From IMG/VR virus record IMGVR_UViG_3300036770_004813, positions 1-64,000 of that record: a stretch of 64,000 nucleotides of DNA; one strand, written 5' to 3'. Position numbers and translations under genes: made by a program. The stretch comes from a virus. Position 1 is the stretch's first letter; each line of letters starts with the position of its first letter. Of the stretch, positions 1 through 64,000 are shown in pieces. Under the pieces are notes generated by a model. The model searched no databases. It saw nothing but the letters and a program-made list of their open reading frames with translations, and was not told the DNA's origin.

Positions 1-35
1 TGCACTAAGGTGCACCTTGCGTCCAACAAATTTAG

Positions 36-410
36 ATGACGATTTCTGTTTCTCCGGCTCCCACCATGCTGACCGGCGCCGATCTGCTGGCCAGGGTGAA
101 AGAGCTGGGCGATGCCTCCAAATCTGATCTGGTCCGCGCCTGCGGCTATGTCAGCTTCAAAAAGGATGGCACCGAGCGCCTGAACTTCACAGCCTTCTAT
201 GAGGCCCTCCTGGAGGCCAAGGGCGTTGGCATGGGTCGGGTGACCGGCAGTGCTAAAGGTGGGCGGAAGCTCTCCTACAACGCCAAAGTGCAGTTCAATG
301 GGAACCTGATGGTCGGCAAGGCCTACACGGCTCAACTTGGCCTGGAGCCTGGTGATGAGTTTGAAATCAAGCTCGGCAAGCGTGCAATCACCCTGACGCC
401 GGTTTCCTGA
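36..410 (+). CDS. cyAbrB-type transcriptional regulator
   Basis: This 124-aa protein matches the cyanobacterial AbrB family: an N-terminal helical part (LLARVKELGDASKSDLVRAC, residues about 17-36) and a C-terminal swapped-hairpin DNA-binding part (about residues 80-124, with GLEPGDEFEIKLGKRAI). In cyanobacteria these proteins regulate carbon and nitrogen genes broadly. A strong terminator follows directly, so the gene is monocistronic. It could be the last host gene, or a phage copy used to alter host transcription; some cyanophages are known to carry AbrB-like genes. The sequence does not decide between the two. Confidence 0.85.
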   Translation: MTISVSPAPTMLTGADLLARVKELGDASKSDLVRACGYVSFKKDGTERLNFTAFYEALLEAKGVGMGRVTGSAKGGRKLSYNAKVQFNGNLMVGKAYTAQLGLEPGDEFEIKLGKRAITLTPVS

Positions 411-432
411 CGCGGTTCACCAACCGTTTCAG

Positions 433-462
433 CGGGAGGGGGAAACCCCTCCTCTTTTTTTG
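433..462 (+). terminator. Rho-independent terminator after cyAbrB gene
   Basis: Stem GGAGGGG/CCCCTCC (435-441 with 446-452), GAAA loop, then a T-rich run ending TTTTTTT. Confidence 0.85.
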
Positions 463-494
463 GGTACTATGAGCCCGGCGATTGATCGCCCAGG

Positions 495-531
495 AAACCA
501 CGCTTACTCGTCGCTGGGTGGGGCGTGGTTT
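495..531. other. Hairpin carrying a start-type motif in its loop
   Basis: Perfect 9-bp inverted repeat AAACCACGC (495-503) and GCGTGGTTT (523-531). The loop, read on the minus strand, contains CACCCAGCGA (511-520), the motif found before many phage start codons. No convincing gene follows on the minus strand. The rest of 411-685 looks non-coding to me. Confidence 0.5.
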
Positions 532-667
532 TCTGCTGTTTGCCTGTTTGCATAATTCTGTTTTCTATTTCGGCAATCCATACCTTGATTAGCGAAAACA
601 TCCGGGTATGAATTTGGAGAGTAAGCATAGCTGGGTTAGCATTGATCCATGGTGCAACACTTGACAC

Positions 668-677
668 CACCCAGCGG
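668..677 (+). promoter_or_regulatory. Leader motif (CACCCAGCGG) before HTH-like gene
   Basis: One-base variant of CACCCAGCGA, 8 nt before the ATG at 686. A weak GGTG/CACC stem (651-654 with 665-668) lies in front. No Shine-Dalgarno sequence is present. Confidence 0.5.
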
Positions 678-685
678 CTTAAATT

Positions 686-1438
686 ATGTCAAGATCAGAC
701 TACATGGGTGCAGAATACGGCTCGCAAAGGTTAGCCAATGGAATAACTACATTTTCGCAAGCATTGAAGATGTTGCTAGGCAGAAATAACCTAACCCATG
801 AGGAACTGGTGGCCCTTTCAAGATGGGCCAATCCATGGGGCCAGACCTGGCTTTCGACCAGTCAAATCAGTTACCTCAGGACTGGTGTATTGAAAAAAGC
901 AGGCCCACAGACACTCGATTCATTGGGGCAAGTCAATCTACGACTAGCCGAGGTGCTAGGCGATCAATCAGAGGTCGTTAGGGCATTGCCTGACTTTGGG
1001 CCGATGCCTTCTGATGTGCGGCCTGAGTATCCCTGGTTTCTGAAGCATCCCATCACTTTGGAGCCATTGGACACGGGGGGGCTTTACCTGATCTGGATTG
1101 GAAGGCTAAGGCCTGAAGGATTGGATGAGGGCCACATCAGTGATATGGAAGCTCGAAGACTAAGCGGGAATCTTGAACGGATTGTTCAAGGCTGGGCCAG
1201 GGATCAGCGGCTTACTTTGAGCGAAGCGCTAGAGGTGGCGATCGCGTCCCATGGCGCAACAGAAAAACGCAGGCAGCAGAAACTAAAAGCCGTCATCTGC
1301 GGCTTTGAAGTGTATTCAGGCGAGGAATTTACAGAAGAGTTGCCAGGTTTTGGCGCGATGCTAGGCGCGATGGACAACACAGAGCCATTGGCGCCAACGG
1401 AAGTCAGGACCAGGCTTTACAAGCTGCCAAAGTCTTAA
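686..1438 (+). CDS. Unknown protein with HTH-like N-terminal region
   Basis: A 250-aa protein I do not recognise with certainty. Residues about 25-75 (HEELVALSRWAN, then STSQISYLRTG, then PQTLDSLGQVNLRLAEVLG) look like a helix-turn-helix repressor-type domain; the rest has no family I can name. It is monocistronic, next to cyAbrB, and preceded by the CACCCAGCGG leader motif rather than a Shine-Dalgarno site. Its place at the edge of the early region suits a lysogeny or early regulator, which is inference only. Confidence 0.6.
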   Translation: MSRSDYMGAEYGSQRLANGITTFSQALKMLLGRNNLTHEELVALSRWANPWGQTWLSTSQISYLRTGVLKKAGPQTLDSLGQVNLRLAEVLGDQSEVVRALPDFGPMPSDVRPEYPWFLKHPITLEPLDTGGLYLIWIGRLRPEGLDEGHISDMEARRLSGNLERIVQGWARDQRLTLSEALEVAIASHGATEKRRQQKLKAVICGFEVYSGEEFTEELPGFGAMLGAMDNTEPLAPTEVRTRLYKLPKS

Positions 1439-1439
1439 G

Positions 1440-1649
1440 TCACCACCCGTTTTTGCGGATCATTTCATCCATGCGCTCGGATAGGGTGGCGGCTTGCGCG
1501 GCTGGTGTGCCACGTAGAGGCTTGGGAAGGATTTTGCCTGATGGGAGCTGGGCTGTCAGGTCACAGAGGGGGCCCAGTGCGGTAGAGACCGCCGGCAGCC
1601 GTGCGGCTAGCAAAAGCGCTTCGGCGTCAGTCTCGGCAATTATGCGCAT
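1440..1649 (-). CDS. Small unknown protein
   Basis: A 69-aa protein convergent with the HTH-like gene (stop codons almost abut) and divergent from the early operon. Composition is natural (MRIIAETDAEALLLAARLP at the start, ERMDEMIRKNGW at the end) and better balanced than the antisense reading 1453-1674. No function assigned. Confidence 0.5.
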   Translation of the reverse strand: MRIIAETDAEALLLAARLPAVSTALGPLCDLTAQLPSGKILPKPLRGTPAAQAATLSERMDEMIRKNGW

Positions 1650-1737
1650 GTGGATGGATCGGGGCCCGGATTAGGGTAGGGCACTCCTCTGTTACAGATT
1701 GCATTGGACGATGCCTTCAAAACGTGAACTGAGATGC

Positions 1738-1779
1738 TAAGGTCGGTCCAGGTCTGGAAACGGACCCGTCACCCAGCGA
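1738..1779 (+). promoter_or_regulatory. Hairpin leader with CACCCAGCGA before the early operon
   Basis: GGTCC (1745-1749) pairs with GGACC (1762-1766); CACCCAGCGA follows at 1770-1779, 7 nt before the ATG at 1787. TAAGGT (1738-1743) is a possible but poorly spaced -10. The palindrome TCCAGGTCTGGA lies in the loop region. Confidence 0.6.
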
Positions 1780-1786
1780 AAACACT

Positions 1787-3013
1787 ATGACCAGCACACT
1801 CGCCCCAAGGCAGCAGCGGGCATCCTTGCCGGTGGTCTCCAAGGAGGTCACTCAAGAGCTGGAAAGCTCAACCCGGCTGGCAAGCGCCGCGTTCTCTGCT
1901 GCAACTGGCAGCAACTCGATCACCGCAGCCATTGAGCTTGCGCAAGGCATTGAAGAACTAAGGAACCTCTTCTCACGGCCTGAGATCCAAGCCCGTGTCC
2001 AGGCCCTGCAGGATACGGCCCTTGGCTTTCGCACAGACAAGGATCCAAACGTCCTCAACAGAAAAACCAATCAGCCAAACAAGCCTTATCCGTATGAGGT
2101 TGTCAAAGATGCCGTGATTGAGGCCCTCTTGCGTGGTCTGCAGTTAGTCGGCAATCAGTTCAACATCATCGCCGGACGCTTCTACTGCACCAAGGAGGGT
2201 TTCGAGTCGCTCATTCGCTCCCAACCTGCCGTCACCAATTTTAAGCTCAAAATTGGCGTGCCACAGGCCAAAAACGGTGGTGTTGTTGTGCAGTGCTCAG
2301 CAACCTGGAAGCAGGGTGGCGAGACCGCCGACCTTGAGGCAGAAATTCCAGTCAAGAGCAATGACAGCTCTACTGCTGATCAGCTGATCGGTAAGGCAAC
2401 ACGGAAGTTTTTGTCCCGCTGCTATCAGCAGATGACAGGCAACACGATGCCTGATGGTGAGGCAGAGGCTGAGGTTTCTACCGTCAGCGTGACTGGTGTT
2501 GCCATGGGAGCCCCGAGGATGGCCCCTGCCGCGATTGCCCCGGCTGCTGCAGTGCCTGTCCCGACCCTTACGACAGAGCAGCAAGAGCAGGTCTTGACGG
2601 CCATTGAACGGCAGCTCACACCCGTTGGCCAAGCTGCGTTTCTGGCGGATGTAGCTCAATGCTTTGGCGTCTCGGATCTGCCCGAAGTGCCAGCCGATCA
2701 ATTTTCGGGAATCATGCAAGGCCTTGCCAATGCAGGAAGCCGCGAACGTTGGAATCGTGGTTGCGCATCGGGTGATGGCGAACTGATCCTCTCTGATGAG
2801 GAAATCGCAGAACTGCAACCACCTGCAGAGCCCGAGGCGGCGCCCGAGCCTGAACCTGAGCCCGTACAGGAGGCCCCTGCCCTCACCCCAACCCGCACCG
2901 CAGCAGCACGGAATACGGTTGTACGCCGTACCCAAGCCGCTCAGCCCGCCCAGCCCGCAGCCGAGCCCCAAGGGGAAAACTCTGATGAGGCCCTGCAATC
3001 GGAGCTGGTCTGA
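1787..3013 (+). CDS. Candidate phage strand-annealing recombination protein
   Basis: A 408-aa protein. The core, about residues 100-220, contains QFNIIAGRFYCTKEGF, a two-stranded patch with EIPVKSN and IGKATRKFLSRCYQQMTG. This pattern recalls phage proteins that sit beside exonucleases and are taken as RecT/Erf-like single-strand annealing proteins. The C-terminus is Ala/Pro/Glu-rich and probably disordered. The RecE-like exonuclease three genes downstream supports a two-component recombination system. It is first in a tightly coupled operon (TGATG to the next gene). Another DNA metabolism role is possible. Confidence 0.5.
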   Translation: MTSTLAPRQQRASLPVVSKEVTQELESSTRLASAAFSAATGSNSITAAIELAQGIEELRNLFSRPEIQARVQALQDTALGFRTDKDPNVLNRKTNQPNKPYPYEVVKDAVIEALLRGLQLVGNQFNIIAGRFYCTKEGFESLIRSQPAVTNFKLKIGVPQAKNGGVVVQCSATWKQGGETADLEAEIPVKSNDSSTADQLIGKATRKFLSRCYQQMTGNTMPDGEAEAEVSTVSVTGVAMGAPRMAPAAIAPAAAVPVPTLTTEQQEQVLTAIERQLTPVGQAAFLADVAQCFGVSDLPEVPADQFSGIMQGLANAGSRERWNRGCASGDGELILSDEEIAELQPPAEPEAAPEPEPEPVQEAPALTPTRTAAARNTVVRRTQAAQPAQPAAEPQGENSDEALQSELV

Positions 3014-3273
3014 TGATGTTGCTCACGATTGTTTTTGTAGGGCTGGCCGGCATCATTGCCGGTTACGCCCTAGCTCCTCAGGTCAGCAAAGCACTGTTGT
3101 TCAGGGCCTATTGCAAGGGCAAGCTCTCGGCACAGGCCCACCGTAACGATGAGATCGTTCAGTTACAGCGTAGGGTCTGGAGGTTGGAGGCCATCACCCG
3201 GCGCATAGGGCAACCCTCAACGCTTGGCTGCAGTGTTGGCGGCATAAAGCGTATTGAAGAGGACAAGGCATGA
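3013..3273 (+). CDS. Small membrane-anchored protein
   Basis: An 86-aa protein with one N-terminal membrane helix (about residues 3-24) and a basic, coiled tail. The ATG overlaps the upstream stop (TGATG). Its last residues, LGCSVGGIKRIEEDK, are encoded by a 48-bp block that recurs almost unchanged inside the gene at 63204-63842, in the same frame. Function unknown. Confidence 0.6.
   Translation: MMLLTIVFVGLAGIIAGYALAPQVSKALLFRAYCKGKLSAQAHRNDEIVQLQRRVWRLEAITRRIGQPSTLGCSVGGIKRIEEDKA
3220..3267 (+). repeat. 48-bp dispersed repeat, copy 1
   Basis: Matches the reverse complement of 63501-63548 at 45 of 48 positions. Both copies are coding and read in the same frame (LGC-VGG-KRIEE). Confidence 0.9.
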
Positions 3274-4118
3274 TCAACAGTAGTGCCGTCGCCACAAATC
3301 AACCGCTCCCGTATAACCGGGAGCCCCTCCTAACAGCAGCAGAGGAAATCGAGCTGGCCAAGGCCATACAGATCGGGCAGGCAAAAGATGCCACCCCATT
3401 GCAAAAGCGAAGGGCTGAGCGTGCAAAGCGTCGCATGATCCGCGCAAATATGCGGCTCGTTATGGTCGTTGCCCACAAGCTTTGGCGCACGCATAAGTGC
3501 ACATCCATGACCGTGGACGATCTTGTGCAAGAGGGAACATTTGGCCTCAAGCGTGCGGCTGAACTATTTGATCCGACACGAGGTTACAAGTTTTCAACTT
3601 ATGCCTACGGATGGATTAATCAAGCCCTTAGACGTGCCATGAGCTGCCAGGATCGGGTTATCCGCTTGCCGCTTCATGTGCAGGATCAAATCTCCAGGTT
3701 TCGCCGTGTTTCACGGGAGATGGGCCCATCGGCTGACCCGGCTGATATTGCCAAGGCCGCAAACGCCAAACCCGAAACCCTTCAACTTGCTACATCATCC
3801 ATCGGGTTGATTTCGCTTAATCAACTGCAAAGGGATATTTGCAAAGGCATTGAAATTGGCGATTCAGTAGCAGCACCTGAAGACACAAGCTATCTCGATG
3901 AGTTGGGATGGGACGAAGATGATATTAGGACACGGCTTTTGCCAGTCCTAAACGAAACAGAGCGTCAAGTTATTTGCTGGGTATTTGGTCTTAATGATGG
4001 CTCTGAAAAGAGTCTAGCGTTTGCAGCAAAGCAGCTTAACGTCAGTCGGCAGACAATACATACAACTATGCGCCGTGCAATAAATAAACTAAAGCTAGTT
4101 GCACATCAGCAAAGGTGA
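3270..4118 (+). CDS. Phage-encoded sigma-70 family factor
   Basis: This 282-aa protein has the order of a group 2/3 sigma-70 factor. A region 1.2-like start (EEIELAKAIQIG) is followed by region 2 (about residues 55-125: RMIRANMRLVMVVAHKL, DDLVQEGTFGLKRAAE, then YKFSTYAYGWINQALRRAM). Region 3 covers about 130-185, and region 4 (about 225-280) has the helix-turn-helix SLAFAAKQLNVSRQTIHTTM. All core-binding and -10-binding parts seem present, so it should work. It lies in the early operon (ATGA overlap with the gene before), so it is a likely switch for middle or late transcription. Sequence alone does not show which promoters it reads. Confidence 0.9.
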   Translation: MINSSAVATNQPLPYNREPLLTAAEEIELAKAIQIGQAKDATPLQKRRAERAKRRMIRANMRLVMVVAHKLWRTHKCTSMTVDDLVQEGTFGLKRAAELFDPTRGYKFSTYAYGWINQALRRAMSCQDRVIRLPLHVQDQISRFRRVSREMGPSADPADIAKAANAKPETLQLATSSIGLISLNQLQRDICKGIEIGDSVAAPEDTSYLDELGWDEDDIRTRLLPVLNETERQVICWVFGLNDGSEKSLAFAAKQLNVSRQTIHTTMRRAINKLKLVAHQQR

Positions 4119-4510
4119 TGGCTATGAAATTTCCTGTTATCACAGTTGCAACGCTTAGGGAAATTATAAATAGTTGGCCTGATCACGGTTCAGGCAGTCC
4201 TAGCCTAGTGATGCTTGGCAGCACCCACTCTGATCTGGGAGAGGCTCCATTGCCTGCGGTTTCTGCAGCACCGTTGAACCTAGATGGTTCAGCAGAAGAT
4301 CACCTGATGATCTTTCCTGCTAAAACGTGCATTGAAGTAAAGGGTGCTAATGATGATACTGATGTTTTAGATGTTGCCTTAGCAGCTCTTACTTATGGCC
4401 CATCATGCACGATAGATAGTTACGACCCATTCGTAGAGAATGCTTTGCGGATTCGTGCAGTAAATGCAATTATGGCAGCTCGATCCATAAAGCGGAAGTT
4501 TAGGCTATGA
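4118..4510 (+). CDS. Unknown early protein
   Basis: A 130-aa protein; ATG at 4118 overlaps the sigma stop codon (GTG at 4115 and ATG at 4124 are alternatives). It contains IINSWPDHGSGSPSLVMLG and a C-terminal basic tail. The A+T content rises from here back into the 3' end of the sigma gene. No family recognised. Confidence 0.65.
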   Translation: MAMKFPVITVATLREIINSWPDHGSGSPSLVMLGSTHSDLGEAPLPAVSAAPLNLDGSAEDHLMIFPAKTCIEVKGANDDTDVLDVALAALTYGPSCTIDSYDPFVENALRIRAVNAIMAARSIKRKFRL

Positions 4511-4549
4511 TCAGCCCAAGTCCAGACAAGGACTCATTCCACCCAGCGA
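4506..4549 (+). promoter_or_regulatory. Internal hairpin leader with CACCCAGCGA
   Basis: TATGAT (4506-4511) as -10, hairpin AGTCC/GGACT (4519-4523 with 4530-4534), CACCCAGCGA at 4540-4549, then an in-frame ATG at 4558. Same layout as the leaders at 1787, 39463 and 41813, here within an ORF. Confidence 0.5.
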
Positions 4550-4752
4550 CTCCACCTATGCCAACCGTTGAGCAAGCCGTAGCGCTTGACCTCCTAGCAG
4601 ATGTTGAGCAGGTCGCACAAGAGGCAGAGCAGGCTTGCCTTTGGCTATCCCGTGCACGTCACGATCTCCAGCCCGACTCTGTTGCACGTTTGCAAACTGC
4701 CCTCTGCCGGCTCGAAACGGCAGCCACCCACCTTCACCACATCACCCGATGA
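4507..4752 (+). CDS. Small helical protein
   Basis: An 81-aa protein whose body (ALDLLADVEQVAQEAEQACLW and on) is one or two long helices. ATG at 4507 overlaps the upstream stop. The CACCCAGCGA leader element suggests that a shorter form starting at 4558 (64 aa) may be the main product. Function unknown. Confidence 0.6.
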   Translation: MISPSPDKDSFHPATPPMPTVEQAVALDLLADVEQVAQEAEQACLWLSRARHDLQPDSVARLQTALCRLETAATHLHHITR

Positions 4753-5855
4753 CAGCCACCATTTCCGCTCCCTTGGCCACTGTTGCGCCACGGGCTCCAG
4801 GCCTTCTCACCGAATCCGAGTGGGAGGAAAAATACGGGCTAAAGCTCTCTGAGCATCCCCAGTGCTTTACCCGCCTTCCACGGCAGGCTTACGACGATCT
4901 CCCCGGTATCAACGCTTCCCTCACAAAGGAAGTGGTGGACAAGACCGCAGCCCATGCCAAGGCCTTGTTTGATCCCGACCGTGAAAAGGTCGATAACGCA
5001 GCCTTTTTGCAGGGCAACCTTGCTCACTGCCAGACCCTCGAATGGGACTGTTATGAAGAGCGATACGTTGTCCTGCCAGAGGACGCACCAAAGAGGCCCA
5101 CAGAGAAGCAGTTGACGCCTCCCAAGCCAGGCCGCAACGGTGAGATAAACACCGCCACCAAGGCGTATGACGCATGGGCGGAAGCCAAGCAACGCGAGGA
5201 CTGGTGGTTGGAATTTGAGCAGCAATTCCCCTGTCAGGAGAAAATCTCTGCTACAGATCATGCAATCGGTCTAAAGCTGGCCAATGCAATCCTGCGGCAC
5301 CCTGCACTAGGCCCACGGTTTGACCGTACAGACATCAACCGGGCAGGCAATGAGATCACCCTGACGTGGATCGACTCGCTCTCTGGTGCACGCCTCAAGG
5401 CTCGCCTAGACGCCGTGAGGTTTATGGGCGATCACATCTGGATAGGTGATGTGAAGACTGCGCAGGATGCTGGCCCAGGTCAAGATCATTTTGGCCGTGC
5501 TGCTGCAAACTTTGGTTACATCATTCAGGCTGCCTTCTATCGTGATGCGGTTTACTTTTGTAAGAGTGCTATTGCCCGTGCCCTTGGGCTGGATGAGATC
5601 AACCTGCTAGGGCTGCCCATTGTTTACGAATGGATTGCCGTAGAGAAAGCAGCGCCACGGCCTGAATTTATTGGTCGCTACCTGCTCACTGAAGAGCAAG
5701 AAACGCTAGGCCGTCAGCTTGCACGGAAGGCCATTGATGCCATCGTTCAGGCGCAAGTGACCGGCTACTGGCCCGGTTATGACACCGCAGCAACACCGCT
5801 GCAGATCCCTGGTTATGCCTATCAGAAGATGCTCCGCCAACTGGAGGAGACATGA
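4749..5855 (+). CDS. RecE-like (YqaJ/exonuclease VIII type) 5'-3' exonuclease
   Basis: A 368-aa protein with a PD-(D/E)XK nuclease core. RLDAVRF (Asp about 221) and GDVKTA (Asp about 234, Lys about 236) form the metal site, followed by the helix with YIIQAAFYRD. The N-terminal LPRQAYDDLPGINAS and LAHCQTLEW fit the putative exodeoxyribonuclease VIII PDDEXK domain. It would resect double-strand ends for annealing by a partner protein (candidate at 1787-3013). I set the start at ATG 4749, which overlaps the upstream stop; an upstream in-frame ATG at 4635 lies inside another gene. Confidence 0.8.
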   Translation: MTATISAPLATVAPRAPGLLTESEWEEKYGLKLSEHPQCFTRLPRQAYDDLPGINASLTKEVVDKTAAHAKALFDPDREKVDNAAFLQGNLAHCQTLEWDCYEERYVVLPEDAPKRPTEKQLTPPKPGRNGEINTATKAYDAWAEAKQREDWWLEFEQQFPCQEKISATDHAIGLKLANAILRHPALGPRFDRTDINRAGNEITLTWIDSLSGARLKARLDAVRFMGDHIWIGDVKTAQDAGPGQDHFGRAAANFGYIIQAAFYRDAVYFCKSAIARALGLDEINLLGLPIVYEWIAVEKAAPRPEFIGRYLLTEEQETLGRQLARKAIDAIVQAQVTGYWPGYDTAATPLQIPGYAYQKMLRQLEET

Positions 5856-5858
5856 CCA

Positions 5859-6071
5859 GTGCGCTCCCGATTCAGCCTAACAAATGCCGAAATGGCGGCT
5901 GCATTAAGCATCAGCACCAAAACACTGAAGCGTATGCGGCAGGCTGGCTTCTTTAGGCCCGGTACTCATTTTGTGCTGGCTGGTTCGGGAGCAATTCGGC
6001 AAACCTATCGCTGGGATCCGCAAACTACAGTAGCGGCCCTAGAGATCAAAACTCGCAAACTTGTTCACTAA
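5859..6071 (+). CDS. Excisionase-like / MerR-like HTH protein
   Basis: A 70-aa protein starting with GTG: LTNAEMAAALSISTKTLKRM is a helix-turn-helix, followed by a wing (GTHFVLAGSGAIRQTYRWD). Small proteins of this kind act as excisionases or DNA-bending regulators. It lies 3 nt after the exonuclease gene, on the arm of the genome that holds the integrase. Confidence 0.65.
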   Translation: MRSRFSLTNAEMAAALSISTKTLKRMRQAGFFRPGTHFVLAGSGAIRQTYRWDPQTTVAALEIKTRKLVH

Positions 6072-6085
6072 TTTCTGGAGGTTTT

Positions 6086-6532
6086 ATGGCAACGGATGAG
6101 CAGTGGCGCCTCGTTGAATGGGATCAGGATGCGACAAGCTCTTGCATTCTGGAGCTTCGCGGCAGGGTCGAAGCGTTGGAGGCGAACATGAACGGCATCG
6201 CCTGGGCATTTGATCAACATGCCGCTAAGTGGCAACAGGATGCGGAATCTGAAAACCTGCGGCAGCAGGATGAGGATGTGGAGCGGGTCGCCAACTTCAA
6301 ACCAACTCCCAATGATCTCGATCTCCAAATTAGGAGTTCAGCCCCTGCTGTTGGGCTGGTGGAGATGCTTGCAGATGTTTGGGTTGAAGGCAAGCCCTTG
6401 CGTCCTACCGCCCGTCGCGCAGCTATTCGCAAGGTGGCGAAGTGGTTGGAGCAGCAGCAGGAAGTGCCGATTGGAAGCACCGCCAGCGCCGACTACTTTG
6501 CCGCCATGCTGCGCGAGGAGGCCGACCAATGA
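6086..6532 (+). CDS. Unknown protein with coiled-coil N-terminus
   Basis: 148 aa, with a good Shine-Dalgarno site (GGAGG 8 nt before the ATG). Early helix ELRGRVEALEANMNG suggests a coiled coil. The C-terminal QQQEVPIGST...YFAAMLREEADQ is a tail seen on several picocyanobacterial phage-type proteins. Seventeen bases of it (6455-6471) recur at 6812-6828. Confidence 0.65.
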   Translation: MATDEQWRLVEWDQDATSSCILELRGRVEALEANMNGIAWAFDQHAAKWQQDAESENLRQQDEDVERVANFKPTPNDLDLQIRSSAPAVGLVEMLADVWVEGKPLRPTARRAAIRKVAKWLEQQQEVPIGSTASADYFAAMLREEADQ

Positions 6533-6678
6533 CCGATCGCATCTTCACAGCATCGCTCATCGCGCTTTTTGCCTTTGCTGCAGTGATCCTATGGGCCATG
6601 TTTCATACTGCCGCTGATTGCCACAGCACTGGCGGCACTGTCGTTCGTGGCATGTTCTGGCTGGAGTGCATTCGATGA
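6529..6678 (+). CDS. Small membrane protein with Cys-Gly motif
   Basis: 49 aa. ATG overlaps the upstream stop. One membrane helix (ASLIALFAFAAVILWAMF) followed by a short exposed part, DCHSTGGTVVRGMFWLECI. The two-cysteine GG pattern is common in tiny phage membrane proteins of unknown role. Confidence 0.6.
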   Translation: MTDRIFTASLIALFAFAAVILWAMFHTAADCHSTGGTVVRGMFWLECIR

Positions 6679-6782
6679 CAGACCCCACAGCCTGCGCAAA
6701 TAGCCAACTTTTTGCAGAAACAGTAAAAGTAATCGCATGGGCAGTCGTTGTTTGTTTCCTTGTTTGGAGACTTGCAAAATGA
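6675..6782 (+). CDS. Tiny membrane protein
   Basis: 35 aa, coupled by ATGA overlap at both ends. It has a single membrane helix (VIAWAVVVCFLVWRLAK). Supported mainly by the unbroken chain of overlaps. Confidence 0.5.
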   Translation: MTDPTACANSQLFAETVKVIAWAVVVCFLVWRLAK

Positions 6783-7099
6783 TCACCGAAACCCACTACG
6801 AATGGGAGCTACAGCAGGAAGTGCCGATCGCGGCCACCCTATGGGACATCATTCCGAAACAAGCTGCGGAAGGAGGCCAACCGATGAGCACCCTCTCCCC
6901 CGCCGATCAAATTATGATCGCCGTCGATCATGTCTACCAAGCCCACGGAGATGATCCCCCGACCCGTGCCGTAGCCGCTGCTGTCCTTGCGGCTGCAGCG
7001 GATCAGGTGGTGCCAGTTGATCGCCGTAGCCGTAGGCAATGCAATATCCGCTCCGGCTTCCTCGCCATCGCCGCCGAGCTGGGGGGGCAGCAACCATGA
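6779..7099 (+). CDS. Picocyanobacterial-type small protein, possible two-part gene
   Basis: 106 aa if read from ATG 6779 (ATGA overlap). An in-frame ATG at 6884 has a much better Shine-Dalgarno (AGGAGG, 8 nt upstream) and begins a unit I recognise from picocyanobacterial genomes (MSTLSPADQ..., AAADQVVPVD, IRSGFLAIAAEL). The first 35 codons resemble the tail of the gene at 6086-6532. So either a fusion or two products from one frame. Confidence 0.6.
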   Translation: MITETHYEWELQQEVPIAATLWDIIPKQAAEGGQPMSTLSPADQIMIAVDHVYQAHGDDPPTRAVAAAVLAAAADQVVPVDRRSRRQCNIRSGFLAIAAELGGQQP

Positions 7100-7323
7100 C
7101 CGCTGCACCGCCTCCCGCTGATCGCTTCCGCCTTGGTGACATTTGGCGTTCTCCGAGAGGGAAGAATTGGAAGGTCGAAAAGATCCACCACGTAAAAGGT
7201 GCGTTTCTGCGGGCCATGCACAACCGCCACACAACTCAATGGCGCGATGAATGGGCAACCGGCGCTGACATGCTCAGCGCCTGGGAACGCACTTATTCGG
7301 GTTCACAGGAGCTAACACCATGA
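7096..7323 (+). CDS. Unknown small protein
   Basis: 75 aa, ATGA-coupled. A beta-rich core, FRLGDIWRSPRGKNWKVEKI and onward, looks like a compact SH3-like barrel with aromatic and basic residues. No family assigned. Confidence 0.6.
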   Translation: MTAAPPPADRFRLGDIWRSPRGKNWKVEKIHHVKGAFLRAMHNRHTTQWRDEWATGADMLSAWERTYSGSQELTP

Positions 7324-7448
7324 CCCCCCTCCACCTACAACACGAACTGGACCGTCGCCTGTCAAAAGCAAAGACAACAGAGGAGAGGGTCAAGGCCCTG
7401 GAATTTATCCTGCGACTTGCACTGAAAGAACTGGAGGCGAAACCATGA
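7320..7448 (+). CDS. Tiny helical protein
   Basis: 42 aa, ATGA overlaps on both sides; predicted as a single charged helix (ELDRRLSKAKTTEERVKALE). Reality rests on the coupled gene chain. Confidence 0.5.
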   Translation: MTPLHLQHELDRRLSKAKTTEERVKALEFILRLALKELEAKP

Positions 7449-8134
7449 CTGATTGGCGAGCGCTGTGTGCTGAGCTGCTAGAAGCGTGGGATAGCTACGG
7501 CAGCGGCGGGGATGCTTGGGATCGAGCCCGCGCTGCCCTGGCCAAGCCTGAACCGGAGGGGCCGAGTGATGAAGTAAAGGGATTGCATGGCAAGTTCATT
7601 ATCCATAAAGCGAACGGCGAACCAGTCAAATATCCTTGCTTCGTGTTAAGAATTGACGGTAAAGACGCCGCAGCTATTTCAGCTTTTCGAGCTTATGCTA
7701 TCGCCACAGAAGACACCAAGCTTAGGCAGGATATGCTTGAGTTGATCTCACCACTAGCCCAGCCCGAGCCGGAGGGGCCGAGTGATAAAGAACTAGATCA
7801 TTGGATCATGGCTCAACCTCATCAGCAATGGGTCCCTAAAGCGACAGATCCAATCCGCTGTCATGAGTTAGATCAGCATGAACTGCGAGATTTTGCCCGC
7901 GCCGTCCTCGCCCGCTGGGGCCGCCCCGCCATCCAGCCGGTGCCGGTTACTGAGCGACTGCCGGGGCCGGAGGATTGTGATGAGGAGGGGAGGTGTTGGT
8001 GGGGATACACCGAAAGCGGGAATTGTGCTTACACCCAATGGCAGTTAAAACGGCAGGTGGACAGATGGGGTAGCGAATTGACATGGCTCCCCCACCACGC
8101 CCTGCCGGTGCCCACCAGCCAGGAGGCACCATAA
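7445..8134 (+). CDS. RALCAEL-type protein with C-terminal DUF551
   Basis: 229 aa. N-terminal WRALCAELLEAWD and KPEPEGPSDE segments are typical of a picocyanobacterial protein group of unknown role. The last 65 residues (PVPVTERLPGPEDCDEEGRC...LPHHALPVP) fit DUF551. The KPEPEGPSD segment occurs twice. The 3' end shares a 45-bp perfect repeat with the next gene. Confidence 0.75.
   Translation: MTDWRALCAELLEAWDSYGSGGDAWDRARAALAKPEPEGPSDEVKGLHGKFIIHKANGEPVKYPCFVLRIDGKDAAAISAFRAYAIATEDTKLRQDMLELISPLAQPEPEGPSDKELDHWIMAQPHQQWVPKATDPIRCHELDQHELRDFARAVLARWGRPAIQPVPVTERLPGPEDCDEEGRCWWGYTESGNCAYTQWQLKRQVDRWGSELTWLPHHALPVPTSQEAP
8082..8126 (+). repeat. 45-bp direct repeat, copy 1
   Basis: Identical to 8459-8503; encodes the WLPHHALPVPTSQE end of both tandem DUF551 genes. 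Confidence 0.9.
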
Positions 8135-8145
8135 CCAATCCGAAG

Positions 8146-8508
8146 ATGCCAACAGAGGACGATATGAACGACCTGGCAGACGACCTGCTGGGGATCGTGC
8201 TGCCCGAGGGCTCCGGCGCCAGGCTGATTACGCGAGCCCTAGAGCTGTGGGGTCGCCCCGCCATCAAGCCGGTGCCGGTCGCTGAGCGACTGCCGGGGGT
8301 GGAGGATTGCTTTCCTGGCGATTGCGGGCAGCGTAGTTACAAGTGCTGGGCACAGCAATATCACACCGACAGCAATGGCGAGCCGTTGCAGACCGTAGCT
8401 GAGGCCTGGGATCTGGTCGATTACCGACTGCTGGCCAGGTGCCGCAGATGGTATTACGCATGGCTCCCCCACCACGCCCTGCCGGTGCCCACCAGCCAGG
8501 AGGACTAA
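8146..8508 (+). CDS. Second DUF551 protein (tandem paralogue)
   Basis: 120 aa from ATG 8146. A short helical start (EDDMNDLADDLLGIVLP) is followed by a DUF551 segment nearly the same as in the preceding gene (GRPAIKPVPVAERLPGVEDC, ...LPHHALPVPTSQE). The two genes arose by tandem duplication with replacement of the N-terminal part. It ends 4 nt into the convergent integrase gene. Confidence 0.7.
   Translation: MPTEDDMNDLADDLLGIVLPEGSGARLITRALELWGRPAIKPVPVAERLPGVEDCFPGDCGQRSYKCWAQQYHTDSNGEPLQTVAEAWDLVDYRLLARCRRWYYAWLPHHALPVPTSQED
8459..8503 (+). repeat. 45-bp direct repeat, copy 2
   Basis: Identical to 8082-8126. Confidence 0.9.
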
Positions 8509-9704
8509 TCCAACCCCTGTAACCCCGCCACCTTCTCCAACAACTTCGGCTGATCCAACCGTCTGCCATAGGTGCTCAGATGCACAGCAGGGCTATGACC
8601 CATCAGCTCGGCACATTCCCGCACCGATAAGCCCATCTCAATTCCGAGCCGTAGTGCAAAGGCATGGCGCAGGCCGTAGGGCACCAGCTCCGCCCTGAGC
8701 TTGCCCGTTGCATCCTTCTGGCCTTTCAGCCGTGCCAGTTGCTTCGCCAGGATCTCCCCAGGCGATTCAGCACCAACCACCGCTGCAGGCAACCCATATT
8801 CCTGCCACCGCAACAGCAGCCCATGGCAATCAGACGGCCATCCCCTAGGCGGCACTGCTGGCACCTGTCTACGGCCCACGCTGCCCCTTGAGCTGCGCTT
8901 CTCTCGTTGCACCGTGACCACCAGCAACCGGCCCTGCTGTGCAACCTGGAGGCCCTGCAGTTCAGCAGGCCGCAGGCCGAACACAATCAAGCAATCCCAG
9001 GCCACTAGATCAGCAGCGGTGAGCCTGCTCCTGCTGATCCGCTCGCGCAGTTCCTCAATCTCCTCATCGGTGAAGGCCATCACACCTTCAGGATGTGCAG
9101 CGGCCCTGCCATTCCCGCGCAGGGGAGCCAACCCATCGGGCCATGGCCAGCCAGCTTCTTTCCATAGCCTGCGGAAACGATCGTGGGCCATCTGCCGTGC
9201 CCTGCTATTTGGCTCCCACTGCCGCAACGTGGTTGTCAGGAGCGTCAAGTCATCAGGCCAGGTCTGTTTGCCTGCCACCTTCTCCAGAGCCTTCAGATAG
9301 GGCAGATAGGTGCGCTCCCAGGTGCGCTCGCTGATCCGCTCACCAACAACAGCAAACCGCAGGTTCTCCCTCGCCCTCGCCAGCACCGCAGGAGACAACC
9401 GACCCGGATCCTCTGCTGAGGGTGCCAACGGATCAGGCCATTGCCAAGAGCCAGCTATCACGGCATCAAAGATCAGGCACGCCTCGGCCAGTGCTGCCGC
9501 TGCCGTGGATGGCCCTGGAGGGGTGCTGAGCAGCAGTGCCCTTTGAGCCGGTGCCCCCTTGCCCTCCCCAGGCCTTGGTGGCAGCTCAGATGAGAGGAGT
9601 TGCAGCCGATCACGCAATAGCCGCAGGAACCACCCAGGCCGCCCCTGGCGATGCCTCTTGAACTGCCTTGATAGGTCCGCTAACCAGTCCTGTCTTTTCG
9701 CCAT
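8505..9704 (-). CDS. int: Tyrosine recombinase (phage integrase)
   Basis: 399 aa. The C-terminal catalytic domain shows Arg in FGLRPAEL (about 245), a basic beta-hairpin with Lys (REKRSS, about 270), YGLRHAF (about 345; the usual first His of HxxR is Tyr), MGHSP (His about 367) and the nucleophile Tyr in LSTYGRR (about 377). The N-terminal half is an SAM-like core-binding domain plus an arm-binding region. Start is ATG 9704. GAGTCAAA arm-type repeats lie just upstream and a tRNA-Arg 3' fragment 160 nt away, so the enzyme should recombine att sites in a tRNA-Arg gene. Confidence 0.9.
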   Translation of the reverse strand: MAKRQDWLADLSRQFKRHRQGRPGWFLRLLRDRLQLLSSELPPRPGEGKGAPAQRALLLSTPPGPSTAAAALAEACLIFDAVIAGSWQWPDPLAPSAEDPGRLSPAVLARARENLRFAVVGERISERTWERTYLPYLKALEKVAGKQTWPDDLTLLTTTLRQWEPNSRARQMAHDRFRRLWKEAGWPWPDGLAPLRGNGRAAAHPEGVMAFTDEEIEELRERISRSRLTAADLVAWDCLIVFGLRPAELQGLQVAQQGRLLVVTVQREKRSSRGSVGRRQVPAVPPRGWPSDCHGLLLRWQEYGLPAAVVGAESPGEILAKQLARLKGQKDATGKLRAELVPYGLRHAFALRLGIEMGLSVRECAELMGHSPAVHLSTYGRRLDQPKLLEKVAGLQGLD

Positions 9705-9707
9705 GGG

Positions 9708-9740
9708 TTTTGACTCACCCGAGTCAAATTTGAGTCAAAT
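9708..9740. repeat. Probable integrase arm-type sites, left
   Basis: TTTTGACTC, GAGTCAAAT and TGAGTCAAAT within 33 nt (one inverted, two direct). Further copies occur at 9957-9989 on the other side of the tRNA-like core. Confidence 0.55.
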
Positions 9741-9837
9741 CCTGACCCATCGTGGTCGTTTTTGACCCTTTTTGACCCATGTTTGCGTGATCCGGCAACC
9801 CTGCAGGGCAGCTCGAAACCCAGTCAGAACAGGGCTA

Positions 9838-9861
9838 AATCCCAGTGGTACTAGGGTTTTT
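9838..9861 (+). terminator. Possible terminator hairpin in att region
   Basis: AATCCCAGT and ACTAGGGTTT can pair with a short loop and end in TTTTT. It could instead be part of the att architecture. Confidence 0.3.
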
Positions 9862-9867
9862 GATTAA

Positions 9868-9911
9868 CGCCCCCTGCTGGATTCGAACCAGCGACCGGCT
9901 GCTTAGAAGGC
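9868..9911 (-). other. Phage attachment core: 3' half of a tRNA-Arg(UCU)
   Basis: On the minus strand this reads anticodon loop CTTCTAA, variable region, a full T-arm (GCTGG TTCGAAT CCAGC) and acceptor end AGGGGGCG. The 5' half is missing: bases upstream of the anticodon loop do not pair with the 3' stem strand GCAGC. Phages that integrate in tRNA genes carry such 3' halves in attP to rebuild the tRNA. Integrase lies directly beside it and phage genes lie on both sides, which points to attP rather than attL or attR. Confidence 0.75.
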
Positions 9912-9956
9912 TAAAGGTTTATGCCTGGAACCCTTGCACTGCAGTGCTTTTGAGGC

Positions 9957-9989
9957 TTGAGTCGAGGGAGGAAGTCAAAAGTGAGTCAA
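9957..9989. repeat. Probable integrase arm-type sites, right
   Basis: TTGAGTC, AGTCAAA and GAGTCAA in 33 nt, matching the left-side repeats and bracketing the tRNA-like core. Confidence 0.5.
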
Positions 9990-10000
9990 GCGAGCAACAA

Positions 10001-10237
10001 TTAAAGCTGTGACTGATTTTGCGCAGTTTCATTCTCTTTGCGCAATTTAGGATTATACGTTTCGTACCCCACCTTAAATCCACCCCCTGCCGCGCCACCG
10101 ATACCCATAATTGGCAGCCCAGTTAGCCAGCATTCTGTAGCCTTGTTACCCGATAAGCGACAGTCCAAGATGTAGCCAGCTCCTGCAAGTGCTGACATCA
10201 TTGAAACGCTAAAAATTGCGGTGATAATAGGATTCAT
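10001..10237 (-). CDS. Small membrane protein, possible holin
   Basis: 78 aa with two hydrophobic segments (IITAIFSVSMMSALAGAGYIL and LPIMGIGGAAGGG) and a charged C-terminus. Last gene of the late unit, ATGA-coupled to another membrane protein. Holin is a reasonable guess from size and topology; the recognisable endolysin is on the other strand at 29.8 kb. Confidence 0.5.
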   Translation of the reverse strand: MNPIITAIFSVSMMSALAGAGYILDCRLSGNKATECWLTGLPIMGIGGAAGGGFKVGYETYNPKLRKENETAQNQSQL

Positions 10238-10656
10238 GGCTTAGCTTCCGTTTGCTGCCGGATTGTTTCTTGTATCACCTCATTTCTGCCTAGGTTTGCA
10301 TCAACTAATGCCAGAAGTGCGACCAATAATGCCAGATAAGGGACGAGGTTTGTGATGCTCCAGGTTGCTACATTTGTTGCGCCTTTACGGACGGCATCAG
10401 ATGCTATTAGGGTATCAACCTTAACTGTTAGGGCAGCAAGATCGTCTTTTGTCATCATTCTGCTCTCTAGGTCAAATTGTCTCTTTTCTAATCCTTCAAC
10501 TTTTGCAAGTGCGCTTGTCGTATATGTTTGACTATGTTTAAGATCATTTTGCATAGCAAGTAACATGCCGCGCATTTCTGCTACGCTCTCAACTATTGGC
10601 AGCAACTGCTTAAAGTCCACCTCGGCAGTCAAGGGAGTTTGAGTATCATCTATCAT
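10234..10656 (-). CDS. Coiled-coil protein with C-terminal membrane helix
   Basis: 140 aa: coiled coil over about residues 15-95, then a membrane helix (LVPYLALLVALLALVDAN). The layout resembles holin-accessory or haemolysin XhlA-like proteins. The start follows the GGGAAAACT motif by a single base; a later start (TTG or GTG within the first 13 codons) is possible. Confidence 0.55.
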   Translation of the reverse strand: MIDDTQTPLTAEVDFKQLLPIVESVAEMRGMLLAMQNDLKHSQTYTTSALAKVEGLEKRQFDLESRMMTKDDLAALTVKVDTLIASDAVRKGATNVATWSITNLVPYLALLVALLALVDANLGRNEVIQETIRQQTEAKP

Positions 10657-10763
10657 CAGTTTTCCCGTCTGGTGGGGTTAAGTTTTATGTGCGCCACCCC
10701 CGCCAGGCCATTGAGGCTGGTGACCAGGGCCTGGAGGATGTGCTCGCGGCGGGAGGTGGTCAT
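10656..10763 (-). pseudogene. 35-codon remnant of a tail-completion-like gene
   Basis: MTTSRREHILQALVTSLNG resembles the start of small phage neck or tail-terminator proteins, but the frame ends after 35 codons within the GGGAAAACT motif. ATGA overlap with the LamG gene upstream. It could also be a genuine mini-protein. Confidence 0.35.
10658..10666 (-). promoter_or_regulatory. Late start-associated motif GGGAAAACT
   Basis: Followed by G and then the ATG of 10234-10656. It also supplies the stop of the preceding short ORF (REN-stop). Confidence 0.65.
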
Positions 10764-11530
10764 GAGTCAGGGAAGGGGGCGGTGGGCAGCGCAAGGATGT
10801 TGGTCCCGGCGTGGACCATCTTTCCGGCATTTGCTCCGGTGCCTACTTCGTAGCGGGCGATTCCTTTTGTAACTCGAAATTCGTCTAAGTAGCCAATAAA
10901 TGGTTCAATATTGGTATGCGTGTATCCACCAATGGTGGGATTTCGAGTCGTGTCGATCAGATTTTGATTGCAAGTTCCCGATACCACCAAATCGCCCTGG
11001 GCGTAAATCTTTAGCCCATTTGTTAATGCATTTTCTCTAACGATCGCCACGAAAGCCCAGTCATTCAACGAAACATTCAGCGCAGGCGAAACAATAGGTG
11101 TGCCACCACCGCTAGGTGTTGAGATAAAGAAGGGTCGATTATCGGCGGTCAATCCCAGTATAAAGTAGTTTACACCGCTTTGCGATTGCGAGAAAAAGAT
11201 TCCAGCTTGATTGTTGGTAGTAGTGCGATAGAGCCAACCTTCTACAGTAAACGGATCGAGGCCGTAGGCAAAACTTGAACTGGCAGATGTGAAGATTCTA
11301 GCCCCAGATCCATTGCCTGGAAAGAAAAGGGAGCTTCCGCCAAACCTTGATTGCGATGTGCTATTTACAGCGCTAAAAATTGATGTCAGCGAAAGTTTAT
11401 TCGGGCTGCTGTCAATAATTGACGTGCTGCTGTTGGTGCCATTGCCATGCAGCAGGAGGGAAACATTCGAAAAGTAGGGATCTTTTTCAACACCTCCAAA
11501 CCTCCCCGAATCAATCCAGATCACTGCCAT
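10760..11530 (-). CDS. LamG/concanavalin-like tail protein
   Basis: 256 aa. After a short attachment start (MAVIWIDSGRFGGVEKDPYF) comes one laminin-G-like sandwich (about residues 22-235), with VSLLLHGNGTNSSTSIIDSS at the start and FIGYLDEFRVTKGIARY at the end. The same fold occurs twice in the tail-tip protein at 18964-22911. Such domains bind glycans; a role in host recognition is likely. Confidence 0.7.
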   Translation of the reverse strand: MAVIWIDSGRFGGVEKDPYFSNVSLLLHGNGTNSSTSIIDSSPNKLSLTSIFSAVNSTSQSRFGGSSLFFPGNGSGARIFTSASSSFAYGLDPFTVEGWLYRTTTNNQAGIFFSQSQSGVNYFILGLTADNRPFFISTPSGGGTPIVSPALNVSLNDWAFVAIVRENALTNGLKIYAQGDLVVSGTCNQNLIDTTRNPTIGGYTHTNIEPFIGYLDEFRVTKGIARYEVGTGANAGKMVHAGTNILALPTAPFPDS

Positions 11531-12198
11531 CAGACCTTCTCCCAGATCAACGATTCCCGCTCCTCAGTCTCGGGATCATCCGGCAGGAACTGGCCATCCT
11601 CGCCGCGAGCCTGAACCACCACCCACAGATCGCCGGCACCGTCCACCCACTCCTGTCCCAGATACTCAGCAGCAGGCCGCGCAGCGCCGCCCAGTGCCGC
11701 CACAAACACCTCGGGCAGGTGCAGGCTGATCGCCAGCATCCGCACCTCCTGAAGCAGCTCGGCGGACACCAATCCGCCACGACGGAGCGCAATCCAAGCC
11801 GCCCGGAAATCGTCTACATCGCCACCGCCAGCAGCAGCCAGCAGTGTGGGGGGCAGGCTGATCGCTGCAGCCGGGGCCGTGCTCAGGCCGCCGCCCAGCA
11901 GGGCGTTGATCGCCGGATGGGCCAATAGGGTGCGTTTGAACATCCGCCAGTCGGCAGGCGGCACGGGTGGCGGCAGATCGAGCACGATCCACCCCCAGCG
12001 CCACTCCAGCGCCTCCAGGTCTACCGTGCGAGTCTGGCTCGCCTGCTGGCCAGGGCCGATCTCAGGCGCAGGCTCACGCACCACCCGGAGCACGATGTAG
12101 CGGGAGTCCAGCTCTTGCACGGGCTCATCATCGGCCCTGGGGTAGTCTCGAATCTGGGCGGTTTCGGTGTCGTAAAGTACAAGATCTCTCATGATCAC
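11530..12198 (-). CDS. Unknown tail-fibre-associated protein
   Basis: 222 aa, GTG start at 12198 overlapping the fibre stop codon (ATG 12192 is an alternative). The middle is Ala/Gly/Pro-rich. The C-terminus, RGEDGQFLPDDPETEE, resembles the end of the protein at 13721-13978 (RDEEGKFLADDPATPD), a short shared interaction tail. Fibre assembly or attachment is inferred from position. Confidence 0.55.
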   Translation of the reverse strand: MIMRDLVLYDTETAQIRDYPRADDEPVQELDSRYIVLRVVREPAPEIGPGQQASQTRTVDLEALEWRWGWIVLDLPPPVPPADWRMFKRTLLAHPAINALLGGGLSTAPAAAISLPPTLLAAAGGGDVDDFRAAWIALRRGGLVSAELLQEVRMLAISLHLPEVFVAALGGAARPAAEYLGQEWVDGAGDLWVVVQARGEDGQFLPDDPETEERESLIWEKV

Positions 12199-13343
12199 GC
12201 CCTGCGCACGAATAGCGAAACCTTGAGGCCCGCTCCGGCCACCGTGCTGCCAATCTGGTCAATGTCGATGCTGATTTCAGCGTCGTCCGCCAGGCTGGAA
12301 TCTGTGATCGTTGCGGCGCTGGCTGCTGTGGTGCTGGTAAACTCGCCGGCGTCAATGCTGAGTTTCGTACCTAGCACGCTGGTCCCTGCCTCGTTGATGT
12401 CAACGATCAGCGTGCTGCCGGTCGGCGCTGTGTTTACGCTGGCCCGCACTGCCAACAGGGTTGCGGCAAACGGCATCCTGAAGCTGATCCGATAAGTACC
12501 GGTTGTGAGTGCAGTGGTTTCATCGCCAACGGGTATCACGATCACATCCTGAGGGTATGCCCAGTTGGCATCGTCTCGCAGGAATTTCCCGCTCGAAGCG
12601 CCTGTCTGTGGCGCCAACCCCGCCGCCGATGTCGTCACCAGTGGCAGGGTTGCATCATCTCCCGTGCTGCTGGCAAGCGTGCGGGTTGCGTCGTCGTAGC
12701 TGAGGTTGGTGCCTGGCGCAGGATCGCCCTGAGGCCCTTGAGGCCCCTCTGGTCCTGTAGGTCCGGTAGCCCCAGCAGGTCCAATCAGGCTCACCCCACT
12801 CGGCCACACGCCATCAGTTTTAGGGCCGTAAATAATGGGCCCATTTGTATTGATGAAATAATCACCATTCGAGCCGGTGCCGCTACTTGGTGCAGTGGTG
12901 CCGCTCAGTATTGTTCTGCCATCACTTCCGGCTGGCCCAGAAGGACCAATCGGACCAGCGGGTCCAGCCTGCCCCTCTGCAATGTTGAAAATTACACTGC
13001 CCCAACCGCTGCTAGTCTTCGGGCCATAAATATCTCCGTTGCTTGTATTTAGATAAAAGTCCCCGGTCTCGCCAACCCCAGATCCCGGCACTCCTGCGCC
13101 CTGTTGCCATGCCACAGGATCGCCCTGATCTCCCTTATCTCCCTTGTCACCCTTCAGCAGGGTGCCTGCCCCCCAGGCCCCAGACATCTTGGGGCCATAT
13201 AACCTGCTGGCCGTAAGATCAATATAAAACTCACCATCAGTACCTACGGCAACTGTTGGCGCCCCATTGCCCGAGAGAATGCTTTTCCCGGCAGGACCAA
13301 CTAGCCCGATACCACAAACTTTGATAACTCTAGGGCAGCTCAT
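12195..13343 (-). CDS. Collagen-like tail fibre
   Basis: 382 aa with three stretches of Gly-X-Y triplets (KGDKGDKGDQGDP, GPAGPIGPSGPAG, GPAGATGPTGPEGPQGPQG). They alternate with a repeated module of about 50 residues (TGDFYLNTSNGDIYGPK and its two relatives). The C-terminal 170 residues form a probable beta-rich knob. Such collagen repeats form trimeric fibre shafts in phages. Coupled by 4-nt overlaps to both neighbours. Confidence 0.8.
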   Translation of the reverse strand: MSCPRVIKVCGIGLVGPAGKSILSGNGAPTVAVGTDGEFYIDLTASRLYGPKMSGAWGAGTLLKGDKGDKGDQGDPVAWQQGAGVPGSGVGETGDFYLNTSNGDIYGPKTSSGWGSVIFNIAEGQAGPAGPIGPSGPAGSDGRTILSGTTAPSSGTGSNGDYFINTNGPIIYGPKTDGVWPSGVSLIGPAGATGPTGPEGPQGPQGDPAPGTNLSYDDATRTLASSTGDDATLPLVTTSAAGLAPQTGASSGKFLRDDANWAYPQDVIVIPVGDETTALTTGTYRISFRMPFAATLLAVRASVNTAPTGSTLIVDINEAGTSVLGTKLSIDAGEFTSTTAASAATITDSSLADDAEISIDIDQIGSTVAGAGLKVSLFVRRA

Positions 13344-13702
13344 GGTTCATCCCTCCTGCTACTGCGAACCCCTACGGTTACAGGGCCCGTCGCTAAAAAG
13401 TGATCATCAGCGTCTACATTTCCAGGGGCAATCAACAGCGCATCATATCGGTACGCTTTAGTAGTGCTGAGATTATTTACGAGATCCTCAGGGAAAATCA
13501 GTGTGATCTTCCCGTCGTTTGGTGATGTAACAGTTGTCACGGGGTAAATAGCGCGGGCTTTTGGATCAGATACAGAAGCATTTACATCCCAACCAGTGAA
13601 GGGCCATTCTTGTGTCCCTTCATCATCGGAGTACAGCTCAAAAGAAAGGGCAGCATCTTTCCCCTGCTCCATCTCCCAAGTTTCATCCTCAACCCAAGCC
13701 AT
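13340..13702 (-). CDS. Unknown tail or fibre-base protein
   Basis: 120 aa, beta-rich with the look of an immunoglobulin-like domain (AALSFELYSDDEG, ...KITLIFPEDLVNNL, FLATGPVTVGV). First of the fibre group; the GGGAAAACT motif is 20 nt before its ATG. Similar small proteins form fibre N-terminal or baseplate upper domains. Confidence 0.55.
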   Translation of the reverse strand: MAWVEDETWEMEQGKDAALSFELYSDDEGTQEWPFTGWDVNASVSDPKARAIYPVTTVTSPNDGKITLIFPEDLVNNLSTTKAYRYDALLIAPGNVDADDHFLATGPVTVGVRSSRRDEP

Positions 13703-13720
13703 AGCACTTGTGCTCTTGCC

Positions 13721-13978
13721 TTAGTTTTCCCGGTCTACTTCCACCCACGCTTCATCCACATCAGGCGTAGCGGGATCATCTGCTAGGAATTTGCCCTCTT
13801 CATCCCTCGCCCGTTCGGCTTCTACGGGGGCAGCTTTCTTGCTCGCCTTTTTCTTGCTCTCTACAGGAGCAGGAGCAGGAGCCACAGCCTCAGCAGCAGG
13901 GGGCTCAATGCCATGAAGAATCAGTGCCTGTTGCTGTTCAGGCGTAGAACCTGGGCTAAAGCTAAAGAGTTGAATCAT
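13721..13978 (-). CDS. Small Ala/Pro/Lys-rich structural protein
   Basis: 85 aa from the ATG at 13978 (an upstream in-frame ATG at 14050 would run through a terminator hairpin). Basic linker (ESKKKASKKAAPVEAE), then EEGKFLADDPATPDVDEAW. The last codons, DREN-stop, are the GGGAAAACTAA motif itself. Similar tails occur on capsid-region proteins of other phages. Confidence 0.55.
   Translation of the reverse strand: MIQLFSFSPGSTPEQQQALILHGIEPPAAEAVAPAPAPVESKKKASKKAAPVEAERARDEEGKFLADDPATPDVDEAWVEVDREN
13723..13731 (-). promoter_or_regulatory. Late start-associated motif GGGAAAACT
   Basis: Followed by AA; overlaps the stop codon of 13721-13978 and lies 20 nt before the ATG at 13702. Confidence 0.7.
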
Positions 13979-13996
13979 GATCAGAAGGGAGGCGGA

Positions 13997-14026
13997 TAAA
14001 AAGAAAGGGGAGGACAGGCCTCCCCT
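13997..14026 (-). terminator. Terminator after the capsid accessory gene
   Basis: AGGGGAGG/CCTCCCCT stem (14006-14013 with 14019-14026), followed on the minus strand by TTTCTTTTT. It would limit read-through from the capsid genes into the fibre genes. Confidence 0.75.
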
Positions 14027-14046
14027 AGGGTCATCACAATCAGCGA

Positions 14047-14529
14047 TCAACCACGCTGGATGTGGATTGTGGCGCCAGTGGTGTTAGCAGGAACAACCAA
14101 GCCATTTTCGCCGGCACCCGTGCCAGTACCAGCCACCAACCGCAGGGCTACCACGCGGATTTCTCCGGTCAGCGAACCAGCAGCTTTCACCAGGGCTTCC
14201 ACTTGTGCGCCAGTGAAACCAACTTCCGTTTGGGTCGTTCCATCGAAAACAATGGAGCCGATCCGGGCGTAGGTGGAAGCTGTGCCAACAGCAGCACCTT
14301 CTGCCACATGGGCCACTTCAATGAAGTAGCCTCCAGCAGCATCAGAGGCCGCACCCTGAGCAACAATTTTGAAAAAGTCGCAGGTGTTGAGTTTGAATGG
14401 CATCACCCGAGCTGCTCCCGTGCGGGATTCAGCGGCGACACCTTCTCCAGCTCGAACAGAACCGAAGATAACGGATTCGCGGTCAATAAATACCGCTTTC
14501 CGTGGAGCTAAACCAGTTGCCTTAGGCAT
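14047..14529 (-). CDS. Capsid accessory (decoration-like) protein
   Basis: 160 aa, directly after the major capsid gene and before a terminator. Beta-rich (GYFIEVAHVAEGAAVGTAST, ...EIRVVALRLVAGTGTGAGENG), with no recognisable enzyme motif. Position and composition suit a capsid decoration or stabilising protein; the exact family is not known to me. Confidence 0.55.
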   Translation of the reverse strand: MPKATGLAPRKAVFIDRESVIFGSVRAGEGVAAESRTGAARVMPFKLNTCDFFKIVAQGAASDAAGGYFIEVAHVAEGAAVGTASTYARIGSIVFDGTTQTEVGFTGAQVEALVKAAGSLTGEIRVVALRLVAGTGTGAGENGLVVPANTTGATIHIQRG

Positions 14530-14569
14530 AATTCAGATGGGGAATGAAGAACGGAATAAGCGGTAAGAA

Positions 14570-15595
14570 TCAGGCCGTGATCGCAGCGTTAGTGATGTTA
14601 TACAGGCGAGCCGCAGCACGCTTGTTTTCAATCACCATGGCGGCGTGCCAAGAGATCCGGGTCAGACGGGTCGGGGTGGCGAAAGATTCACCCACGTCAT
14701 AAACCACCAGGCCAGGCTGAGGATTGCCAGCTTGATCAAGGCTGGGGCCTTGAACACCACTCACCAGACCTTCGCCCATGCTGACGCAATAAACGGAAGC
14801 GGTGTTGGCACTGGAGCCCTCATCGAAGCCTTGAATGGCAACGTTGCGGGAATCCACGTCAGTTTTGATGATTTCTACGTCGCCGTAGAACATGGACTGA
14901 CGACCGATTTCGTTCAGTTCAAAATTCACCGTGCCAGACACGCCAGTGGCGCGAGAGGCAGCAGCAAAGCGAACTGCGAGCTTTTTGCCCATGATCAGCC
15001 GCTTCTGGGAGTTAGGCCCATCCACAGCATCAATCAGGTCATCCAATGCAGCGAAGCTCAGGCCAGCACCAGTGGCATGGTTAGCAATCGCTTGGGAAGA
15101 ACCGATGTTGATTTTGGTGCGCAGGCCATCCATTTCACGGCCAGCGGAAGAGGCGGAATTGCCCTTCACAAAGTCCCGCTCAATGCGCATGCGCAGGGCA
15201 CGGGCAGAAGCCTCGATCTGACGAGCGTGAGCATTACGACCAAACAGCGCGATTTTCGAGCTGTCGGTTTTGATGTCCTTCCCGTAGATCTTCAGCACTT
15301 CAGCTTCAGTTACGGTCGAACCTTGGCTGTCATCATTGGCCTCATCCAGCAGACGAGGATCAGTGGAAGGCAGCTCATCATCCATGGCATAGACGTAAGC
15401 GCCGCCATCAGTATTTACGAATGGGATGATGGGAGCCAGCTCGCCAGTGTTCAGAATGGCGCGAACGCCAAGTTCAAGGCCAGAAGCACCAGCGGTAGTG
15501 CGGAGGGCAAAAGCCTCCCAGAGAGTTGTAGAAGCCACGATAGAAAGGGTTAAAGAGGGTTGGTGGATGCTGCGAAGTCGCCTGCCTGGGGGCAT
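14570..15595 (-). CDS. Major capsid protein (HK97 fold)
   Basis: 341 aa from ATG 15595, or 322 aa from GTG 15538 (ASTTLWEAFALRTT). It contains the E-loop-like PIIPFVNTDGGAYVYAM, a spine-helix region (FGRNAHARQIEASARALRMRIE), P-domain pieces (NSQKRLIMGKKL) and the end RISWHAAMVIENKRAAARLYN, all usual for HK97-type coat proteins. The scaffold gene is immediately upstream. The leader holds three GGYGCGATGCC copies. Its place after the tail genes, 30 kb from portal and terminase, is unusual. Confidence 0.75.
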   Translation of the reverse strand: MPPGRRLRSIHQPSLTLSIVASTTLWEAFALRTTAGASGLELGVRAILNTGELAPIIPFVNTDGGAYVYAMDDELPSTDPRLLDEANDDSQGSTVTEAEVLKIYGKDIKTDSSKIALFGRNAHARQIEASARALRMRIERDFVKGNSASSAGREMDGLRTKINIGSSQAIANHATGAGLSFAALDDLIDAVDGPNSQKRLIMGKKLAVRFAAASRATGVSGTVNFELNEIGRQSMFYGDVEIIKTDVDSRNVAIQGFDEGSSANTASVYCVSMGEGLVSGVQGPSLDQAGNPQPGLVVYDVGESFATPTRLTRISWHAAMVIENKRAAARLYNITNAAITA

Positions 15596-15719
15596 CGCAC
15601 CGCCCGGCTATTGCTGCAGAAGTAGCTGAACCGCCTTACCCTTGAGGCATCGCGCCAAAAGGAAAGGTGACCTTCTGTCTTGGCATCGCGCCAATGAGAA
15701 GATCACCTAAAGTTTTCCC
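15591..15719 (-). promoter_or_regulatory. Structured leader of the capsid gene with three GGYGCGATGCC repeats
   Basis: Copies at 15591-15601, 15646-15656 and 15682-15692 (minus-strand sense). Each contains an ATG. The first two start a 16-codon frame (MPRQKVTFPFGAMPQG, stop), the third is the 5'-most capsid start. GGTGATCTT and AAGGTCACC can pair around the first copy. Likely translational control; no known family recognised. Confidence 0.5.
15711..15719 (-). promoter_or_regulatory. Late start-associated motif GGGAAAACT
   Basis: Between the scaffold stop and the capsid leader, about 115 nt before the first capsid start candidate. Confidence 0.6.
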
Positions 15720-15733
15720 GGTCAGTTAGAAAA

Positions 15734-16531
15734 TCAGCTGCCGTAGTGTTCTGACAGGTAGCTAGAGCCGGATTTGGCCCTTGCTTCCTCGACCGATCGA
15801 ACCTGAGTGGTTCTGACGCCACGGGCACCAACGAAACCGCCGGAACCTTCCCCGCCCTTAGGCTTAAAGAATGTGCCGATCACAGGGGAGTTATCGGCTT
15901 GGGCATTTAGCCAAGCCACAGGATCAATGTCCCCGCTATCGGTTTTGATCCGATCGCCGTCAGCATCTACGACGTAGAGCTTGCCGGTGGCTTCATCAAT
16001 CCTTAGGTGCCGCTTGCCCTGAAATTCCATCCAGGCATCGAAGAACGAAAGGCCTGAGCTGTCGGCACCATCGCGGCCCTCGGCAGCAGAGAAGATGCTG
16101 CGGGCAGCAGTTTTGATCTCTAAGGCGATTCGCTTCTCCTTTTCCCGTTGCGCAACATCATTAGCTTTGCGCACGTTCTCCTGTGCCTTGCTTTCGAGCC
16201 GCTGACGTTCAGCAGCAGTGAGCTGCTCACGTTCCCTAAGTTGCCGTTCCAATTCAGCGGCACGCTCCTGGGCAGCCTTGTAAGCCTCAGGGTTTAGATC
16301 CTTGACGGTGCTGAGCTGTGTCTCTAGGTTGGCCAGTTGCCTTTCCAGTTGCTTGCGGCGCTCCCGTTCAGTGCGCAAGGCTTTTTCGCCAGCTTCCCCG
16401 AGCGGTTCGCCATCAGGGCTTGGATCACTGCCGCCACCGTCGCCTTCATCTGAAGGGTCAGGATCGACAGAATTAAGGATCTCCCAGTCCCATGGCATCG
16501 TGAAGGGACTGAAAAATGAATTGATGTTCAT
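15734..16531 (-). CDS. Capsid scaffolding protein
   Basis: 265 aa: acidic N-terminus (DPDPSDEGDGGGSDPSPDGE), a long coiled coil at about residues 45-145 rich in Arg/Glu/Gln, then a C-terminal part with DPVAWLNAQADNSPVIGTFF and a flexible tail. Composition and position just before the major capsid gene fit a phage scaffold. It is preceded by the motif and a 13-codon leader frame (16528-16569) that overlaps its ATG as ATGA. Confidence 0.7.
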   Translation of the reverse strand: MNINSFFSPFTMPWDWEILNSVDPDPSDEGDGGGSDPSPDGEPLGEAGEKALRTERERRKQLERQLANLETQLSTVKDLNPEAYKAAQERAAELERQLREREQLTAAERQRLESKAQENVRKANDVAQREKEKRIALEIKTAARSIFSAAEGRDGADSSGLSFFDAWMEFQGKRHLRIDEATGKLYVVDADGDRIKTDSGDIDPVAWLNAQADNSPVIGTFFKPKGGEGSGGFVGARGVRTTQVRSVEEARAKSGSSYLSEHYGS

Positions 16532-16573
16532 GCGTTGCCCGTGGATCGCCCATCGGGTGCAAGTTGCATGATT

Positions 16574-16582
16574 AGTTTTCCC
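16574..16582 (-). promoter_or_regulatory. Late start-associated motif GGGAAAACT
   Basis: 42 nt before the scaffold ATG. An ATG 4 nt after the motif opens a 13-codon leader peptide coupled to the scaffold start. Confidence 0.65.
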
Positions 16583-16586
16583 GGTG

Positions 16587-16739
16587 CTATTGCCTAGCCT
16601 TTTGCACGGCAGTATTGATCACTCTTGTATTGTTCTCGCGGCGCTGCAACCGCTGGCGATTGGCGATCACAGCAAGGTCTGCTAGCTCGCTGTTTTCCAT
16701 GCGGTCGGGGTCTTGGGTGTTGGGGTTGGAGCGTTCCAT
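16587..16739 (-). CDS. Small helical protein
   Basis: 50 aa (MERSNPNTQDPDRMENSELA..., ending VQKARQ). ATG overlaps the stop of the upstream gene (TGATG). Highly charged and helical; likely a minor structural or assembly peptide. Confidence 0.55.
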   Translation of the reverse strand: MERSNPNTQDPDRMENSELADLAVIANRQRLQRRENNTRVINTAVQKARQ

Positions 16740-18052
16740 CATTCTGCCCAGATTAGTTCGCCGTAGTCCTTGTCAGTGTAGATAATTTCTACCTGATCGT
16801 AGAAGGTGCTATTTAGTGGATTCGGGAAACGGTTAACGTAAGTCAGGCTGACGGCTATATCAGCATATCGCTTTTTCTGAATTGTAAAGTCGTAATACTC
16901 AAGCAATTCGGCTGGCGGTTCTTCGCTTAAAAGCCATTCTCCATCAAGAATAAGATCCAACCCAGGCCGCCTACTTTCAATAATGTAGATACCGGTATCA
17001 TTTCCGTCAATGTAAGACCTGACGCCTCCCTCGATTCTATGAGCACCCGGCCTGCCCCATTCAAAAGTACGCTTTTCAGTAGGTTGCCCAAAAGTATCTG
17101 TTGATATATTCATAAATATCTCTTTGATTTCCTTGGTAAGCTCGATCCGCTCAATATAAATCTTGCTTGGATCACCCGTGACATGCTTAGGCTGTGGATA
17201 TTTGGATTCAGGATCTAATCCGCCTAGCGTGTTAAATCCCTCCTCCACATTTCTTAGTTCAAATAGACTTGTTTCCAGCAAAGCTGGATTTCCCTTTTTT
17301 GCAAAGAAGTAAATATACGATGACTTGTTGACTTTTCTTGAGTCAAAGAACAAGCCAAGTTGCCAGCTGTATCTTTCTTCGTCAGTTGTAGTTGCATTCA
17401 AGGTGCCCGCGACTTCAAGGTAAAGCCTGTCTTTTGTGCTTTCAATAATTGACAAATGAATTAAGGAATCATTGCTTGGGAACGAGCTTGCGGATTTATC
17501 AAAGGTAGTATGAGCTGGCAAAACGTAGGGCTCGCCAGATGCGGGCACAACAAAGAAGCGGTAAGTTTCATAAGCAGATGGAAGAGTCATAATGTTTCGC
17601 GAGGCCGTCAACTCGGATCCAAGAACACCTAGGCGGTTGCTAGCCGTACCTCTTTTTTCTTTAAGTTCTTGAATGATCCAAGAAAAGATTGCTTTATTAT
17701 TTTTCCTTTTAGGCAGCACCGTTCTAGTTTTATTTTCCGGCACCCCGCGAGTAACCTCCTTTTTGTTTGCCTTTTGTTCCGCCTCTTCCTTCTTGATTTC
17801 CTGCACCGCCTCGGCTTTGACCTTGTTTTCATTCTCCCTGCGGTCTAGCCTCTCACGATTCGCCGCCTGAGCCGCCCTAGACGTTTCAAGGATTGACGCC
17901 GAGGGCGTTACGGTGATCTGTGTAGAGGCTGGCGACCTTCGCCCTTGGCTATCTGCCTGCCATGTTGAATCAAAATATAGGCCATCTTTTTCTGATCTCC
18001 AATCATCAGTTGTAGCATTATCTTCAAAGCGTCGTGATGTCATCGCAGACAA
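16739..18052 (-). CDS. Unknown phage structural protein
   Basis: 437 aa. A charged coiled coil (about residues 60-105, with NKVKAEAVQEIKKEEAEQ) is followed by a large beta-rich part of aromatic-rich strands (SSYIYFFAKKGNPALLETSL, DLILDGEWLLSEEP). A+T-richer than its neighbours. It lies between tail-tip-associated genes and the scaffold gene. I do not recognise the family. Confidence 0.55.
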   Translation of the reverse strand: MSAMTSRRFEDNATTDDWRSEKDGLYFDSTWQADSQGRRSPASTQITVTPSASILETSRAAQAANRERLDRRENENKVKAEAVQEIKKEEAEQKANKKEVTRGVPENKTRTVLPKRKNNKAIFSWIIQELKEKRGTASNRLGVLGSELTASRNIMTLPSAYETYRFFVVPASGEPYVLPAHTTFDKSASSFPSNDSLIHLSIIESTKDRLYLEVAGTLNATTTDEERYSWQLGLFFDSRKVNKSSYIYFFAKKGNPALLETSLFELRNVEEGFNTLGGLDPESKYPQPKHVTGDPSKIYIERIELTKEIKEIFMNISTDTFGQPTEKRTFEWGRPGAHRIEGGVRSYIDGNDTGIYIIESRRPGLDLILDGEWLLSEEPPAELLEYYDFTIQKKRYADIAVSLTYVNRFPNPLNSTFYDQVEIIYTDKDYGELIWAE

Positions 18053-18461
18053 ATCTTATGTTATATGCCCTGGGTTGCCCTGGTGCTAGAACAATGTTAG
18101 GCGCTTCAGTCCAGAGCCCTGCAATGTTTGTATCCCAGGTCGTGCCATTGCCCAGCACAAGATAAACAGAATCATAATTTAATCCTGTTCCTGTTGTATT
18201 GGCTTGGAATGATGCGGTAACGATTGGCGTTTGAAATCTTTGGGTTGCAGAATCGTAACTACCTGCGGCTAAGGTGAAGGTATAACGAGCGTAACCATTA
18301 GCAGCTTGGGCAGTGATCTCCGCAGCGTCCCACTGGGCTGTAGTTGAATTTAGGGTTAGGCCAGTGGTTGCATTAGCAAGGCATAGCCTGGCGTTACGGC
18401 CTAGATAAGCTGCAGCATATACCCTGGCTAATTCTGCGCTGGACCATTGAAATGCGGCCAT
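18024..18461 (-). CDS. Unknown virion-associated protein
   Basis: 145 aa, mostly beta strands, Thr/Ala/Asn-rich (NSTTAQWDAAEITAQAANGYA, RFQTPIVTASFQANTTGTGL). The 3' end overlaps the next gene by 29 nt. Similar composition to the preceding gene; probably a tail or capsid surface component. Confidence 0.5.
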   Translation of the reverse strand: MAAFQWSSAELARVYAAAYLGRNARLCLANATTGLTLNSTTAQWDAAEITAQAANGYARYTFTLAAGSYDSATQRFQTPIVTASFQANTTGTGLNYDSVYLVLGNGTTWDTNIAGLWTEAPNIVLAPGQPRAYNIRFVCDDITTL

Positions 18462-18493
18462 GGATCAGGGCTCCTTTCTTTAGGGTTCGATGG

Positions 18494-18925
18494 TTAGGTG
18501 GTAGTGAAAGAAAGGATGCCATTTGCATTCCAGACAACCTTGAAAGGTGTGCCATCAGCAGCGGTTTGGCTGCCGTCGAAGTTGATGAAGAGTACGGGCG
18601 GGTCGTTGGTATCTGTGTCGTTGTAGAGGATGCCAAAGCTGGAAGTGATCGCCCCACCCGAAGCATTCCAGGTCACGTCATCCGCGTCAAACATTGCATC
18701 ATTGGTCGTTACCGTCGTCACGGCAACATTGGTCAGTGAAGCGCCGCCCGTGGTGTAACCACTCCCGTTTGCAACCTCCGTTCCACCTGTTGCCGCCAGG
18801 GTGGTGTGGGTTGCGTCGAACGTTGCAGCGGTGAGGAGTTTTAGCTTATAGGTGTCAGAAACGGAGTTTGCGCCTGATGCAAACCTAGAAACGGTGTGGT
18901 TGTAAAGGCTTACGGTTACTGCCAT
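18494..18925 (-). CDS. Phage structural protein of the MAVTVxxYNHT family
   Basis: 143 aa. Starts MAVTVSLYNHTVSRFASG and contains YKLKLLTAATFDATHTTLAA, a widespread phage protein type usually found among tail or decoration genes (FDATHTTL is the signature I recognise). All-beta, ends ILSFTTT. Motif GGGAAAACT lies 23 nt before the ATG. Confidence 0.7.
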   Translation of the reverse strand: MAVTVSLYNHTVSRFASGANSVSDTYKLKLLTAATFDATHTTLAATGGTEVANGSGYTTGGASLTNVAVTTVTTNDAMFDADDVTWNASGGAITSSFGILYNDTDTNDPPVLFINFDGSQTAADGTPFKVVWNANGILSFTTT

Positions 18926-18948
18926 TCATAGTGAGGCTGTTCATGTTT

Positions 18949-18957
18949 AGTTTTCCC
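18949..18957 (-). promoter_or_regulatory. Late start-associated motif GGGAAAACT
   Basis: In the gap after the tail-tip gene, 23 nt before the ATG at 18925. Confidence 0.7.
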
Positions 18958-18963
18958 GGTTCA

Positions 18964-21900
18964 TTAGCCAAGGGGCCCTGTTGGCGTAAAGTTACCTGTG
19001 ATCGTGCATTTTCCTTTTAATATCCTTAGGTCATCTATGTAGCCACTGAAGAAGCGATTTGGAGAGTGAGTAGAATCACCAATGAAAGTTTGAGCGCTTG
19101 TGGAATTTATTGTCCCGGAAACTGTCGCAGAAGCAGATTCAACGCCATTGATATAAACCTTGGCGGTGGTTCCAATTCGGCATACGGCTATATGATGCCA
19201 AGTCGATAACGCTAGACTCTGAATTGCCGTGACGGCTAATGCTGTAGTGGAATTTATGTAAACACCAGGGTTGCCTCCATGTCGAATCATGATGCCATTG
19301 GTGTACTGCCCTAACTCCAATAGGGTTGCAAAGCTTACATTTGTCTTGCTTGTCATCCAGAACCAGAGTTGTAATTCAAAATCACCAGGGAAGCTAAGCA
19401 GGTTGGTTCCTGCAATTTGCAGCCTAACATTATTGCTTGTAAGCGAAGATAAGTAATCAAAGAAGCCAGCTTCAGCATATTTTGCTTGAGTATTGCTAAC
19501 AACATAACGTGTTTGAGTTCCTTGGATTGTAACTGCTAAGTTATTGCCAGATAGATCTACAGGTGCTGTGTTGCTTCCAACTGTGCCATCAAACGATAGG
19601 TAGAGGGATGCCCCCGTTGAAGTTGGGAACGGCCCGGTTGGTGGAGCATCAGTGCGTGCTACTCCCTTGGTAACGCGGAAGTTATCAATCTTCCCAAGCC
19701 ATGTGTAGGCCGCTGAGAAGTACATCCCGACCGAGCATACGTTGCCAGTTAGGTTGGTTGTATTTGTGAGAGTGCTTCCAACCTGTGCGTCATCAACAAA
19801 CAACCTTAAGGAAGATCCCGTGCGAGTAACCCGAACAAACGCCCATGTGTTAGCCGCCATGTGTGGCCCCATTGGCGTGCCACCGGAACCGGTGGTGCTT
19901 AGCCACCAGTACCCACTAAACACAGAGAGCGCTAACTGACCAAAGGTAAACAAGCCGTTATTGCTTGCAGAGGTAAACAAGCAATGGCATTCAACTGTGA
20001 AATCACCAGTACCAAAAGCGAATGCACTGTCTGCAGGAGTAGAGATGTAATCTCCAGCGTTTGCAAGTAACAGAGATCCTGTCCCGTACTTGGGATCTGT
20101 TGTTGAGATCACGGCATTGCCGAAACGTGTCATCGCAAAATTGTTACTACTTGCATCCGTAAATGTTGTGGAGTTATCTGCGCCGTCCAATGGCAGCAGC
20201 AAGGATACGTTTGCCATGAATGGATCACCAGGATTAACTTGTGGTACTTGCCCTGTCAACAGGATAGTTTCTGCTGTTGGCACGTTGATCGTGAGTGCTT
20301 GGGCTACAACCTGCGGCGCAATAGCAGCAACATCTACCACCGCAGCAGGCACCAGCACCTTAGTGGCATCCTCTCCGGCCCGATCAGGTGCCACGGCAGC
20401 CACCTGAATTGTGGCCACTGGTACGGCAACAATCAGCGAGGCATCACCTGCCTTATCAGGTGCAATCGCTGCAACCTGCACAATAGAGGTGGGAACATCA
20501 ATAATCAAGGAAATATCACCCACTTTTTCAGGTATGTTTCCAGCAACATAAACAACAGTCGCGGGCACATTAACAGTCGTAAACTTATCAACTGTTGGCA
20601 ACTCAGGCGCCACGGTTACGACGGCAGAAGGCACTGCAACAGCCCTGCCATTCAGCACGCTAGGTGCATTAGCAGTGATGCTGATTTCCTTGGTTGGTGC
20701 CAGCACAAGGTTATAGGCTTCCACCGAAGCACCAACTTTCAACCCAGCCTCAAGGTCCAGGGCCGTTGGAATCCATTCTTGAATATCAAATCCAGCCCCA
20801 ACTTGTATCCCTGCTGTAAGCTCTACAGTTTCATGGTATGGAGGAATGATAACAGCAGGATTGATGATCTTTTGATAAACAGGCGCCGTCCCTGTAGGAA
20901 GAGAAGCAAACAAGCTAGTTAGGTCAGGATTCAAGGGATCGAATCCTGTTGGGATCGCAATAGCATTGGCAGGCATCGGACTAGCGTTGGTCGTCACGGC
21001 TGCTGTAGCAGGTAGCACCGTGGCTCCTGGCGGCAGTGGGAACCAAGCGTTAGCCACGGTGCCATCTATTGCACCCCAGAAGAGACCATCAACAGTGCAG
21101 ACAAAGCCTGTGGGGTTGATTGTCCATGTTGTGCCGTTGACCCTATACGCTGCCGTGCAACCGTTCAGCCGCACATAGAACAGGTCAAATGGTTTGGGTG
21201 GTGTATCAATCGGCAGGAGCTGCAGGCCAGCGCCAGAGCGGTTCGCTAGCAGCAGTCTATTCTCTGTGCGTGCATAATTTAATGCCTTCTGTGCAGCATC
21301 TGATTTTTGTACGGTATAGAGTCCAGGGCCTAGTTTGATGATCCTATCGTCGGACACATACGGTGGGCTAAGTTCTAATGCGGTTTGAGAAGTCGCAGAG
21401 CCTACAGCCCAGACTAACTCGCCTTGCTGTTCTACGCTTGGCGTCTTTTGGTCTTCTGCCTTGTTCCTTGCCTGCTGCCCTGGGCGTTTCTGCAGGCCAT
21501 ATTCTCTTTCTGTTCTGATGCGAACTTCGCTGCCGTATTCAACAAGGTATGAAGCACTATTGATGATGCCAGTCACCCTGCTTAGCCAGTTTATATCGCT
21601 ACGATCTGGCAGCAGTTGCGCCTGCTTGGAAATCTCATCAGAGCCAAATGGGGTGGATACAAAAGGAACCTTGTTAGTTGTGATTGTTTTTGTTATCCCT
21701 GTATCCTCGTCCTTGAAGTATTCAACTGTGGTTTTTTGAGACTCTGCTACCGGAAGCGCCCTAAACGCTTCAATGGAACCATCAAAGCCGCAACTGCTGG
21801 CAATGAGCCCCAGTGGCGAGGTTGTCACCGTATATTCAGCGGTTACTTCTGAAACATCTTCATTTGGATCGGGTGGAGTGAATGGTAGTGGGTCACCATT

Positions 21901-22911
21901 CTCGTCAACTGGTGGCGCAACTAATACCCCTTTCTTAAATTCAAATTTAGTTATGGTGGTCGTTGTTCCCATCAAGTCAGTCCTAGTTGATTCGCGCTTT
22001 ACAAGCCGATCTCTTAGGTCATAGGTCGATATGTTGACGGTCGTTATTTTAACTACGCCTTTTTGTTCTTTCTCTTCTCCATCTTCATCCGTATACGAGT
22101 GTATATATTGCTCAGTAGAAAAGCTCTCATCCTTTTCCCAGTCTCTCTTTTGTCGTTTATCATCATCATTAGGGTCATTGGGGTCATTATCAGGTGGCTT
22201 TAGCTGCGTCGATTCATATTTGGCATACACCGTATCTGCCGGCAATTCACCTACGGTTTGAGGCGTTAAATCAATCAGATCATTGTGTGCAATCAATGGG
22301 CCAGCAACAGGGCTGCTACCGTTCAGATTGATAAATTCAACCTGTTCATTTTCATTGATCCGGCAACGGTAGCACTCGGCCTCGGCAATCCTTGCCAGCT
22401 CCTGAACAAAGCCGGAAGACAAGTCCCACTCATCTGCAATCTTGCTATTGGTAAATGGAATGGTTGACGCAGCCGTTAACCCTAGTGAAGTTAGGATATT
22501 CTGTGCAACATAGGCCGCACTTATATTCTGTGCATAAGCTCTCCTTTCAACTTCAGGCACATCTGAATTAGCTTCTGCTTCAGTGATATTCTTAACAGGT
22601 GGTTTCCTATCTTGCATATAAGCAAACTTGCAACCCACCAGAACGCTTGTTACATCCTTCAACGGGTTAGCAAAACTATTCAGCACCCGCAGCCGACGCG
22701 TAACCCTTGCAATCCAGTTTTGACCATCGGAATAGGCCAGGTGCACATCCTGCCCTGGTGACAGCAGGTGAACGCCCTTTAGGTTGATTGTGCCCTTCGT
22801 GGTGATCACCCCACCGCCAGAACCCTGGAGGTACGAATCAGCAAACGTTGATGGTTCAACCGCTAGCGGCCCTAGGTTGCACCATACCCTGTGTCTAGTA
22901 TCTATTGTCAT
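18964..22911 (-). CDS. Tail-tip hub with repeat stalk and two LamG domains
   Basis: 1315 aa. The N-terminal 550 or so residues look like a baseplate hub (GSGGGVITTKGTINLKGVHL, FVQELARIAEAECYRCRINE). About residues 770-885 hold imperfect repeats of roughly 28 residues (VPxxxVxVAAIAPDKAGDxS), a likely stalk. Two laminin-G-like domains follow, about 900-1090 (ending GKIDNFRVTKGVART) and 1100-1310 (ending YIDDLRILKGKC). The product should join the tail tip to glycan-binding heads. Overlaps the distal tail gene by 4 nt. Confidence 0.75.
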   Translation of the reverse strand: MTIDTRHRVWCNLGPLAVEPSTFADSYLQGSGGGVITTKGTINLKGVHLLSPGQDVHLAYSDGQNWIARVTRRLRVLNSFANPLKDVTSVLVGCKFAYMQDRKPPVKNITEAEANSDVPEVERRAYAQNISAAYVAQNILTSLGLTAASTIPFTNSKIADEWDLSSGFVQELARIAEAECYRCRINENEQVEFINLNGSSPVAGPLIAHNDLIDLTPQTVGELPADTVYAKYESTQLKPPDNDPNDPNDDDKRQKRDWEKDESFSTEQYIHSYTDEDGEEKEQKGVVKITTVNISTYDLRDRLVKRESTRTDLMGTTTTITKFEFKKGVLVAPPVDENGDPLPFTPPDPNEDVSEVTAEYTVTTSPLGLIASSCGFDGSIEAFRALPVAESQKTTVEYFKDEDTGITKTITTNKVPFVSTPFGSDEISKQAQLLPDRSDINWLSRVTGIINSASYLVEYGSEVRIRTEREYGLQKRPGQQARNKAEDQKTPSVEQQGELVWAVGSATSQTALELSPPYVSDDRIIKLGPGLYTVQKSDAAQKALNYARTENRLLLANRSGAGLQLLPIDTPPKPFDLFYVRLNGCTAAYRVNGTTWTINPTGFVCTVDGLFWGAIDGTVANAWFPLPPGATVLPATAAVTTNASPMPANAIAIPTGFDPLNPDLTSLFASLPTGTAPVYQKIINPAVIIPPYHETVELTAGIQVGAGFDIQEWIPTALDLEAGLKVGASVEAYNLVLAPTKEISITANAPSVLNGRAVAVPSAVVTVAPELPTVDKFTTVNVPATVVYVAGNIPEKVGDISLIIDVPTSIVQVAAIAPDKAGDASLIVAVPVATIQVAAVAPDRAGEDATKVLVPAAVVDVAAIAPQVVAQALTINVPTAETILLTGQVPQVNPGDPFMANVSLLLPLDGADNSTTFTDASSNNFAMTRFGNAVISTTDPKYGTGSLLLANAGDYISTPADSAFAFGTGDFTVECHCLFTSASNNGLFTFGQLALSVFSGYWWLSTTGSGGTPMGPHMAANTWAFVRVTRTGSSLRLFVDDAQVGSTLTNTTNLTGNVCSVGMYFSAAYTWLGKIDNFRVTKGVARTDAPPTGPFPTSTGASLYLSFDGTVGSNTAPVDLSGNNLAVTIQGTQTRYVVSNTQAKYAEAGFFDYLSSLTSNNVRLQIAGTNLLSFPGDFELQLWFWMTSKTNVSFATLLELGQYTNGIMIRHGGNPGVYINSTTALAVTAIQSLALSTWHHIAVCRIGTTAKVYINGVESASATVSGTINSTSAQTFIGDSTHSPNRFFSGYIDDLRILKGKCTITGNFTPTGPLG

Positions 22912-23657
22912 CCTATTATTTTAATCAGTTGAAACTGAACGTCATACGTTAAACCTGTCTTTCGCACTTCTGCCTTAGGTTTGGTCCAGCTCACAGGGAA
23001 CCAAGCATTAGCAACTGGCGTGGCTGCAATGGTTGTATTCAGCCAAGCCGTCAGCAGGGTAAGGTCAGTATCACTGACCCATCCCTCCACCTCCTGCACT
23101 TCCACTAGCGATAATGCGCCTGAGATAACATGTGCCCCTGCAGGGTTGCGGTCTAACTGCGGCAGACTGGTATAGGTGTATGGGTAGGTCTTTAGTGTGA
23201 TCACAGCACCGCCGAGCGTTAAGGTGCCATGATCTATGCCATCCTCTTCGGCATCTTCCTTTTCCTCTAGCAGAATCTCTAGCGCTTGCGCAGCATCTAC
23301 CAACTCAACGGAAACCTTCGCATAGATGCCAGCGTATGCAATATCAGGCGCCTTACTGAACCAGCATGGCTTATCCGTCCAGTTGAAACCTACATCCTCT
23401 CCACTGACCAATACCACGGCACCTTGCTGGCCGGTCTTTTCAGGATCCTCCTCTGGCAGCTTATCTGTACGCCATGCACGGTAAAGATCAATCAAGCTCT
23501 CAGCATCGGCTCTCATCAGGAGGCCTGTTACCTTAAGCATTTCAGCAGTGCGACCACGGCGCACATCTGAGCCATCAAAACCAAAGGGCAGCTCTGCTGT
23601 CAGGCTGAGGTTTGGATAAATAAAGGTGTCGCCGTCGTAGCTGATCTCAATGCCCAT
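22908..23657 (-). CDS. Distal tail protein
   Basis: 249 aa, between tape measure and hub, where distal tail (Dit-like) proteins are coded. Beta-rich with ATPVANAWFPVSWTKPKAE near the end; a similar Asn-Ala-Trp-Phe-Pro phrase appears in the hub. ATGA overlap with the hub gene. Confidence 0.6.
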   Translation of the reverse strand: MGIEISYDGDTFIYPNLSLTAELPFGFDGSDVRRGRTAEMLKVTGLLMRADAESLIDLYRAWRTDKLPEEDPEKTGQQGAVVLVSGEDVGFNWTDKPCWFSKAPDIAYAGIYAKVSVELVDAAQALEILLEEKEDAEEDGIDHGTLTLGGAVITLKTYPYTYTSLPQLDRNPAGAHVISGALSLVEVQEVEGWVSDTDLTLLTAWLNTTIAATPVANAWFPVSWTKPKAEVRKTGLTYDVQFQLIKIIG

Positions 23658-23661
23658 GTCT

Positions 23662-26600
23662 TCAGAGCCCCTGCAGCGTGCGAATCAAGCCCGCATTTGA
23701 TGGCGTGCGAACGTTTACGTTCCAATCTTTCCCGGCCAGAGTATCAATCGACTTTTGCAGCTTGCCAAGCTCAAGGGACTGCTTCCGCATGGCTAGCAAC
23801 ATGTTCCCATTCATATTCATGCTCACCGCCTGCGAAACCTGCTCCACGCGGGTCAGTGATCTCTTGCTGCGTTGCGGCACGCCAGGATGGGGTGGCAGTG
23901 CCCCGGCTTCCATCAACTGTTGTGAGAGCCCAGCGGGTAGCACGATGCCTCTTGCAGGAGGGCTCCAGGTGCCATAGGCCGGCTTATGGATCCATGAGAT
24001 GGTGCCGGTGGCTGATAGGAAGCTCTCCATGCCAAGCTCGTTCACCGTATAGGCAAAGCGTGGATCAACGGGGCCACCAGCAAAGCGGCCTCCTAGGTTG
24101 ATTAGTTCTGCATTCATTCGATTGCGCCTGGCCTGCTGATTCATGCTTAGGGTTTGCCTTTCTATTCTGTTTTGATCAACAAGGATTTTATATCTATCTT
24201 CCTCAAGTTTAACTCTTTCTTCAGCGAGCTTTATTCCTCCCCGCTGTAGCTTTATTTGTTCATCTAGCCCCTTGCGCTGATCGCTTGTAAGGTTGGGATC
24301 CTTTCGCTTTACTTGCAATTCAATTAGCAACTGACGTTGCTTGTCAACGTTATATTTAGCGTCCATGATCCGCGCCTGCTGATCAATTAAAGCCATGCGC
24401 TGCTTAAGATTCAGCGCTCTCCATTCGCCCGCTTCGACTTCCTCAAGGCCCTCAATCTCAGCTTTTTTGGCCGCAATTGCAATTCTCTTTCCCTCTTCCT
24501 TTAGTCGATTTACTCGCTCCTCTTGACTTGCTATATCGCTCTTAGATGCCCCGCTCCCAGCTCTTTGCATTTGGGCAAGTCGAGCCTCTGCATTCATCAC
24601 GGCACGATTGTTATATGCGCCTTCTAGTGCAAACTCTGATTGGATCAGCTCATTTCGTGCCCTTGTGTACTCAAGCAAGGCTTGCGCATATTGCAAGGCC
24701 GCTTCATAGGAAGACTTGAGGTTGTCACCAGCCTGCTTATTCAGGTCAACCTCTTGACCGATCAATTCAAGTTTCTGCCTCTGCAGCTCTACTTCTTCTA
24801 CGGCTTTATCATAAGAGTTTTGTGCTACAGCCATCTTATTGTCCGATAGGTTCTTATCTATTCCTGCAATCTCTTGCCGAAGCCTTAGCGCCTCTTGTGA
24901 TGTCTGATCACCGATCCCTCCTAGCTCCCGCTCCTTGACTGCCTTCTCCCGCTCCAGTGCAACACGCTGCAAGTACAAAATCTCATTGTCATACTGATTC
25001 TTGGTGATTGCACCCGCAGCCCTTAATTTAGTCAGATACGCTTCATATTCAACCTTTGCCGTACCAATTAGGCTGATCTCATTTTCTAGCGATTCCTCGC
25101 GCTGCTCAACTTGAACATTAGCCACATCACGGTCTATCGTTGCAATCTCATTGCGTAACTCAAGGCCTCGTCCTGTATTTTGATTGGCAACAGGAATGGC
25201 GGCAAGTTCCTTTAGCTTGAGTTGCTTTTCCTTCTCTAGTGTTATCAGCTTTTGCTGTCTCAGCTCTTCTGCGGCTTGTGACTTAGTTTTGGTTCCTGCA
25301 GCAATTTCCTTAGCAATACGGGCCTCGGTTTCAGCAGACTGCGTTTTGAGAATTGCCGCCCTTTGGGCTTCTGTCAGAACGTTATCTTTGGCGATCGCAG
25401 CGCCCTTAGCCTGGCTTCCAATCAGCTCTTTTTGATTCCTGGCCTGGAGCAGAATCAACCGCTCCATTTCCTTGTCTAGGTTATTCATCTCTTCTTCACT
25501 TGCATTTCGCCTCACTGCATCAAATTTCTTTTTGGTTACTTCATCTATCTTCTCCTTGATGTCTTTCTGTTCAAGCTCTAGCCGTAGCTTAAGTTTCTTG
25601 TCATCTAATCGCTTTTGCAGCTCAGCAATCTGCTTATCAATCTGCTCACGTTCAGCCGTTGCCGTAAGGGGCAGGTTGACTTGTGTTTTCATCAGCTCAA
25701 AGATTTGATCAGACAATGCCCTCAGCTCCTTGCCACCCTCCCGCAGCGGCTCACTAAAGCTGTCCAGCCCTTGACCACTCTGCACAGCCCGTAGGAACTC
25801 CTCCCAGCCCTTAGCCGCTGCCGCCTGTGCTTCTGCTGCTGCCTTTCCGCCACCTTCTGCAGTCTTCTTGGCTTTCTCGCTTAGCTGATCATATTTTTTC
25901 TCAGCCTGATCAATTTCAATACTTAGCGCCAGTGGTTCAGATAGGCTAGCTTTCTTAGCCTCAAGTTCAGCCAACCTCTTCTCTGCTGCGTCTGTACTAA
26001 TGCCCATCTCCTGCTGATCGGCAATCATCTTTTTCGTGGAATCAATCTCACTCTGTAGATTCTCTTGCTCCTTTGATAGCTCCTCTGTTGCCTGCCCTGA
26101 TTCTTGAATCATGCCGTTCAATAGGGCGTAGGTCCCGGCGGCTGCTGTTGCAGCAAGGGCAACTTTTGCTAGACCAAGTTTGCCGCCTGTTAGCACAGCC
26201 AAAGCCGCCTGAGCACCGGCCAGAAGGGTTGTAGATTTCCTGAATGCGTCATAAGCCTGAATGATCCTAGTGATTATTGCCACAACACCAGCCATTCCAT
26301 ACTGAATCGTATTTAAGGCAGCCTGGGCGATCGTTTGCCCTTTGGTTGCAATCGTCCATGCCTTCACGCTGGCCACAATGTATTGAATGATTGTCGCAAT
26401 GCCAGCCAGCTTAGAAACGCTGGCAATGCCGATAAATGTTAAATACGCCGCGCTAAGTGCTCCAATCGTTACGATAAGCTGCTTAGTTGTAGCGTCTACA
26501 TTCTTAAACTGCCCTGTCATCAGGCCAACGGCTACGCCTATCCCGAGGATGACGGCAGTGGAAGCCGCAAAGGGGCCAACGATTGCGGCGGCGGCTCCCA

Positions 26601-28161
26601 TGACTGCATTTTTTATCGCAACAAAACCCACCTGAGCCAGGGTTAGCTTTAGTGCAGCCATCCCAACGCTTGCTGCTGCTGCCGCTGCACCCATGCCAAT
26701 GAGCAGGCTTGCTGTCACCTTCACAGGCTCAGGAAGCTCAGATATTGCCCCAACTACCTGATTTGCAATGCCAAGCAATGGGCGAAGTGCAGTGGCAAAC
26801 GTTTGCCCTACCTTGTTCCCAAGGCTATCTATCGTGCCCTGAAGCTGCTGCAATTCAAGGCCGAAACCTGCCATTGCATTTCGAGCTTCATCCGTTGCGC
26901 CAGTGCTATTCCTGATGTCAGAAAACATCTTTGTGATAGCAGTTGTGGTCTGATTAGTGATGGCAAGAATCTTGTTTCCCGCCTGATCACCAAACAGAAT
27001 GTTTGCAAGTTGAACCTGATCACCTTGGCTCAGTTGCTCCAGGCTGCCTTTTAGCTTGAGGAAAACCTGATCTAATGGCAGCAGCTTGCCTTGGGTATCA
27101 ATGATGGAGATACCCAGCTTTTGCATAACGGCCTGCAATCGTTCCTGTCCCTGGGAGAGGCCTAGCACCTCGGGAGATGCCCCACCCGCCGCCTGCTGCA
27201 ATTTGGTCAGGGCCTCCCTTAGGCCCGTGCCCGCCACGCTGCCTTGAATGCCTGCGTTGGCCATGAGGCCCGTTGCTGCCGCCACATCCTCTAGGCTCAC
27301 CCCAAGGGCCTTGGCGATCGGTGCGGTGTATTCAAACGTATATCCCAGGCCCTCAATGCTGGCGTTACTGCTGTTCGCCGTGTTGGTCAGAATATCTACA
27401 ACATCCGCAGTCTTTTCTACATCTAACCCGAAGCCTCTCAGTGTATTGCCGACAATATCCCCGAACTGTTGAAAGCCGGTCCCTGTTGCCTCAGCACCTC
27501 GAACAACTCCAGGCAATGCCGCCTCGACTTCCTTAACACTAAAACCAGCTCTAACAAGGCTGGTGGCAAGCTCTGCCACCTGTTTGCCCGTGCCAGCAGC
27601 GTCAATGCCAACCTTCTCTACAACAGCGCTCAGCCGTTCATAGCCTCCAGTTTCACCCGCAGCCGCAGCAGCTAAACGCAGCTCACCATCTAGCTCAATG
27701 AAGCCCGACACCATGCCCTTAAGGCTGCCCAGGGCCGAGCCGAGCCCATTGGTGAGCGTATTGGCGAGGCTAAAGGCGACGCCTTGAACCGCACCCTCCA
27801 GCAGGTTGAAACTTGATGTGCTTTGGCGAGCCGTAGCCTGTACGGCACTCTTAAAAGCATCGACTGCCTTCCTGGCCTCATCTAGCCCCTTGACCGTCTT
27901 GCCAATGGATGCCAAGGCCTGGGGCGGAACAATGTCACCCTTGACCGTCTCAAACTGCAGTTTCTGACGGTTGAACCTCAGCCCAGCTTCCTTGGCTGCC
28001 TTATCTGCCGCGCTGACTAGATCATCAAAGGCCTTCCTGGTGCCCTCGTTAAGCCCCTTGCCGAAGTCCCTACCCGCTAGGCCACCAGCTCTCTCTAGTT
28101 CCTTGGCGACGTCAGCGACGTTTTCCAGCAGAAACCCTAGTGAAACCTGAAGATCCGCCAC
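23662..28161 (-). CDS. Tail tape measure protein (TP901 type)
   Basis: 1499 aa, GTG start at 28161. Residues about 130-450 carry the TP901-type tape measure core (GKQVAELATSLVRAGFSVKE, GLMANAGIQGSVAGTGLREA, NILFGDQAGNKILAI). Several hydrophobic helices lie at about 485-690 and a very long coiled coil at about 690-1350. The ruler length would suggest a tail of about 200 nm at 1.5 Angstrom per residue, which is an estimate from helix geometry. Motif GGGAAAACT is 21 nt before the start. Confidence 0.9.
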   Translation of the reverse strand: MADLQVSLGFLLENVADVAKELERAGGLAGRDFGKGLNEGTRKAFDDLVSAADKAAKEAGLRFNRQKLQFETVKGDIVPPQALASIGKTVKGLDEARKAVDAFKSAVQATARQSTSSFNLLEGAVQGVAFSLANTLTNGLGSALGSLKGMVSGFIELDGELRLAAAAAGETGGYERLSAVVEKVGIDAAGTGKQVAELATSLVRAGFSVKEVEAALPGVVRGAEATGTGFQQFGDIVGNTLRGFGLDVEKTADVVDILTNTANSSNASIEGLGYTFEYTAPIAKALGVSLEDVAAATGLMANAGIQGSVAGTGLREALTKLQQAAGGASPEVLGLSQGQERLQAVMQKLGISIIDTQGKLLPLDQVFLKLKGSLEQLSQGDQVQLANILFGDQAGNKILAITNQTTTAITKMFSDIRNSTGATDEARNAMAGFGLELQQLQGTIDSLGNKVGQTFATALRPLLGIANQVVGAISELPEPVKVTASLLIGMGAAAAAASVGMAALKLTLAQVGFVAIKNAVMGAAAAIVGPFAASTAVILGIGVAVGLMTGQFKNVDATTKQLIVTIGALSAAYLTFIGIASVSKLAGIATIIQYIVASVKAWTIATKGQTIAQAALNTIQYGMAGVVAIITRIIQAYDAFRKSTTLLAGAQAALAVLTGGKLGLAKVALAATAAAGTYALLNGMIQESGQATEELSKEQENLQSEIDSTKKMIADQQEMGISTDAAEKRLAELEAKKASLSEPLALSIEIDQAEKKYDQLSEKAKKTAEGGGKAAAEAQAAAAKGWEEFLRAVQSGQGLDSFSEPLREGGKELRALSDQIFELMKTQVNLPLTATAEREQIDKQIAELQKRLDDKKLKLRLELEQKDIKEKIDEVTKKKFDAVRRNASEEEMNNLDKEMERLILLQARNQKELIGSQAKGAAIAKDNVLTEAQRAAILKTQSAETEARIAKEIAAGTKTKSQAAEELRQQKLITLEKEKQLKLKELAAIPVANQNTGRGLELRNEIATIDRDVANVQVEQREESLENEISLIGTAKVEYEAYLTKLRAAGAITKNQYDNEILYLQRVALEREKAVKERELGGIGDQTSQEALRLRQEIAGIDKNLSDNKMAVAQNSYDKAVEEVELQRQKLELIGQEVDLNKQAGDNLKSSYEAALQYAQALLEYTRARNELIQSEFALEGAYNNRAVMNAEARLAQMQRAGSGASKSDIASQEERVNRLKEEGKRIAIAAKKAEIEGLEEVEAGEWRALNLKQRMALIDQQARIMDAKYNVDKQRQLLIELQVKRKDPNLTSDQRKGLDEQIKLQRGGIKLAEERVKLEEDRYKILVDQNRIERQTLSMNQQARRNRMNAELINLGGRFAGGPVDPRFAYTVNELGMESFLSATGTISWIHKPAYGTWSPPARGIVLPAGLSQQLMEAGALPPHPGVPQRSKRSLTRVEQVSQAVSMNMNGNMLLAMRKQSLELGKLQKSIDTLAGKDWNVNVRTPSNAGLIRTLQGL

Positions 28162-28182
28162 CTATTGCCTGTCGCTAAAATC

Positions 28183-28191
28183 AGTTTTCCC
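28183..28191 (-). promoter_or_regulatory. Late start-associated motif GGGAAAACT
   Basis: 21 nt before the tape measure GTG; it lies in the 41-nt gap shared with the divergent thyX gene. Confidence 0.7.
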
Positions 28192-28202
28192 GGTTCCCCT
28201 GA

Positions 28203-28922
28203 ATGGATCCTCGCTTTAAGGTTGAACTGATCGCACAGACACCCAACCCACAACAGGTGATCTGGGCTGCCATGCACCAGGATTACAGCGAGCATTTTGT
28301 GGCCCATGAGGAGCGGCCCGATGAGACGACAGCCGGTGAGATATGCGTTAAGAGGCTACTTGCTGGGGAACGTGGGCACTTCGGCCCCCTAGAGAACGTC
28401 CATATTGTTCTAAACGTAGGCTGGTTTCCGCACTCTGTAATGCAGCAGGCAAGGACTCACAGGGTAGGAGTGAGTTTTGATGTGCAAAGCATGAGATATA
28501 CGGGACAACGAATCTGCGATGCTGCAGAGGGAAGGCTAGAGATTGAAGATGTATTCTACCTTCGGCCTGTTGGTGATTATGCAGATCGTCAGGGCAAAAA
28601 GTACACCTATACCGCAGAGCAGCGAGCGATCGACCTAAACACCTGCCACCTTGCCGCCGAGCGTTATCGGGATTTGATGGCAGCCGGGTTTGCGGAGGAG
28701 CACGCTCGCGGCATCCTGCCCTTCGACTACCGGCAACATTTCGTGGTGAGTTTCAGCCTGCGGGCCTTCCTGCACTTCCTAGACCTACGGGCGAAGCTCG
28801 ATGCACAGGAGGAGATCCGCGCCCTATGTGATCTGATGTGGCCCCACCTGCAGGCATGGGTGCCAGAGATCGCGGCATGGTACGAAAAGACCCGGCTTCA
28901 TAGGGCACGGCTGGCACCCTAG
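28203..28922 (+). CDS. thyX: Flavin-dependent thymidylate synthase ThyX
   Basis: 239 aa. The ThyX motif is seen at about residues 83-100 (RTHRVGVSFDVQSMRYTGQR, with His-Arg, Ser and the final Arg-Tyr); GHFGPLEN upstream and FLHFLDLRA near the C-terminus also fit. It methylates dUMP with methylenetetrahydrofolate, NADPH and FAD. It is transcribed against the late operon, between tape measure and a tail gene. With Dcd (48.9 kb) it would raise dTMP supply during infection. Confidence 0.9.
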   Translation: MDPRFKVELIAQTPNPQQVIWAAMHQDYSEHFVAHEERPDETTAGEICVKRLLAGERGHFGPLENVHIVLNVGWFPHSVMQQARTHRVGVSFDVQSMRYTGQRICDAAEGRLEIEDVFYLRPVGDYADRQGKKYTYTAEQRAIDLNTCHLAAERYRDLMAAGFAEEHARGILPFDYRQHFVVSFSLRAFLHFLDLRAKLDAQEEIRALCDLMWPHLQAWVPEIAAWYEKTRLHRARLAP

Positions 28923-29347
28923 GCAGGTTGCAACACAGCCACCGGGCAGGTCCAAGTGATCGTGTGCTGCTGTAAGCCGGTGGTGAGCCCATCAATGGTC
29001 ACGTCTGCCGCATTGGCCCCTGGCAGCAGTTGCAAGATTCGATCAATCACGGCCTGATGGTTCAGCGTCCCGGTTGCAGGCTCCCACTGCGTCACGGTGA
29101 TGCGATAGGTGGGCCGCACGTCAACTTCCCCGGTCTCTGCGGGCCTTGAGGCTGTGCCCATAGGTGAGCGCCAGACAACCACCTCAACGCCTTCAGGAAC
29201 TGCCGTGGGTTCAATCGCCTCCGATGGCCAGAAGTGCGCCAGGGCTGGCCTGGTGCTAGTGCCGATGCGATGCACACCGATCAGGCCCATCAAAGTGGTG
29301 TCACCCTCCAGTAGGTCGAAGATAGCCAGGCTTGTGGTGGGCAGCAT
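28919..29347 (-). CDS. Probable tail terminator / neck protein
   Basis: 142 aa with the style of phage tail-completion proteins: LAIFDLLEGDTTLMGLIGVH, then ALAHFWPSEAIEPTAVPEGV, VRPTYRITVTQWEP and a closing strand HTITWTCPVAVLQP. It is separated from the other neck genes by a plus-strand island. Overlaps thyX convergently by 4 nt. Confidence 0.6.
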   Translation of the reverse strand: MLPTTSLAIFDLLEGDTTLMGLIGVHRIGTSTRPALAHFWPSEAIEPTAVPEGVEVVVWRSPMGTASRPAETGEVDVRPTYRITVTQWEPATGTLNHQAVIDRILQLLPGANAADVTIDGLTTGLQQHTITWTCPVAVLQPA

Positions 29348-29367
29348 TGTGGATCTGTACTGGGACT

Positions 29368-29376
29368 GGGAAAACT
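29368..29376 (+). promoter_or_regulatory. Plus-strand copy of GGGAAAACT
   Basis: 37 nt before the ATG at 29414, inside the gap between divergent genes. Followed by CTAACTGTCCAGACCC; the phrase GTCCAGA also recurs near 4520 and 56825. Confidence 0.4.
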
Positions 29377-29413
29377 CTAACTGTCCAGACCCACACTAAG
29401 GTATCCTTACGGC

Positions 29414-29632
29414 ATGCCAGCGACGCCCAGCGACATTCCAGCCGTACCCGATTGGGAGCCAATGCAGCTCTCAGTAGGGCAACAGTTTGAGATTGAGCGG
29501 CATAGCCGGCTTTTGGATGAAGTTGAAGACGTGAAAACCCTGCGAAACCTGGCGAAACAACTACTCCACTTGTGGGTAGGACAAAAGGCCGCAACTAACT
29601 GGGTCATGTCACAGGGAGGCCTGAGACGATGA
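29414..29632 (+). CDS. Small helical protein, distantly NblA-like
   Basis: 72 aa. After a Pro-rich start it has LSVGQQFEIERHSRLLDEVE and LRNLAKQLLHLWVGQKAATN, two helices with spacing reminiscent of NblA/Ycf18, the small protein that targets phycobilisomes for breakdown and is carried by some freshwater cyanophages. The resemblance is by eye and weak. It heads the lysis island (ATGA-coupled to the next gene). Confidence 0.5.
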   Translation: MPATPSDIPAVPDWEPMQLSVGQQFEIERHSRLLDEVEDVKTLRNLAKQLLHLWVGQKAATNWVMSQGGLRR

Positions 29633-29793
29633 CCTGCGGTTGGGTGCGCCTGATCTGTGAGGAACCTCAATCCCCGCCAGCAGGACAGGAAGGGCAGCCC
29701 GTCGTTATTGATGTCCAGCCTGAAATCGTTGACCGGACGCTTGAGCGGCTTCAGGCCAACGGTTGGCAAGTTATCTCCCAATGGAACCTATGA
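29629..29793 (+). CDS. Small unknown protein
   Basis: 54 aa, ATGA overlaps at both ends (MTCGWVRLICEEPQSPP..., ending ANGWQVISQWNL). Part of the lysis island; no function seen. Confidence 0.55.
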   Translation: MTCGWVRLICEEPQSPPAGQEGQPVVIDVQPEIVDRTLERLQANGWQVISQWNL

Positions 29794-30863
29794 GCACCAC
29801 TAGCCCCGCATGGCTTAACCATGCCCGCCTCATTGTCTCCGAGTTTGAAGGTTGTAGCCTCATCTCCTATCCCGATCCTGGCAGCGGAGCTGATCCGTGG
29901 ACTATTGGGTGGGGTCACACAGGCCCTGGCATCAAACAGAACACCCGTATCAGCCAGGCCATGGCTGATGGCTTTCTGATCATTGATCTAAAAGAGATGG
30001 CGGATCATCTCTTCACGATCCTCCCGCAGGCTGCCGACTATTCCCCTCAGCAGCAAGCCGCGCTGGTTTCCTTTGTCTACAGCATTGGCCCTGGTGCCCT
30101 CGCGGAATCCACCCTTAAGGAACGGCTCGATAACGGCGAAGATCCTCTGACGGTCGTATCTGAAGAGCTGCCACGGTGGAACAAGGCCAGCGGAAAGGTG
30201 CTGGCAGGCCTGACCCGTCGCCGCAAGGCTGAGGTCGAACTTTTCAAAAAGGGCACAGTCCCTGTCAAGACCGCCACCACGGAGCCCACAAGCAAACAAG
30301 AGGCCGCACCCCAGGCCCCACCCCCACCCGCGCCCGTCTGGCCCGCTGGCATGGTTGGCCCCAAGAAAAGGCCAGACCTTAAGCCCGGTGATCACCACAT
30401 CCTTGCCAATGACATAGCCGAGGTGATGACGGCCTTCACCCATGACGGCAAAAAGCTCTGGCAGATTCCCTGTCTCTGCCGTGGGCAAGGCAAAGAAGCT
30501 GAATGGTCCCGCACTGGGGAAGACACGCCACCCGGTCTATACCTTGTAGGCAAGGTCTACCGGGACTATGAAGATGATCCATCAGAGACCTTCTCTGCCG
30601 ATCGTCGCGCCTATGGCTGGTACAGCTTCGACCTCATCGGGCAGGAAGGGCAGGAGGGGCCAGACAGTAAGCCGTATCGGGATGGGATCATGATTCATGG
30701 TGGCGGCAGTGCCTGCGGCTGGCCCGGTGCATGGGAGCCTCGGCAGCCACTGCACAGCACCCTAGGCTGTATCAGGCTTCATAACCAGGACTTGAAAGAG
30801 CGCCTGCTGCCCCTGCTAGGCCTTGGGCGGATCTGGGTTTCAGTGTTGCAGGAGGCAAAATGA
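29790..30863 (+). CDS. Two-domain endolysin: GH24 muramidase plus YkuD-like domain
   Basis: 357 aa from ATG 29790 (ATGA overlap; ATG 29781 is an alternative). Residues about 10-150 are a T4/P21-type lysozyme: Glu20 (SEFEG), Asp29 (YPDPG) and the TIGWGHT loop. A Pro/Ala linker (about 170-190) leads to a C-terminal domain with IMIHGGG (His303) and STLGCIRLH (Cys327), the signature of L,D-transpeptidase (YkuD) folds. No signal peptide, so export needs a holin. The second domain may cut or remodel peptidoglycan stem peptides. Confidence 0.85.
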   Translation: MSTTSPAWLNHARLIVSEFEGCSLISYPDPGSGADPWTIGWGHTGPGIKQNTRISQAMADGFLIIDLKEMADHLFTILPQAADYSPQQQAALVSFVYSIGPGALAESTLKERLDNGEDPLTVVSEELPRWNKASGKVLAGLTRRRKAEVELFKKGTVPVKTATTEPTSKQEAAPQAPPPPAPVWPAGMVGPKKRPDLKPGDHHILANDIAEVMTAFTHDGKKLWQIPCLCRGQGKEAEWSRTGEDTPPGLYLVGKVYRDYEDDPSETFSADRRAYGWYSFDLIGQEGQEGPDSKPYRDGIMIHGGGSACGWPGAWEPRQPLHSTLGCIRLHNQDLKERLLPLLGLGRIWVSVLQEAK

Positions 30864-31207
30864 GGCGGGATCTACCTGTTGAACACGTTCGGCTAATTCT
30901 TACCTCTGCCGAAGGTCACACACAGCTAGGAAAAAAACTTGGCTGCTCACGCGAACTCGTCAGGCAAATACGGAATGGAACACTCTATAAAGAGGTTCTC
31001 CCAGATATTCCACGCAGGGAATACAGGATGGCGCTCTGTCATAACTGCCATTTCTACGACCACAAAAGAAAGGCTTGTGATCTTGGCTTTCCTGAGGCCG
31101 AAAATGATGTCAACCTTCCAGGTTATGACTTCAGGGAAACAGGCCTGAACTATGCCAAGCGCTGTGCAACCTACCTCCCAGCAACAGAACAGGCAGCCGT
31201 AGCGTAG
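30860..31207 (+). CDS. HTH protein with cysteine-rich C-terminal motif
   Basis: 115 aa. Residues about 15-45 (EGHTQLGKKLGCSRELVRQI) form a helix-turn-helix, followed by CHNCHFYDHKRKACDLGFPE and a further Cys, a possible metal-binding site. ATGA-coupled to the endolysin and followed by a strong terminator. Confidence 0.65.
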   Translation: MRRDLPVEHVRLILTSAEGHTQLGKKLGCSRELVRQIRNGTLYKEVLPDIPRREYRMALCHNCHFYDHKRKACDLGFPEAENDVNLPGYDFRETGLNYAKRCATYLPATEQAAVA

Positions 31208-31263
31208 CCCCTATCAGGACAGGCAACAGTGCTACAGTGCAGGGGTGGACTTCGGGTAAGGGG

Positions 31264-31297
31264 CCCAGGGGATTAAGGCACCCTGGGTCTTTTTTTT
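31264..31297 (+). terminator. Terminator of the lysis island
   Basis: CCCAGGG (31264-31270) pairs with CCCTGGG (31281-31287), followed by TCTTTTTTTTT. Confidence 0.85.
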
Positions 31298-31315
31298 GTT
31301 TGCTGTGTCCTAAAT

Positions 31316-31355
31316 ACAGACGTGTTCGCAAAAGATACGGACGTGTCCGAAAATG
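31316..31355. repeat. Tandem 20-bp operator-like repeat
   Basis: Two units, ACAGACGTGTTCGCAAAAGA and TACGGACGTGTCCGAAAATG, share ACRGACGTGTYCG plus an A run; the second is itself near-palindromic (CGGACGTGTCCG). They lie between two facing terminators. Confidence 0.55.
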
Positions 31356-31360
31356 TCCGT

Positions 31361-31389
31361 AAAGCAAAAAGCCCAGGACTAGCCTGGGC
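31361..31389 (-). terminator. Terminator after the major tail protein gene
   Basis: GCCCAGG/CCTGGGC stem (31371-31377 with 31383-31389), then TTTTTGCTTT on the minus strand. Confidence 0.85.
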
Positions 31390-31411
31390 CATTTGATCTC
31401 TACCCGATGGA

Positions 31412-32038
31412 TCAGGCGTTATCGAAGATGGTGTAGACCTCGCCCAGTACGTTCATGGTGAAACCGTACTTAGTCAGTGCACCGGCATCGCCCTCTTCAG
31501 ACTTGCTCGCCAGGCGGCCATAGCAGAGCTTTTTCTCAGTCGTTCCACCAGGGCCAACCCGCAGCCACTTAAAGCCGAGGTTCTGAGAAACGGAATACTC
31601 CTGAAGAACCGTGAGCACCTTGTGATCTACGGACTTGTGGACCGTCATCCCCTTGTACGCAATGCTGTGGGTATTGCTCACACCAACGGTGATGGTGGCG
31701 CCACGATTGACAGCATCATGGGTGATAACTGTTTCATCGTTGGTCTGCGAGCTGAGGGGGGAGCCCGTGACGTTCAGCAGTTGGATCGGGTCGCCGGTTC
31801 CATCCAATGGATAAGCGGTGGTCCCGATTGTTAATTCCAGAAGGCCTGATGTGGCATTGATGTCGGTGGAAACAACGGCATTCCCGCTGATTGCTGCCGA
31901 TGCATCCAGCCACGCAGTAAGGGCCGTGCCGCCTGCTGCAGCGGTCTGGGCATCTTCCAACACGATCTCATTCATGAACATCGGCACGAGGTAGTGTTGA
32001 ATCGAGACCTGCGCTGTGTAAGCAACAGTGGTAGTCAT
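31412..32038 (-). CDS. Major tail (tube) protein
   Basis: 208 aa, beta-rich, placed next to the tail chaperone pair and followed by a terminator, as expected for an abundantly made tail tube subunit. Features include TTVAYTAQVSIQHYLVPMFM at the start and TKYGFTMNVLGEVYTIFD at the end. Motif GGGAAAACT is 26 nt before the ATG. Assigned by position and composition; no catalytic motif. Confidence 0.65.
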   Translation of the reverse strand: MTTTVAYTAQVSIQHYLVPMFMNEIVLEDAQTAAAGGTALTAWLDASAAISGNAVVSTDINATSGLLELTIGTTAYPLDGTGDPIQLLNVTGSPLSSQTNDETVITHDAVNRGATITVGVSNTHSIAYKGMTVHKSVDHKVLTVLQEYSVSQNLGFKWLRVGPGGTTEKKLCYGRLASKSEEGDAGALTKYGFTMNVLGEVYTIFDNA

Positions 32039-32064
32039 GGTCCGTTGAATTTGTTTCTACCGTC

Positions 32065-32073
32065 AGTTTTCCC
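32065..32073 (-). promoter_or_regulatory. Late start-associated motif GGGAAAACT
   Basis: Between the tail chaperone extension and the major tail gene, 26 nt before the ATG at 32038. Confidence 0.7.
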
Positions 32074-32076
32074 GGC

Positions 32077-32742
32077 TTAGTTCATAATGGTCAGCACAGC
32101 AGCAGCCCTGGCACCCGCAAAGGCCCTGCCAGATATGATTTCATCAGGAACCCTTAGCGTAACGGCCTGACCTTGCTCTGAATGAAACTCAAGGGTTTTG
32201 CCAGCAGCTGAGGCCTTAGCAATTAGGAAGCCTGCCCAGTGCTCCCGATCTTCTCGATAAGGTGCCAGAAGGATTGCATCATCACAAGCGAAGCACAAGC
32301 GCTCTGGCGGCTTCTGCCCTCGGCCTTGCATCTCCAGATCAGCAAGCCATGGGCCATCCATCACAAAGGGTGGCAATAAATTGCGCTCTAGCAGTTCAAG
32401 CATTGCAGCACCCGCAGCGCTCGGCGGCTTGGGCTTCTCTGCTACATCTGCCCAGAAGGTAAAGTCGTAGAGGCTGAAGGGTTCAGGATTCTTGCTTGGA
32501 TCACGATTCGATTCAACTTGCAATAGGGCAAGCTGAGAGATGCCTAGCTCTTCCCTATGGAGCCTTTCCCGTTCCGCTTGGTAGCCCGCTTCAAGGGCAG
32601 CGAGGACGAAAGGGCCAGGGAGCTTGCCGAAGTTTTCCCTACTGAACTCTCTTGCGCCTGGCCAGAGCCTGCGACATTCCCAGAAGGCGCGGGGCCAATC
32701 TGGCCTGTCACAGTTGATTTCACCTCCTGCCGCAACTTTCCC
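32077..32742 (-). CDS. Frameshift extension of the tail assembly chaperone (GT-type)
   Basis: Translated only after a -1 shift at 32736-32742. The frame is open from there to 32077 and has natural sequence well before any start codon (FSRENFGKLPGPFVLAALEA, then ERERLHREELGISQLALL and NRDPSKNPEPFSLYDFTFW), the kind of sequence seen in T-type extensions. The fusion with 32544-33329 would have 417 residues. A further 90-residue C-terminal part (DLEMQGRGQKPPERLCFACD and on) is longer than I would expect. A short separate product from TTG 32523 is a less likely reading. Confidence 0.75.
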   Translation of the reverse strand, partial: GKVAAGGEINCDRPDWPRAFWECRRLWPGAREFSRENFGKLPGPFVLAALEAGYQAERERLHREELGISQLALLQVESNRDPSKNPEPFSLYDFTFWADVAEKPKPPSAAGAAMLELLERNLLPPFVMDGPWLADLEMQGRGQKPPERLCFACDDAILLAPYREDREHWAGFLIAKASAAGKTLEFHSEQGQAVTLRVPDEIISGRAFAGARAAAVLTIMN

Positions 32743-33329
32743 AGCGTTTCCTCTAGCTCTCTCACTTGCTCTTCTGGATCCTCTGGCTTCCCGCCCGATT
32801 CTTCATCTTGATAGAACTTGTAAATCTGACTGAACAATGGTGGTGGTAGCTTTTGTGTTTGCTCATCCGTCCAGCCTGGCCTAATGCGTTGCAGAATCAC
32901 AGTGGCGCCCCTGATTGGCACCCGGTCTGATGCTTCTTTTGCCTCCTCAAGGAATGGGCTGATCATTTCCCAGAAGTCAATCTGCAGCGCCTGCTCTTGC
33001 TCGTTCACGGTGATCGGTGCGCCCATCTGACGTGCCACAAGGCGACTAAGAAAGCCAAAGCACTGCGCAGGGTTCATAACTGTATGGGCATAAGCATTCT
33101 CATTTTCATTGGCACGCTTCTGCAGGGCTTTGCTTAATGCAACTGCTGCTTTTGATGTGACACGATAAAGCACGTTCGATGGATCTACCTGTCGGACCTT
33201 GTTCAGCTCATTAACCTCTAAGAATCCGTATTTTGGAATTGTAAAGCTACCACCGTTCCATTCTGCGGTGAAGATTGATTCTTCTGCCGCTTCTGGTAAC
33301 TGCTCCCAAGGGATAAGGTCAAGCGACAT
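32544..33329 (-). CDS. Tail assembly chaperone (G-type product)
   Basis: 261 aa in the zero frame. Globular helical part (MSLDLIPWEQLPEAAEESIF..., YAHTVMNPAQCFGFLSRLVA, RIRPGWTDEQTQKLPPPLFS), then a low-complexity Ser-rich tail after residue 198. That change in character marks where the ribosome shifts into the -1 frame. Gene order (neck genes, this pair, tail tube, tape measure) supports a lambda G/GT-type chaperone that coats the tape measure during tail assembly. Confidence 0.75.
   Translation of the reverse strand: MSLDLIPWEQLPEAAEESIFTAEWNGGSFTIPKYGFLEVNELNKVRQVDPSNVLYRVTSKAAVALSKALQKRANENENAYAHTVMNPAQCFGFLSRLVARQMGAPITVNEQEQALQIDFWEMISPFLEEAKEASDRVPIRGATVILQRIRPGWTDEQTQKLPPPLFSQIYKFYQDEESGGKPEDPEEQVRELEETLGKLRQEVKSTVTGQIGPAPSGNVAGSGQAQESSVGKTSASSLALSSSLPLKRATKRNGKGSIGKS
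32736..32742 (-). promoter_or_regulatory. Programmed -1 frameshift site G GGA AAG
   Basis: The zero frame reads CTG GGA AAG TTG, so the heptamer G-GGA-AAG is in the register needed for double slippage to GGG-AAA. This is the same heptamer used by lambda G/GT. Both frames are open here. Confidence 0.75.
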
Positions 33330-33361
33330 GTTCTAACCTGCCGTACCAAGATTGTGCTTCA

Positions 33362-33865
33362 TCATTTTATCTTATTCCACTCTCTGATGAATGCCCTATT
33401 GAAAGCGCCGTTGTAGTCATACTCTTCGATGTCAGAGATCTTCACAACACCTAGGACAGCCGAAGTCCATGGCCTAGCGGGAAGGTTTACCTTTGGCCGG
33501 TCCTTATCGCCCCATGGGTGGATATTGGCGCCATAGTGCACAGCCGTGGCATAACCGACAGACCATTTGAAGGTCGCTGTCAGGCCGTTTACGGTGAAGC
33601 TATTGGAGGCCCTTAAGGTGCCATTGTCCACGATGTTTCGAGGGCTGCCCACTTCTTTGCCCTTAGTTCGGGAGCCGTCACGGCGATAGGTTCCACCGCG
33701 ATAAGTGGTCCGTGGCCAATCCCAGACGGGAGCATTTATGGCCGCCTGAAACGCAGAATTCAATTCAGGAAAAACACTCCTCGCCGCTGCCTCTGCAGCC
33801 TGCGTCGTTCGACTGGTGAACCCAGTCGCTAGCTTAACGCCCGTGACTTTGACGCCTACTCTCAT
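33362..33865 (-). CDS. HK97 gp10-like neck protein
   Basis: 167 aa. IVDNGTLRASNSFTVNGLTA, WSVGYATAVHYGANIHPWG and PARPWTSAVLG are the usual marks of this head-tail joining family. Start codon follows GGCAGGAAG. 4-nt overlap with the gene before. Confidence 0.75.
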   Translation of the reverse strand: MRVGVKVTGVKLATGFTSRTTQAAEAAARSVFPELNSAFQAAINAPVWDWPRTTYRGGTYRRDGSRTKGKEVGSPRNIVDNGTLRASNSFTVNGLTATFKWSVGYATAVHYGANIHPWGDKDRPKVNLPARPWTSAVLGVVKISDIEEYDYNGAFNRAFIREWNKIK

Positions 33866-34332
33866 CTTCCTGCCGCAAAGGTGCCGGTAAATTCATCGCC
33901 GGCTTCAACCCTGACCAGCGCATCAATCCCGCCCACGGACGAGAGGGTGGCAATCGTCACATAGCCGCGCTCACCATCAGTCACCGCAGGCAGGGCAGAT
34001 AGATTGCCCATGAAGGCCTCTAACTTCTGCCCCCTCGGTAGACCCGTGGGCTTTAGCCCCGTGTCATCCCATGCCCAGGCTGCACCAGCATCTAGCCAGT
34101 TCCCACCAGAAGGAACCACGGCCCATCTGGTGACATTTCCCTCAATGCTCGCCGCGCCAATATCACGGCCTCCAGAAGATTGCTCCCCTGAAGGCCCGGA
34201 TAATTCCGCAAAGGCTTCAATCACCACCGCTTCAGTGTTAGGCCTGATGCCTTCCCTAAGAGAAGTGATCGAAGCCGTAGGGCGATGCCACAGCATCCGC
34301 AGGCTGGCAAAATCAGCAAAGGGTGTGGCCAT
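33862..34332 (-). CDS. Head-tail connector protein
   Basis: 156 aa, between connector genes and the gp10-like gene. Contains ITSLREGIRPNTEAVVIEAF and a beta-rich end (GIDALVRVEAGDEFTGTF). The motif GGGAAAACTAGGGC directly precedes its ATG. Confidence 0.6.
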   Translation of the reverse strand: MATPFADFASLRMLWHRPTASITSLREGIRPNTEAVVIEAFAELSGPSGEQSSGGRDIGAASIEGNVTRWAVVPSGGNWLDAGAAWAWDDTGLKPTGLPRGQKLEAFMGNLSALPAVTDGERGYVTIATLSSVGGIDALVRVEAGDEFTGTFAAGR

Positions 34333-34337
34333 GCCCT

Positions 34338-34346
34338 AGTTTTCCC
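34338..34346 (-). promoter_or_regulatory. Late start-associated motif GGGAAAACT
   Basis: Starts immediately after the stop of the glycosyltransferase gene and ends 5 nt before the ATG at 34332. Confidence 0.65.
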
Positions 34347-35471
34347 CTACCACGGCAGCAGTTGACTAGGTTCGCTAGCAATGATGCCCAGCTTGTCATC
34401 ACCCGGCATCATGTCGATTCCATCCTCATTGCGCTGCCTGAAGTATCCCCTGATCTGATCCCTTAGCCGTATCTTGTTTCCAGTCAACCTATACAGGCCC
34501 CGCGTATCACGGTAAATATCTGCATCGGGATTAAACTGATTCTCGATGAGGATCTTCCAGCGATCAACATAACGCCTGTTTACCTTTGACCCGTGCCAAT
34601 AGTGCAGGATGGTGCCATCAATAAAACCGATATTCTTTTTGATGTGCTCATCTGCCCTATGCTGCCAAGCTAAAACACGATTGCGGTAAGAGGGGTGCAT
34701 CTGACGATGGACGCTATCTTGCCCCTTCCCGATCAATGCCTTAGCCATGTGATGATCACCAGCTCCAAGGATTGCAAAATCCATGAAGCCTCCCACGGCA
34801 TCTAGCGCATCCCGCCTGGCAGCCCAGGCGTAACCCGTATGCCATTTGTTGACGATTGAAGCGGGCTTATCCTGTGTGCCGTAGTAAACATCAGTTGCCG
34901 GTGGCTCCTGCCCCTGCTGCCAGCTATAGACAAACCCATGATGGGCAGCGATGGGTTCATAGGTTGGCGAGAGGTCTAGCGCAATGCTGAACATCTGAAC
35001 AAAGTGATAATGCTGCAGCTTATGCAGGGTTTCACTTACCCAATCTGGCCGAGCAAAGATCAGGTCAGCATCAATCCAGGCAACATACTTCCAATCAGCG
35101 GGAAGATGCTGCAGGGCAATGTTAAGCAGGCATTCTTTTGTCCATATCTCTTGCAGGTGATCAACGCGAACCTTTATGTAATCCTGCTTTAGCCTATTGG
35201 CTGGCAGCTTCGCAGCAAGCGGCACTGGGGCGGGGCCATGGGAGGTGTAGGTCGGCTCTTCTGTGGGGATCGGGACAGGGACTGACCAATCGTCAGTAGC
35301 AGAGGTGCGCTCGCCAAAGCTACATTCCACTGTTAGCAAGATGGCGCCAGCATCGCGCACCATCTTCTGGAAATCTGTATAAAGTTTCCAGCGACGCTTA
35401 AAGCGTTGTGGGTTAAAAACTGGAGTGATCACATACAGCGGTTGCTGTACGTTATCCTTTGGATAGTGCAT
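34347..35471 (-). CDS. GT-A-fold glycosyltransferase-like protein
   Basis: 374 aa. PLYVITPVFNPQRFKRR opens a nucleotide-sugar fold; WIDADLIFARPDW (about residues 131-143) holds the DxD metal site; LGAGDHHMAKALIG and ILHYWHGSKVNRRYVDRW resemble later acceptor-side motifs. A clear Shine-Dalgarno (GGAGGTAA) precedes the ATG, unlike most late genes. It could glycosylate virion proteins, DNA or host surface sugars. A cargo gene between connector genes. Confidence 0.7.
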   Translation of the reverse strand: MHYPKDNVQQPLYVITPVFNPQRFKRRWKLYTDFQKMVRDAGAILLTVECSFGERTSATDDWSVPVPIPTEEPTYTSHGPAPVPLAAKLPANRLKQDYIKVRVDHLQEIWTKECLLNIALQHLPADWKYVAWIDADLIFARPDWVSETLHKLQHYHFVQMFSIALDLSPTYEPIAAHHGFVYSWQQGQEPPATDVYYGTQDKPASIVNKWHTGYAWAARRDALDAVGGFMDFAILGAGDHHMAKALIGKGQDSVHRQMHPSYRNRVLAWQHRADEHIKKNIGFIDGTILHYWHGSKVNRRYVDRWKILIENQFNPDADIYRDTRGLYRLTGNKIRLRDQIRGYFRQRNEDGIDMMPGDDKLGIIASEPSQLLPW

Positions 35472-35473
35472 GA

Positions 35474-35788
35474 TCAGTTACCTCCGTTGAGTGCTTCCCT
35501 GAAACGCTTACGCAGCTCTCCGCGCTTCACCTTGTTTCCGATCTGGGCAACATGCGGGTTCAGCATGAGATAACCATTGCTCAGCTTGACCGCAAACCCT
35601 AAAGATATGATCCTGCTCAGGTTCTCTTCTGAATACTGATCAGGGTCTAGCATTCCATTCTGATCAGCACGGCGAAGCATCCGAGCAAATGATGCTGCTT
35701 CCTCTGGGGTGATGCCACCAGATTTGATCTGATAGAGCAGTTCGCCGGATGCCCTTAGGGTTGGGTCCGCTGGGTGTTGTGAAGACAT
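35474..35788 (-). CDS. Small unknown head-region protein
   Basis: 104 aa. Helical with YQIKSGGITPEEAASFARML and LNPHVAQIGNKVKRGELRKR; a helical regulator or connector accessory is possible. No family recognised. Confidence 0.55.
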   Translation of the reverse strand: MSSQHPADPTLRASGELLYQIKSGGITPEEAASFARMLRRADQNGMLDPDQYSEENLSRIISLGFAVKLSNGYLMLNPHVAQIGNKVKRGELRKRFREALNGGN

Positions 35789-35842
35789 GATGCAACGGCT
35801 TTTGGTGGAGGAGTGCCGCCAGGTTCAGCTTATCCAACCTGC

Positions 35843-36355
35843 TTAGCTTCTGATCAGCATTCCACTACTTCCAGCCGACACCCTAGGCCGTGGTTGAACA
35901 TTAAGAGCGGATGCAATCCTTGCTACCAAAAGGTTAATGCGCTCATCACGTTGCCCCTGTGCGCTGGCCCTGGCGCCAGTGCCGAATCTATAGCGGGCCT
36001 TAAGTAGGCTTGTGTCCCATGTCAACTTGCCCGCCTGGCTGAGCTGCTGCGCCCGTGTTGGCGTGGTGCCGGGTATCGGCCCTTCATACTCTTCTGCATT
36101 GCCAAGGTGCGCCGTGCCATCGCTCACCGCGTCAGCCTGGGTTTCCTCTAGCTCCTCGATTTCATCTACCCAACCCTGAACCTGCGTCACGGTGGCAGGA
36201 GAATTTTTGGCGACAGCATTGAGCTGCTGTATCAATTCAGTCAGGCTGCCATCGCTCGCGGGCCAGTTGACATACGTTCGGATCAACGCAAGATCATTGA
36301 CAGTGGCAGAGCTGCTATTGGGCCGCCAGAGGGGATCTACGGTGGGGAGGGTCAT
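35843..36355 (-). CDS. Head completion / connector-like protein
   Basis: 170 aa, helical, with SSSATVNDLALIRTYVNWPA, SLTELIQQLNAVAKNSPATV and DTSLLKARYRFGTGARASAQ. Similar small proteins lie between the head morphogenesis gene and neck genes in siphoviruses. ATGA overlap with the upstream gene. Motif variant GGGAAAGCT lies 26 nt upstream. Confidence 0.5.
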   Translation of the reverse strand: MTLPTVDPLWRPNSSSATVNDLALIRTYVNWPASDGSLTELIQQLNAVAKNSPATVTQVQGWVDEIEELEETQADAVSDGTAHLGNAEEYEGPIPGTTPTRAQQLSQAGKLTWDTSLLKARYRFGTGARASAQGQRDERINLLVARIASALNVQPRPRVSAGSSGMLIRS

Positions 36356-36603
36356 TCTGTAGCGGCGCTATCCTCTCCTTTAGCTTTCCCGCGTTTTACC
36401 CTTTCCCCATGAAGGCTCCCGAACCAAAAGCGATCCTGAGGTGACATGCTGCGAATCAGTAGCCTCAGGATGTCTTGCCCTTCATGTTCATCCGCAATCT
36501 CTGTTAAGACTTTGATACCTTGCCTTGCGCCCTCCTCATCCCGCAGGAGCACACAGACCGATAGGCCTTGAAACAATCGAAGGGAGGGCACGCGGGAATC
36601 CAT
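36352..36603 (-). CDS. Small unknown protein
   Basis: 83 aa, coupled by ATGA overlap to the connector gene. Contains LSVCVLLRDEEGARQGIKVL and ILRLLIRSMSPQDRFWFGSL, then a charged tail. First gene of this minus segment after a plus-strand island. Confidence 0.55.
   Translation of the reverse strand: MDSRVPSLRLFQGLSVCVLLRDEEGARQGIKVLTEIADEHEGQDILRLLIRSMSPQDRFWFGSLHGERVKRGKAKGEDSAATE
36382..36390 (-). promoter_or_regulatory. Variant late motif GGGAAAGCT
   Basis: One mismatch to GGGAAAACT; followed by AAAGGAGAGG (a Shine-Dalgarno-like run) before the ATG at 36355. Confidence 0.45.
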
Positions 36604-36660
36604 ACAGGGATTCTATCGGCTCTCCTAATCTGTATGCTATGTCAGCGCTTTCTACCAAGC

Positions 36661-36819
36661 ATGCAGCAGCACGATCCCAATTACAGCCGTCGGTATGACT
36701 ATTTACAATCTCTTCGCCTGGAAATCGCCTTGCGCAATCCGGCTGCCTTGACCTACATCCCGCGTGAGGCGTTGCCAGGCCGCACGTTGGGCGGCGGTCA
36801 CGGAATGATGACGGATTAA
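36661..36819 (+). CDS. Small plus-strand protein
   Basis: 52 aa: MQQHDPNYSRRYDYLQSLRL, ending REALPGRTLGGGHGMMTD. Divergent from the preceding minus gene, with possible -10 TATGCT in the gap, and followed by its own terminator. Function unknown. Confidence 0.5.
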   Translation: MQQHDPNYSRRYDYLQSLRLEIALRNPAALTYIPREALPGRTLGGGHGMMTD

Positions 36820-36842
36820 CCAGGTCATTTGCTCAGGCTTTA

Positions 36843-36868
36843 CCCCTTCCCTTGGGGAGGGGTTTTTT
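36843..36868 (+). terminator. Terminator
   Basis: CCCCTTCCC/GGGGAGGGG stem with one mismatch (36843-36851 with 36854-36862) and TTTTTT. Confidence 0.8.
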
Positions 36869-36955
36869 ATGCGATGAGACCCAATGCCCCTGTCCGGCTT
36901 TGCATCAATTTGTAAACTGTCCAGTTCTGGGATGGATGAGCGCAACGGCAGGCGC

Positions 36956-36998
36956 TACTATTTGGATATGGAGGCAAGACCTTCAACCCACCCAGCGA
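36956..36998 (+). promoter_or_regulatory. Promoter -10 and hairpin leader with CACCCAGCGA
   Basis: TACTAT (36956-36961), hairpin GGAGG/CCTTC (36970-36974 with 36980-36984, one G-U pair), CACCCAGCGA at 36989-36998, then 4 nt to the ATG at 37003. The stretch GCGCAACGGCAGGCGCTAC before the -10 is shared with three other islands. Confidence 0.65.
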
Positions 36999-37002
36999 TC
37001 CC

Positions 37003-37395
37003 ATGAAAGCCCTCTACATCACTGACGAGATTGACACCTGCGACTGTTGCGGTCGCACTGATCTGAAGGCCACAGTCGCCATGCAGCTCAGTGACGGTGG
37101 CATCCTTCACTACGGACGCACTTGCGCTGCTCGCAATAGTGGTAAGGATCAACGCCAGATCAAACAAGAAATTGCCGACAACAAGCAAGCTCGGATTGAT
37201 GCCGCCTTTGATGAGCTTCGGGAAACTCCAGCGATGCAGGCTTGGTACGGCAAGCGCATTGAGCTTTATGCCAAGTACAAAGGTCGCCTCAGCAGCGCTG
37301 AATGGGCACGGATGATTGCGCCCGAAGCAGACGCAGTTGAGCAGGTCAAACAACAAATTGCTCAAAAGCACGGAATTTCAGCCTGCTGCCTCTGA
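37003..37395 (+). CDS. Zinc-ribbon-like accessory protein
   Basis: 130 aa. CDCCGRTDLKATVAMQL (Cys13, 15, 16) and GRTCAARNSG (Cys about 43) look like a small metal-binding domain near the N-terminus. A helical part rich in Lys/Gln/Ala follows and ends CC. Proteins with this CDxCGR start are frequent in cyanophage and picocyanobacterial accessory regions; role unknown. Confidence 0.65.
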   Translation: MKALYITDEIDTCDCCGRTDLKATVAMQLSDGGILHYGRTCAARNSGKDQRQIKQEIADNKQARIDAAFDELRETPAMQAWYGKRIELYAKYKGRLSSAEWARMIAPEADAVEQVKQQIAQKHGISACCL

Positions 37396-37428
37396 CCCCC
37401 GCCCCACCGGCCACACGCCACCCGCACC

Positions 37429-37608
37429 ATGGAACACAACACCGCTACAGACGCAGCCGCACTGCTGGCCGAAATCGACACCGCGATGGCGGCATATACC
37501 GCCTCGATTGATCGGGGCCTGGCACTGGCCGCAGAGATGCGCCAGATGGCCAACACCATCGACAGCGGCATGGCCGATGCGCGGGCTGAGTTTGATGAGT
37601 GGTGGTGA
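37429..37608 (+). CDS. Small helical protein
   Basis: 59 aa (MEHNTATDAAALLAEIDTAM..., ending ARAEFDEWW). Two amphipathic helices, Ala/Met-rich. In line with the island's other short genes. Confidence 0.5.
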   Translation: MEHNTATDAAALLAEIDTAMAAYTASIDRGLALAAEMRQMANTIDSGMADARAEFDEWW

Positions 37609-37610
37609 GC

Positions 37611-37937
37611 ATGAATCACCCACGCATCCCCACCTTTAACCATCTTCCACAGCCTCCGATTGATTGTGAACACCTCTTCGCGGTCTGGCCACCCTTAGTT
37701 TTGCCAGATGGCCTAACTGCTGATCACGTTGTTGCCGGCATCCCTATGGAGTCATGGATGGGCCCCGACTACGGCATCCAAGTCTTTGCGTCTGACGCCT
37801 ACGGTCGAGTGATCGACTGGCTGCCCGTCTGGGACACGCATGACGGCATTGATTTATCACCAGTTGACTGGCCCGCTAACTGGGTTGACGTGGTGTGCGG
37901 TGCTTTCCAAGTACTGCTGCCGAAATCCGATGCCTGA
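37611..37937 (+). CDS. Unknown accessory protein
   Basis: 108 aa from the ATG 2 nt after the preceding stop. Trp/Pro/Asp-rich (DYGIQVFASDAYGRVIDWLP, PVDWPANWVDVVCGAFQVLL), a compact alpha/beta look. Family not recognised. Confidence 0.55.
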   Translation: MNHPRIPTFNHLPQPPIDCEHLFAVWPPLVLPDGLTADHVVAGIPMESWMGPDYGIQVFASDAYGRVIDWLPVWDTHDGIDLSPVDWPANWVDVVCGAFQVLLPKSDA

Positions 37938-37993
37938 CCCCCACGGCCCGCCGGGAGCCTATCCCGGCAATCCATCCCACTGCACCACACGCC

Positions 37994-38245
37994 ATGACCG
38001 ATCCTTTTCTCTCCAATGTCACCCCGCTTGTCCAGTTTGGTGAGCAATCAATGCAATTTCCGCCACACCCTTTGCCGCCAGATCAAATTACGCTTCCTGT
38101 TGTTCAGGCTATCAAGGCTTCCATACCTTCCGGTCTAAAGCCCGGATGGCATACAGCAACAATCACTTTCAAGCTAAACGAAGAGGGAGGCCTAACGCAA
38201 ATTGATGAGTACAAAGTTTCCAGCTTTGGTAATGACAAGCCATGA
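37994..38245 (+). CDS. Unknown small accessory protein
   Basis: 83 aa. GWHTATITFKLNEEGGLTQI near the C-terminus suggests a beta hairpin. Its leader begins TGACCCCCAC and holds a CGGGA/TCCCG dyad; the same TGACCCCC phrase precedes the gene at 37429. Confidence 0.5.
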   Translation: MTDPFLSNVTPLVQFGEQSMQFPPHPLPPDQITLPVVQAIKASIPSGLKPGWHTATITFKLNEEGGLTQIDEYKVSSFGNDKP

Positions 38246-38406
38246 TCCACCCCTACGAAATCCACCTGCAAGCCCCCTCCGGCCAGCGCCGCACCCTGCA
38301 CCTGCAGGCCCAGTCCCCAACCCATGCCATGGCGTCAGCAATCGAGCTGGCAGGCCTCGGTCCCAAGGCAACGGTGATCCGCTGTTATCGCCTAGGGGAC
38401 TGGTGA
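38242..38406 (+). CDS. Unknown small protein
   Basis: 54 aa, ATGA-coupled. MIHPYEIHLQAPSGQRRTLH and THAMASAIELAGLGPKATVI predict a small beta-beta-alpha-beta fold. Very common style in picocyanobacterial accessory genes. Confidence 0.55.
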   Translation: MIHPYEIHLQAPSGQRRTLHLQAQSPTHAMASAIELAGLGPKATVIRCYRLGDW

Positions 38407-38705
38407 GCGATCCCACCAACGCCGAACGCTCCCGCCGCTGGCGTGCCAGGAAGGCCGGAAAGATCCCACCAGCAGAGCGGTTGATCTGCTCAGCCTGCGG
38501 CAAGGGTCGCAGCGGACGCTATGGGGAAATCTGCCGCCGTTGCTGGGAGAGGGTCACGCCAGAAGGGAGGGCAGCAAAGGCTAAGAGGGTGGCGAAGACT
38601 AGGGGAAAACATGCCGACGCCGCCGATCCCTTTGCTCTTCTATCGGAAGCAGAGGCGAGAGCGCAAATCAAAGCAAACGCAAAAAAATGGCGTGACAGAT
38701 TGTGA
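38403..38705 (+). CDS. Zinc-finger-like basic protein
   Basis: 100 aa from GTG 38403 (GTGA overlap). Basic start (TNAERSRRWRARKAGKIPPA), then a four-cysteine knuckle (CSACG ... CRRC, about residues 30-48) and a Lys/Ala-rich helix. It probably binds nucleic acid. Confidence 0.6.
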   Translation: MSDPTNAERSRRWRARKAGKIPPAERLICSACGKGRSGRYGEICRRCWERVTPEGRAAKAKRVAKTRGKHADAADPFALLSEAEARAQIKANAKKWRDRL

Positions 38706-38745
38706 ACAGGCCCGCCGGATGCACGGCAACCGCAACGGTAGGCGC

Positions 38746-38788
38746 TACATTATGTGCATCGGAGGGGAGGCCCTCCACCACCCACGAC
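38746..38788 (+). promoter_or_regulatory. Promoter -10 and hairpin leader (variant motif)
   Basis: TACATT (38746-38751), perfect hairpin GGAGGG/CCCTCC (38761-38766 with 38771-38776), then CACCCACGA, a shortened form of CACCCAGCGA, shortly before the ATG at 38794. Confidence 0.55.
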
Positions 38789-38793
38789 AGACA

Positions 38794-38994
38794 ATGACCC
38801 TTCCTCTCCTGGCAATGCTTCCCTCCAGCCCCACCAACATGGCGGTGCGCTGCCAGTGGCATTGCATCGCTTTAGTTGGGTCCGACATGGAGGGTTACAG
38901 GCACTGGGACGGCAATTTGGTCCGCTGGATGGCCCATCCTCAATTTGATATGGCGGAGTTCAACCGCCTCTGTCGGCACTACAAGCTCGACTGA
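38794..38994 (+). CDS. Unknown accessory protein
   Basis: 66 aa from the ATG after the hairpin leader: MTLPLLAMLPSSPTNMAVRC, then QWHCIALVGSDMEGYRHWDG. Aromatic and His-rich; it has its own leader and terminator. Function unknown. Confidence 0.55.
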   Translation: MTLPLLAMLPSSPTNMAVRCQWHCIALVGSDMEGYRHWDGNLVRWMAHPQFDMAEFNRLCRHYKLD

Positions 38995-39005
38995 GCATCA
39001 CCACC

Positions 39006-39029
39006 GCCCCGGCCACCCGGGGCTTTTTT
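39006..39029 (+). terminator. Terminator of the 37-39 kb island
   Basis: GCCCCGG/CCGGGGC stem (39006-39012 with 39017-39023) and TTTTTT. Bases 39030-39185 hold nothing I can support. Confidence 0.85.
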
Positions 39030-39185
39030 CATGCCCTACTCTCAGCAAGCCCGGTCGGCCCATCATCCGCAAGGGGGGCGCGGTGGTTGCTTTCGTTGGG
39101 GGCAGCCTGAAACCGTACCGAAGGCCGGGTTAAACTAACCCCAACACCCTCCAAGCCTCTCAGCGATGCTCAAACAGGAGGGTCA

Positions 39186-39314
39186 CTATTTAGCAGGCTT
39201 TTTTGCCATCTTCTTTCCAGCCTTGGCAGGAGCCTTAGCCCCACCCTTGGCGGGCTTCATCAGGAAGGCGGGGAGCTTGCCCTTTTTGTCGCCTTTGCCT
39301 TTTTCGTAGGACAT
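39186..39314 (-). CDS. Small Lys/Ala/Gly-rich basic protein
   Basis: 42 aa: MSYEKGKGDKKGKLPAFLMK then PAKGGAKAPAKAGKKMAKKP and AK. Eighteen or so basic residues and no acidic ones after position 9, like an H1-type tail. GGGAAAACT lies 24 nt before its ATG, which favours this strand over an antisense hydrophobic reading. Likely a DNA-binding or head-internal peptide among head genes. Confidence 0.6.
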   Translation of the reverse strand: MSYEKGKGDKKGKLPAFLMKPAKGGAKAPAKAGKKMAKKPAK

Positions 39315-39338
39315 GCCCGTTTGGTGAGGTTCTGGTTT

Positions 39339-39347
39339 AGTTTTCCC
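39339..39347 (-). promoter_or_regulatory. Late start-associated motif GGGAAAACT
   Basis: 24 nt before the ATG of the small basic protein gene. Confidence 0.7.
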
Positions 39348-39389
39348 TGTCCGGCGGTGGTGACGACTTATTAACGCTCTTGCGCTGCC

Positions 39390-39456
39390 TTGCCAGGCGC
39401 AACGCTAGGCGCTACAATGAAAGGACAGCAGGGGGAACTCTGCTCACACCCAGCGA
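39390..39456 (+). promoter_or_regulatory. Sigma-70-type promoter and hairpin leader with CACCCAGCGA
   Basis: TTGCCA (39390-39395), 17-nt spacer, TACAAT (39413-39418); hairpin AGCAGGG/CTCTGCT (39427-39433 with 39438-39444, GGAA loop); CACCCAGCGA at 39447-39456; ATG 6 nt later at 39463. Transcription should start about at the hairpin base. Confidence 0.75.
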
Positions 39457-39462
39457 CTTCAA

Positions 39463-39723
39463 ATGACCGTCATGACTACCACGCTTCCCGAAACGCTGCT
39501 TGATATGGGCCCTTGGGGCGTCTGCATTTTTGCGACTCCTCAAGCTGCCACCGCAATGGCAGCCGAACTTGGATGGGATACTGGCGAGTTGGATCGCCTG
39601 CATTTAAATCCATCTGGTGATGCCTACTTGTTCCATGAAACTCAGGGAGGTCGCACTCATACTCAGGTGATTCGTGTCAAACCTGGAACCGCCGATGGCG
39701 AATTTATCGCCAGTGACGACTAA
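39463..39723 (+). CDS. Unknown accessory protein
   Basis: 86 aa (ATG 39463; MTTT at 39472 possible). DMGPWGVCIFATPQAATAMA and HLNPSGDAYLFHETQGGRTH suggest a small alpha/beta fold. Monocistronic, with a strong promoter, hairpin leader and terminator, sitting inside the opposite-strand head operon. Confidence 0.6.
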   Translation: MTVMTTTLPETLLDMGPWGVCIFATPQAATAMAAELGWDTGELDRLHLNPSGDAYLFHETQGGRTHTQVIRVKPGTADGEFIASDD

Positions 39724-39740
39724 ACACGCTAGTGTTGAAT

Positions 39741-39766
39741 TTCCCCGCAAAGGCGGGGAAGACTTT
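39741..39766 (+). terminator. Terminator-like hairpin
   Basis: TTCCCCGC/GCGGGGAA stem (39741-39748 with 39753-39760), followed by GACTTTTCC. Confidence 0.65.
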
Positions 39767-39783
39767 TCCTTAACAGTTTGTGG

Positions 39784-40551
39784 TTAGTCTTTGCCGCCCG
39801 ACTTTTTCCGTTTGCCTGGCCTCAGCAACGTTCTAACTGCTTGCCGACGCACGGTGGTTTTTAAGGCCTTTTCAACTTTTTGATCAAGACCTCCAAAGGC
39901 ACTTATGCCCTCAAGCCTTACCTTAATCTTTTTAGAGGGCACGTCAAAAAATACTTTTGATGTTGAGGCCAGTGATTTGATGCGCCCTGCAGTCCCCTTG
40001 CTTATGTCATCGCCCTTAAAGATATAGTTCTTGCCGCTGCCTCTATTTGGTGCAATTCCTATTCTCTCCGATTGATTGTTAAAGTATATCCTGTCCATGC
40101 CGTTCTTTTGCCAGCGGCTACCACCAGCGTTTTCCATCATTTTGGCAGTTAGCTTAGGAGAAAATCGCCCTGCCTGCTTTGGGAGAGATTTAGCTTTGGC
40201 GCCAATTTGATAATCCCATCCGTCTTTCTTTCTGATTGCCCGACCCTCTTGCGTTACGGGAGATGTGGCCATGGATTTCTTGCCCCCTTTGCCCATTATC
40301 CCAGCCCTTCCGCCTGAGATGTTCGCCACCTGCCTAGCCCTCAACTTCCCGCTAGCTGTCTTGAGCCTCCCACCTCTGACCGTGGCGCCATCTCCCCCCA
40401 CGCTGGTGATCTTGCCGCTGTTATCTCGCGTCAGGCGGTTAGGCCCCTTCGCCACACGCTTAGCCGCTGGCCTCTTGCTGCCCCCTCCACCAGTCGAGGC
40501 AAAGCGCCCGTTTGCGTCACGCTTATAGGTGCGCCCCGCCTTGCCAGCCAT
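39784..40551 (-). CDS. Basic head-region protein with shared N-terminal domain (short paralogue)
   Basis: 255 aa. The first 95 residues or so (AGRTYKRDANGRFASTGG, KITSVGGDGATVRGGRLKTA, SGGRAGIMGKGGK) match the start of the protein at 42074-43219. The remainder is unrelated to that protein and includes SRWQKNGMDRIYFNN and FDVPSKKIKVRLEG, with a very basic end. The two copies flank the head morphogenesis gene. The shared part may target the head; the free C-terminus could be cargo. I cannot name its function. Confidence 0.6.
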   Translation of the reverse strand: MAGKAGRTYKRDANGRFASTGGGGSKRPAAKRVAKGPNRLTRDNSGKITSVGGDGATVRGGRLKTASGKLRARQVANISGGRAGIMGKGGKKSMATSPVTQEGRAIRKKDGWDYQIGAKAKSLPKQAGRFSPKLTAKMMENAGGSRWQKNGMDRIYFNNQSERIGIAPNRGSGKNYIFKGDDISKGTAGRIKSLASTSKVFFDVPSKKIKVRLEGISAFGGLDQKVEKALKTTVRRQAVRTLLRPGKRKKSGGKD

Positions 40552-40572
40552 CGAAGATCAGTTGCTACCTGT

Positions 40573-40581
40573 AGTTTTCCC
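40573..40581 (-). promoter_or_regulatory. Late start-associated motif GGGAAAACT
   Basis: 21 nt before the ATG at 40551, 7 nt after the stop of the head morphogenesis gene. Confidence 0.7.
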
Positions 40582-40587
40582 GCAGGA

Positions 40588-41655
40588 TCAGACCACAGGC
40601 TCCGGTGCCCTGGTGATGCCTGGATATTGTCTACGTTCTGATGGCGAGGGCTTCAATACAGCTTCCTCTAGCTTTTTTGATGCCTTTTCAAATGGCCATC
40701 CCTTAGAGTCTCCAAACTCTTTCCATACTTTTTCACGTTCCTTTTCCCAGAAGTCTTCGCGTAGTAGTTCCCGCCTAAGTTCTGGGTCATTCTCTTCTAC
40801 TGCTTCTGAAGATACGGGAGATAGACTGCAACGACACCTTGGATGAAGCGCACCTATCATCTCATCTAATCGGTAAATCTTTCCATGCCTGCTAGCACAA
40901 ACCACACACGTCCTTTCATCCTGCGTTGCAATCCACCGCCCATAGACGTAGCCATTGCGAGCCGCTGAGGCCTTCTGTGCTGCCACATAAGCATTAGCCA
41001 GCTCAGAGCGTGCGATCAGCTCAGCACGTTGCTTTAGCCCCATCCGAGCATTGAGGCCTTGTGGATCCTTGGCACCGAGTAGGGCAGTCCTGATCTCACG
41101 CTCCAACACCCTGGGCCCTTTGCCGCGCCCGATGCCATCAGTAACGATTCTTGCAATGTTGTCACGGAACGACTCGATTTCGCCACGGATATAGGCTGAG
41201 GCTGTTTTAGCAGCAGCTTCTACGGCAGCCCTGCTAGCGCCAACAAAGGGTCCATCTGCGTTTTCTTCTACGGTGGAAGCTAGCTTCTGTCCTAGCTCCC
41301 CACCGAGGGCAACAGCTTCCTCAAAGTCTTTTTTATATTGCCTTTCGATGGCTTTAATCATCGGCTCTGGCATGTACTCCTGAGCCAGTTGAATTAGTTT
41401 CTTATATTTAGCAGAACCATCAGAAATGCTATAACTGCCAGGTCTACGGATAACACCATCGCCAGAAGGTGTGGCCAGCAGGTCAGGATCAATGAATTGG
41501 GCATAATACTTTCTGAGATCACGGAGGGTGCGGAGGAGGGCACGGGTTAAGGATGCTGTGGTGTTGCTGACGCTACGGTTGGAGAGGGTGTCTAGGGCTT
41601 TGGCATAGTCGTCGGCTAGGTCTAGCTGCTGGTTTCCTATGATTTTGGTGGGCAT
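40588..41655 (-). CDS. Phage head morphogenesis protein (Mu F / SPP1 gp7 type)
   Basis: 355 aa. C-terminal family signature: RAELIARSELANAYVAAQKA, YVYGRWIATQDERTCVVCAS, then ALHPRCRCSLSPV (Cys residues and the final HPRCRC are usual). The N-terminal half is helical. Such minor head proteins sit inside the procapsid near the portal and are often ejected with DNA. Motif GGGAAAACT is 37 nt upstream. Confidence 0.85.
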   Translation of the reverse strand: MPTKIIGNQQLDLADDYAKALDTLSNRSVSNTTASLTRALLRTLRDLRKYYAQFIDPDLLATPSGDGVIRRPGSYSISDGSAKYKKLIQLAQEYMPEPMIKAIERQYKKDFEEAVALGGELGQKLASTVEENADGPFVGASRAAVEAAAKTASAYIRGEIESFRDNIARIVTDGIGRGKGPRVLEREIRTALLGAKDPQGLNARMGLKQRAELIARSELANAYVAAQKASAARNGYVYGRWIATQDERTCVVCASRHGKIYRLDEMIGALHPRCRCSLSPVSSEAVEENDPELRRELLREDFWEKEREKVWKEFGDSKGWPFEKASKKLEEAVLKPSPSERRQYPGITRAPEPVV

Positions 41656-41692
41656 GGGCAGACAGGCTTATCCAAGTGCTCTTGCTGTTTCT

Positions 41693-41701
41693 AGTTTTCC
41701 C
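41693..41701 (-). promoter_or_regulatory. Late start-associated motif GGGAAAACT
   Basis: 37 nt before the ATG at 41655; directly divergent from the 41741-41807 promoter. Confidence 0.65.
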
Positions 41702-41740
41702 GCTTTCAAGGTTACGAGTGGTCAACTTTCACCCCTGCCC

Positions 41741-41807
41741 TTGTCAAGCGCAACGCTAGGCGCTACAGTATGGAGACAGCAGGGGGAACCCTGCGTACAC
41801 CCAGCGA
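41741..41807 (+). promoter_or_regulatory. Sigma-70-type promoter and hairpin leader with CACCCAGCGA
   Basis: TTGTCA (41741-41746), 17-nt spacer, TACAGT (41764-41769); hairpin GCAGGG/CCCTGC with GGAA loop (41779-41784, 41789-41794); CACCCAGCGA at 41798-41807; ATG at 41813. Compared with the leader at 39390, one stem base has changed while the pair is kept (G-C against G-U). Confidence 0.75.
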
Positions 41808-41812
41808 ATCCC

Positions 41813-42043
41813 ATGAACACCTTCATCCTTGAGCGCGACGAAACCCAGCAGACACCTGCCGCTCGTTGCACATTCAAGCCGTACACCTCGGAATCGGGTA
41901 AACAATGGGTTGAAGTAACAATGCTCCATCTAACAAACATGGGATGGGGCGGCACGATGGGCAAGGGCGACGGCCACATGAATGTCAAGCACGCCAGAGA
42001 GTTCTACGCCAGCCTTCTTGGGAGAGGGTTTAGGCCTGCCTGA
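41813..42043 (+). CDS. Unknown accessory protein
   Basis: 76 aa: MNTFILERDETQQTPAARCT, WVEVTMLHLTNMGWGGTMGK, ending SLLGRGFRPA. Monocistronic with promoter, leader and terminator. Function unknown; a small beta-rich protein. Confidence 0.6.
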   Translation: MNTFILERDETQQTPAARCTFKPYTSESGKQWVEVTMLHLTNMGWGGTMGKGDGHMNVKHAREFYASLLGRGFRPA

Positions 42044-42051
42044 TTAACACC

Positions 42052-42075
42052 GCCCCTCCCTCGGAGGGGCCTTTT
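42052..42075 (+). terminator. Terminator
   Basis: GCCCCTCC/GGAGGGGC (42052-42059 with 42063-42070), loop CTC, then CTTTT. It extends 2 nt into the convergent minus gene. Confidence 0.8.
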
Positions 42076-43219
42076 AGTTCCCCTTCTGTTTTTTCAGAGC
42101 TGCAATCGCCCATGGGTCGCCAGCGGCAGCTCTTCTTTGTGTTTCTTTCCGTCCAGACTTGCTGTTAGGTAGCGGCCTTGGCTTGCTTGGCTTAAACACA
42201 CGGCCACTTCCGGTCATTGTGCCGACCTCCTTAAACCTGCCGGCCCCCATGGTCTTAACTCCACCGGTAAGCGTGAACTGTTTGATCTTTTTGCGACCAA
42301 CAACGATTCTTGGCGCGGAGTCAGCAAAGGTCTGCCGCTTGGCTACAGCTTCATTAAAGCCCTTGCTTGCCGCTGCTTTTTTGCCAAGTTCATTCCTGCG
42401 GAATCTTTGTGCCGCTGCCGCCTGCTTCCGCGACCTGACCTGAACAGGCAACCCAGCAAACCCCTTCAGGTTGTTTTTCAATGCGCTGCCGACGTTCTTC
42501 AGCGGCTTCCGTCGTCCTGTTGCGGCTGGCAGTTGAGCAGGTTTGGGATTAGCCGCTGGCCGCACCTTTCCGCGTGCGCTTAGCCCCTTCCCTCCAGGCA
42601 GCTTAGGCGTCGAGTTCCGAACGATTTCCGCCATCCCACGCATGGTCCTGGCGTCTGATTGAGCAAGCTCACGGAGGCCAGCCCTGAGCGTTTGCGAAAC
42701 GCTCTTACTGCCTGCCCCTGTGGCCTTCACGCGATTGCTTGCAGCAGTGCCTACGTTGCTCCTGGTGGCCCGTACCTTCTGCCCGGTGATGGCCTCCACC
42801 TCCCTGATGCGCTTCGCATCCTGCTTCGCCAGGCTGCCCATGACGCTGCGCAGCGTGTTGGTCATGGAGCCAGGCCGCTGGGAGGCGGGGACGCGACTGC
42901 TGTCAGTGAGCCTGGTGGTTGGCAGCACCTTCGAGCCTTTCAGCTTTCCACCCTTGCCGACCATGCCAGCCCTGCCGCCAGCAATGCGCGTGGTCTGCGT
43001 TGCCCTGAGATTGCCTGCTGCTGTTCTGAGCCTGCCGCCTCTTGCTGTTGCCCCATCCCCTCCAACTGAAGTGATCTTGCCAGCGTTATCCCGCGTCAGT
43101 TTATTAACGCCCTTTGCCACGGTCTTGGCAGGTGGCCTTGATTTCTTCCCGCTGGTTCCAGTGCTGGCAAACCTGCCGCGCCCATCTCTCTTATAGGTGC
43201 GTCCTGCTCTGCCAGCCAC
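42074..43219 (-). CDS. Basic head-region protein with shared N-terminal domain (long paralogue)
   Basis: 381 aa, GTG start. The first 95 residues parallel the protein at 39784-40551 (AGRTYKRDGRGRFASTG, RDNAGKITSVGGDGATARGG, IAGGRAGMVGKGGK). The rest is Lys/Arg/Ala/Ser-rich with two similar helical segments (SMTNTLRSVMGSLAKQDAKR and SQTLRAGLRELAQSDARTMR) and little acidic content. Probably a DNA-associated internal head protein. GGGAAAACT is 26 nt upstream. Confidence 0.6.
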   Translation of the reverse strand: MAGRAGRTYKRDGRGRFASTGTSGKKSRPPAKTVAKGVNKLTRDNAGKITSVGGDGATARGGRLRTAAGNLRATQTTRIAGGRAGMVGKGGKLKGSKVLPTTRLTDSSRVPASQRPGSMTNTLRSVMGSLAKQDAKRIREVEAITGQKVRATRSNVGTAASNRVKATGAGSKSVSQTLRAGLRELAQSDARTMRGMAEIVRNSTPKLPGGKGLSARGKVRPAANPKPAQLPAATGRRKPLKNVGSALKNNLKGFAGLPVQVRSRKQAAAAQRFRRNELGKKAAASKGFNEAVAKRQTFADSAPRIVVGRKKIKQFTLTGGVKTMGAGRFKEVGTMTGSGRVFKPSKPRPLPNSKSGRKETQRRAAAGDPWAIAALKKQKGN

Positions 43220-43245
43220 GGTGTTCTAAAGCCCTGTCTGGCTTT

Positions 43246-43254
43246 AGTTTTCCC
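43246..43254 (-). promoter_or_regulatory. Late start-associated motif GGGAAAACT
   Basis: 26 nt before the GTG at 43219. Confidence 0.7.
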
Positions 43255-43296
43255 GTGATAGATTGCCATTACGGTGCTTCCGCTTCTGCTTAAGTG

Positions 43297-43548
43297 ATGA
43301 ACTATCCAAGATGGACCGCAAGCGAGGACAAGCAAGCCCTCATGTTAAGAAGTCAAGGCTTGTCATGGAATCAAGTTGCAAAGGAGTTGGGTCGCACCAA
43401 GGCCGCAGTAGTTTCCAGGTTTGCTCCCGAGGCGTTTGGAAGGCCCTTGCCATCAGTCGCGCCAAAAGCCGACATACTAAAGCCAAGTGAAGTTGCAAGC
43501 ATAAATGAATATGAAGACATGCCCTTGTCGTGGCTGTCATCTGATTAA
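43297..43548 (+). CDS. SANT/Myb-like small DNA-binding protein
   Basis: 83 aa from ATG 43297. YPRWTASEDKQALMLRSQGL then SWNQVAKELGRTKAAVVSRF follows the SANT/Myb-like pattern of three helices with spaced Trp and the LGRT turn. Monocistronic plus-strand insert; convergent with a tiny membrane HTH protein. May regulate neighbouring genes. Confidence 0.65.
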   Translation: MNYPRWTASEDKQALMLRSQGLSWNQVAKELGRTKAAVVSRFAPEAFGRPLPSVAPKADILKPSEVASINEYEDMPLSWLSSD

Positions 43549-43554
43549 CAGGAT

Positions 43555-43743
43555 CTAACTCAGCAGCAGCCGCACCCTATAGCGCGAGACTCCAAGGTGT
43601 TCAGCAATCCTGCGCTGTGACCAGCCGGACCGCCTGAGCCGTTGGGCACGTTGTTGGCTGGATTCTGTGAGCCACCCCAGCAACAGCAGGGGCAGCATGA
43701 GAAGCATGGCGACCCAAAACAGGCCGCAAGCGATAGTGGTCAT
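43555..43743 (-). CDS. Membrane-anchored HTH mini-protein
   Basis: 62 aa: a membrane helix (ACGLFWVAMLLMLPLLLLGW, about residues 5-24), then a helix-turn-helix (LRRSGWSQRRIAEHLGVSRY, about 36-55). Having both in so short a chain is unusual. Convergent with the SANT-like gene. Might tether DNA to the membrane or be a relic of a larger regulator. Confidence 0.55.
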   Translation of the reverse strand: MTTIACGLFWVAMLLMLPLLLLGWLTESSQQRAQRLRRSGWSQRRIAEHLGVSRYRVRLLLS

Positions 43744-43862
43744 TTGAATGGTGTTGGCAGGTGATGCGTGCGATCGAACCTGACCCCTGCACTATACACA
43801 CACCACGAGGGTGGGTGGGGATGTATCAGCAGGTATTTGCAAAAGTTTGTGGTGGTTGAATA

Positions 43863-44756
43863 TCAGGTTGCAGGCTCTAGCGATACCGTAACGCCATGAT
43901 CAGCGGGCTTCAGTTTTAGCCAGACACCTCCCAAGCTCTTGGGCATCACTATTTTTTCCACTGCCCAACCACCGCCACCTTCAAACTCCTCCTTATAGGT
44001 GCCTGTCTGAACGTGCCAGCGTTGGGCGATACGCTGCTGACCGCTACCGCTAACCCGGAAGCAAGGGTGGCTCACGATTGTCCTTTCGTGGTTGTGGCCA
44101 TTGATCAGGATGTCGGCCTCTGGCGCGATGCTGGCATAACGACCACCTCCCATGGTCCCCTTCGTCACTACGCCACCCCATGCCCCATGGTGGAAGAACA
44201 GTGCACAGCGCCTAGTGCGTGAAGATCGGTTAGCACCAGGCTGGTGGAACGTAAACCACACCCAACCCTGATACGGCAGGTGTTCTACAGGCGAGTCGTA
44301 ACGATCACGCATGAGCCGGACAACATTTCCTAAGGGGTTGATCTCTTGACTGCTAATGACTGCCGTTTCGTGGTTCCCATCGCTCATCATTAAGATAGTG
44401 CTGGCGAACGGTGCAAACCATTCAGCAGTCTCGGAAAACACCAGATCGAAATAGTTGCTGCCTAAGTGCTCAGGCCTAATTGCACCTTTCGAGCCCCTAC
44501 GATCCTTCTTGCCTTGCATGAGGCAGAGCACATCACCAAAAAACAAGGCATGGCCACCGCGCCCCTGTATTTGCTTTAGGTGACTCTTCAATAGATTTCT
44601 ATCACATTTGGGATTGTCAAGGTGAATATCAGACGCCAACAGAAACTCATGTGGCTGCTCCCTTCCTGTGTAGGGTATTCGGATCTCTAAGACTTGAGGG
44701 GAGCGGCGAATCAGCCTTAGTTTGTCGTCCACAAGGGTGCAAGATGCTGACCACAC
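43863..44756 (-). CDS. Calcineurin-like metallophosphoesterase
   Basis: 297 aa. Metal-site motifs in order: SDIHLDN (about residues 43-49), FFGDVLC, SDGNHET (Asn-His), FFHHGAW and INGHNHE. This is the full dimetal set, so an active enzyme is likely. Substrate unknown; phages carry such genes near portal genes. GTG start follows GGGAAAACTAG by one base; a second in-frame GTG at codon 9 is possible. Confidence 0.8.
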   Translation of the reverse strand: MWSASCTLVDDKLRLIRRSPQVLEIRIPYTGREQPHEFLLASDIHLDNPKCDRNLLKSHLKQIQGRGGHALFFGDVLCLMQGKKDRRGSKGAIRPEHLGSNYFDLVFSETAEWFAPFASTILMMSDGNHETAVISSQEINPLGNVVRLMRDRYDSPVEHLPYQGWVWFTFHQPGANRSSRTRRCALFFHHGAWGGVVTKGTMGGGRYASIAPEADILINGHNHERTIVSHPCFRVSGSGQQRIAQRWHVQTGTYKEEFEGGGGWAVEKIVMPKSLGGVWLKLKPADHGVTVSLEPAT

Positions 44757-44759
44757 CCT

Positions 44760-44768
44760 AGTTTTCCC
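44760..44768 (-). promoter_or_regulatory. Late start-associated motif GGGAAAACT
   Basis: 3 nt before the annotated GTG of the phosphoesterase gene. Confidence 0.65.
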
Positions 44769-44806
44769 GCGTTGATGTCTATTCTGTTACATTTCAGGGG
44801 ATATGC

Positions 44807-46327
44807 TTATTGCTCTTCGTCGTCTATCGGATCCTCTTCTACCTGATCCTCTTCATCATCCCCTGCCAGATCATTAGGGCCAGGAACGGGAGGATTCAGC
44901 AAGGCATTCTGCTTCTCATCCTCCTCCGCGAGTTGAGCCGCTTCATCCTCACCGTTGATACCAGGCCGCAGCATCCCGCGCCTCTGAGCCAGGTTGGTCA
45001 CGGTTTCACGCATCAGGAGGCCCTTGTCATAGAGGGTGCCTGCCAGCGTCAACAGGGCATCATCCACCGGCTTATCGGTGATGCCAGGCAACAGGTCGAT
45101 CCCTGCCCCAACCTCTGGCAGGTCCCCGGTGAAGGTGCCCCATAGATCAAAGAGCGATTGCCAGCAGGAGCTTTTGGCTTCTGCCAAGCTGGTGATGCTC
45201 GCCTGAAGTTGTGCGCTTTCTAGCTCAGCCTGTGTTGCAGTGCGCTGCCCTGAGCCTGAACTAAACAAAAAGCTAAGGGTGCTACGGTCAATTAACTTCT
45301 CAATTTCTGCAAGATGTTGCAGGTGTTTGTCTAGGCTAGATCCTGTAGGTTCAGCAAAGGTAAGGCTACCGTTCGGATCCTTGATTTCAACTAGGCTATT
45401 CGGCCCCAGTGTTAGCGGTGTGCCCTCCACCCTGCCGGCATCTTTGAGCACCGTCACGGGCAATGCGCAGCGGTGGAGCAGCTCTTTCAAGTCGCTGTAT
45501 TCCCTGAACCAATCAAGGGTCAGGTTCGCCAGGCTGAGCAGCATTGGAGCGCCAGAGCCGAATCCATCTCGTGGTGGGCCATACCAAATGACAGGCGGAT
45601 ATTCCAGCTCCCTGCCGCCTGCACCGATGAACCTATCCTCGTCCAGAACCTCAATCGTTCCCTCGCCGTTATCTTTGCTTTTGTCGCCACCATGGATCTT
45701 AATTAGCTGCCAGGTGCCGCCGCGCATGACGCGATAGCGCGGCTCTAGCTTGATGCCAAAATCATCATCATCTACCTCATGCCATTCGAGCACGGTAACA
45801 GCGATCGGCACATGCTTACGCCCAATCTTTTTTAGCTTCCAGTTCAGGACATTGCTGCGCTCGGCAATACTGAAGACAGGCCGCCTGCCCTGGGCAATCT
45901 CAGCAGCCCTGGATTCTGCTGTGCCCTGCGGCATGTCGCACATCAGGAGGCAACCGCCATCCCTCAGCACCAGGCTATCGGCCACCATGCCCCAGGCCTT
46001 CAGAGAGTCGCCCTCACCATTGATGTCAGACTGCGCTTCGATCAGGCTCTGCTGCACCCCGCGCAGTTCATAACGGCTGAGCACACCAGCAAAAGCCGTG
46101 ATGCCATCCCTGAAGAATGACGGATAGGAAGAGCGTCTGACCCTTCCCTCATAAGCCTGCTCTGGCTCCCCTTGTTCTTTCGGAAGATGCCTCTTTTTTG
46201 CTTCGCCCCTCAGTAGATCCCAGCAATCTGCAACCAGTTCTAATTCTGTGCGAACCTCAGCCAGCTTCGGGTGATGAAAACTAGGTAGTTTCCCGTTCGT
46301 TGTCGAATGGCTGATCTGCTGCCGCAC
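44807..46327 (-). CDS. Portal protein (DUF4055 family)
   Basis: 506 aa, GTG start. NGKLPSFHHPKLAEVRTELE, then RSSYPSFFRDGITAFAGVLS, YPPVIWYGPPRDGFGSGAPM and ERKLIDRSTLSFLF-type spine helix (IEKLIDRSTLSFLFSSGSGQ) fit DUF4055 portals. Very acidic C-terminus (DDEEDQVEEDPIDDEEQ). Forms the dodecameric DNA channel. The start overlaps the sigma-like gene by 47 nt, and the GGGAAAACT motif lies inside that gene's 3' end. Confidence 0.8.
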   Translation of the reverse strand: MRQQISHSTTNGKLPSFHHPKLAEVRTELELVADCWDLLRGEAKKRHLPKEQGEPEQAYEGRVRRSSYPSFFRDGITAFAGVLSRYELRGVQQSLIEAQSDINGEGDSLKAWGMVADSLVLRDGGCLLMCDMPQGTAESRAAEIAQGRRPVFSIAERSNVLNWKLKKIGRKHVPIAVTVLEWHEVDDDDFGIKLEPRYRVMRGGTWQLIKIHGGDKSKDNGEGTIEVLDEDRFIGAGGRELEYPPVIWYGPPRDGFGSGAPMLLSLANLTLDWFREYSDLKELLHRCALPVTVLKDAGRVEGTPLTLGPNSLVEIKDPNGSLTFAEPTGSSLDKHLQHLAEIEKLIDRSTLSFLFSSGSGQRTATQAELESAQLQASITSLAEAKSSCWQSLFDLWGTFTGDLPEVGAGIDLLPGITDKPVDDALLTLAGTLYDKGLLMRETVTNLAQRRGMLRPGINGEDEAAQLAEEDEKQNALLNPPVPGPNDLAGDDEEDQVEEDPIDDEEQ

Positions 46328-47243
46328 CGCTCACTTTTTTATCTTCTGTTTGAGTTTTCCCCCTCTGAACAAAAATCCCGAGCTGTTGGATGATTTCCAC
46401 AGGGTTGGACGTTGCCTTAGGCTGCCGTGTCCCCCTCTTTCTTGCCCCTGAAGCTGGCACACACAGGCTCAGATCATTTTGCGTCTGTATCGGCTCGCGG
46501 CGAATGATGCTTTGCGCACGGCCTAGGAATTGTTGGTGCGATAGGGAGGCCAGTTTGCGTTTCTTTTTGCCTGTCCATGCCGCCTTAATCATCTCCTGAT
46601 CAGCCCATGGCAAGGCCTCCCAGGCACGGTCAGCAATCGTGAGGGCATCCGCCAGCTCATCGAATGTTTCAGCGTCGTCTAGCGCGTCAGAGTGGGCAGA
46701 GCGGTAAGCATCAGGATCTAGCTGGGAGGTGGTCTGCTGTGCCTGAAGGATGGCCTCGATGTCTTCTGGCTTGAGGCCCGTAGCTTGCTCCACTGCTGCC
46801 ATGGTGGCCCCTGCTGCTGCCATCCGGCGCACGGTGGGGGCAGTGTCGCGCCAGAGATCAGGGAACCGCACACCAGAGCTGTGGCCCCGATCCCTTAGCC
46901 ATTGGTGCATGGCGCCCTGGATGCACGGGACCACATAGGTGCTCAGCCTGAAGGGTTTGCCCGTGTCTGGGTTGCTCAGTGTGGGGTCATACCTTCTGCA
47001 ACCCTTGAGGAGGCCCTGGGCTGCCACCAAATACAGATCCTCGAAGGGCAACTTAGTGCGAAACGCCAAACGGCTTGCCATTGCTGCCGCCAATTTCAGA
47101 TTCTCTGCTGCAAGCTGTTCAGACCACTCTGTAGGAGGTGGAAACGATCCAAGTTTGCTGGCCTCTATGTCCACATCAGGACACGGGCGCACCTTGGTCG
47201 AGCGCGCTGATCGTGGGCGACCCTTGGCAGGTTTCGTCGTCAC
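46281..47243 (-). CDS. Second sigma-70-like factor
   Basis: 320 aa. Region 2 is recognisable at about residues 45-120 (AENLKLAAAMASRLAFRTKL, FEDLYLVAAQGLLKGCRRYD, FRLSTYVVPCIQGAMHQWLR), followed by a region 3-like stretch (TMAAVEQATGLKPEDIEAIL). A region 4-like HTH is not clear, only a possible one around residues 200-245, and the C-terminus is a Lys/Gln-rich tail. ATGA-coupled to TerL and overlapping portal. It may be a late sigma or a sigma-derived appropriator. Confidence 0.7.
   Translation of the reverse strand: MTTKPAKGRPRSARSTKVRPCPDVDIEASKLGSFPPPTEWSEQLAAENLKLAAAMASRLAFRTKLPFEDLYLVAAQGLLKGCRRYDPTLSNPDTGKPFRLSTYVVPCIQGAMHQWLRDRGHSSGVRFPDLWRDTAPTVRRMAAAGATMAAVEQATGLKPEDIEAILQAQQTTSQLDPDAYRSAHSDALDDAETFDELADALTIADRAWEALPWADQEMIKAAWTGKKKRKLASLSHQQFLGRAQSIIRREPIQTQNDLSLCVPASGARKRGTRQPKATSNPVEIIQQLGIFVQRGKTQTEDKKVSGAAADQPFDNERETT
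46287..46294 (-). promoter_or_regulatory. Shortened motif GGGAAACT
   Basis: One A fewer than the standard motif, inside both the portal 5' end and the sigma-like gene 3' end. May be chance. Confidence 0.25.
46353..46361 (-). promoter_or_regulatory. Late start-associated motif GGGAAAACT
   Basis: 25 nt before the portal GTG and within the sigma-like coding sequence. Confidence 0.65.
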
Positions 47244-48865
47244 TTGCGCCGCACCATGCCAGACTGTAAAGCAATTATTGCATTTTCTGACCAGCCATCT
47301 CTCCTAAGACTGTCTACATCTGGTGTGCGTTGCGCTACGCCATGGCCGAAATGAACGGTGGAGACTGACATGGGCCCTGTGCCCTCTAGCCCGTTGATTA
47401 GCTGAGTCGTCTGGTCCACTTGGTCATCGAAGCTGCCTGACGGGAATTGCAGCAACTGCTTTTCGTAGGCTGGCAACCATGGCGCCCACCGTGGGAAAAA
47501 TACCCGCCCAGCCTTAAACGTAATACTGGCAGCATTTGCGCGGGCTACCTTTCCTCCGAGAGGCTTCACTTCATGAATGATGAACCCTGCCGCTTCACTG
47601 CGAAGCATGGCGATTACAGCGGAGCCGTTAGCCTTGTCCTCCACAAATAGCTCAGTAAATCCCCAGGCCGGATGTAACGCTTTCACGGTGCCAAGCGTGG
47701 TTGGGAAATCCATGCGCTGATCAATCACGTCAAGCAACCAATAGCCGCTCGGATCCTGACCCCATAGACCCAGGCCGACCATATCCGTACCGGCTGAATC
47801 CTTAAAGGTGCAATCAAGGCTGGCGACAACACGATTAAACCTGCCAGGCATCCTGATGTCACCCGCCAACAGCTCTTCCCCCTCGCGGGCAAAGTAGCGG
47901 AAGGTATCACGCAAAAAAACAGAGCCCGTGCCTGCTGATGGCCTCTGCTGATAGATCGCCTCCCAGTCACGGTCAGGAGTGTTCGCCTTTGTCTTTTCAA
48001 TCCACTCCTCATCGTATCGAGTAGGGTCCAGAGCCTCTCCAGGCTTGCGCTCATCAGGCTCTTTGGTGACTGTTCGTGGTAGGGCAATCTGTAGCGGCTC
48101 AGCTTCAATGGGCAGGATGATCACATGCCACTTTTCTGCCAGCCTTTCTAGACCTTGTGCTTCTAACTCTTCTACCTTGCTAAGTTTATATCCAATGGCG
48201 TCTAATTCGTGCCATCGTGTATGGATATAGAGCTGCCAGGCATCAGGCTCTAAGCGTGTGGACAATACGCCATCAATCCAGTTATGAAGCTGCCTACGGT
48301 GCGCTGCAGAATCGGCCTCCTCCCTGCCCTTTGTAGGGTCATCCACGATCAGGCCATTAGCAGGTAGACCCGTGCCCTTGCCCACACCAGCGGCCCACAT
48401 CCCGCCGATGTCTCCTGCTGTCTTCCAGTATTCTTTCCCGCTTGTGGAAGAGCTTACGATCCCTCCAGAGCCCAGGTAGTAACCCCTGGCAGCCTCTGAA
48501 AACTCATTGGCTAGCGTTTGCGTGTGAGCACCTAACCCGATCGTGTGCGATGGGTTATGGCGCACATAACAGCTCGGTAGCAACCTCGAAAACACGGTGC
48601 TCTTGTAATGCCTTGGCGGCAGCATCACCAGGCCACGTTTCAGCTTGCCATCTAGTACACGCTGGCCAATTTCAATTAGTCTCTCTGTGTGCCTTGTGAA
48701 GGGGAATCCAGGGCAGACGCTGGCGATATGGTCACCAAAGCTCAGTTCATACCTGCCAACCACCGTGGCAGGCTTAGCCATATCCGCCTTCCAGCCAGCC
48801 TGCACAGCCCTCCAGGCAGAGCCTGCCTCAGTGCTAGCGGTCAGCATGTCAAGGCGGGTGGGCAT
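47240..48865 (-). CDS. terL: Terminase large subunit
   Basis: 541 aa. ATPase: Walker A LPPRHYKST (residues 82-90), Walker B GLIVDDPTKG (171-180), coupling region HTRWHELDAIG. Nuclease domain about 345-500 with ASLDCTFKDSAGTD, LFVEDKANGSAVI and GSFDDQVDQTTQLI supplying acidic metal ligands. Packages DNA into the prohead through the portal. ATG at 48865; downstream gene coupled by ATGA. Confidence 0.9.
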   Translation of the reverse strand: MPTRLDMLTASTEAGSAWRAVQAGWKADMAKPATVVGRYELSFGDHIASVCPGFPFTRHTERLIEIGQRVLDGKLKRGLVMLPPRHYKSTVFSRLLPSCYVRHNPSHTIGLGAHTQTLANEFSEAARGYYLGSGGIVSSSTSGKEYWKTAGDIGGMWAAGVGKGTGLPANGLIVDDPTKGREEADSAAHRRQLHNWIDGVLSTRLEPDAWQLYIHTRWHELDAIGYKLSKVEELEAQGLERLAEKWHVIILPIEAEPLQIALPRTVTKEPDERKPGEALDPTRYDEEWIEKTKANTPDRDWEAIYQQRPSAGTGSVFLRDTFRYFAREGEELLAGDIRMPGRFNRVVASLDCTFKDSAGTDMVGLGLWGQDPSGYWLLDVIDQRMDFPTTLGTVKALHPAWGFTELFVEDKANGSAVIAMLRSEAAGFIIHEVKPLGGKVARANAASITFKAGRVFFPRWAPWLPAYEKQLLQFPSGSFDDQVDQTTQLINGLEGTGPMSVSTVHFGHGVAQRTPDVDSLRRDGWSENAIIALQSGMVRRK

Positions 48866-48870
48866 GGCTG

Positions 48871-49464
48871 CTAGACCCTTGCCAGCGTTACAGCTTCGGG
48901 CTGGTTCTGATATTTGCCCTTGCGGTCTTCATAGCTGGTCAGGCACGGTTCACCTGGCAAGAACAGGGCTTGCACGATTCCCTCGTTTGCATAGATCCTG
49001 CAATCTGCGCCAGAGGAATTGCTAAACTCTAAAGTCAAGTGCCCCTTCCATCCCGCTTCTCCGGGCGTAAGATTTGCGATGACACCTAGCCTGGCGTAGG
49101 TACTCTTTCCGATGAATTGGCAGGTTATATCGGCAGGAATCTCTAGCCTTTCAAGGGCCACCCCCAGTCCATAAGAATGAGCCGGAAGGATAAAGAAATC
49201 CCCACTGTGATCACTTTGCAGCTCTGCAGGTTCTAGGTTGCGTGGATTGAAATTTTTAGGATCCATCACGGTGCCTGGCACATGACGGAAGAGCAAAAAT
49301 TCCTTGGGTGACAGCCTGAGGTCATAGCCGTAGGAGGATTGACCGTAGGAGATCACAGACCGTGCTGATGTTTGCATTTCTGCAATACGAATCAGCTTGG
49401 GTTCATAGGGTCTGATCATGCCCTGAGCGGCCAGGGCGGCAATCTGTCGATCGTTCAGGAGCAT
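48871..49464 (-). CDS. dcd: dCTP deaminase (Dcd)
   Basis: 197 aa from ATG 49464 (GTG 49479 possible). MLLNDRQIAALAAQGMIRPY, SSYGYDLRLSPKEFLLFRHV, CQFIGKSTYARLGVIANLTP and GWKGHLTLEFSNSS are classic Dcd motifs, including the catalytic Glu in TLEF. Makes dUTP for thymidylate synthesis; pairs with ThyX at 28.2 kb. Confidence 0.9.
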   Translation of the reverse strand: MLLNDRQIAALAAQGMIRPYEPKLIRIAEMQTSARSVISYGQSSYGYDLRLSPKEFLLFRHVPGTVMDPKNFNPRNLEPAELQSDHSGDFFILPAHSYGLGVALERLEIPADITCQFIGKSTYARLGVIANLTPGEAGWKGHLTLEFSNSSGADCRIYANEGIVQALFLPGEPCLTSYEDRKGKYQNQPEAVTLARV

Positions 49465-49469
49465 TGGGG

Positions 49470-49607
49470 TTATTCCCACCAGGGGCAGAAGAGAAGGGAG
49501 AAGATCAGTGCGGCTACGGCCATGGCGAACATGCCTAGGTTGTTGCCGGTAAAGGCAAGGAAACAGGCGCCAAATGCAAGTAGAAGTGCAATGAGTTCAG
49601 ACAACAC
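49470..49607 (-). CDS. Tiny double-membrane-helix protein
   Basis: 45 aa, GTG start inside the end of the upstream gene. Two hydrophobic helices (LSELIAL LLAFGACFLAF and FAMAVAALIFSLLFCPWW) with a short GNNLG turn: a hairpin topology usual for small phage membrane proteins. Could be a holin-like or accessory lysis protein. Confidence 0.5.
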   Translation of the reverse strand: MLSELIALLLAFGACFLAFTGNNLGMFAMAVAALIFSLLFCPWWE

Positions 49608-49824
49608 TTGCCTTCGGCTCCTTAGCGTGCTCACGGTGGAAGGTCTCCAGCATTATCAGTAATTGATCTGATTCTGCAATGCGCTGGTTTATGTCATTCA
49701 CCAAATCTTGCAACGCCTGATGCTTGTTCTTCAATTTTGCACGTTCTTGATACGCTGTAACCGTGAATTCGTTAAGGTAGACACGATCAATAGCTAAGCG
49801 ATTCCAGTCAGGTCCTAAGCTCAT
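49597..49824 (-). CDS. Small coiled-coil protein
   Basis: 75 aa with a coiled coil (RAKLKNKHQALQDLVNDINQ, then RIAESDQLLIMLETFHREHA). Similar in layout to the next gene upstream (a helix ending in a His/Ala/Lys phrase, HREHAKE and YYLAHAKN). Unknown role. Confidence 0.55.
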   Translation of the reverse strand: MSLGPDWNRLAIDRVYLNEFTVTAYQERAKLKNKHQALQDLVNDINQRIAESDQLLIMLETFHREHAKEPKASVV

Positions 49825-49827
49825 GGC

Positions 49828-50124
49828 TTACCAATCCTCCTGAAACACTTCGGCCCAACAAGCTGCGGACATCTTGAATGGGTTGTAGTTTTTCGCATGT
49901 GCTAGGTAGTAGTGATTCAATTCTTCCAATGCTTTGTCTTGCTCGGCAATGCTTGCCTTTAGGCTTTCCACTTCGCTTTCCATTCTTTTTAGTTCATCCC
50001 ACATAAGTGCGCGTTTAGTATAAATATCACTTGTATACTTTTCAAGGGCGGCCTTGTCCGAATACAATGCCATTTGTATTTCCTTTTCCTGCGTGAGTTT
50101 TGGATCGGTGGCTGCGTTTGTCAT
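49828..50124 (-). CDS. Small coiled-coil protein
   Basis: 98 aa; charged coiled coil at about residues 25-80 (ALMWDELKRMESEVESLKAS) and an aromatic tail. ATGA overlap with the next gene upstream. Unknown role. Confidence 0.55.
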   Translation of the reverse strand: MTNAATDPKLTQEKEIQMALYSDKAALEKYTSDIYTKRALMWDELKRMESEVESLKASIAEQDKALEELNHYYLAHAKNYNPFKMSAACWAEVFQEDW

Positions 50125-50312
50125 GGCTTACGAATCCTCCTGATACGCCCTGCAACCTTCTGAGCCAGGTGACGTGTGGTGAGCTTGCTCCATATCTGAC
50201 GTGGATTATCAGCCACAGGCTCGGCACTTTGGCGGATCACCAACGGGCGACCAATGGAGGACAGGGTAGGGATAATTCTGAGCCGTGTCGGGGCTTCAGT
50301 GTTGTTTGGCAT
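50121..50312 (-). CDS. Small basic protein
   Basis: 63 aa from ATG 50312, overlapping the upstream gene's end. Arg-rich C-terminus (TTRHLAQKVAGRIRRIRKP) suggests nucleic-acid contact. Unknown. Confidence 0.5.
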   Translation of the reverse strand: MPNNTEAPTRLRIIPTLSSIGRPLVIRQSAEPVADNPRQIWSKLTTRHLAQKVAGRIRRIRKP

Positions 50313-50502
50313 CTTGATCAGGACAGGGATCACCTTCAGTATAGATGAAGCGCCCCTTAAATTGTGCCACCTGTTGTAGGTCAAGCCAGAAGGGTGCTTC
50401 ATGGCCCTCAGGGCAGATCAGGGCTTGTGGGATACCTTCATTGCTTACTCTTGTTTCGATGATCTTGGTCACTAAACCCCAGCCGGGAACTTTCTTGGTC
50501 AA
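50296..50502 (-). CDS. Small unknown protein
   Basis: 68 aa from a TTG start (TKKVPGWGLVTKIIETRVSN, ICPEGHEAPFWLDLQQVAQF). I prefer this to a longer upstream reading because the GGGAAAACT motif sits between the preceding stop and this start, with the usual 21-nt spacing. Confidence 0.5.
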   Translation of the reverse strand: MTKKVPGWGLVTKIIETRVSNEGIPQALICPEGHEAPFWLDLQQVAQFKGRFIYTEGDPCPDQDAKQH

Positions 50503-50523
50503 CCCTTTCAGCCCTTGCCAAGT

Positions 50524-50532
50524 AGTTTTCCC
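50524..50532 (-). promoter_or_regulatory. Late start-associated motif GGGAAAACT
   Basis: Two bases after the stop of 50534-50710 and 21 nt before TTG 50502. The 5'-most copy on the minus strand. Confidence 0.6.
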
Positions 50533-50533
50533 G

Positions 50534-50710
50534 TCAGGGATCAATCCTATATTCACACTCGAACACAATAATGGGCGGTGGTTCCATGTTGCTGGTGCCG
50601 CCAGGAGAAGTGCGGCGTAAGCAATCTTCACAGCCCTCGCGCCAATAGAAACCGTCATCCTCTTCGTAGCCGACGCCTTGGCAGCGGGCGATGTCATCAG
50701 GAAGGGTCAT
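50534..50710 (-). CDS. Small cysteine-motif protein
   Basis: 58 aa: MTLPDDIARCQGVGYEEDDG then WREGCEDCLRRTSPGG, ending FECEYRIDP. Three Cys could bind metal. This short protein type recurs in picocyanobacterial phage-like regions. Confidence 0.6.
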   Translation of the reverse strand: MTLPDDIARCQGVGYEEDDGFYWREGCEDCLRRTSPGGTSNMEPPPIIVFECEYRIDP

Positions 50711-51047
50711 TGTTTGTAGAGCAGCCGCAGCAGCGGGCAAGGACAGCACGGGCAAAATCAACTGGCTGAACGGGCTCGTAACCGACAATTTCTTCATCGC
50801 CGCCAGGCGTCAACCTTTCAATAATCGGCACCCGAATAGAGTTGAAAAGCTCTTGTGCTTCCTGTTTTGTCAGCCCCTGCGGCTCAGGCTGGGCCAGGGC
50901 GGACTTCAGCCGTTGCCTAATGTCCCGCCAAGCATCAAAGGCAGCATTATCCCTGTCATAAGGTTTCAGGCCAGAAAAATTGTAAAGACCTTCTCCATTG
51001 TTAAATGCCAGGACTTCGGCGCACAGAGCACGAAAAGTGCCAGTCAT
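50697..51047 (-). CDS. RALCAEL-type small protein
   Basis: 116 aa, start FRALCAEVLAFNNGEG, middle SALAQPEPQGLTKQEAQELF, end DFARAVLARCCGC: the same modular family as the early gene at 7445-8134 but without DUF551. Overlaps the next gene by 14 nt. Confidence 0.65.
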   Translation of the reverse strand: MTGTFRALCAEVLAFNNGEGLYNFSGLKPYDRDNAAFDAWRDIRQRLKSALAQPEPQGLTKQEAQELFNSIRVPIIERLTPGGDEEIVGYEPVQPVDFARAVLARCCGCSTNNDPS

Positions 51048-51238
51048 TGTTCTTCGCCCTCCTCGAAAAGCACGTTTGATTCGTTCATGATGTCTACCCA
51101 GCCAATGTAAACATCAGCTTCATCATAAATAGCCAAGTTACCCACGCCATTCGGGTAGACACGCGAGCCAGGCGGAAGCGCTAGCAACAGCTCCGCAAGT
51201 TTCTCGGGTTTGATCCATTTGCCGGTGTCGTCTCTCAT
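51044..51238 (-). CDS. Small unknown protein
   Basis: 64 aa from ATG 51238 (ATGA overlap): MRDDTGKWIKPEKLAELLLA, then YPNGVGNLAIYDEADVYIGW. Common type beside RALCAEL proteins; probably a small alpha/beta fold. Confidence 0.6.
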   Translation of the reverse strand: MRDDTGKWIKPEKLAELLLALPPGSRVYPNGVGNLAIYDEADVYIGWVDIMNESNVLFEEGEEQ

Positions 51239-51498
51239 TTTGCTGGCCTCACTGACAAGGGGGCGGGGTGTTGTTCTGCCACATGGCTGAAGTAGGGATA
51301 TTCTGAATCTGGAAAGCAATCACTATTCGGATCTTCAGCATAAATAAGAACCTCACCCGTTGAAACACAAACGGAAACAGGGTTTCTTATTCGTCTACCA
51401 TTCGCATCAAACACATGCAAAGGCCCCCAGTTTTCTAGTGATTCCTCAGCGGTGACATGGCGATGGGTTGGGAAGCCTGCGGGGATGTCGAATGTCAT
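51235..51498 (-). CDS. Small unknown protein
   Basis: 87 aa from ATG 51498, coupled on both sides by ATGA. Beta-rich (HVFDANGRRIRNPVSVCVST, EVLIYAEDPNSDCFPDSEYP). Confidence 0.55.
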   Translation of the reverse strand: MTFDIPAGFPTHRHVTAEESLENWGPLHVFDANGRRIRNPVSVCVSTGEVLIYAEDPNSDCFPDSEYPYFSHVAEQHPAPLSVRPAK

Positions 51499-51671
51499 AG
51501 TTCTGCCCTGACTTTGATAAAGTATTTCCATTCGCCTGAATTGAACCTAAAAACTTCATCAATGTCTATATCTGATATCGCAAAACCCGTGTCCTTTGTA
51601 AACTGTGCCATAAGGCAACCAATTTCAGATTCCAACTTTGCCTTGGCAGCTTTAGCGTCTTGAATGCTCAT
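51495..51671 (-). CDS. Small unknown protein
   Basis: 58 aa: MSIQDAKAAKAKLESEIGCL, FTKDTGFAISDIDIDEVFRF, ending FIKVRAEL. Helix plus beta hairpin; ATGA overlaps with both neighbours fix its ends. Confidence 0.6.
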   Translation of the reverse strand: MSIQDAKAAKAKLESEIGCLMAQFTKDTGFAISDIDIDEVFRFNSGEWKYFIKVRAEL

Positions 51672-52084
51672 TGCCCGCCCACCTCCGCCGATGCTTTCCT
51701 CAGGTCTTCCATGCGGATATGGGTTTCCACTAGCCTTAAGAGTTGTTCTAGCGTTTGCTTCATGGCTTTACGGTGGATCGCCGGGGAAAACAGAGAGTCA
51801 TCCACCTTGGCTGCCAGATCCCTTGCTGCAAACATTTCGTTCAGGATGCAAGTTGCTTGCTCCTGAAGATGCTGCAATAGGTCTTCGCTGGTGTTTTGCT
51901 GAAACCATTGTTGTATTTCCTTATCCCTTTGTTGCTGGCCCCATTGTGCAGCCTTGGCGGCAAATAGGGTTGCATAAAGAGATGTTCCAGATTCTGTGGC
52001 ATATTTTGAAGTGTCGCACCACTCCTTAACCAGCTCATCCGGTGGGTGGGGCATGATCTTAAAAATGCTTTCGGAGTTAGTCAT
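51668..52084 (-). CDS. Helical unknown protein
   Basis: 138 aa from ATG 52084. MPHPPDELVKEWCDTSKYAT near the start and several long helices after it. The opening resembles other picocyanobacterial phage proteins that begin with a Pro-rich PxELVxxW phrase, including the one at 52472. Confidence 0.6.
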   Translation of the reverse strand: MTNSESIFKIMPHPPDELVKEWCDTSKYATESGTSLYATLFAAKAAQWGQQQRDKEIQQWFQQNTSEDLLQHLQEQATCILNEMFAARDLAAKVDDSLFSPAIHRKAMKQTLEQLLRLVETHIRMEDLRKASAEVGGQ

Positions 52085-52244
52085 GTCGATACAACCAATC
52101 AGGAACAACGTTTGCGATGCGGTCAACGCGAGCCAATAGCCACCGCCCTACAGCGATAGCTACGGGCTTCACCAGGGCTTCCATGATCACCAGGGCAGCG
52201 AAGGCGTCTGCGACCATGTGCAGGTCTGAAGGGTTGAGGGTCAT
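52077..52244 (-). CDS. Small amphipathic/membrane protein
   Basis: 55 aa: MTLNPSDLHMVADAFAALVI, then MEALVKPVAIAVGRWLLARV. One hydrophobic helix and one basic amphipathic helix. Overlaps the next start by 8 nt. Confidence 0.5.
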   Translation of the reverse strand: MTLNPSDLHMVADAFAALVIMEALVKPVAIAVGRWLLARVDRIANVVPDWLYRHD

Positions 52245-52269
52245 GGGGCCTCTAGCTCGTTAGAGGGGC

Positions 52270-52479
52270 TTAGCCATCGTGTCTACTCATTGAGAGGATG
52301 TGATTGTTGTACTGCTCAACCGCAAAACGCAGTTCCTTTATGCGGTCGGAGAAATCATCCGGGTGCGCTGGTGGAATCATGCCATTCAGGCCTTGGCCAC
52401 CAACTAACCGCATGGCTCGATCAGCCATCAACCCGGCATGGAGCAGGGCCTGATCAGAGGGGGATAAGGGTTTACTCAT
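52270..52479 (-). CDS. Small unknown protein
   Basis: 69 aa from ATG 52479 (MSKPLSPSDQALLHAGLMAD, GMIPPAHPDDFSDRIKELRF). Overlaps the preceding gene by 8 nt. Confidence 0.5.
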   Translation of the reverse strand: MSKPLSPSDQALLHAGLMADRAMRLVGGQGLNGMIPPAHPDDFSDRIKELRFAVEQYNNHILSMSRHDG

Positions 52480-52849
52480 CGGGAAGCAGCTCCAAGGCTT
52501 TACGGATGGTGAAAAAGGGTTTGCCATCAAACATGCCCACCTGCTTTGACATCAAGAGGCTGAGATCGTTCAGCGCCTGCTCCTTCAGGCTCGGTGGCTT
52601 AGGGCGTCGTGCGGCGCGGAGATCGTCAAGCACAGTTGGGTGATGTGCTCTGCGCTCCAGATGTCGAATACACGCCTCCAGCTCCTGGTCCGCGCCCCAT
52701 TGGGCTGATTTGTCAATCAGGAAGTCGGAATTACTGTTGCCTGGAGCCTCGTAAAGCCACTCGTCTCGCAGCTTCCGTGGCGGGCTGATCGGATGCTGGC
52801 TAGGCGGATTGCGATCGCTGTTGCCTTCACTGCAGTACGGAACAGCCAT
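52472..52849 (-). CDS. Unknown protein of a picocyanobacterial phage family
   Basis: 125 aa. ISPPRKLRDEWLYEAPG, AQWGADQELEACIRHLERRA and LRAARRPKPPSLKEQALNDL are phrases I associate with a recurrent short protein group of unknown function in picocyanobacterial phage regions. Confidence 0.6.
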   Translation of the reverse strand: MAVPYCSEGNSDRNPPSQHPISPPRKLRDEWLYEAPGNSNSDFLIDKSAQWGADQELEACIRHLERRAHHPTVLDDLRAARRPKPPSLKEQALNDLSLLMSKQVGMFDGKPFFTIRKALELLPDE

Positions 52850-53100
52850 CACGCCACCCCTCCCAGCTTCTCAGCCTCAGGCCAGCGGTAGCCGCCTAAC
52901 AACCGAGTTGCCGCCTGCTCCCGCCAATAACGGCGCCGTGCGGCAAGTTCTAGTGATACTGAATGACCGATCAGTTTCGGATCTGCATTAGCCTTAAATA
53001 AGGCTTCAGATTCTGTCTGATGATTCATGGATTCTGCTCCGTAGATGTGTGAACGTGCGATTGCACATTGAGAGACATTAAGGCGAAGCTCATTCTTCAT
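52849..53100 (-). CDS. Small unknown protein
   Basis: 83 aa from ATG 53100 (ATGA overlap); ATG 53028 would give a shorter form. LELAARRRYWREQAATRLLG is a basic helix. Unknown. Confidence 0.5.
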   Translation of the reverse strand: MKNELRLNVSQCAIARSHIYGAESMNHQTESEALFKANADPKLIGHSVSLELAARRRYWREQAATRLLGGYRWPEAEKLGGVA

Positions 53101-53354
53101 TGCCTATTCCTCATCTGCCCCATTGCCCACAGCGCAACCATGGCACCTAAGATTCCAGAAGGACCAAAAACAGGTACTGGAATTGGCTTAACTTTTGATG
53201 GTTCAGGTGGCGGCTCAGGTTGAGCGATTGAATAGTTGTACGTTGGCACGGTAGCCCCTGGTAAGGATGGATACTTTTTGTCTGGTGGGTGATACTGGCT
53301 GCACCCTGTCAGCAACAGTAAGCATAGCAGAGTGCGGGTCTGGATAGGGGTCAT
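53097..53354 (-). CDS. Pro-rich lipoprotein with C-terminal hydrophobic segment
   Basis: 85 aa. Signal with lipobox (TLLCLLLLTGC, Cys18), then a Pro-rich stretch (AQPEPPPEPSKVKPIPVPVF) and a C-terminal hydrophobic helix (SGILGAMVALWAMGQ). A small Pro-rich lipoprotein recalls Rz1-type outer spanins, but those usually nest with an Rz gene, which I do not see here. Confidence 0.55.
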   Translation of the reverse strand: MTPIQTRTLLCLLLLTGCSQYHPPDKKYPSLPGATVPTYNYSIAQPEPPPEPSKVKPIPVPVFGPSGILGAMVALWAMGQMRNRQ

Positions 53355-53357
53355 TTA

Positions 53358-53630
53358 TTACGCCCTCTCATCGCTGCTTTCCTCCATCATTCGAGCGATG
53401 CACAAGGGATAGCCCGCAGCATCTAGCCAGTGATCTCGCAACTGCGAATCGCCTGAAAGAATCCGAGCAACTTTGTGCATCATCATGTCAAGAGCCTCGC
53501 GCTGTGCAGGTGTCAGCCGATGCCAGTTGCAACCAGCCCTAATGCAGCCCTTTAGGTTCTGGCTGATATGCCCCACGGCTTCAATGCCGCCGTGTTGCTT
53601 GTCTCTGTTGGGGATGTTTGGATCATTCAT
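53358..53630 (-). CDS. DUF6378-like small protein
   Basis: 90 aa. LTPAQREALDMMMHKVARIL then DSQLRDHWLDAAGYPLCIAR matches my memory of a phage family of small helical proteins with a DHWxDxAGY motif. Confidence 0.6.
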   Translation of the reverse strand: MNDPNIPNRDKQHGGIEAVGHISQNLKGCIRAGCNWHRLTPAQREALDMMMHKVARILSGDSQLRDHWLDAAGYPLCIARMMEESSDERA

Positions 53631-53671
53631 TGTTAAGAGAATTGCAGGGAAATGATCTAGCGGAAAGAGCC

Positions 53672-53902
53672 TTAAACTTTTTGCCAGCTCCTAAGTTTGA
53701 GCTTCCAACCAACCGCCTCGAAAGGCTCGCTCCATTCTGGTTTCTTGTAACTGCGGCAGCGTGCACGCCAAACCGCCTCTTGCTCTCCTATCCATAGCAG
53801 CGTTAGCTGTGCATCATGCCAGCCACTAGGCCACTCTTCCCTACCCTGAATTGTGTCCCCAACCTTTAGACACATCTTGCGGCAGTATTCAGCGGGGCTC
53901 AT
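53672..53902 (-). CDS. Small unknown phage protein
   Basis: 76 aa. KVGDTIQGREEWPSGWHDAQ, LTLLWIGEQEAVWRARCRSY, KPEWSEPFEAVGWKLKLRSW: Trp-rich beta protein found often near phage methyltransferases in picocyanobacteria. ATGA overlap with the methyltransferase. Confidence 0.6.
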   Translation of the reverse strand: MSPAEYCRKMCLKVGDTIQGREEWPSGWHDAQLTLLWIGEQEAVWRARCRSYKKPEWSEPFEAVGWKLKLRSWQKV

Positions 53903-54873
53903 GCGCAGACCTCCGTAAAGAGGGAAGACTGCTCCGCATCACCTTCAATTTCACCAGCTAGTTCCAGGTTCCGAACAGCTTGCCGGTAGTAGCTAGGCTT
54001 AAGCTCGATGCCGATTCCACGACGGCCAGCCTTCACCGCTCCGTAGACCTCGCTGCCAACACCCATGAAGGGCGTTAGCACGGTCTCTCCTGGGTTGCTC
54101 CACATCACAACCGCTCTGTCAATCACATCCAACTGCAGCGGGTGAACGTGCTTTTCATCTTCGCCATCCTTGGCGCTGCGAAACTGCAACACATTATCAA
54201 TCCTGATGTCATCCCACACACTGGAGGCGTATTGCCGCCAGATCCATTGACTGTACTGATTCTTTTTTTGGTCTCCTTTCATGCCACGAAACCCGTTTAG
54301 ATCGGCTGGCACAGTGCGCTCACCGCTGTAGTGCATAAGACCAACTTCATGCACAACCGGCACGGGATTTTCACCTTTACGGCGAAACATCAAAAGATAA
54401 TCAGCGTTAGCGATACTGTTGCGGGTTGAGTCTTCGCACAGTGTCTTGTGATGCAAGCTCTTCATCATGGTGCGATTGCGAACCATTAGCGGCTCCTTCC
54501 AGATCACCCGCCGGCCACCATAGGCAAACCCTCTGGCTTCATGCTCACGGATGATCCTGCCAGGTAGATCAAACATGGCATCACAGCCGGAATTGCTTAG
54601 CGGAATGTCCATGCAATGCACTGCAGAAATCCTGCCAGGCATTGTCACCCGCTCAATTTCATCCAAACAAAAACCGTAATGAGTAAAGAACTCGTCATAG
54701 TCTAGGCAGTTAGACATGTCCCGATCATCACTGCTGTATTGATACAAGCCAGCAAACGGCGGAGAGTAGACAGTGAGATGAACTGACGCATCAGGAAGTT
54801 TTTGCATAACCTCGATGCAGTCCCCATTGTAAACCGCAAAGCTATCAGTGATTAACTGCTCTTTTACAGCCAT
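53899..54873 (-). CDS. DNA methyltransferase (N4/N6, beta-type order)
   Basis: 324 aa. Catalytic SPPF (residues 37-40) comes before the AdoMet motif PFMGVGSEVYGAV (about 268-280), the permuted order of beta-class amino-methyltransferases; GIGIELKPSYYRQA closes the fold. SPPF rather than DPPY leans to N4-cytosine, though N6-adenine cannot be excluded. No restriction enzyme is adjacent, so self-protection or replication marking is likely. Overlaps the helicase gene by 10 nt. Confidence 0.8.
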   Translation of the reverse strand: MAVKEQLITDSFAVYNGDCIEVMQKLPDASVHLTVYSPPFAGLYQYSSDDRDMSNCLDYDEFFTHYGFCLDEIERVTMPGRISAVHCMDIPLSNSGCDAMFDLPGRIIREHEARGFAYGGRRVIWKEPLMVRNRTMMKSLHHKTLCEDSTRNSIANADYLLMFRRKGENPVPVVHEVGLMHYSGERTVPADLNGFRGMKGDQKKNQYSQWIWRQYASSVWDDIRIDNVLQFRSAKDGEDEKHVHPLQLDVIDRAVVMWSNPGETVLTPFMGVGSEVYGAVKAGRRGIGIELKPSYYRQAVRNLELAGEIEGDAEQSSLFTEVCA

Positions 54874-56315
54874 TGTGGAATCCTCGGAGTAGTGGTGTAG
54901 AGATTCGTCCGTTTAATAGTTGTTGCATTATTCATCTGTGCCACCAGTTCCTCAAACATGGCAGTAGCCCGTTCAGCTTTGTTGCGCATGTTGGCCAGCA
55001 CCCTGGCCTCGCCTTCGGTGGCAATAACGTCAAGGTGAACCGTGCTTTGCTGGCCGAATCGCCAGCAGCGGCGAACAGATTGGTAATACTGCTCATAGCT
55101 GTGGCTGGCAAAGGTCACAACATGAGCGCAGTGCTGCCAGTTCAGGCCCCAAGCACCAATTTTGGGCTTGATCACCAGCACTCGCTGACGACCATCGGAG
55201 AAGGCCTCATACAGCTCTATCTTTCGATCGTCTGGCGTGCGGCCAGCAATCTGAGCGGCATCAGGGATTAACTGCTCTAGCAAGTCGCCCTCGGCGTTGG
55301 TGTGGCACCAGATCACGGCAGGACGATCGTGTTCCACCAGCTGAGCGGCAAACTCACAACGCTCCTGCATGGTGCGCTTTCGCTCTTCTCGTTCTTCTGC
55401 CAACCCAAAGGCAGGCATTGCAAACAACATCCCCTCAGGAGGAGTTGCCGGGGAGATGATGTGATCACGCTCCACCAGTGGCGGAAGCACAAAGCCATCA
55501 TTTGCAAAGCCCAGATCGAATGGCATCCGGCAGGCCCTAGCCCAGCTCGCTACCCACCGCCAGAAGTGCTCGCGGGCGTGATGCTTGAGGCGCCACTGCC
55601 CAATGGTCTGCGAAACTCTAAACGCCAGCTTTTTGTAATAGTTAGCGTTGGCGTTGATCATCGCCTCTGCCGACTCTTGCAAACGCTCTTCGCGCTTCTG
55701 GCCTTTGTCGTCTAGCTGAGCAAAGAAACGGCGCAGCATGTCGCTGTAGCTCAGCTCCCCCAGGGCCTCGGATGAGTTGCCCAGCTCGGTGTAGTCATTT
55801 GGCGCTGCCGTTGCAGTGCAAAGCAACCTGTACGGCATTTTGGCCATAAAGCGAGTAATCGCCTTCCTGGTGTGACCGTTGAACGACTTCAGGATGCTCG
55901 ACTCATCGCAAACCACTGCGCCAAAATCACTCGAATTAAACAGGTGGAGCCTGTCGTAGTTGGTGATCACAACCCGCCCCGGCACGCTGCCATCACTGGA
56001 GCGGTGGCATTCGATGCCGAACTTTTCACCCTCCCGCACAGACTGCGCAGCCACAGCAAGCGGCGTCAGGATCAGCACCGGCTTGCCGGTGTGCTGCGCC
56101 ACGTTCTGAGCCCAGGTGAGCTGCATTGCAGTTTTGCCTAGGCCGCAATCAGCAAAGATCGCAGCGCGACCCTTGCGCACGGCCCACTCAACTAACGCCT
56201 GTTGAAAGTCAAACAACTGCGGCGGCATAAAGACCGGCTCAAAGCCATGATCTGCTCCGGTGTGCAGCTTGCGATCCAGGAACGACTCATAAGAGCGCTC
56301 AAGTGTTGCTGTCAT
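54864..56315 (-). CDS. SNF2-type DEAD/H helicase
   Basis: 483 aa from ATG 56315 (GGAGGTAGT upstream). Motif I ADCGLGKTAMQ (residues 56-66), motif II VVCDESS, motif III CTATAAPNDYTELG, motif V GAWGLNWQHCAHVV, motif VI QSVRRCWRFGQQ. Translocates on double-stranded DNA. Adjacent phage methyltransferase and SNF2 genes are a frequent pair. An 18-codon frame (56312-56368) ends across this start as ATGA and may couple translation. Confidence 0.85.
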   Translation of the reverse strand: MTATLERSYESFLDRKLHTGADHGFEPVFMPPQLFDFQQALVEWAVRKGRAAIFADCGLGKTAMQLTWAQNVAQHTGKPVLILTPLAVAAQSVREGEKFGIECHRSSDGSVPGRVVITNYDRLHLFNSSDFGAVVCDESSILKSFNGHTRKAITRFMAKMPYRLLCTATAAPNDYTELGNSSEALGELSYSDMLRRFFAQLDDKGQKREERLQESAEAMINANANYYKKLAFRVSQTIGQWRLKHHAREHFWRWVASWARACRMPFDLGFANDGFVLPPLVERDHIISPATPPEGMLFAMPAFGLAEEREERKRTMQERCEFAAQLVEHDRPAVIWCHTNAEGDLLEQLIPDAAQIAGRTPDDRKIELYEAFSDGRQRVLVIKPKIGAWGLNWQHCAHVVTFASHSYEQYYQSVRRCWRFGQQSTVHLDVIATEGEARVLANMRNKAERATAMFEELVAQMNNATTIKRTNLYTTTPRIPQWL

Positions 56316-56357
56316 CCCACTACCTCCAGAACGCGAATCGCGCTGAAAGTACAAAGA

Positions 56358-56504
56358 TCAAAGCTCATAATGATCCTCACAACCAAGAGCGATGCAAAGA
56401 CCACCAGCAATACCGAAAAGGAGCTGCAAGGTCCATGGGGTTACTAGAAATCCCATGAGGATTAACCCGACACCAATAACAATCAATGGAATATCGCTAT
56501 CCAT
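56358..56504 (-). CDS. Tiny two-helix membrane protein
   Basis: 48 aa: MDSDIPLIVIGVGLILMGFL, then QLLFGIAGGLCIALGC and EDHYEL. Two membrane helices with a short loop. Stop and start codons of neighbours touch. Confidence 0.55.
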   Translation of the reverse strand: MDSDIPLIVIGVGLILMGFLVTPWTLQLLFGIAGGLCIALGCEDHYEL

Positions 56505-56638
56505 CACCTCCGCTCCATCAGCGAAGGGGACCGCTGCTCAGCCGTCAGCGAAGGGTCAGGCTCTTCACGCTCGCCTTCATCCTCGCGGTCTTCCATTCGG
56601 CACCAGAAATCGTCGATGCCTGCAAAGTCGAGAGTCAC
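56504..56638 (-). CDS. Small acidic protein
   Basis: 44 aa from GTG 56638: TLDFAGIDDFWCRMEDREDE, then GEREEPDPSLTAEQRSP. The GTG lies across the upstream stop (AAGTGAC) and has GGAGGT at good spacing. Confidence 0.5.
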   Translation of the reverse strand: MTLDFAGIDDFWCRMEDREDEGEREEPDPSLTAEQRSPSLMERR

Positions 56639-56784
56639 TTGCACACCTCCACGATGGTGAGCTGGCCACAAGCCCTGATCTGTGCATCTCGCGCCATCCA
56701 CATCCCGACAGGGATGACAATGAGCGCAAAGCCTAGGACGTGCTGCCAGGTGATCTGGCGCACCTCCATCAAAAATCTGTTCAT
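56635..56784 (-). CDS. Small membrane protein
   Basis: 49 aa: MNRFLMEVRQITWQHVLGFA, membrane helix to GMWMARDAQ, ending GQLTIVEVCK. Its start is preceded by CACCCAGCGACCC, placing it in the leader-motif class. Confidence 0.55.
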   Translation of the reverse strand: MNRFLMEVRQITWQHVLGFALIVIPVGMWMARDAQIRACGQLTIVEVCK

Positions 56785-56787
56785 GGG

Positions 56788-56797
56788 TCGCTGGGTG
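56788..56797 (-). promoter_or_regulatory. Leader motif CACCCAGCGA
   Basis: 3 nt before the ATG at 56784; possible -10 TAGGAT upstream. A clear hairpin directly before it is not obvious; a 7-bp stem (AGACTTG/CAAGTCT) lies farther upstream. Confidence 0.55.
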
Positions 56798-56851
56798 ATG
56801 AACTCCGCAATCCTACCCTAACTGGTCCAGACTTGGGCAAGTCTTAACAAT

Positions 56852-57610
56852 TCAATCCTGACCGGCCTCCATCTTCCGGCTTGCCTCCATCTGCTGGTAC
56901 ATCTGTTTTAGCATTTGATTTACGCCTAAAGCATCGCCCCAGCAGGCCCTAGCGGCTTCGGCCTGTTTGCTCATGGTGTCGCACAGCTTGGTGAAGCTCA
57001 GCACCATCGCATTTACAGATTGCATCTGCGCACTGGCCGCCACATAGTCCTGGGCCTGCATCGCCCTTTCGTGGCCCTTCAACGTTCGCTCTATGTTGCC
57101 CTGCATGATGCCCACAATCCCATCAATAGCCACGGCTCGCAGGCCCATGGCCTTACCGACAACGTGCATAACCTGCCGATATTCCAGCAGCTCACCCGTC
57201 AGCCGATCACTGCCCGCTTTCTCCATTGCAGCACCGATCACCTCAGGCTCTAACGCTGAATCCTGCTGGTAAATCTCAGGTGGAGCGGTGGGGACTGCAA
57301 CCTTTTTGGTCTTTGCTTGCTTAATCGCCTCCTCAGTTGGGCTCAGCTTTCGTTGCGGCTTTTTCCCCTCCTCCGGTAGATCCTCTGGAGGCCTCCCCGC
57401 TGCTAACCATTCGTCGTAAGCCTCCGCGCGTTCTAGCCAGTTGAAACGCTTTGCACGGTCGTAAACATTGGGTGCCACAAGCCCACGATCTTTGGCAAAA
57501 CGGTGCACGCCTCGATCAGGGCCAGACTCCAGAAACTCAACAAAAAGGCTGTAGGCAGCTGCAGTTTCGCGGCCTTTGTGTCCTGAATTTTGCTTCCAGA
57601 TCCACTGCAC
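56852..57610 (-). CDS. Probable terminase small subunit
   Basis: 252 aa, GTG start. GRETAAAYSLFVEFLESGPD and VHRFAKDRGLVAPNVYDRAK, then RFNWLERAEAYDEWL is the Trp-containing HTH pattern of phage small terminases. The central and C-terminal parts are helical, suited to oligomerisation. It lies 8 kb from TerL, farther than usual. Confidence 0.6.
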   Translation of the reverse strand: MQWIWKQNSGHKGRETAAAYSLFVEFLESGPDRGVHRFAKDRGLVAPNVYDRAKRFNWLERAEAYDEWLAAGRPPEDLPEEGKKPQRKLSPTEEAIKQAKTKKVAVPTAPPEIYQQDSALEPEVIGAAMEKAGSDRLTGELLEYRQVMHVVGKAMGLRAVAIDGIVGIMQGNIERTLKGHERAMQAQDYVAASAQMQSVNAMVLSFTKLCDTMSKQAEAARACWGDALGVNQMLKQMYQQMEASRKMEAGQD

Positions 57611-57723
57611 GCGAGTTACAAGAAAGCCATATTGTAACTTTAAAGAATTATTGTAACGGCAGCTTGGCGGTCGCCCAACGCAAAAGGGCCCCTAAGGACC
57701 CTTAAGCGTTTGAACGGACGGCC

Positions 57724-57810
57724 AGGTCTGAACCCTGCGATCATCCCAATCCAAACGAGGGGCAAGCTTCATAGCTTCGGCAATCAAGGGTTCAGACCTT
57801 GGCCGAAGCT
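57724..57810. other. Mutually exclusive inverted repeats
   Basis: AGGTCTGAACCCT (57724-57736) is the exact reverse complement of 57787-57799. The latter also lies inside a second hairpin: AGCTTCGGC/GCCGAAGCT (57773-57781 with 57802-57810) plus inner CAAGG/CCTTG. Both cannot form at once. There is no T tract. The remainder of 57611-57843 shows no gene. Confidence 0.65.
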
Positions 57811-57843
57811 CCACCCGCCCAGACCATCAAAGTTTAGATCGTC

Positions 57844-58125
57844 CTACCGCTTCCGATCCCGAATCGGGCTAGGCGAAAGCTGCAGTTGGCTAACGATCCA
57901 TCGAGTGTCCATGGTTGGGCTAGCAACTTCATAGTGCGGAGCGATGGGCAGCCCTGCAGAGATGGCAGAGGCGCAGGCTTCATGCAGGGTGAGACCTTTG
58001 CTTTTGAAGTAGCCCGCGAGGTCTGACGGGGCTAATACCTGCGAGACACGGTAGGAGTATTCCTGCGGGCGATTCCGTATGAAAACTTCATCATCAACCT
58101 TGAACAGGGTGTTGGAGGGGGTCAC
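57844..58125 (-). CDS. Unknown small protein
   Basis: 93 aa from GTG 58125. TPSNTLFKVDDEVFIRNRPQ then EYSYRVSQVLAPSDLAGYFK and GLTLHEACASAISAGLPIAP. The start sits inside a CACCCAGTGACC variant of the leader motif, with a GGTC/GACC stem (58147-58150 with 58134-58137) before it. Confidence 0.5.
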   Translation of the reverse strand: MTPSNTLFKVDDEVFIRNRPQEYSYRVSQVLAPSDLAGYFKSKGLTLHEACASAISAGLPIAPHYEVASPTMDTRWIVSQLQLSPSPIRDRKR

Positions 58126-58205
58126 TGGGTGGGTGGTCTGAACACGGACCAAGAGTAGCAAGGCCATCCTGATCTGGGCAAAAGGTAGTAGGCTGTGCAA
58201 ACAGA

Positions 58206-58227
58206 AGCCCCACCGTTTGGCGGGGCT
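58206..58227. other. Hairpin in divergent control region
   Basis: AGCCCCACC and GGCGGGGCT pair with one mismatch around GTTT. It lies in the 174-nt gap between divergent genes at 58125 (-) and 58300 (+); operator or RNA element. Confidence 0.4.
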
Positions 58228-58299
58228 CTGCTGATCGCCTTCCCGAGCTTCCCGGCAGAAGAAAAGCGATCTTTGTTCCTTACCACCCCATGATTCTAC

Positions 58300-58581
58300 A
58301 TGAACCAAACGCAAAAAGAAGAAGCCACCGTCCAGATTCCAATGAAGTTGGTCGAGGAGTGTGTGGAATACAAGGAGGCCCTGTTTGTTTACGGTTGGCT
58401 CACTGCTCATGAGTGCGATGCGGTTTCACTGGAAATCGTGGCAGCTCATTGCGGCATAAGTTTCATAGAGGCCTTTAGAAGCATTGCTTGGCTTGAGGCA
58501 AGGGGCTGGATTGAGTTGTATGAAGATCCAGGGAAAACTTCCCCTTGCCCGGTCGTCACCGCTTCCAGCGAGAGAACCTGA
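58300..58581 (+). CDS. Small winged-helix-like protein
   Basis: 93 aa. SLEIVAAHCGISFIEAFRSI and AWLEARGWIELYEDPGK resemble the helix-turn-helix and wing of small DNA-binding domains. First gene of the replication module, 3 nt before the initiator-like gene. It may be a regulator or accessory of replication. Confidence 0.55.
   Translation: MNQTQKEEATVQIPMKLVEECVEYKEALFVYGWLTAHECDAVSLEIVAAHCGISFIEAFRSIAWLEARGWIELYEDPGKTSPCPVVTASSERT
58531..58539 (+). promoter_or_regulatory. Plus-strand copy of GGGAAAACT
   Basis: 45 nt before ATG 58585, inside the preceding coding region. May be chance. Confidence 0.25.
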
Positions 58582-58584
58582 AAA

Positions 58585-59730
58585 ATGACAACTTCATACG
58601 CGGGACAGGGCTACACATTTACGGCCCTTCCGACATGGCTCAGGGGCCAGGCGACGCCTTGGGAGGGATGGGTGATGTGGGTTTTGCAAAGCCACTACCC
58701 AACGATCAAACCAAGCCTTTCGCTACTGGAGAAGGAAACGGGCATCAGCCGCTCGAAGCTCTGCCAGGTGCTGGCGGACATGGAACGCAAGGGCTGGCTG
58801 ACGAGGGAACAGGTTTTTTCGTCAAACGGCAGGAAGGCAAACACGATCTATCGGCTGAGCGTGTGGGAGGAAAACCGGGATGGAATCGGTAGTGCGCGTG
58901 GCGGACTAGTGCGTGAGACGGACTATCAGGGTAGTGCGCAGGACGGACTAGGGATAGTGCGCCACACGGACTACCCTAGTGCGCCACACGCACTTAAAGA
59001 AAAACAAGTTAAGAAGATCAAGAAATCCAAGAAAACAGCCAAAGAACCCCCCTTTGTGTTTCCCCCCGCTGGGGAAAGCGCCGGGCAAGCCGTCGCTACA
59101 CACATCCACTCGGACCCGTATCCAGACCCGCTCGAAGACCAAGACCCAAACCCACTTCCTGAACATCCTGATCCATGTCCGCACAAAGAAACCCACCAGA
59201 GGCCCCTGGAAGCCGCTGTGAGCGTCGAAAACCCTCTTGAGGCATCTTTCCCCGATCAGCCCCAGCAAGGGGCCTTAGAGGCGCTTCCAGAGGCCCCTGA
59301 CGAAAACACCTCTGCCAAGGGCAAAAAAGCCAGCTTTCAGCCAACAAAGGCTGATATACCCGCCATTTTACTGCCAGTTGCCCCGGAAATACTGGGTTTC
59401 TGGAAGGCAAAGGCAGGGAAGAAAACTTCCGAGGCTTGGAATGGCCTGCTGGCAAACCTCCACAAAATCTGGGACGACCCTGCCGGTGGAACGGACGTTC
59501 TGCGGCAGCAGCTTGAGGCAGGCATTGAAGCTAAAACTTACGGCAAAGGTTGGCAGTCGATTACTTATGCCAACTGGTCAAAATATGGCAAGGAATGGCA
59601 TAGGTCAAATAATCAGCCACGGCTAACAGAAAACCAAAAAACAAGCCTGCTTGCTGTTGCCAAGATCCGCGCAATGGAAGCAGCAAAGAATCAAACAACT
59701 AACCCAATCCTCGAAGGAGCTTCACTGTGA
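58585..59730 (+). CDS. Replication initiator (lambda O-like in layout)
   Basis: 381 aa. Residues about 15-95 form a winged-helix domain (YPTIKPSLSLLEKETGISRS, KLCQVLADMERKGWLTREQV, NTIYRLSV). A low-complexity linker encoded by iterons follows (about 100-135), then a Lys-rich and Pro/Asp-rich linker and a C-terminal helical domain (about 260-370, WNGLLANLHKIWDDPA, YANWSKYGKEW). This N-domain, iteron linker, C-domain order matches lambda O, with DNA binding at the front and helicase or loader contact at the back. GTGA-coupled to a gene in the position of lambda P. Confidence 0.7.
   Translation: MTTSYAGQGYTFTALPTWLRGQATPWEGWVMWVLQSHYPTIKPSLSLLEKETGISRSKLCQVLADMERKGWLTREQVFSSNGRKANTIYRLSVWEENRDGIGSARGGLVRETDYQGSAQDGLGIVRHTDYPSAPHALKEKQVKKIKKSKKTAKEPPFVFPPAGESAGQAVATHIHSDPYPDPLEDQDPNPLPEHPDPCPHKETHQRPLEAAVSVENPLEASFPDQPQQGALEALPEAPDENTSAKGKKASFQPTKADIPAILLPVAPEILGFWKAKAGKKTSEAWNGLLANLHKIWDDPAGGTDVLRQQLEAGIEAKTYGKGWQSITYANWSKYGKEWHRSNNQPRLTENQKTSLLAVAKIRAMEAAKNQTTNPILEGASL
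58890..58995 (+). repeat. Five iterons, candidate replication origin
   Basis: Nineteen-bp units at 58890-58908, 58907-58925, 58932-58950, 58955-58973 and 58977-58995, consensus TAGTGCG-N5-CGGACTA. Each is an imperfect dyad; spacing is 17-25 bp. An A-rich stretch (about 58990-59045) follows, suitable for unwinding. Confidence 0.8.
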
Positions 59731-60629
59731 TTAACGACATGATCTTTATCGAGACGATGACCTACCTGCTGGAGCTGCTGCCCATGCAGAAGGCATTAAG
59801 CGAAGATGGCAAGGTTATGCTTTGGCAGACCTTTCCTGCTACAGCAAAATTAGACTTAACGCGAGAATCATTGCAATACGCAGCGGGTCAAAGAATGCTA
59901 GACCCCGAACCACCTAAGGAGATTCCGCTACATCTTTCCCTGTTACGTTACCTATATCCATTGGAGAACAATAGGGGCGCTGTTGAACGTGGCTTACGGC
60001 CTGATTTAGCCGAGCGGATGAAACGGCCTGAGGTGTTTCATGATCCACAACCGGTCAGACATGAGCAAAAGTTAGCGCATGAACTGAGAAGGATTGCCCC
60101 TAGCGGTTATTGGACGCCCAGCATGATGAGCGATGAACAGAAACAAAATCACCTAGAAGCTATTAAGCGGCAGGTAGAGGAACTAGACCTAGATCCCACA
60201 AGTGATCCGCTGACTATTCAGCAGTTGATTGAAGGCAAAAAGTGGTTCAAGGATGCCCTGAAGGGCTATTGGACCTTAAAGGCTGATGCGGGCGGCATTG
60301 CAAAGGGCTGGGTTGCCAGGAACCGCAGGGAGTCCATGAGGCTGATCCATGAAGCCATGGGGCTAGAGGTTCCCACGGAGGAGCAACAGGAGCAGACCAC
60401 GGCAAGGGCTGCCTTTAGAGACGGCAGGGATCAGCGTGCATGGATGATTGCGGAGCTTGCACGGCAACGGGAGAACGATCAGGGAGGTTATGGCGGGCCT
60501 TTGGTGGTTGAGCTGCCGCCACCGATAGAAGAGCCCGCAGCGGCAGAGATGACCGTCACGGTGGAGGTGACCACCCCTTCTGAACCACCGTTGCTGTCGG
60601 CAGGTATTGGCGAGGTGGAGGCATGGTGA
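59727..60629 (+). CDS. Unknown replication-module protein (lambda P position)
   Basis: 300 aa, GTG start overlapping the initiator stop. Starts with helices (MTYLLELLPMQKALSEDGKV, FPATAKLDLTRESLQYAA) and PPKEIPLHLSLLRYLYPLEN. Lambda P-like helicase loaders also lie directly after the initiator. That role is inferred from position; I see no Walker motif. C-terminus is Pro/Glu/Thr-rich. Confidence 0.55.
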   Translation: MINDMIFIETMTYLLELLPMQKALSEDGKVMLWQTFPATAKLDLTRESLQYAAGQRMLDPEPPKEIPLHLSLLRYLYPLENNRGAVERGLRPDLAERMKRPEVFHDPQPVRHEQKLAHELRRIAPSGYWTPSMMSDEQKQNHLEAIKRQVEELDLDPTSDPLTIQQLIEGKKWFKDALKGYWTLKADAGGIAKGWVARNRRESMRLIHEAMGLEVPTEEQQEQTTARAAFRDGRDQRAWMIAELARQRENDQGGYGGPLVVELPPPIEEPAAAEMTVTVEVTTPSEPPLLSAGIGEVEAW

Positions 60630-61222
60630 ACCTCAAAAGCGATTGCACCCCAGAGCCTGCGGAGGGCATCTTCTGGCACCCTGGCCCACCTGATGGAAAA
60701 ATCCTGATGCCTGCTGCCGTGGTGGTTGCTGGTGGGTTCCCGAGCGATCCTGCAGCGCCACCACGATGCAAAGCGCTACGGATGGCCATGATCGGTAGGG
60801 CACGGGACAAGGGTTACAAGCCGAAGCCTGGTAACCCTGCTGTCGAGGCCCTGCTTTCGGATGGATTTTGGGATCGAATCACAATCGAAGCCACGGTGCT
60901 ACATCTTGCGCTGACGCGGAATGATGCTGCCGTTACGGTTGACGTGGTTGCACGGTTTAGAGATGGCAAGTTGGCATTCCTTGCCGTCTGGCCAGAGGAT
61001 AAGGATGGGTTGATTCATCCCAGTGCGCCATGGGCTGAGCTGGGGGCTGGTGTTGCTGCCGCCGCTGATCGTGGTGTGATGGTTGATAAGGTCGGCCTGA
61101 TCTGGGCAGGGGAGAAGGTCAAACTTGAGGCGGCAGATCCCAATAAGGCACTAGGTTTATGGTGTGACGCGGTGGATTTGCATCGGTTTTATGAGAGGCG
61201 GAAGCTGGCGGTGGCGGCTTAA
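60623..61222 (+). CDS. Unknown protein of the replication module
   Basis: 199 aa. Regions KPGNPAVEALLSDGFWDRIT, VDVVARFRDGKLAFLAVWPE and ADRGVMVDKVGLIWAGEKVK suggest a mixed alpha/beta fold; a nuclease-like fold is conceivable but the motifs are incomplete. Overlaps the previous gene by 7 nt. Confidence 0.5.
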   Translation: MVNLKSDCTPEPAEGIFWHPGPPDGKILMPAAVVVAGGFPSDPAAPPRCKALRMAMIGRARDKGYKPKPGNPAVEALLSDGFWDRITIEATVLHLALTRNDAAVTVDVVARFRDGKLAFLAVWPEDKDGLIHPSAPWAELGAGVAAAADRGVMVDKVGLIWAGEKVKLEAADPNKALGLWCDAVDLHRFYERRKLAVAA

Positions 61223-61227
61223 ACCAC

Positions 61228-61249
61228 AAAAAGCCCAGCAATGCTGAGC
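61228..61249 (-). terminator. Terminator, probably used from both sides
   Basis: GCCCAGC/GCTGAGC (61233-61239 with 61243-61249, one G-U). The T tract (TTTTT) is on the minus strand; the plus side has only CCTTT. Confidence 0.7.
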
Positions 61250-61300
61250 CTTTGCAGGGTTTCATGGGGACCGCTTGCCCCCAGATGCTTTAAGCCTAGC

Positions 61301-61507
61301 TCAGCAGCCTTTCAGCTTGCGGATTAATTCTTCCATCTCTAGCTGCTTTTCTTTTATTTTTAAGATTTCTTCCTCTATCTTTGAACATTCTTTTGTGATG
61401 TTTAAGGACTCTTCTTCCATGCTTTTCAGATTGTTTATGATCTCTGATCTTTGTTTTGCTATTTTTGAGAAGCCGTTTAATGATGCTAAGAGTTCAAGGA
61501 GTTTCAT
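61301..61507 (-). CDS. Small coiled-coil protein
   Basis: 68 aa, one long coiled coil (LKSMEEESLNITKECSKIEE, ILKIKEKQLEMEELIRKLKG). Strikingly A+T-rich compared with its neighbours, so perhaps recently acquired. A terminator lies downstream on this strand. Confidence 0.55.
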   Translation of the reverse strand: MKLLELLASLNGFSKIAKQRSEIINNLKSMEEESLNITKECSKIEEEILKIKEKQLEMEELIRKLKGC

Positions 61508-61543
61508 AAGGGTTGGGTGATTGGCGGCTTAACTTAAAGGGGA

Positions 61544-61699
61544 TTAAGTTGAGGCGTCTTGCAAGTGGTTTTTAATTGCTTCGCGCACGAAGACGCTAAC
61601 GGGAATATCTATCTTTTTGCAGTGCTCATAAAGTTTAGAATGTAGATCAGCTTGCATTGTGACTGAAATCACTTGGCGACCGTTGGGACGCTTTGTCAT
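61544..61699 (-). CDS. Ribbon-helix-helix regulator
   Basis: 51 aa from ATG 61699: GRQVISVTMQADLHSKLYEH (ribbon and first helix), then IPVSVFVREAIKNHL (second helix), the CopG/Arc layout. ATGA overlap with the ParB-DUF5131 gene. Could autoregulate this small operon. Confidence 0.75.
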   Translation of the reverse strand: MTKRPNGRQVISVTMQADLHSKLYEHCKKIDIPVSVFVREAIKNHLQDAST

Positions 61700-63204
61700 T
61701 GTGGAACCTCTCGCAGCAGCTTCATGCCGGGCATGCTTCCCGAAGGTCTGCCTAGCAGATTGTTTTTCATCCAAACTTTACAGCCATCGCGTCGAGCGGT
61801 TGCTACTAAGTCGGCTACCCACTCAAACGGTGGAGAAAATGATGGATTTTGACCGATATTCTCTGACTGCGCCCCTATAACAATCCAATCAATACCTTCT
61901 AAGCTGGAAAACTTGATCGGCTCTAGCAGTGGCTCTAGGGAGAGCCACTTAACTTTGACGCCTGACACTTTGCGCATAGCGGCCAAGGTCGGCTCGGCAC
62001 GATGCTGTTCATCCACCGACGCACCAATCCAGCCACTAGCAGGAAGTTGCAGACGGTCGTAACGCTGCGGAAATTTTGTGAGATACAGGTACTCCCACTG
62101 TGGGTTGGCCACCGTAGAAGCTACCACTTGATCTATCCATTCCTGAGGCACCCAGGCGCCAAACAGATCCGCCATTGAGCAGACGAAAACACGGCCAAAC
62201 GCTGGATCTTCTAGGGCACGCTGTGGAACTGGCGTGTTCCGTGGTGCTTCTAGCCGCTCATGGTGAAACAACGGAGTGAAACCTGCTGGATAGTACGGCT
62301 TCATTTCAGGCTTAAGGGCCAACGATCTGGCGTAGCAATATGTACATGTGTGCTTGCAGCCTGTTACGGGATTCCATGAGTGCATGGCCCAGCCAATTTC
62401 GTCGTCCGTCTGTTGGTTGAATGTTGCTTTGCTTTTTGGTTTTGGGTATTCATAGGAATTACCTTTGTCATCAATAAGTGTGATGATTTCCCTGTCGCTA
62501 ACCTTGGGTCGCTCTGGTTGGGGTTGGCTGGCGGCTTGCTCTCGCTGACGCTGCTGCGCTTCGCGGTGCGCCTTGTCCAGCGCCATGGTGCCGGCCTGCA
62601 CCTGGGGCAGCAGGTCGGGTGCGACCTTGGCCACGCGTGCGGCCTGTTCAACGGCGCGGGGGCTTGCTCCTACGGCTTTGGCGGCTTGGGCTGCTGTTTC
62701 CCGTTCCTTGCGACGATACTCTTGCCGTTGCTGATCCGCCTGCCAAAGCGCTGAATTGTCCATCACTGGGCGGCTAACCTCCCGCAGATCTGCGGGAGGT
62801 TTCTCAGAGGGCCTCCCAGGAGCCGAAGACCTGCCAGCTTCAGCCAGTCGTTCCTTGGCCGCAGGCTGCAGCAACTCCCGCACCTTCAGCGCCACAACAG
62901 CACGCTGACCCGCGTTCAGATGCCGCCGATGCAGGTTTGCGCTCAGGCTGAACTGCACAGGGTCGTCCCCGTCGTAACGCTCTAGCACCACTTCTTGGTT
63001 AGTGCGGTAACAGGCAACCAGTCGATTCCGACCATCCAGCAGCGTGCCATCACGCCATACGATTATTGGCTGCTGCAATCCTCGTTCTTTGATGTCGGCG
63101 CACAGCTCGCGCAGCTCTTCACCTTCAACCATCGGAAACAGATCCGCTGCAGGATGAAGGCCGGTGATTTCGTCATAGTGCCTGAGAATTTCGTTCCAAT
63201 CCAT
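61696..63204 (-). CDS. ParB-like N-terminus fused to DUF5131 (phage Gp37/Gp68)
   Basis: 502 aa from ATG 63204. Residues about 20-115 are a ParB/Srx-type domain (LREL, then QPIIVWRDGTLLDGRNRLVA, HRRHLNAGQRAVVALKV). A Gln-rich helical linker with an HTH (SPRAVEQAARVA) follows. From about 260 comes DUF5131: SWNPVTGCKHTCTYCYARSL with a radical-SAM-like CxxxCxxC, VFVCSMADLFGAWVPQEWID and YLYLTKFPQRYDRL. Related fusions occur in phages; the reaction is unknown. Confidence 0.8.
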   Translation of the reverse strand: MDWNEILRHYDEITGLHPAADLFPMVEGEELRELCADIKERGLQQPIIVWRDGTLLDGRNRLVACYRTNQEVVLERYDGDDPVQFSLSANLHRRHLNAGQRAVVALKVRELLQPAAKERLAEAGRSSAPGRPSEKPPADLREVSRPVMDNSALWQADQQRQEYRRKERETAAQAAKAVGASPRAVEQAARVAKVAPDLLPQVQAGTMALDKAHREAQQRQREQAASQPQPERPKVSDREIITLIDDKGNSYEYPKPKSKATFNQQTDDEIGWAMHSWNPVTGCKHTCTYCYARSLALKPEMKPYYPAGFTPLFHHERLEAPRNTPVPQRALEDPAFGRVFVCSMADLFGAWVPQEWIDQVVASTVANPQWEYLYLTKFPQRYDRLQLPASGWIGASVDEQHRAEPTLAAMRKVSGVKVKWLSLEPLLEPIKFSSLEGIDWIVIGAQSENIGQNPSFSPPFEWVADLVATARRDGCKVWMKNNLLGRPSGSMPGMKLLREVPQ

Positions 63205-63842
63205 CACAGTTGCACTCCACGGCTAAATTCATCACGAGTCAGAAACAGGAATCGCTGCAGCTCATAAAACGCGGCAGGATCTTCCTTGCGCCAAACCACC
63301 TGGGGGGGTGCTGTGATCTTTTTTTCTAGTTTCTGAGCAGCCTGCAGGCATTCGGTCGTTATATCTTTGCGCCACTTGGCAGGGGCCGTAATCAGATATG
63401 CCCACTGATCGGCGCCACCAACAGAAAACAAGCAGGCATCGTGCCAGTTCTGCAACAGCGACTCACACAAGATCTCAACACGCATAAACCACTCGCGGCG
63501 CTTCTCCTCTTCAATACGCTTTAAGCCGCCAACATTGCAGCCAAGCGTAGACAGTGAAGTGGTGAACTTTGGAAAGTTGCGGACAAATTCAGGAGTTAGG
63601 CTCCAGTCTTCAATATGGTTTGGGTCGTTGTAAATAAAAGATGCAGCGTTGCGGGTTATCAGTGGAGGCTGCAGTTCTTGAGAGTTTGCATGTAAATAAC
63701 GCACTTCACCCCACCCCTTTTGATGCACGCCACGAGAAAGCTCTGACCATCCATTCAAGGCAAGCCACCGATTGGTATTCTTGATTAGCTCAGCATGGGT
63801 GATGGCTTGTTTTTCGCAACCAATCAACTGAACTGGAATCAT
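63204..63842 (-). CDS. Unknown protein sharing a 48-bp block with an early gene
   Basis: 212 aa, ATG overlap with the ParB-DUF5131 gene. Contains EVRYLHANSQELQPPLITRN, then LSTLGCNVGGLKRIEEEKRR and FSVGGADQWAYLITAPAKW. The LGCNVGGLKRIEEEK segment is encoded by 63501-63548, nearly identical to 3220-3267. No family recognised. Confidence 0.6.
   Translation of the reverse strand: MIPVQLIGCEKQAITHAELIKNTNRWLALNGWSELSRGVHQKGWGEVRYLHANSQELQPPLITRNAASFIYNDPNHIEDWSLTPEFVRNFPKFTTSLSTLGCNVGGLKRIEEEKRREWFMRVEILCESLLQNWHDACLFSVGGADQWAYLITAPAKWRKDITTECLQAAQKLEKKITAPPQVVWRKEDPAAFYELQRFLFLTRDEFSRGVQL
63501..63548 (-). repeat. 48-bp dispersed repeat, copy 2
   Basis: Reverse complement matches 3220-3267 with three mismatches. 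Confidence 0.9.
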
Positions 63843-63866
63843 CCATCGACTTACTAGCCAGTCGGC

Positions 63867-64000
63867 ATGACGGAGGAAGATACCCGGAGAGCATCCATCG
63901 ACAAAAGCAGCCTCAGGCAGGAGTTCACCCTGTTCTGCCGAAATGTATGGGACTCCATCGCCAGCCGTGAGGTCATAGAGCAGGACCTCTTTGACTGGAG
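63867..64000 (+). CDS. Unknown protein, 5' part only
   Basis: At least 44 codons, running off the window: MTEEDTRRASIDKSSLRQEF, then TLFCRNVWDSIASREVIEQD. Starts 24 nt from the divergent gene. Family not recognisable from this part. Confidence 0.5.
   Translation, partial: MTEEDTRRASIDKSSLRQEFTLFCRNVWDSIASREVIEQDLFDW

Follow-up and report, generated by a model that had tools for sequence, protein, structure and literature searches.

A covarying hairpin leader ahead of unrelated small genes in freshwater cyanophages

Introduction

The SAS and ESAS elements of Cluster K mycobacteriophages (Pope et al., 2011, PMC3203893), the latter with promoters inside them (PMC11373665), combine a short asymmetric conserved sequence close to the ATG (3-7 nt away for SAS) with an inverted repeat just upstream and a promoter in the same block. 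They stand before unrelated genes, are nearly absent from the host genome and have an unknown function. The leader described here, which is carried by uncultured viruses of freshwater cyanobacteria (IMG/VR contigs), has the same set of features, but there is no sequence relation between the two and their hosts belong to different phyla. SAS is a 13-bp sequence (GGGATAGGAGCCC) with a Shine-Dalgarno (SD) core, whereas the leaders have CACCCAGCGA or another C/A-rich sequence instead. The ESAS repeats are 17 bp long and conserved in sequence, with the -35 and -10 elements inside the block, and have been reported not to support RNA base-pairing (PMC3203893); in contrast, the leader hairpin has 5-7 bp, lies 3' of the -10 box and shows strong compensatory variation.

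Three other systems invite comparison. The promoter early stem-loops (PeSLs) of T4-type phages (Arbiol 2010; Comeau 2014), judged from the titles of those papers and the accounts in papers citing them (PMC4503421, PMC3950731), are likewise repeats of a promoter and a stem-loop in small variable gene regions, thought to mediate gene shuffling, and the coincidence of gene-exchange borders with the motif is shared by the leader in two relatives (L008 and L011). By those titles and accounts, PeSLs are promoter-terminator composites whose stem-loop ends the previous transcript, whereas the leader hairpin comes after the promoter, has no T-run, would become the mRNA leader and occurs in a different phage group. 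The TATA-box-plus-inverted-repeat motif before most left-part ORFs of haloarchaeal virus HGTV-1 resembles the leader in setting a promoter-like box and an inverted repeat before many small ORFs, but the virus is archaeal, and RNA covariation and a start-associated sequence are absent from its description in PMC3950731. Finally, 5'-terminal protective stem-loops such as that of E. coli ompA (Bouvet and Belasco 1992 and Arnold 1998, as cited in PMC3997798) lie at or a few nt from the mRNA 5' end, as is predicted here, and suggest the mechanism that we propose. As cited there, the ompA type concerns single host genes with experimentally shown protection, whereas the leader is repeated across unrelated phage genes and its protective effect is a proposal.

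Results

Four leaders share one layout

A preliminary description of the window (the whole 64,000-nt stretch of DNA analyzed) had proposed one common layout for a series of hairpin-plus-CACCCAGCGA leaders. Of the sites listed there, only the four between 36.9 and 41.8 kb follow this layout. At 36955, 38745, 39412 and 41763 we find one shared element composed of a -10 box, 8-9 nt, a 5-7-bp hairpin, a C/A-rich start sequence and an ATG, and the hairpins reported at 36970, 38761, 39427 and 41779 are all present, beginning 8-9 nt past the -10 hexamer. The features are as follows (bits are scores of covariance model R1):

36911-36961 (+), leader 1 promoter: box TGTAAACTGTCC at 36911-36922, block CGCAACGGCAGGCGCTACTAT at 36941-36961, -10 TACTAT
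36969-36985 (+), leader 1 hairpin TGGAGG-CAAGA-CCTTCA; R1 match 36955-37005, 43.5 bits
36989-36998 (+), leader 1 start-associated sequence CACCCAGCGA, ATG 4 nt on
37003-37395 (+), leader 1 ORF, 130 aa, N-terminal CxxC...C pattern
38701-38751 (+), leader 2 promoter: box TGTGAACAGGCC, block CGCAACGGTAGGCGCTACATT
38761-38776 (+), leader 2 hairpin GGAGGG-GAGG-CCCTCC; R1 63.9 bits
38777-38793 (+), leader 2 C/A-rich start region ACCACCCACGACAGACA, a diverged CACCCAGCGA
38794-38994 (+), leader 2 ORF, 66 aa, without family match
39006-39023 (+), intrinsic terminator behind the leader 2 gene
39390-39418 (+), leader 3 promoter TTGCCA-17-TACAAT, includes CGCAACGCTAGGCGCTACAAT
39427-39444 (+), leader 3 hairpin AGCAGGG-GGAA-CTCTGCT, one G-U pair, GNRA loop; R1 36.2 bits
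39447-39456 (+), leader 3 start-associated sequence CACCCAGCGA, ATG 6 nt on
39463-39723 (+), leader 3 ORF, 86 aa, without family match
39740-39761 (+), terminator-like hairpin behind the leader 3 gene
41741-41769 (+), leader 4 promoter TTGTCA-17-TACAGT
41779-41794 (+), leader 4 hairpin GCAGGG-GGAA-CCCTGC; R1 46.7 bits
41798-41807 (+), leader 4 start-associated sequence CACCCAGCGA, ATG 5 nt on
41813-42043 (+), leader 4 ORF, 76 aa
42052-42070 (+), intrinsic terminator behind the leader 4 gene

The box and block of leader 1 also precede leaders in other phages, and the leader 2 hairpin is the most frequent stem of the whole family. The leader 3 ORF lies on the strand opposite to the structural-region genes that come next.

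The leader is spread among related phages

Promoter-only searches detected the same element in ~20 further IMG/VR contigs, and nearly all true matches of the promoter-keyed scans have the hairpin in the same position. Model R1 gave 2-4 matches per record in 13 related records, and most related records have 2-3 copies. Homologous leaders exist in other phages; what the preliminary description observed was largely right, and the element is more widespread than first noted. Contigs with the promoter pattern but no leader (L080, L081, L085, L086, L096, L097 and L101) were left out, L009 and L012, picked up by an initial pattern scan, do not have the layout, and L010 (100% TerL) represents the window phage itself and is not counted as independent.

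The leader had no match in 50,697 isolate phage records, nor in Rfam 15 at gathering score across the window and 15 related loci, where abiF RNA and tRNAs were the only hits. Orphan abiF antitoxin RNAs in phages, here at 39147-39183, may be a lead of their own. Nothing alike turned up in Rfam, the isolate phages or our literature search, which supports the original view of the leader as undescribed, whereas the role in mRNA stability or selective translation first suggested for it is one that we infer. Across 400 host-family genomes the promoter-plus-hairpin pattern had a single match; in that genome (G154), model R1 found two copies on one short contig, which may be viral. The pattern CACCCAGCGAN{2,9}ATG is present in 121 of the 400 genomes, but the inspected loci were nearly all inside long open frames and none had the leader promoter or hairpin, and a host leader was rejected.

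Base pairing is kept while the stem letters change

The preliminary description held that the hairpins vary in sequence and keep their pairing, and the wider set bears this out. Among 24 distinct leaders, 94.3% of stem cells pair, and 15 cells are double-changed, compared to 4.7 +/- 1.6 after shuffling (0/500) and 0-2 when slid; two outcomes named at the outset as refuting the original claim, a lack of homologues and a lack of covariation, were not seen. RNAalifold recovers the same helix unprompted. In the 18 distinct 6-bp stems, 104 of 108 cells are paired versus 75.7 +/- 3.7 (maximum 92 in 20,000) when stem letters are shuffled, a comparison that takes no account of relatedness among leaders. 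A helix near the start was also found in 25/27 promoter-keyed matches, a search in which stems played no part. As the letters of the stems diverge and pairing is kept, the structure is under selection, and the 8 G-U cells and several GNRA loops (GAGA, GAAA, GGAA) point to RNA rather than DNA. Equivalents of window hairpins in relatives include TGGAGG-CGAGAC-CCTCCA (leader 1, in L011) and GCAGGG-GAGG-CCCTGC (leader 4, in L008). Loops range from 3 to 8 nt and are inconstant in sequence even in one phage (CAAGA, GAGG and GGAA in the window). Single-leader folding energies are only modestly better than those of shuffles (z mostly -1 to -2), so it is the comparison among leaders that argues for structure.

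Promoter and start region

The four leaders at 36.9-41.8 kb have the promoter block CGCAACGSYAGGCGCTACNNT in common (4 seen versus 0.01 expected). Across the family, a conserved TGTGAAC box is often found upstream of the leader promoter. Our scan recovered the -35/-10 pairs previously noted at 39390 and 41741, although both hexamer pairs, taken alone, are no better than chance, and such pairs are no more frequent in the leader region than in shuffles (4 versus 3.6 expected). The stem begins 8-9 nt past the -10 box in 24/24 leaders; RNA is therefore expected to start 0-3 nt 5' of the stem, a distance predicted from the position of the -10 box. A terminator scan detected the downstream terminators and none of the leader hairpins. 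Given a GC stem without a T-run, followed by C/A-rich sequence, a terminator or attenuator was ruled out.

The 20 nt 5' of the ATG have a composition of 53% C, 31% A, 9% G and 7% T across 49 leaders, of which two carry an SD core between -18 and -4, in both cases within a second hairpin. The window leader genes have no SD core in the usual place, as originally reported, but the absence is not distinctive of leaders because only 21 of 83 window ORFs (rough ORF call) carry an SD, and its absence is common in this phage.

Exact copies of CACCCAGCGA are strongly enriched, with 7 in the window compared to 0.16 +/- 0.39 expected; with 2 mismatches permitted there was no enrichment in the window (64 seen versus 70 expected). 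The six copies listed at the outset (1770, 4540, 36989, 39447 and 41798 on the plus strand, 56788 on the minus strand) are all exact and lie 3-8 nt before the ATG of ORFs of 49-408 aa. A seventh, at 511-520 (-), had gone unnoticed and has no ORF start after it. In most related phages, other C/A-rich sequence stands where CACCCAGCGA would.

Sites outside the 36.9-41.8 kb region were less convincing:

1745-1786 (+), CACCCAGCGA at 1770-1779 upstream of the 408-aa ORF at 1787; fold no better than shuffles
4519-4557 (+), possible outlying leader AGTCC-agacaa-GGACT, CACCCAGCGA at 4540-4549, ATG at 4558
56788-56797 (-), CACCCAGCGA 3 nt ahead of a 49-aa ORF, without convincing hairpin

Hairpins were not supported at 668 and ahead of 1770, which fold like shuffles (z 0.03 and 0.02), or at 56788, where the fold is weak (z -0.84). 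No ATG lies within 36 nt of the 58125 (-) variant, which is itself contained in another ORF. The 4519 hairpin is borderline (z -1.96, P 0.04), its promoter is unlike the other four, and the model R1 search of the window did not match it. Relatives sought via the 408-aa ORF gave none that was confirmed, while the motif at 56788 is kept in L013.

At two sites the leader stayed while its gene was replaced

Behind the 49 examined leaders stand 45 distinct small ORFs (47-130 aa) that belong to 34 families. Pfam and PHROG searches of the small ORFs tested gave no match, except that the 130-aa ORF had two Pfam hits below threshold. A homologue of this ORF (81% over 57 aa) follows the same leader type in L102/L106.

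In L008, homology to the window stops exactly at 41807, the final base of CACCCAGCGA, and restarts exactly at 42052, the first base of the terminator, with an unrelated 125-aa gene in place of the 76-aa leader 4 ORF. In L011, homology stops at 37000, 2 nt beyond CACCCAGCGA, and an unrelated 114-aa gene replaces the 130-aa leader 1 ORF. These are the only two clean swaps seen, both in close relatives of the window phage. Because the leader stayed at two places where the gene was swapped, it resembles an expression slot that is ready for use, a modularity that the preliminary description had overlooked.

Discussion

Phages carry a great many small, unrelated accessory genes, and how a newly captured one gains expression is seldom visible. 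Here, the genes of at least 34 unrelated small-protein families follow one RNA-structured leader that compensating mutations have conserved, with swap borders at the leader end. We judge the chances about even that this leader serves picocyanobacterial phages as a portable expression module, made up of a promoter, a protective 5'-terminal hairpin and an SD-independent start region. The comparisons establish the layout and its conservation, the covariation, the association with phages, the variety of genes and two swaps with precise edges, whereas the transcription start, protection, mode of initiation and recombination mechanism are what we infer from sequence. The promoter, often with the TGTGAAC box, would start the mRNA 0-3 nt 5' of the 5-7-bp stem-loop, and a C/A-rich, G-poor stretch of ~20 nt (CACCCAGCGA here) runs from the stem to the ATG of the small accessory gene. 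The 5'-terminal stem-loop would most likely shield the short transcript from 5'-end-dependent decay and prevent the start region from pairing with whichever gene follows, while the open C/A-rich stretch would permit ribosomes to start without an SD. Such a module would ask nothing of the gene, allowing any small ORF behind it to be expressed, and common leaders and terminators could serve as recombination points for gene exchange.

One structured leader before unrelated genes also resembles a post-transcriptional regulon, and the hairpin could be a translational operator: an RNA-binding protein of phage or host origin would bind it and turn the small genes on or off as a group at some stage of infection. 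The few purine-rich loops (GAGG, GAGA, GAAA, GGAA, AAGA) found despite varied stems would suit recognition of shape and loop, but their sequence and length are inconstant even within one phage and no candidate RNA-binding protein was identified, and we regard this reading as unlikely, though worth keeping in mind. It is improbable that the leader is primarily a recombination joint, a PeSL-like mobile cassette kept mainly for phage recombination with its structure inherited along with the promoter: swap borders do fall at the leader end and terminator start, and several leaders per genome supply homology, but sequence kept for homology alone should keep its letters, whereas the stem letters diverge and pairing is kept.

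A slightly poorer prospect still is a DNA-level element. Here the palindrome would act beside the promoter as a site for an operator or activator function, a role proposed for the inverted repeats of ESAS, and its folding as RNA would be incidental. The palindrome is always just 3' of the -10 box, the promoter block is conserved alongside, and the phage reads as temperate, with an integrase. Against this, half-sites vary in one genome (GGAGGG, GCAGGG, TGGAGG) whereas a single regulator needs a single sequence, the compensating changes, G-U pairs and GNRA loops signal RNA pairing, and a DNA site would more plausibly be the conserved TGTGAAC box upstream. The original proposal that CACCCAGCGA acts in place of an SD, as a ribosome-binding signal, did not hold up. 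The motif occupies the SD place before six genes, and could in principle pair with 16S rRNA outside the anti-SD, but it matches picocyanobacterial 16S by Watson-Crick pairing over 6 nt at most, as shuffled motifs do equally well, and in most relatives other C/A-rich sequence replaces the 10-mer; special 16S pairing is very improbable and was rejected.

If the leader is a portable expression module, it may go further. We suggest tentatively, at somewhat less than even likelihood, that the structurally selected 5' leader RNA is a universal docking slot, which makes captured small ORFs expressible and also supplies the homology for their capture, akin to the promoter end of an integron but based on RNA structure and found in temperate picocyanophages. 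The leader provides a searchable signature for freshwater cyanophage accessory genes, which are candidates for counter-defence or host takeover, and a compact element to try when expressing genes in cyanobacteria. Alongside SAS/ESAS, it is also a second, independent case for asking what start-associated sequences do. Leaders may also differ in role, as L091, L099 and L105 have extra stems and a different tail.

A start-associated sequence and a promoter-hairpin-start module overlap

The 10-nt sequence CACCCAGCGA occurs seven times in the window (0.16 expected), 3-8 nt 5´ of an ORF's ATG in six copies, and serves six genes in the window phage lineage. The seventh exact copy (511-520, - strand) is followed by no ORF start. 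The preliminary description gave all leaders one layout. This was borne out for four leaders at 36.9-41.8 kb (leaders 1-4, at 36955, 38745, 39412 and 41763, + strand), which share the promoter block CGCAACGSYAGGCGCTACNNT (4 found, 0.01 expected) and a hairpin beginning 8-9 nt past the -10 box, followed by exact CACCCAGCGA in three and a diverged form in one; copies at 668, 1770, 4540 and 56788 have other promoters. Of the paired hairpins claimed there, those at 668, 1770 and 56788 folded no better than shuffles, and the one at 4540 was borderline. Since the four leaders share promoter and hairpin and the other copies do not, there are two overlapping things, a start-associated sequence and a promoter-hairpin-start module.

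The hairpin covaries

As had been proposed, the hairpins vary in sequence and keep pairing. When 24 leaders were aligned, 94.3% of cells were paired and 15 cells were changed on both sides, compared to 4.7 ± 1.6 in shuffles that ignore relatedness (0 of 500 reached 15) and 0-2 in slid controls; RNAalifold predicted exactly the same helix. Among 18 distinct stems, curated by hand, 104 of 108 cells pair (shuffled mean 75.7, maximum 92 in 20,000 shuffles, again ignoring relatedness).

Curated stems (examples)
GGAGGG/CCCTCC
GGGAGG/CCTCCC
GGCGGG/CCCGCC
GCCGGG/CCCGGC
GCAGGG/CCCTGC
GGAACC/GGTTTC
GGAGGC/GCTTCC
GGGGGC/GCTCCC

The compensating stems are not a product of how they were selected, because they came mainly from searches without the stem as query. 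The loops are purine-rich, several being GNRA, and folding energies of single sequences are only modestly better than random. Very probably the hairpin is an RNA structure under selection, carried in a phage-specific leader.

Related phages carry the leader ahead of exchangeable genes

A scan with CGCAACGSYAGGCGCTACNNT alone retrieved the IMG/VR contigs L008 and L011, of the window lineage, and L082-L084 and L087, from another phage with a different TerL. With the commonest stem plus tail, eleven stretches came up that hold about fourteen distinct leaders; nearly all have an additional conserved box, TGTGAACNGGCC, ~28-36 nt 5´ of the -10. Scanning for TGTGAACNGGCC and a -10, with no hairpin condition, gave 22 stretches; a leader is present in most of them, and several bring new stems. 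A covariance model trained on the 24 leaders gave 56 matches to E = 1 across 33 loci, the weakest not significant; at E ≤ 0.01, each of 13 whole records had 2-4 matches (four in the window phage), confirming homologous leaders. The leader matched nothing in Rfam or among isolate phages, in agreement with its having been called undescribed, and the promoter-plus-hairpin pattern occurred in one of 400 host-family genomes, on a short contig.

At 36911 and 38701, upstream of leaders 1 and 2, and ahead of most leaders in related phages, the conserved box ACNNTNTGTGAACNGGCC is set 28-36 nt 5´ of the -10. It is likely a binding site for a transcription regulator common to these phages; leaders 3 and 4 are without it.

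Behind 49 leaders, 45 different ORFs were counted; they encode 47-130 aa and group into 34 families. Around leader 4, L008 is 90-94% identical to the window across the whole neighbourhood except for a swapped gene: homology ends with the final base of CACCCAGCGA (41807) and restarts where the terminator begins (42052), with a 76-aa gene between them in the window and an unrelated 125-aa gene in L008. Near leader 1, homology to L011 ends at 37000, 2 nt beyond CACCCAGCGA, followed by an unrelated 114-aa gene. Conversely, a homologue of the leader-1 130-aa gene lies in contigs L102/L106 behind an altered stem (GGGAGG/CCTCCC). Leader and gene therefore evolve separately.

Known systems and possible function

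The closest described systems are the SAS/ESAS of Cluster K mycobacteriophages (PMC3203893, PMC12699233, PMC11373665) and, as described in citing papers, the PeSLs of T4-type phages (PMC4503421, PMC3950731); like both, the cyanophage leader is a recurring module near the start of unrelated genes. Unlike SAS/ESAS, the cyanophage leader lacks the defining SD-containing 13-mer and has clear RNA covariation. Unlike PeSLs, as citing papers describe them, its hairpin is downstream of the promoter and is not a terminator. The leader has the defining features of neither system, and its RNA hairpin is absent from Rfam.

The transcript is predicted to start 0-3 nt 5´ of the stem, so the message would open with a stem-loop, which may protect against 5´-end-dependent decay, as is known for E. 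coli ompA (work cited in PMC3997798). The final 20 nt 5´ of the ATG (49 leaders) are 53% C, 31% A, 9% G and 7% T, with an SD core in 2; this C/A-rich stretch should stay unstructured and permit SD-independent initiation, and the stem would insulate the leader fold from the downstream gene. Given stem protection, an open start stretch and a gene-independent fold, the module would suit a slot for interchangeable small genes. We infer where transcription starts and how the module would act on stability, translation and recombination, and give the mechanism as a whole an even chance; that serving as such a docking slot is a main function of the leader is somewhat less likely than not. The main rival is that a shared RNA-binding protein acts on the leaders. 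Pairing of CACCCAGCGA with 16S was tested and not supported.

Phage, host and nearby RNA elements

The full IMG/VR virus record is 65,481 bases, of which the window covers 64,000. The window encodes TerL, portal, integrase and, from reading of the translation, a putative ThyX-like protein. TerL is closest to those of Cyanophage PSS2 and Synechococcus phages (~35% identity), and the integrase has relatives in an uncultured cyanobacterium MAG, Cyanobium sp. PLM2.Bin73 and Synechococcus sp. Tobar12-5m-g. Gene content and these similarities make a temperate phage of freshwater picocyanobacteria most likely. Either of two sigma-70-like proteins could recognise the shared leader promoter.

3270-4118, + strand, sigma-70-like protein 1
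46281-47243, - strand, sigma-70-like protein 2, region 2 only, adjoining the terminase gene
39147-39183, + strand, abiF RNA (RF03085), also in contigs L089 (5890-5926, + strand) and L141-L175
37938-37980, + strand, recurrent element CACGGCCCGCCGGGAGCCTATCCCGGCAATCCATCCCA, also in L011, L082, L089, L090, L093, L095, L100, L103, L106 and L107

The abiF RNA (52.9 bits, cut-off 37) has its core in 37 IMG/VR contigs. No Abi_2 (PF07751) protein was detected in the window's record, where the RNA is an orphan, or in 22 of 24 whole records, among them ones of 89-184 kb; the records may be fragments, and a diverged AbiF could have escaped detection. Because abiF RNA is the AbiF antitoxin (PMC12373285), stand-alone phage copies are candidate RNA decoys against AbiF defence.

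CACGGCCCGCCGGGAGCCTATCCCGGCAATCCATCCCA, a second intergenic element of the same small-gene regions, fills the gap that separates a stop codon (usually TGACCCC) from the following ATG. Its 13 variants have the stem GCCGGG/CCCGGC, and a possible compensating GGC/GCC to AGC/GCT pair would form a pseudoknot. A longer multi-stem 5´ RNA from the shared leader promoter precedes an ATG in L091 (8372-8450), L099 (159-240) and L105 (131-205), with the outline ATCGGG-loop-CCCGAT, CGCCAGYCGGCCAYAGGCG, CCGGGCCGAAYCG, SCCCCAGYAGTCCGGGG; the L091 copy matched nothing in Rfam at E values up to 5. Leaders in L106 (2225-2341), L107 (3067-3125) and L108 (1424-1482) carry, past their first hairpin and ahead of the start codon, a further structured part, which in L107 and L108 is a second hairpin of GCGGCC or GCAGCC, a CAGA loop and GGCTGC, differing between the two.
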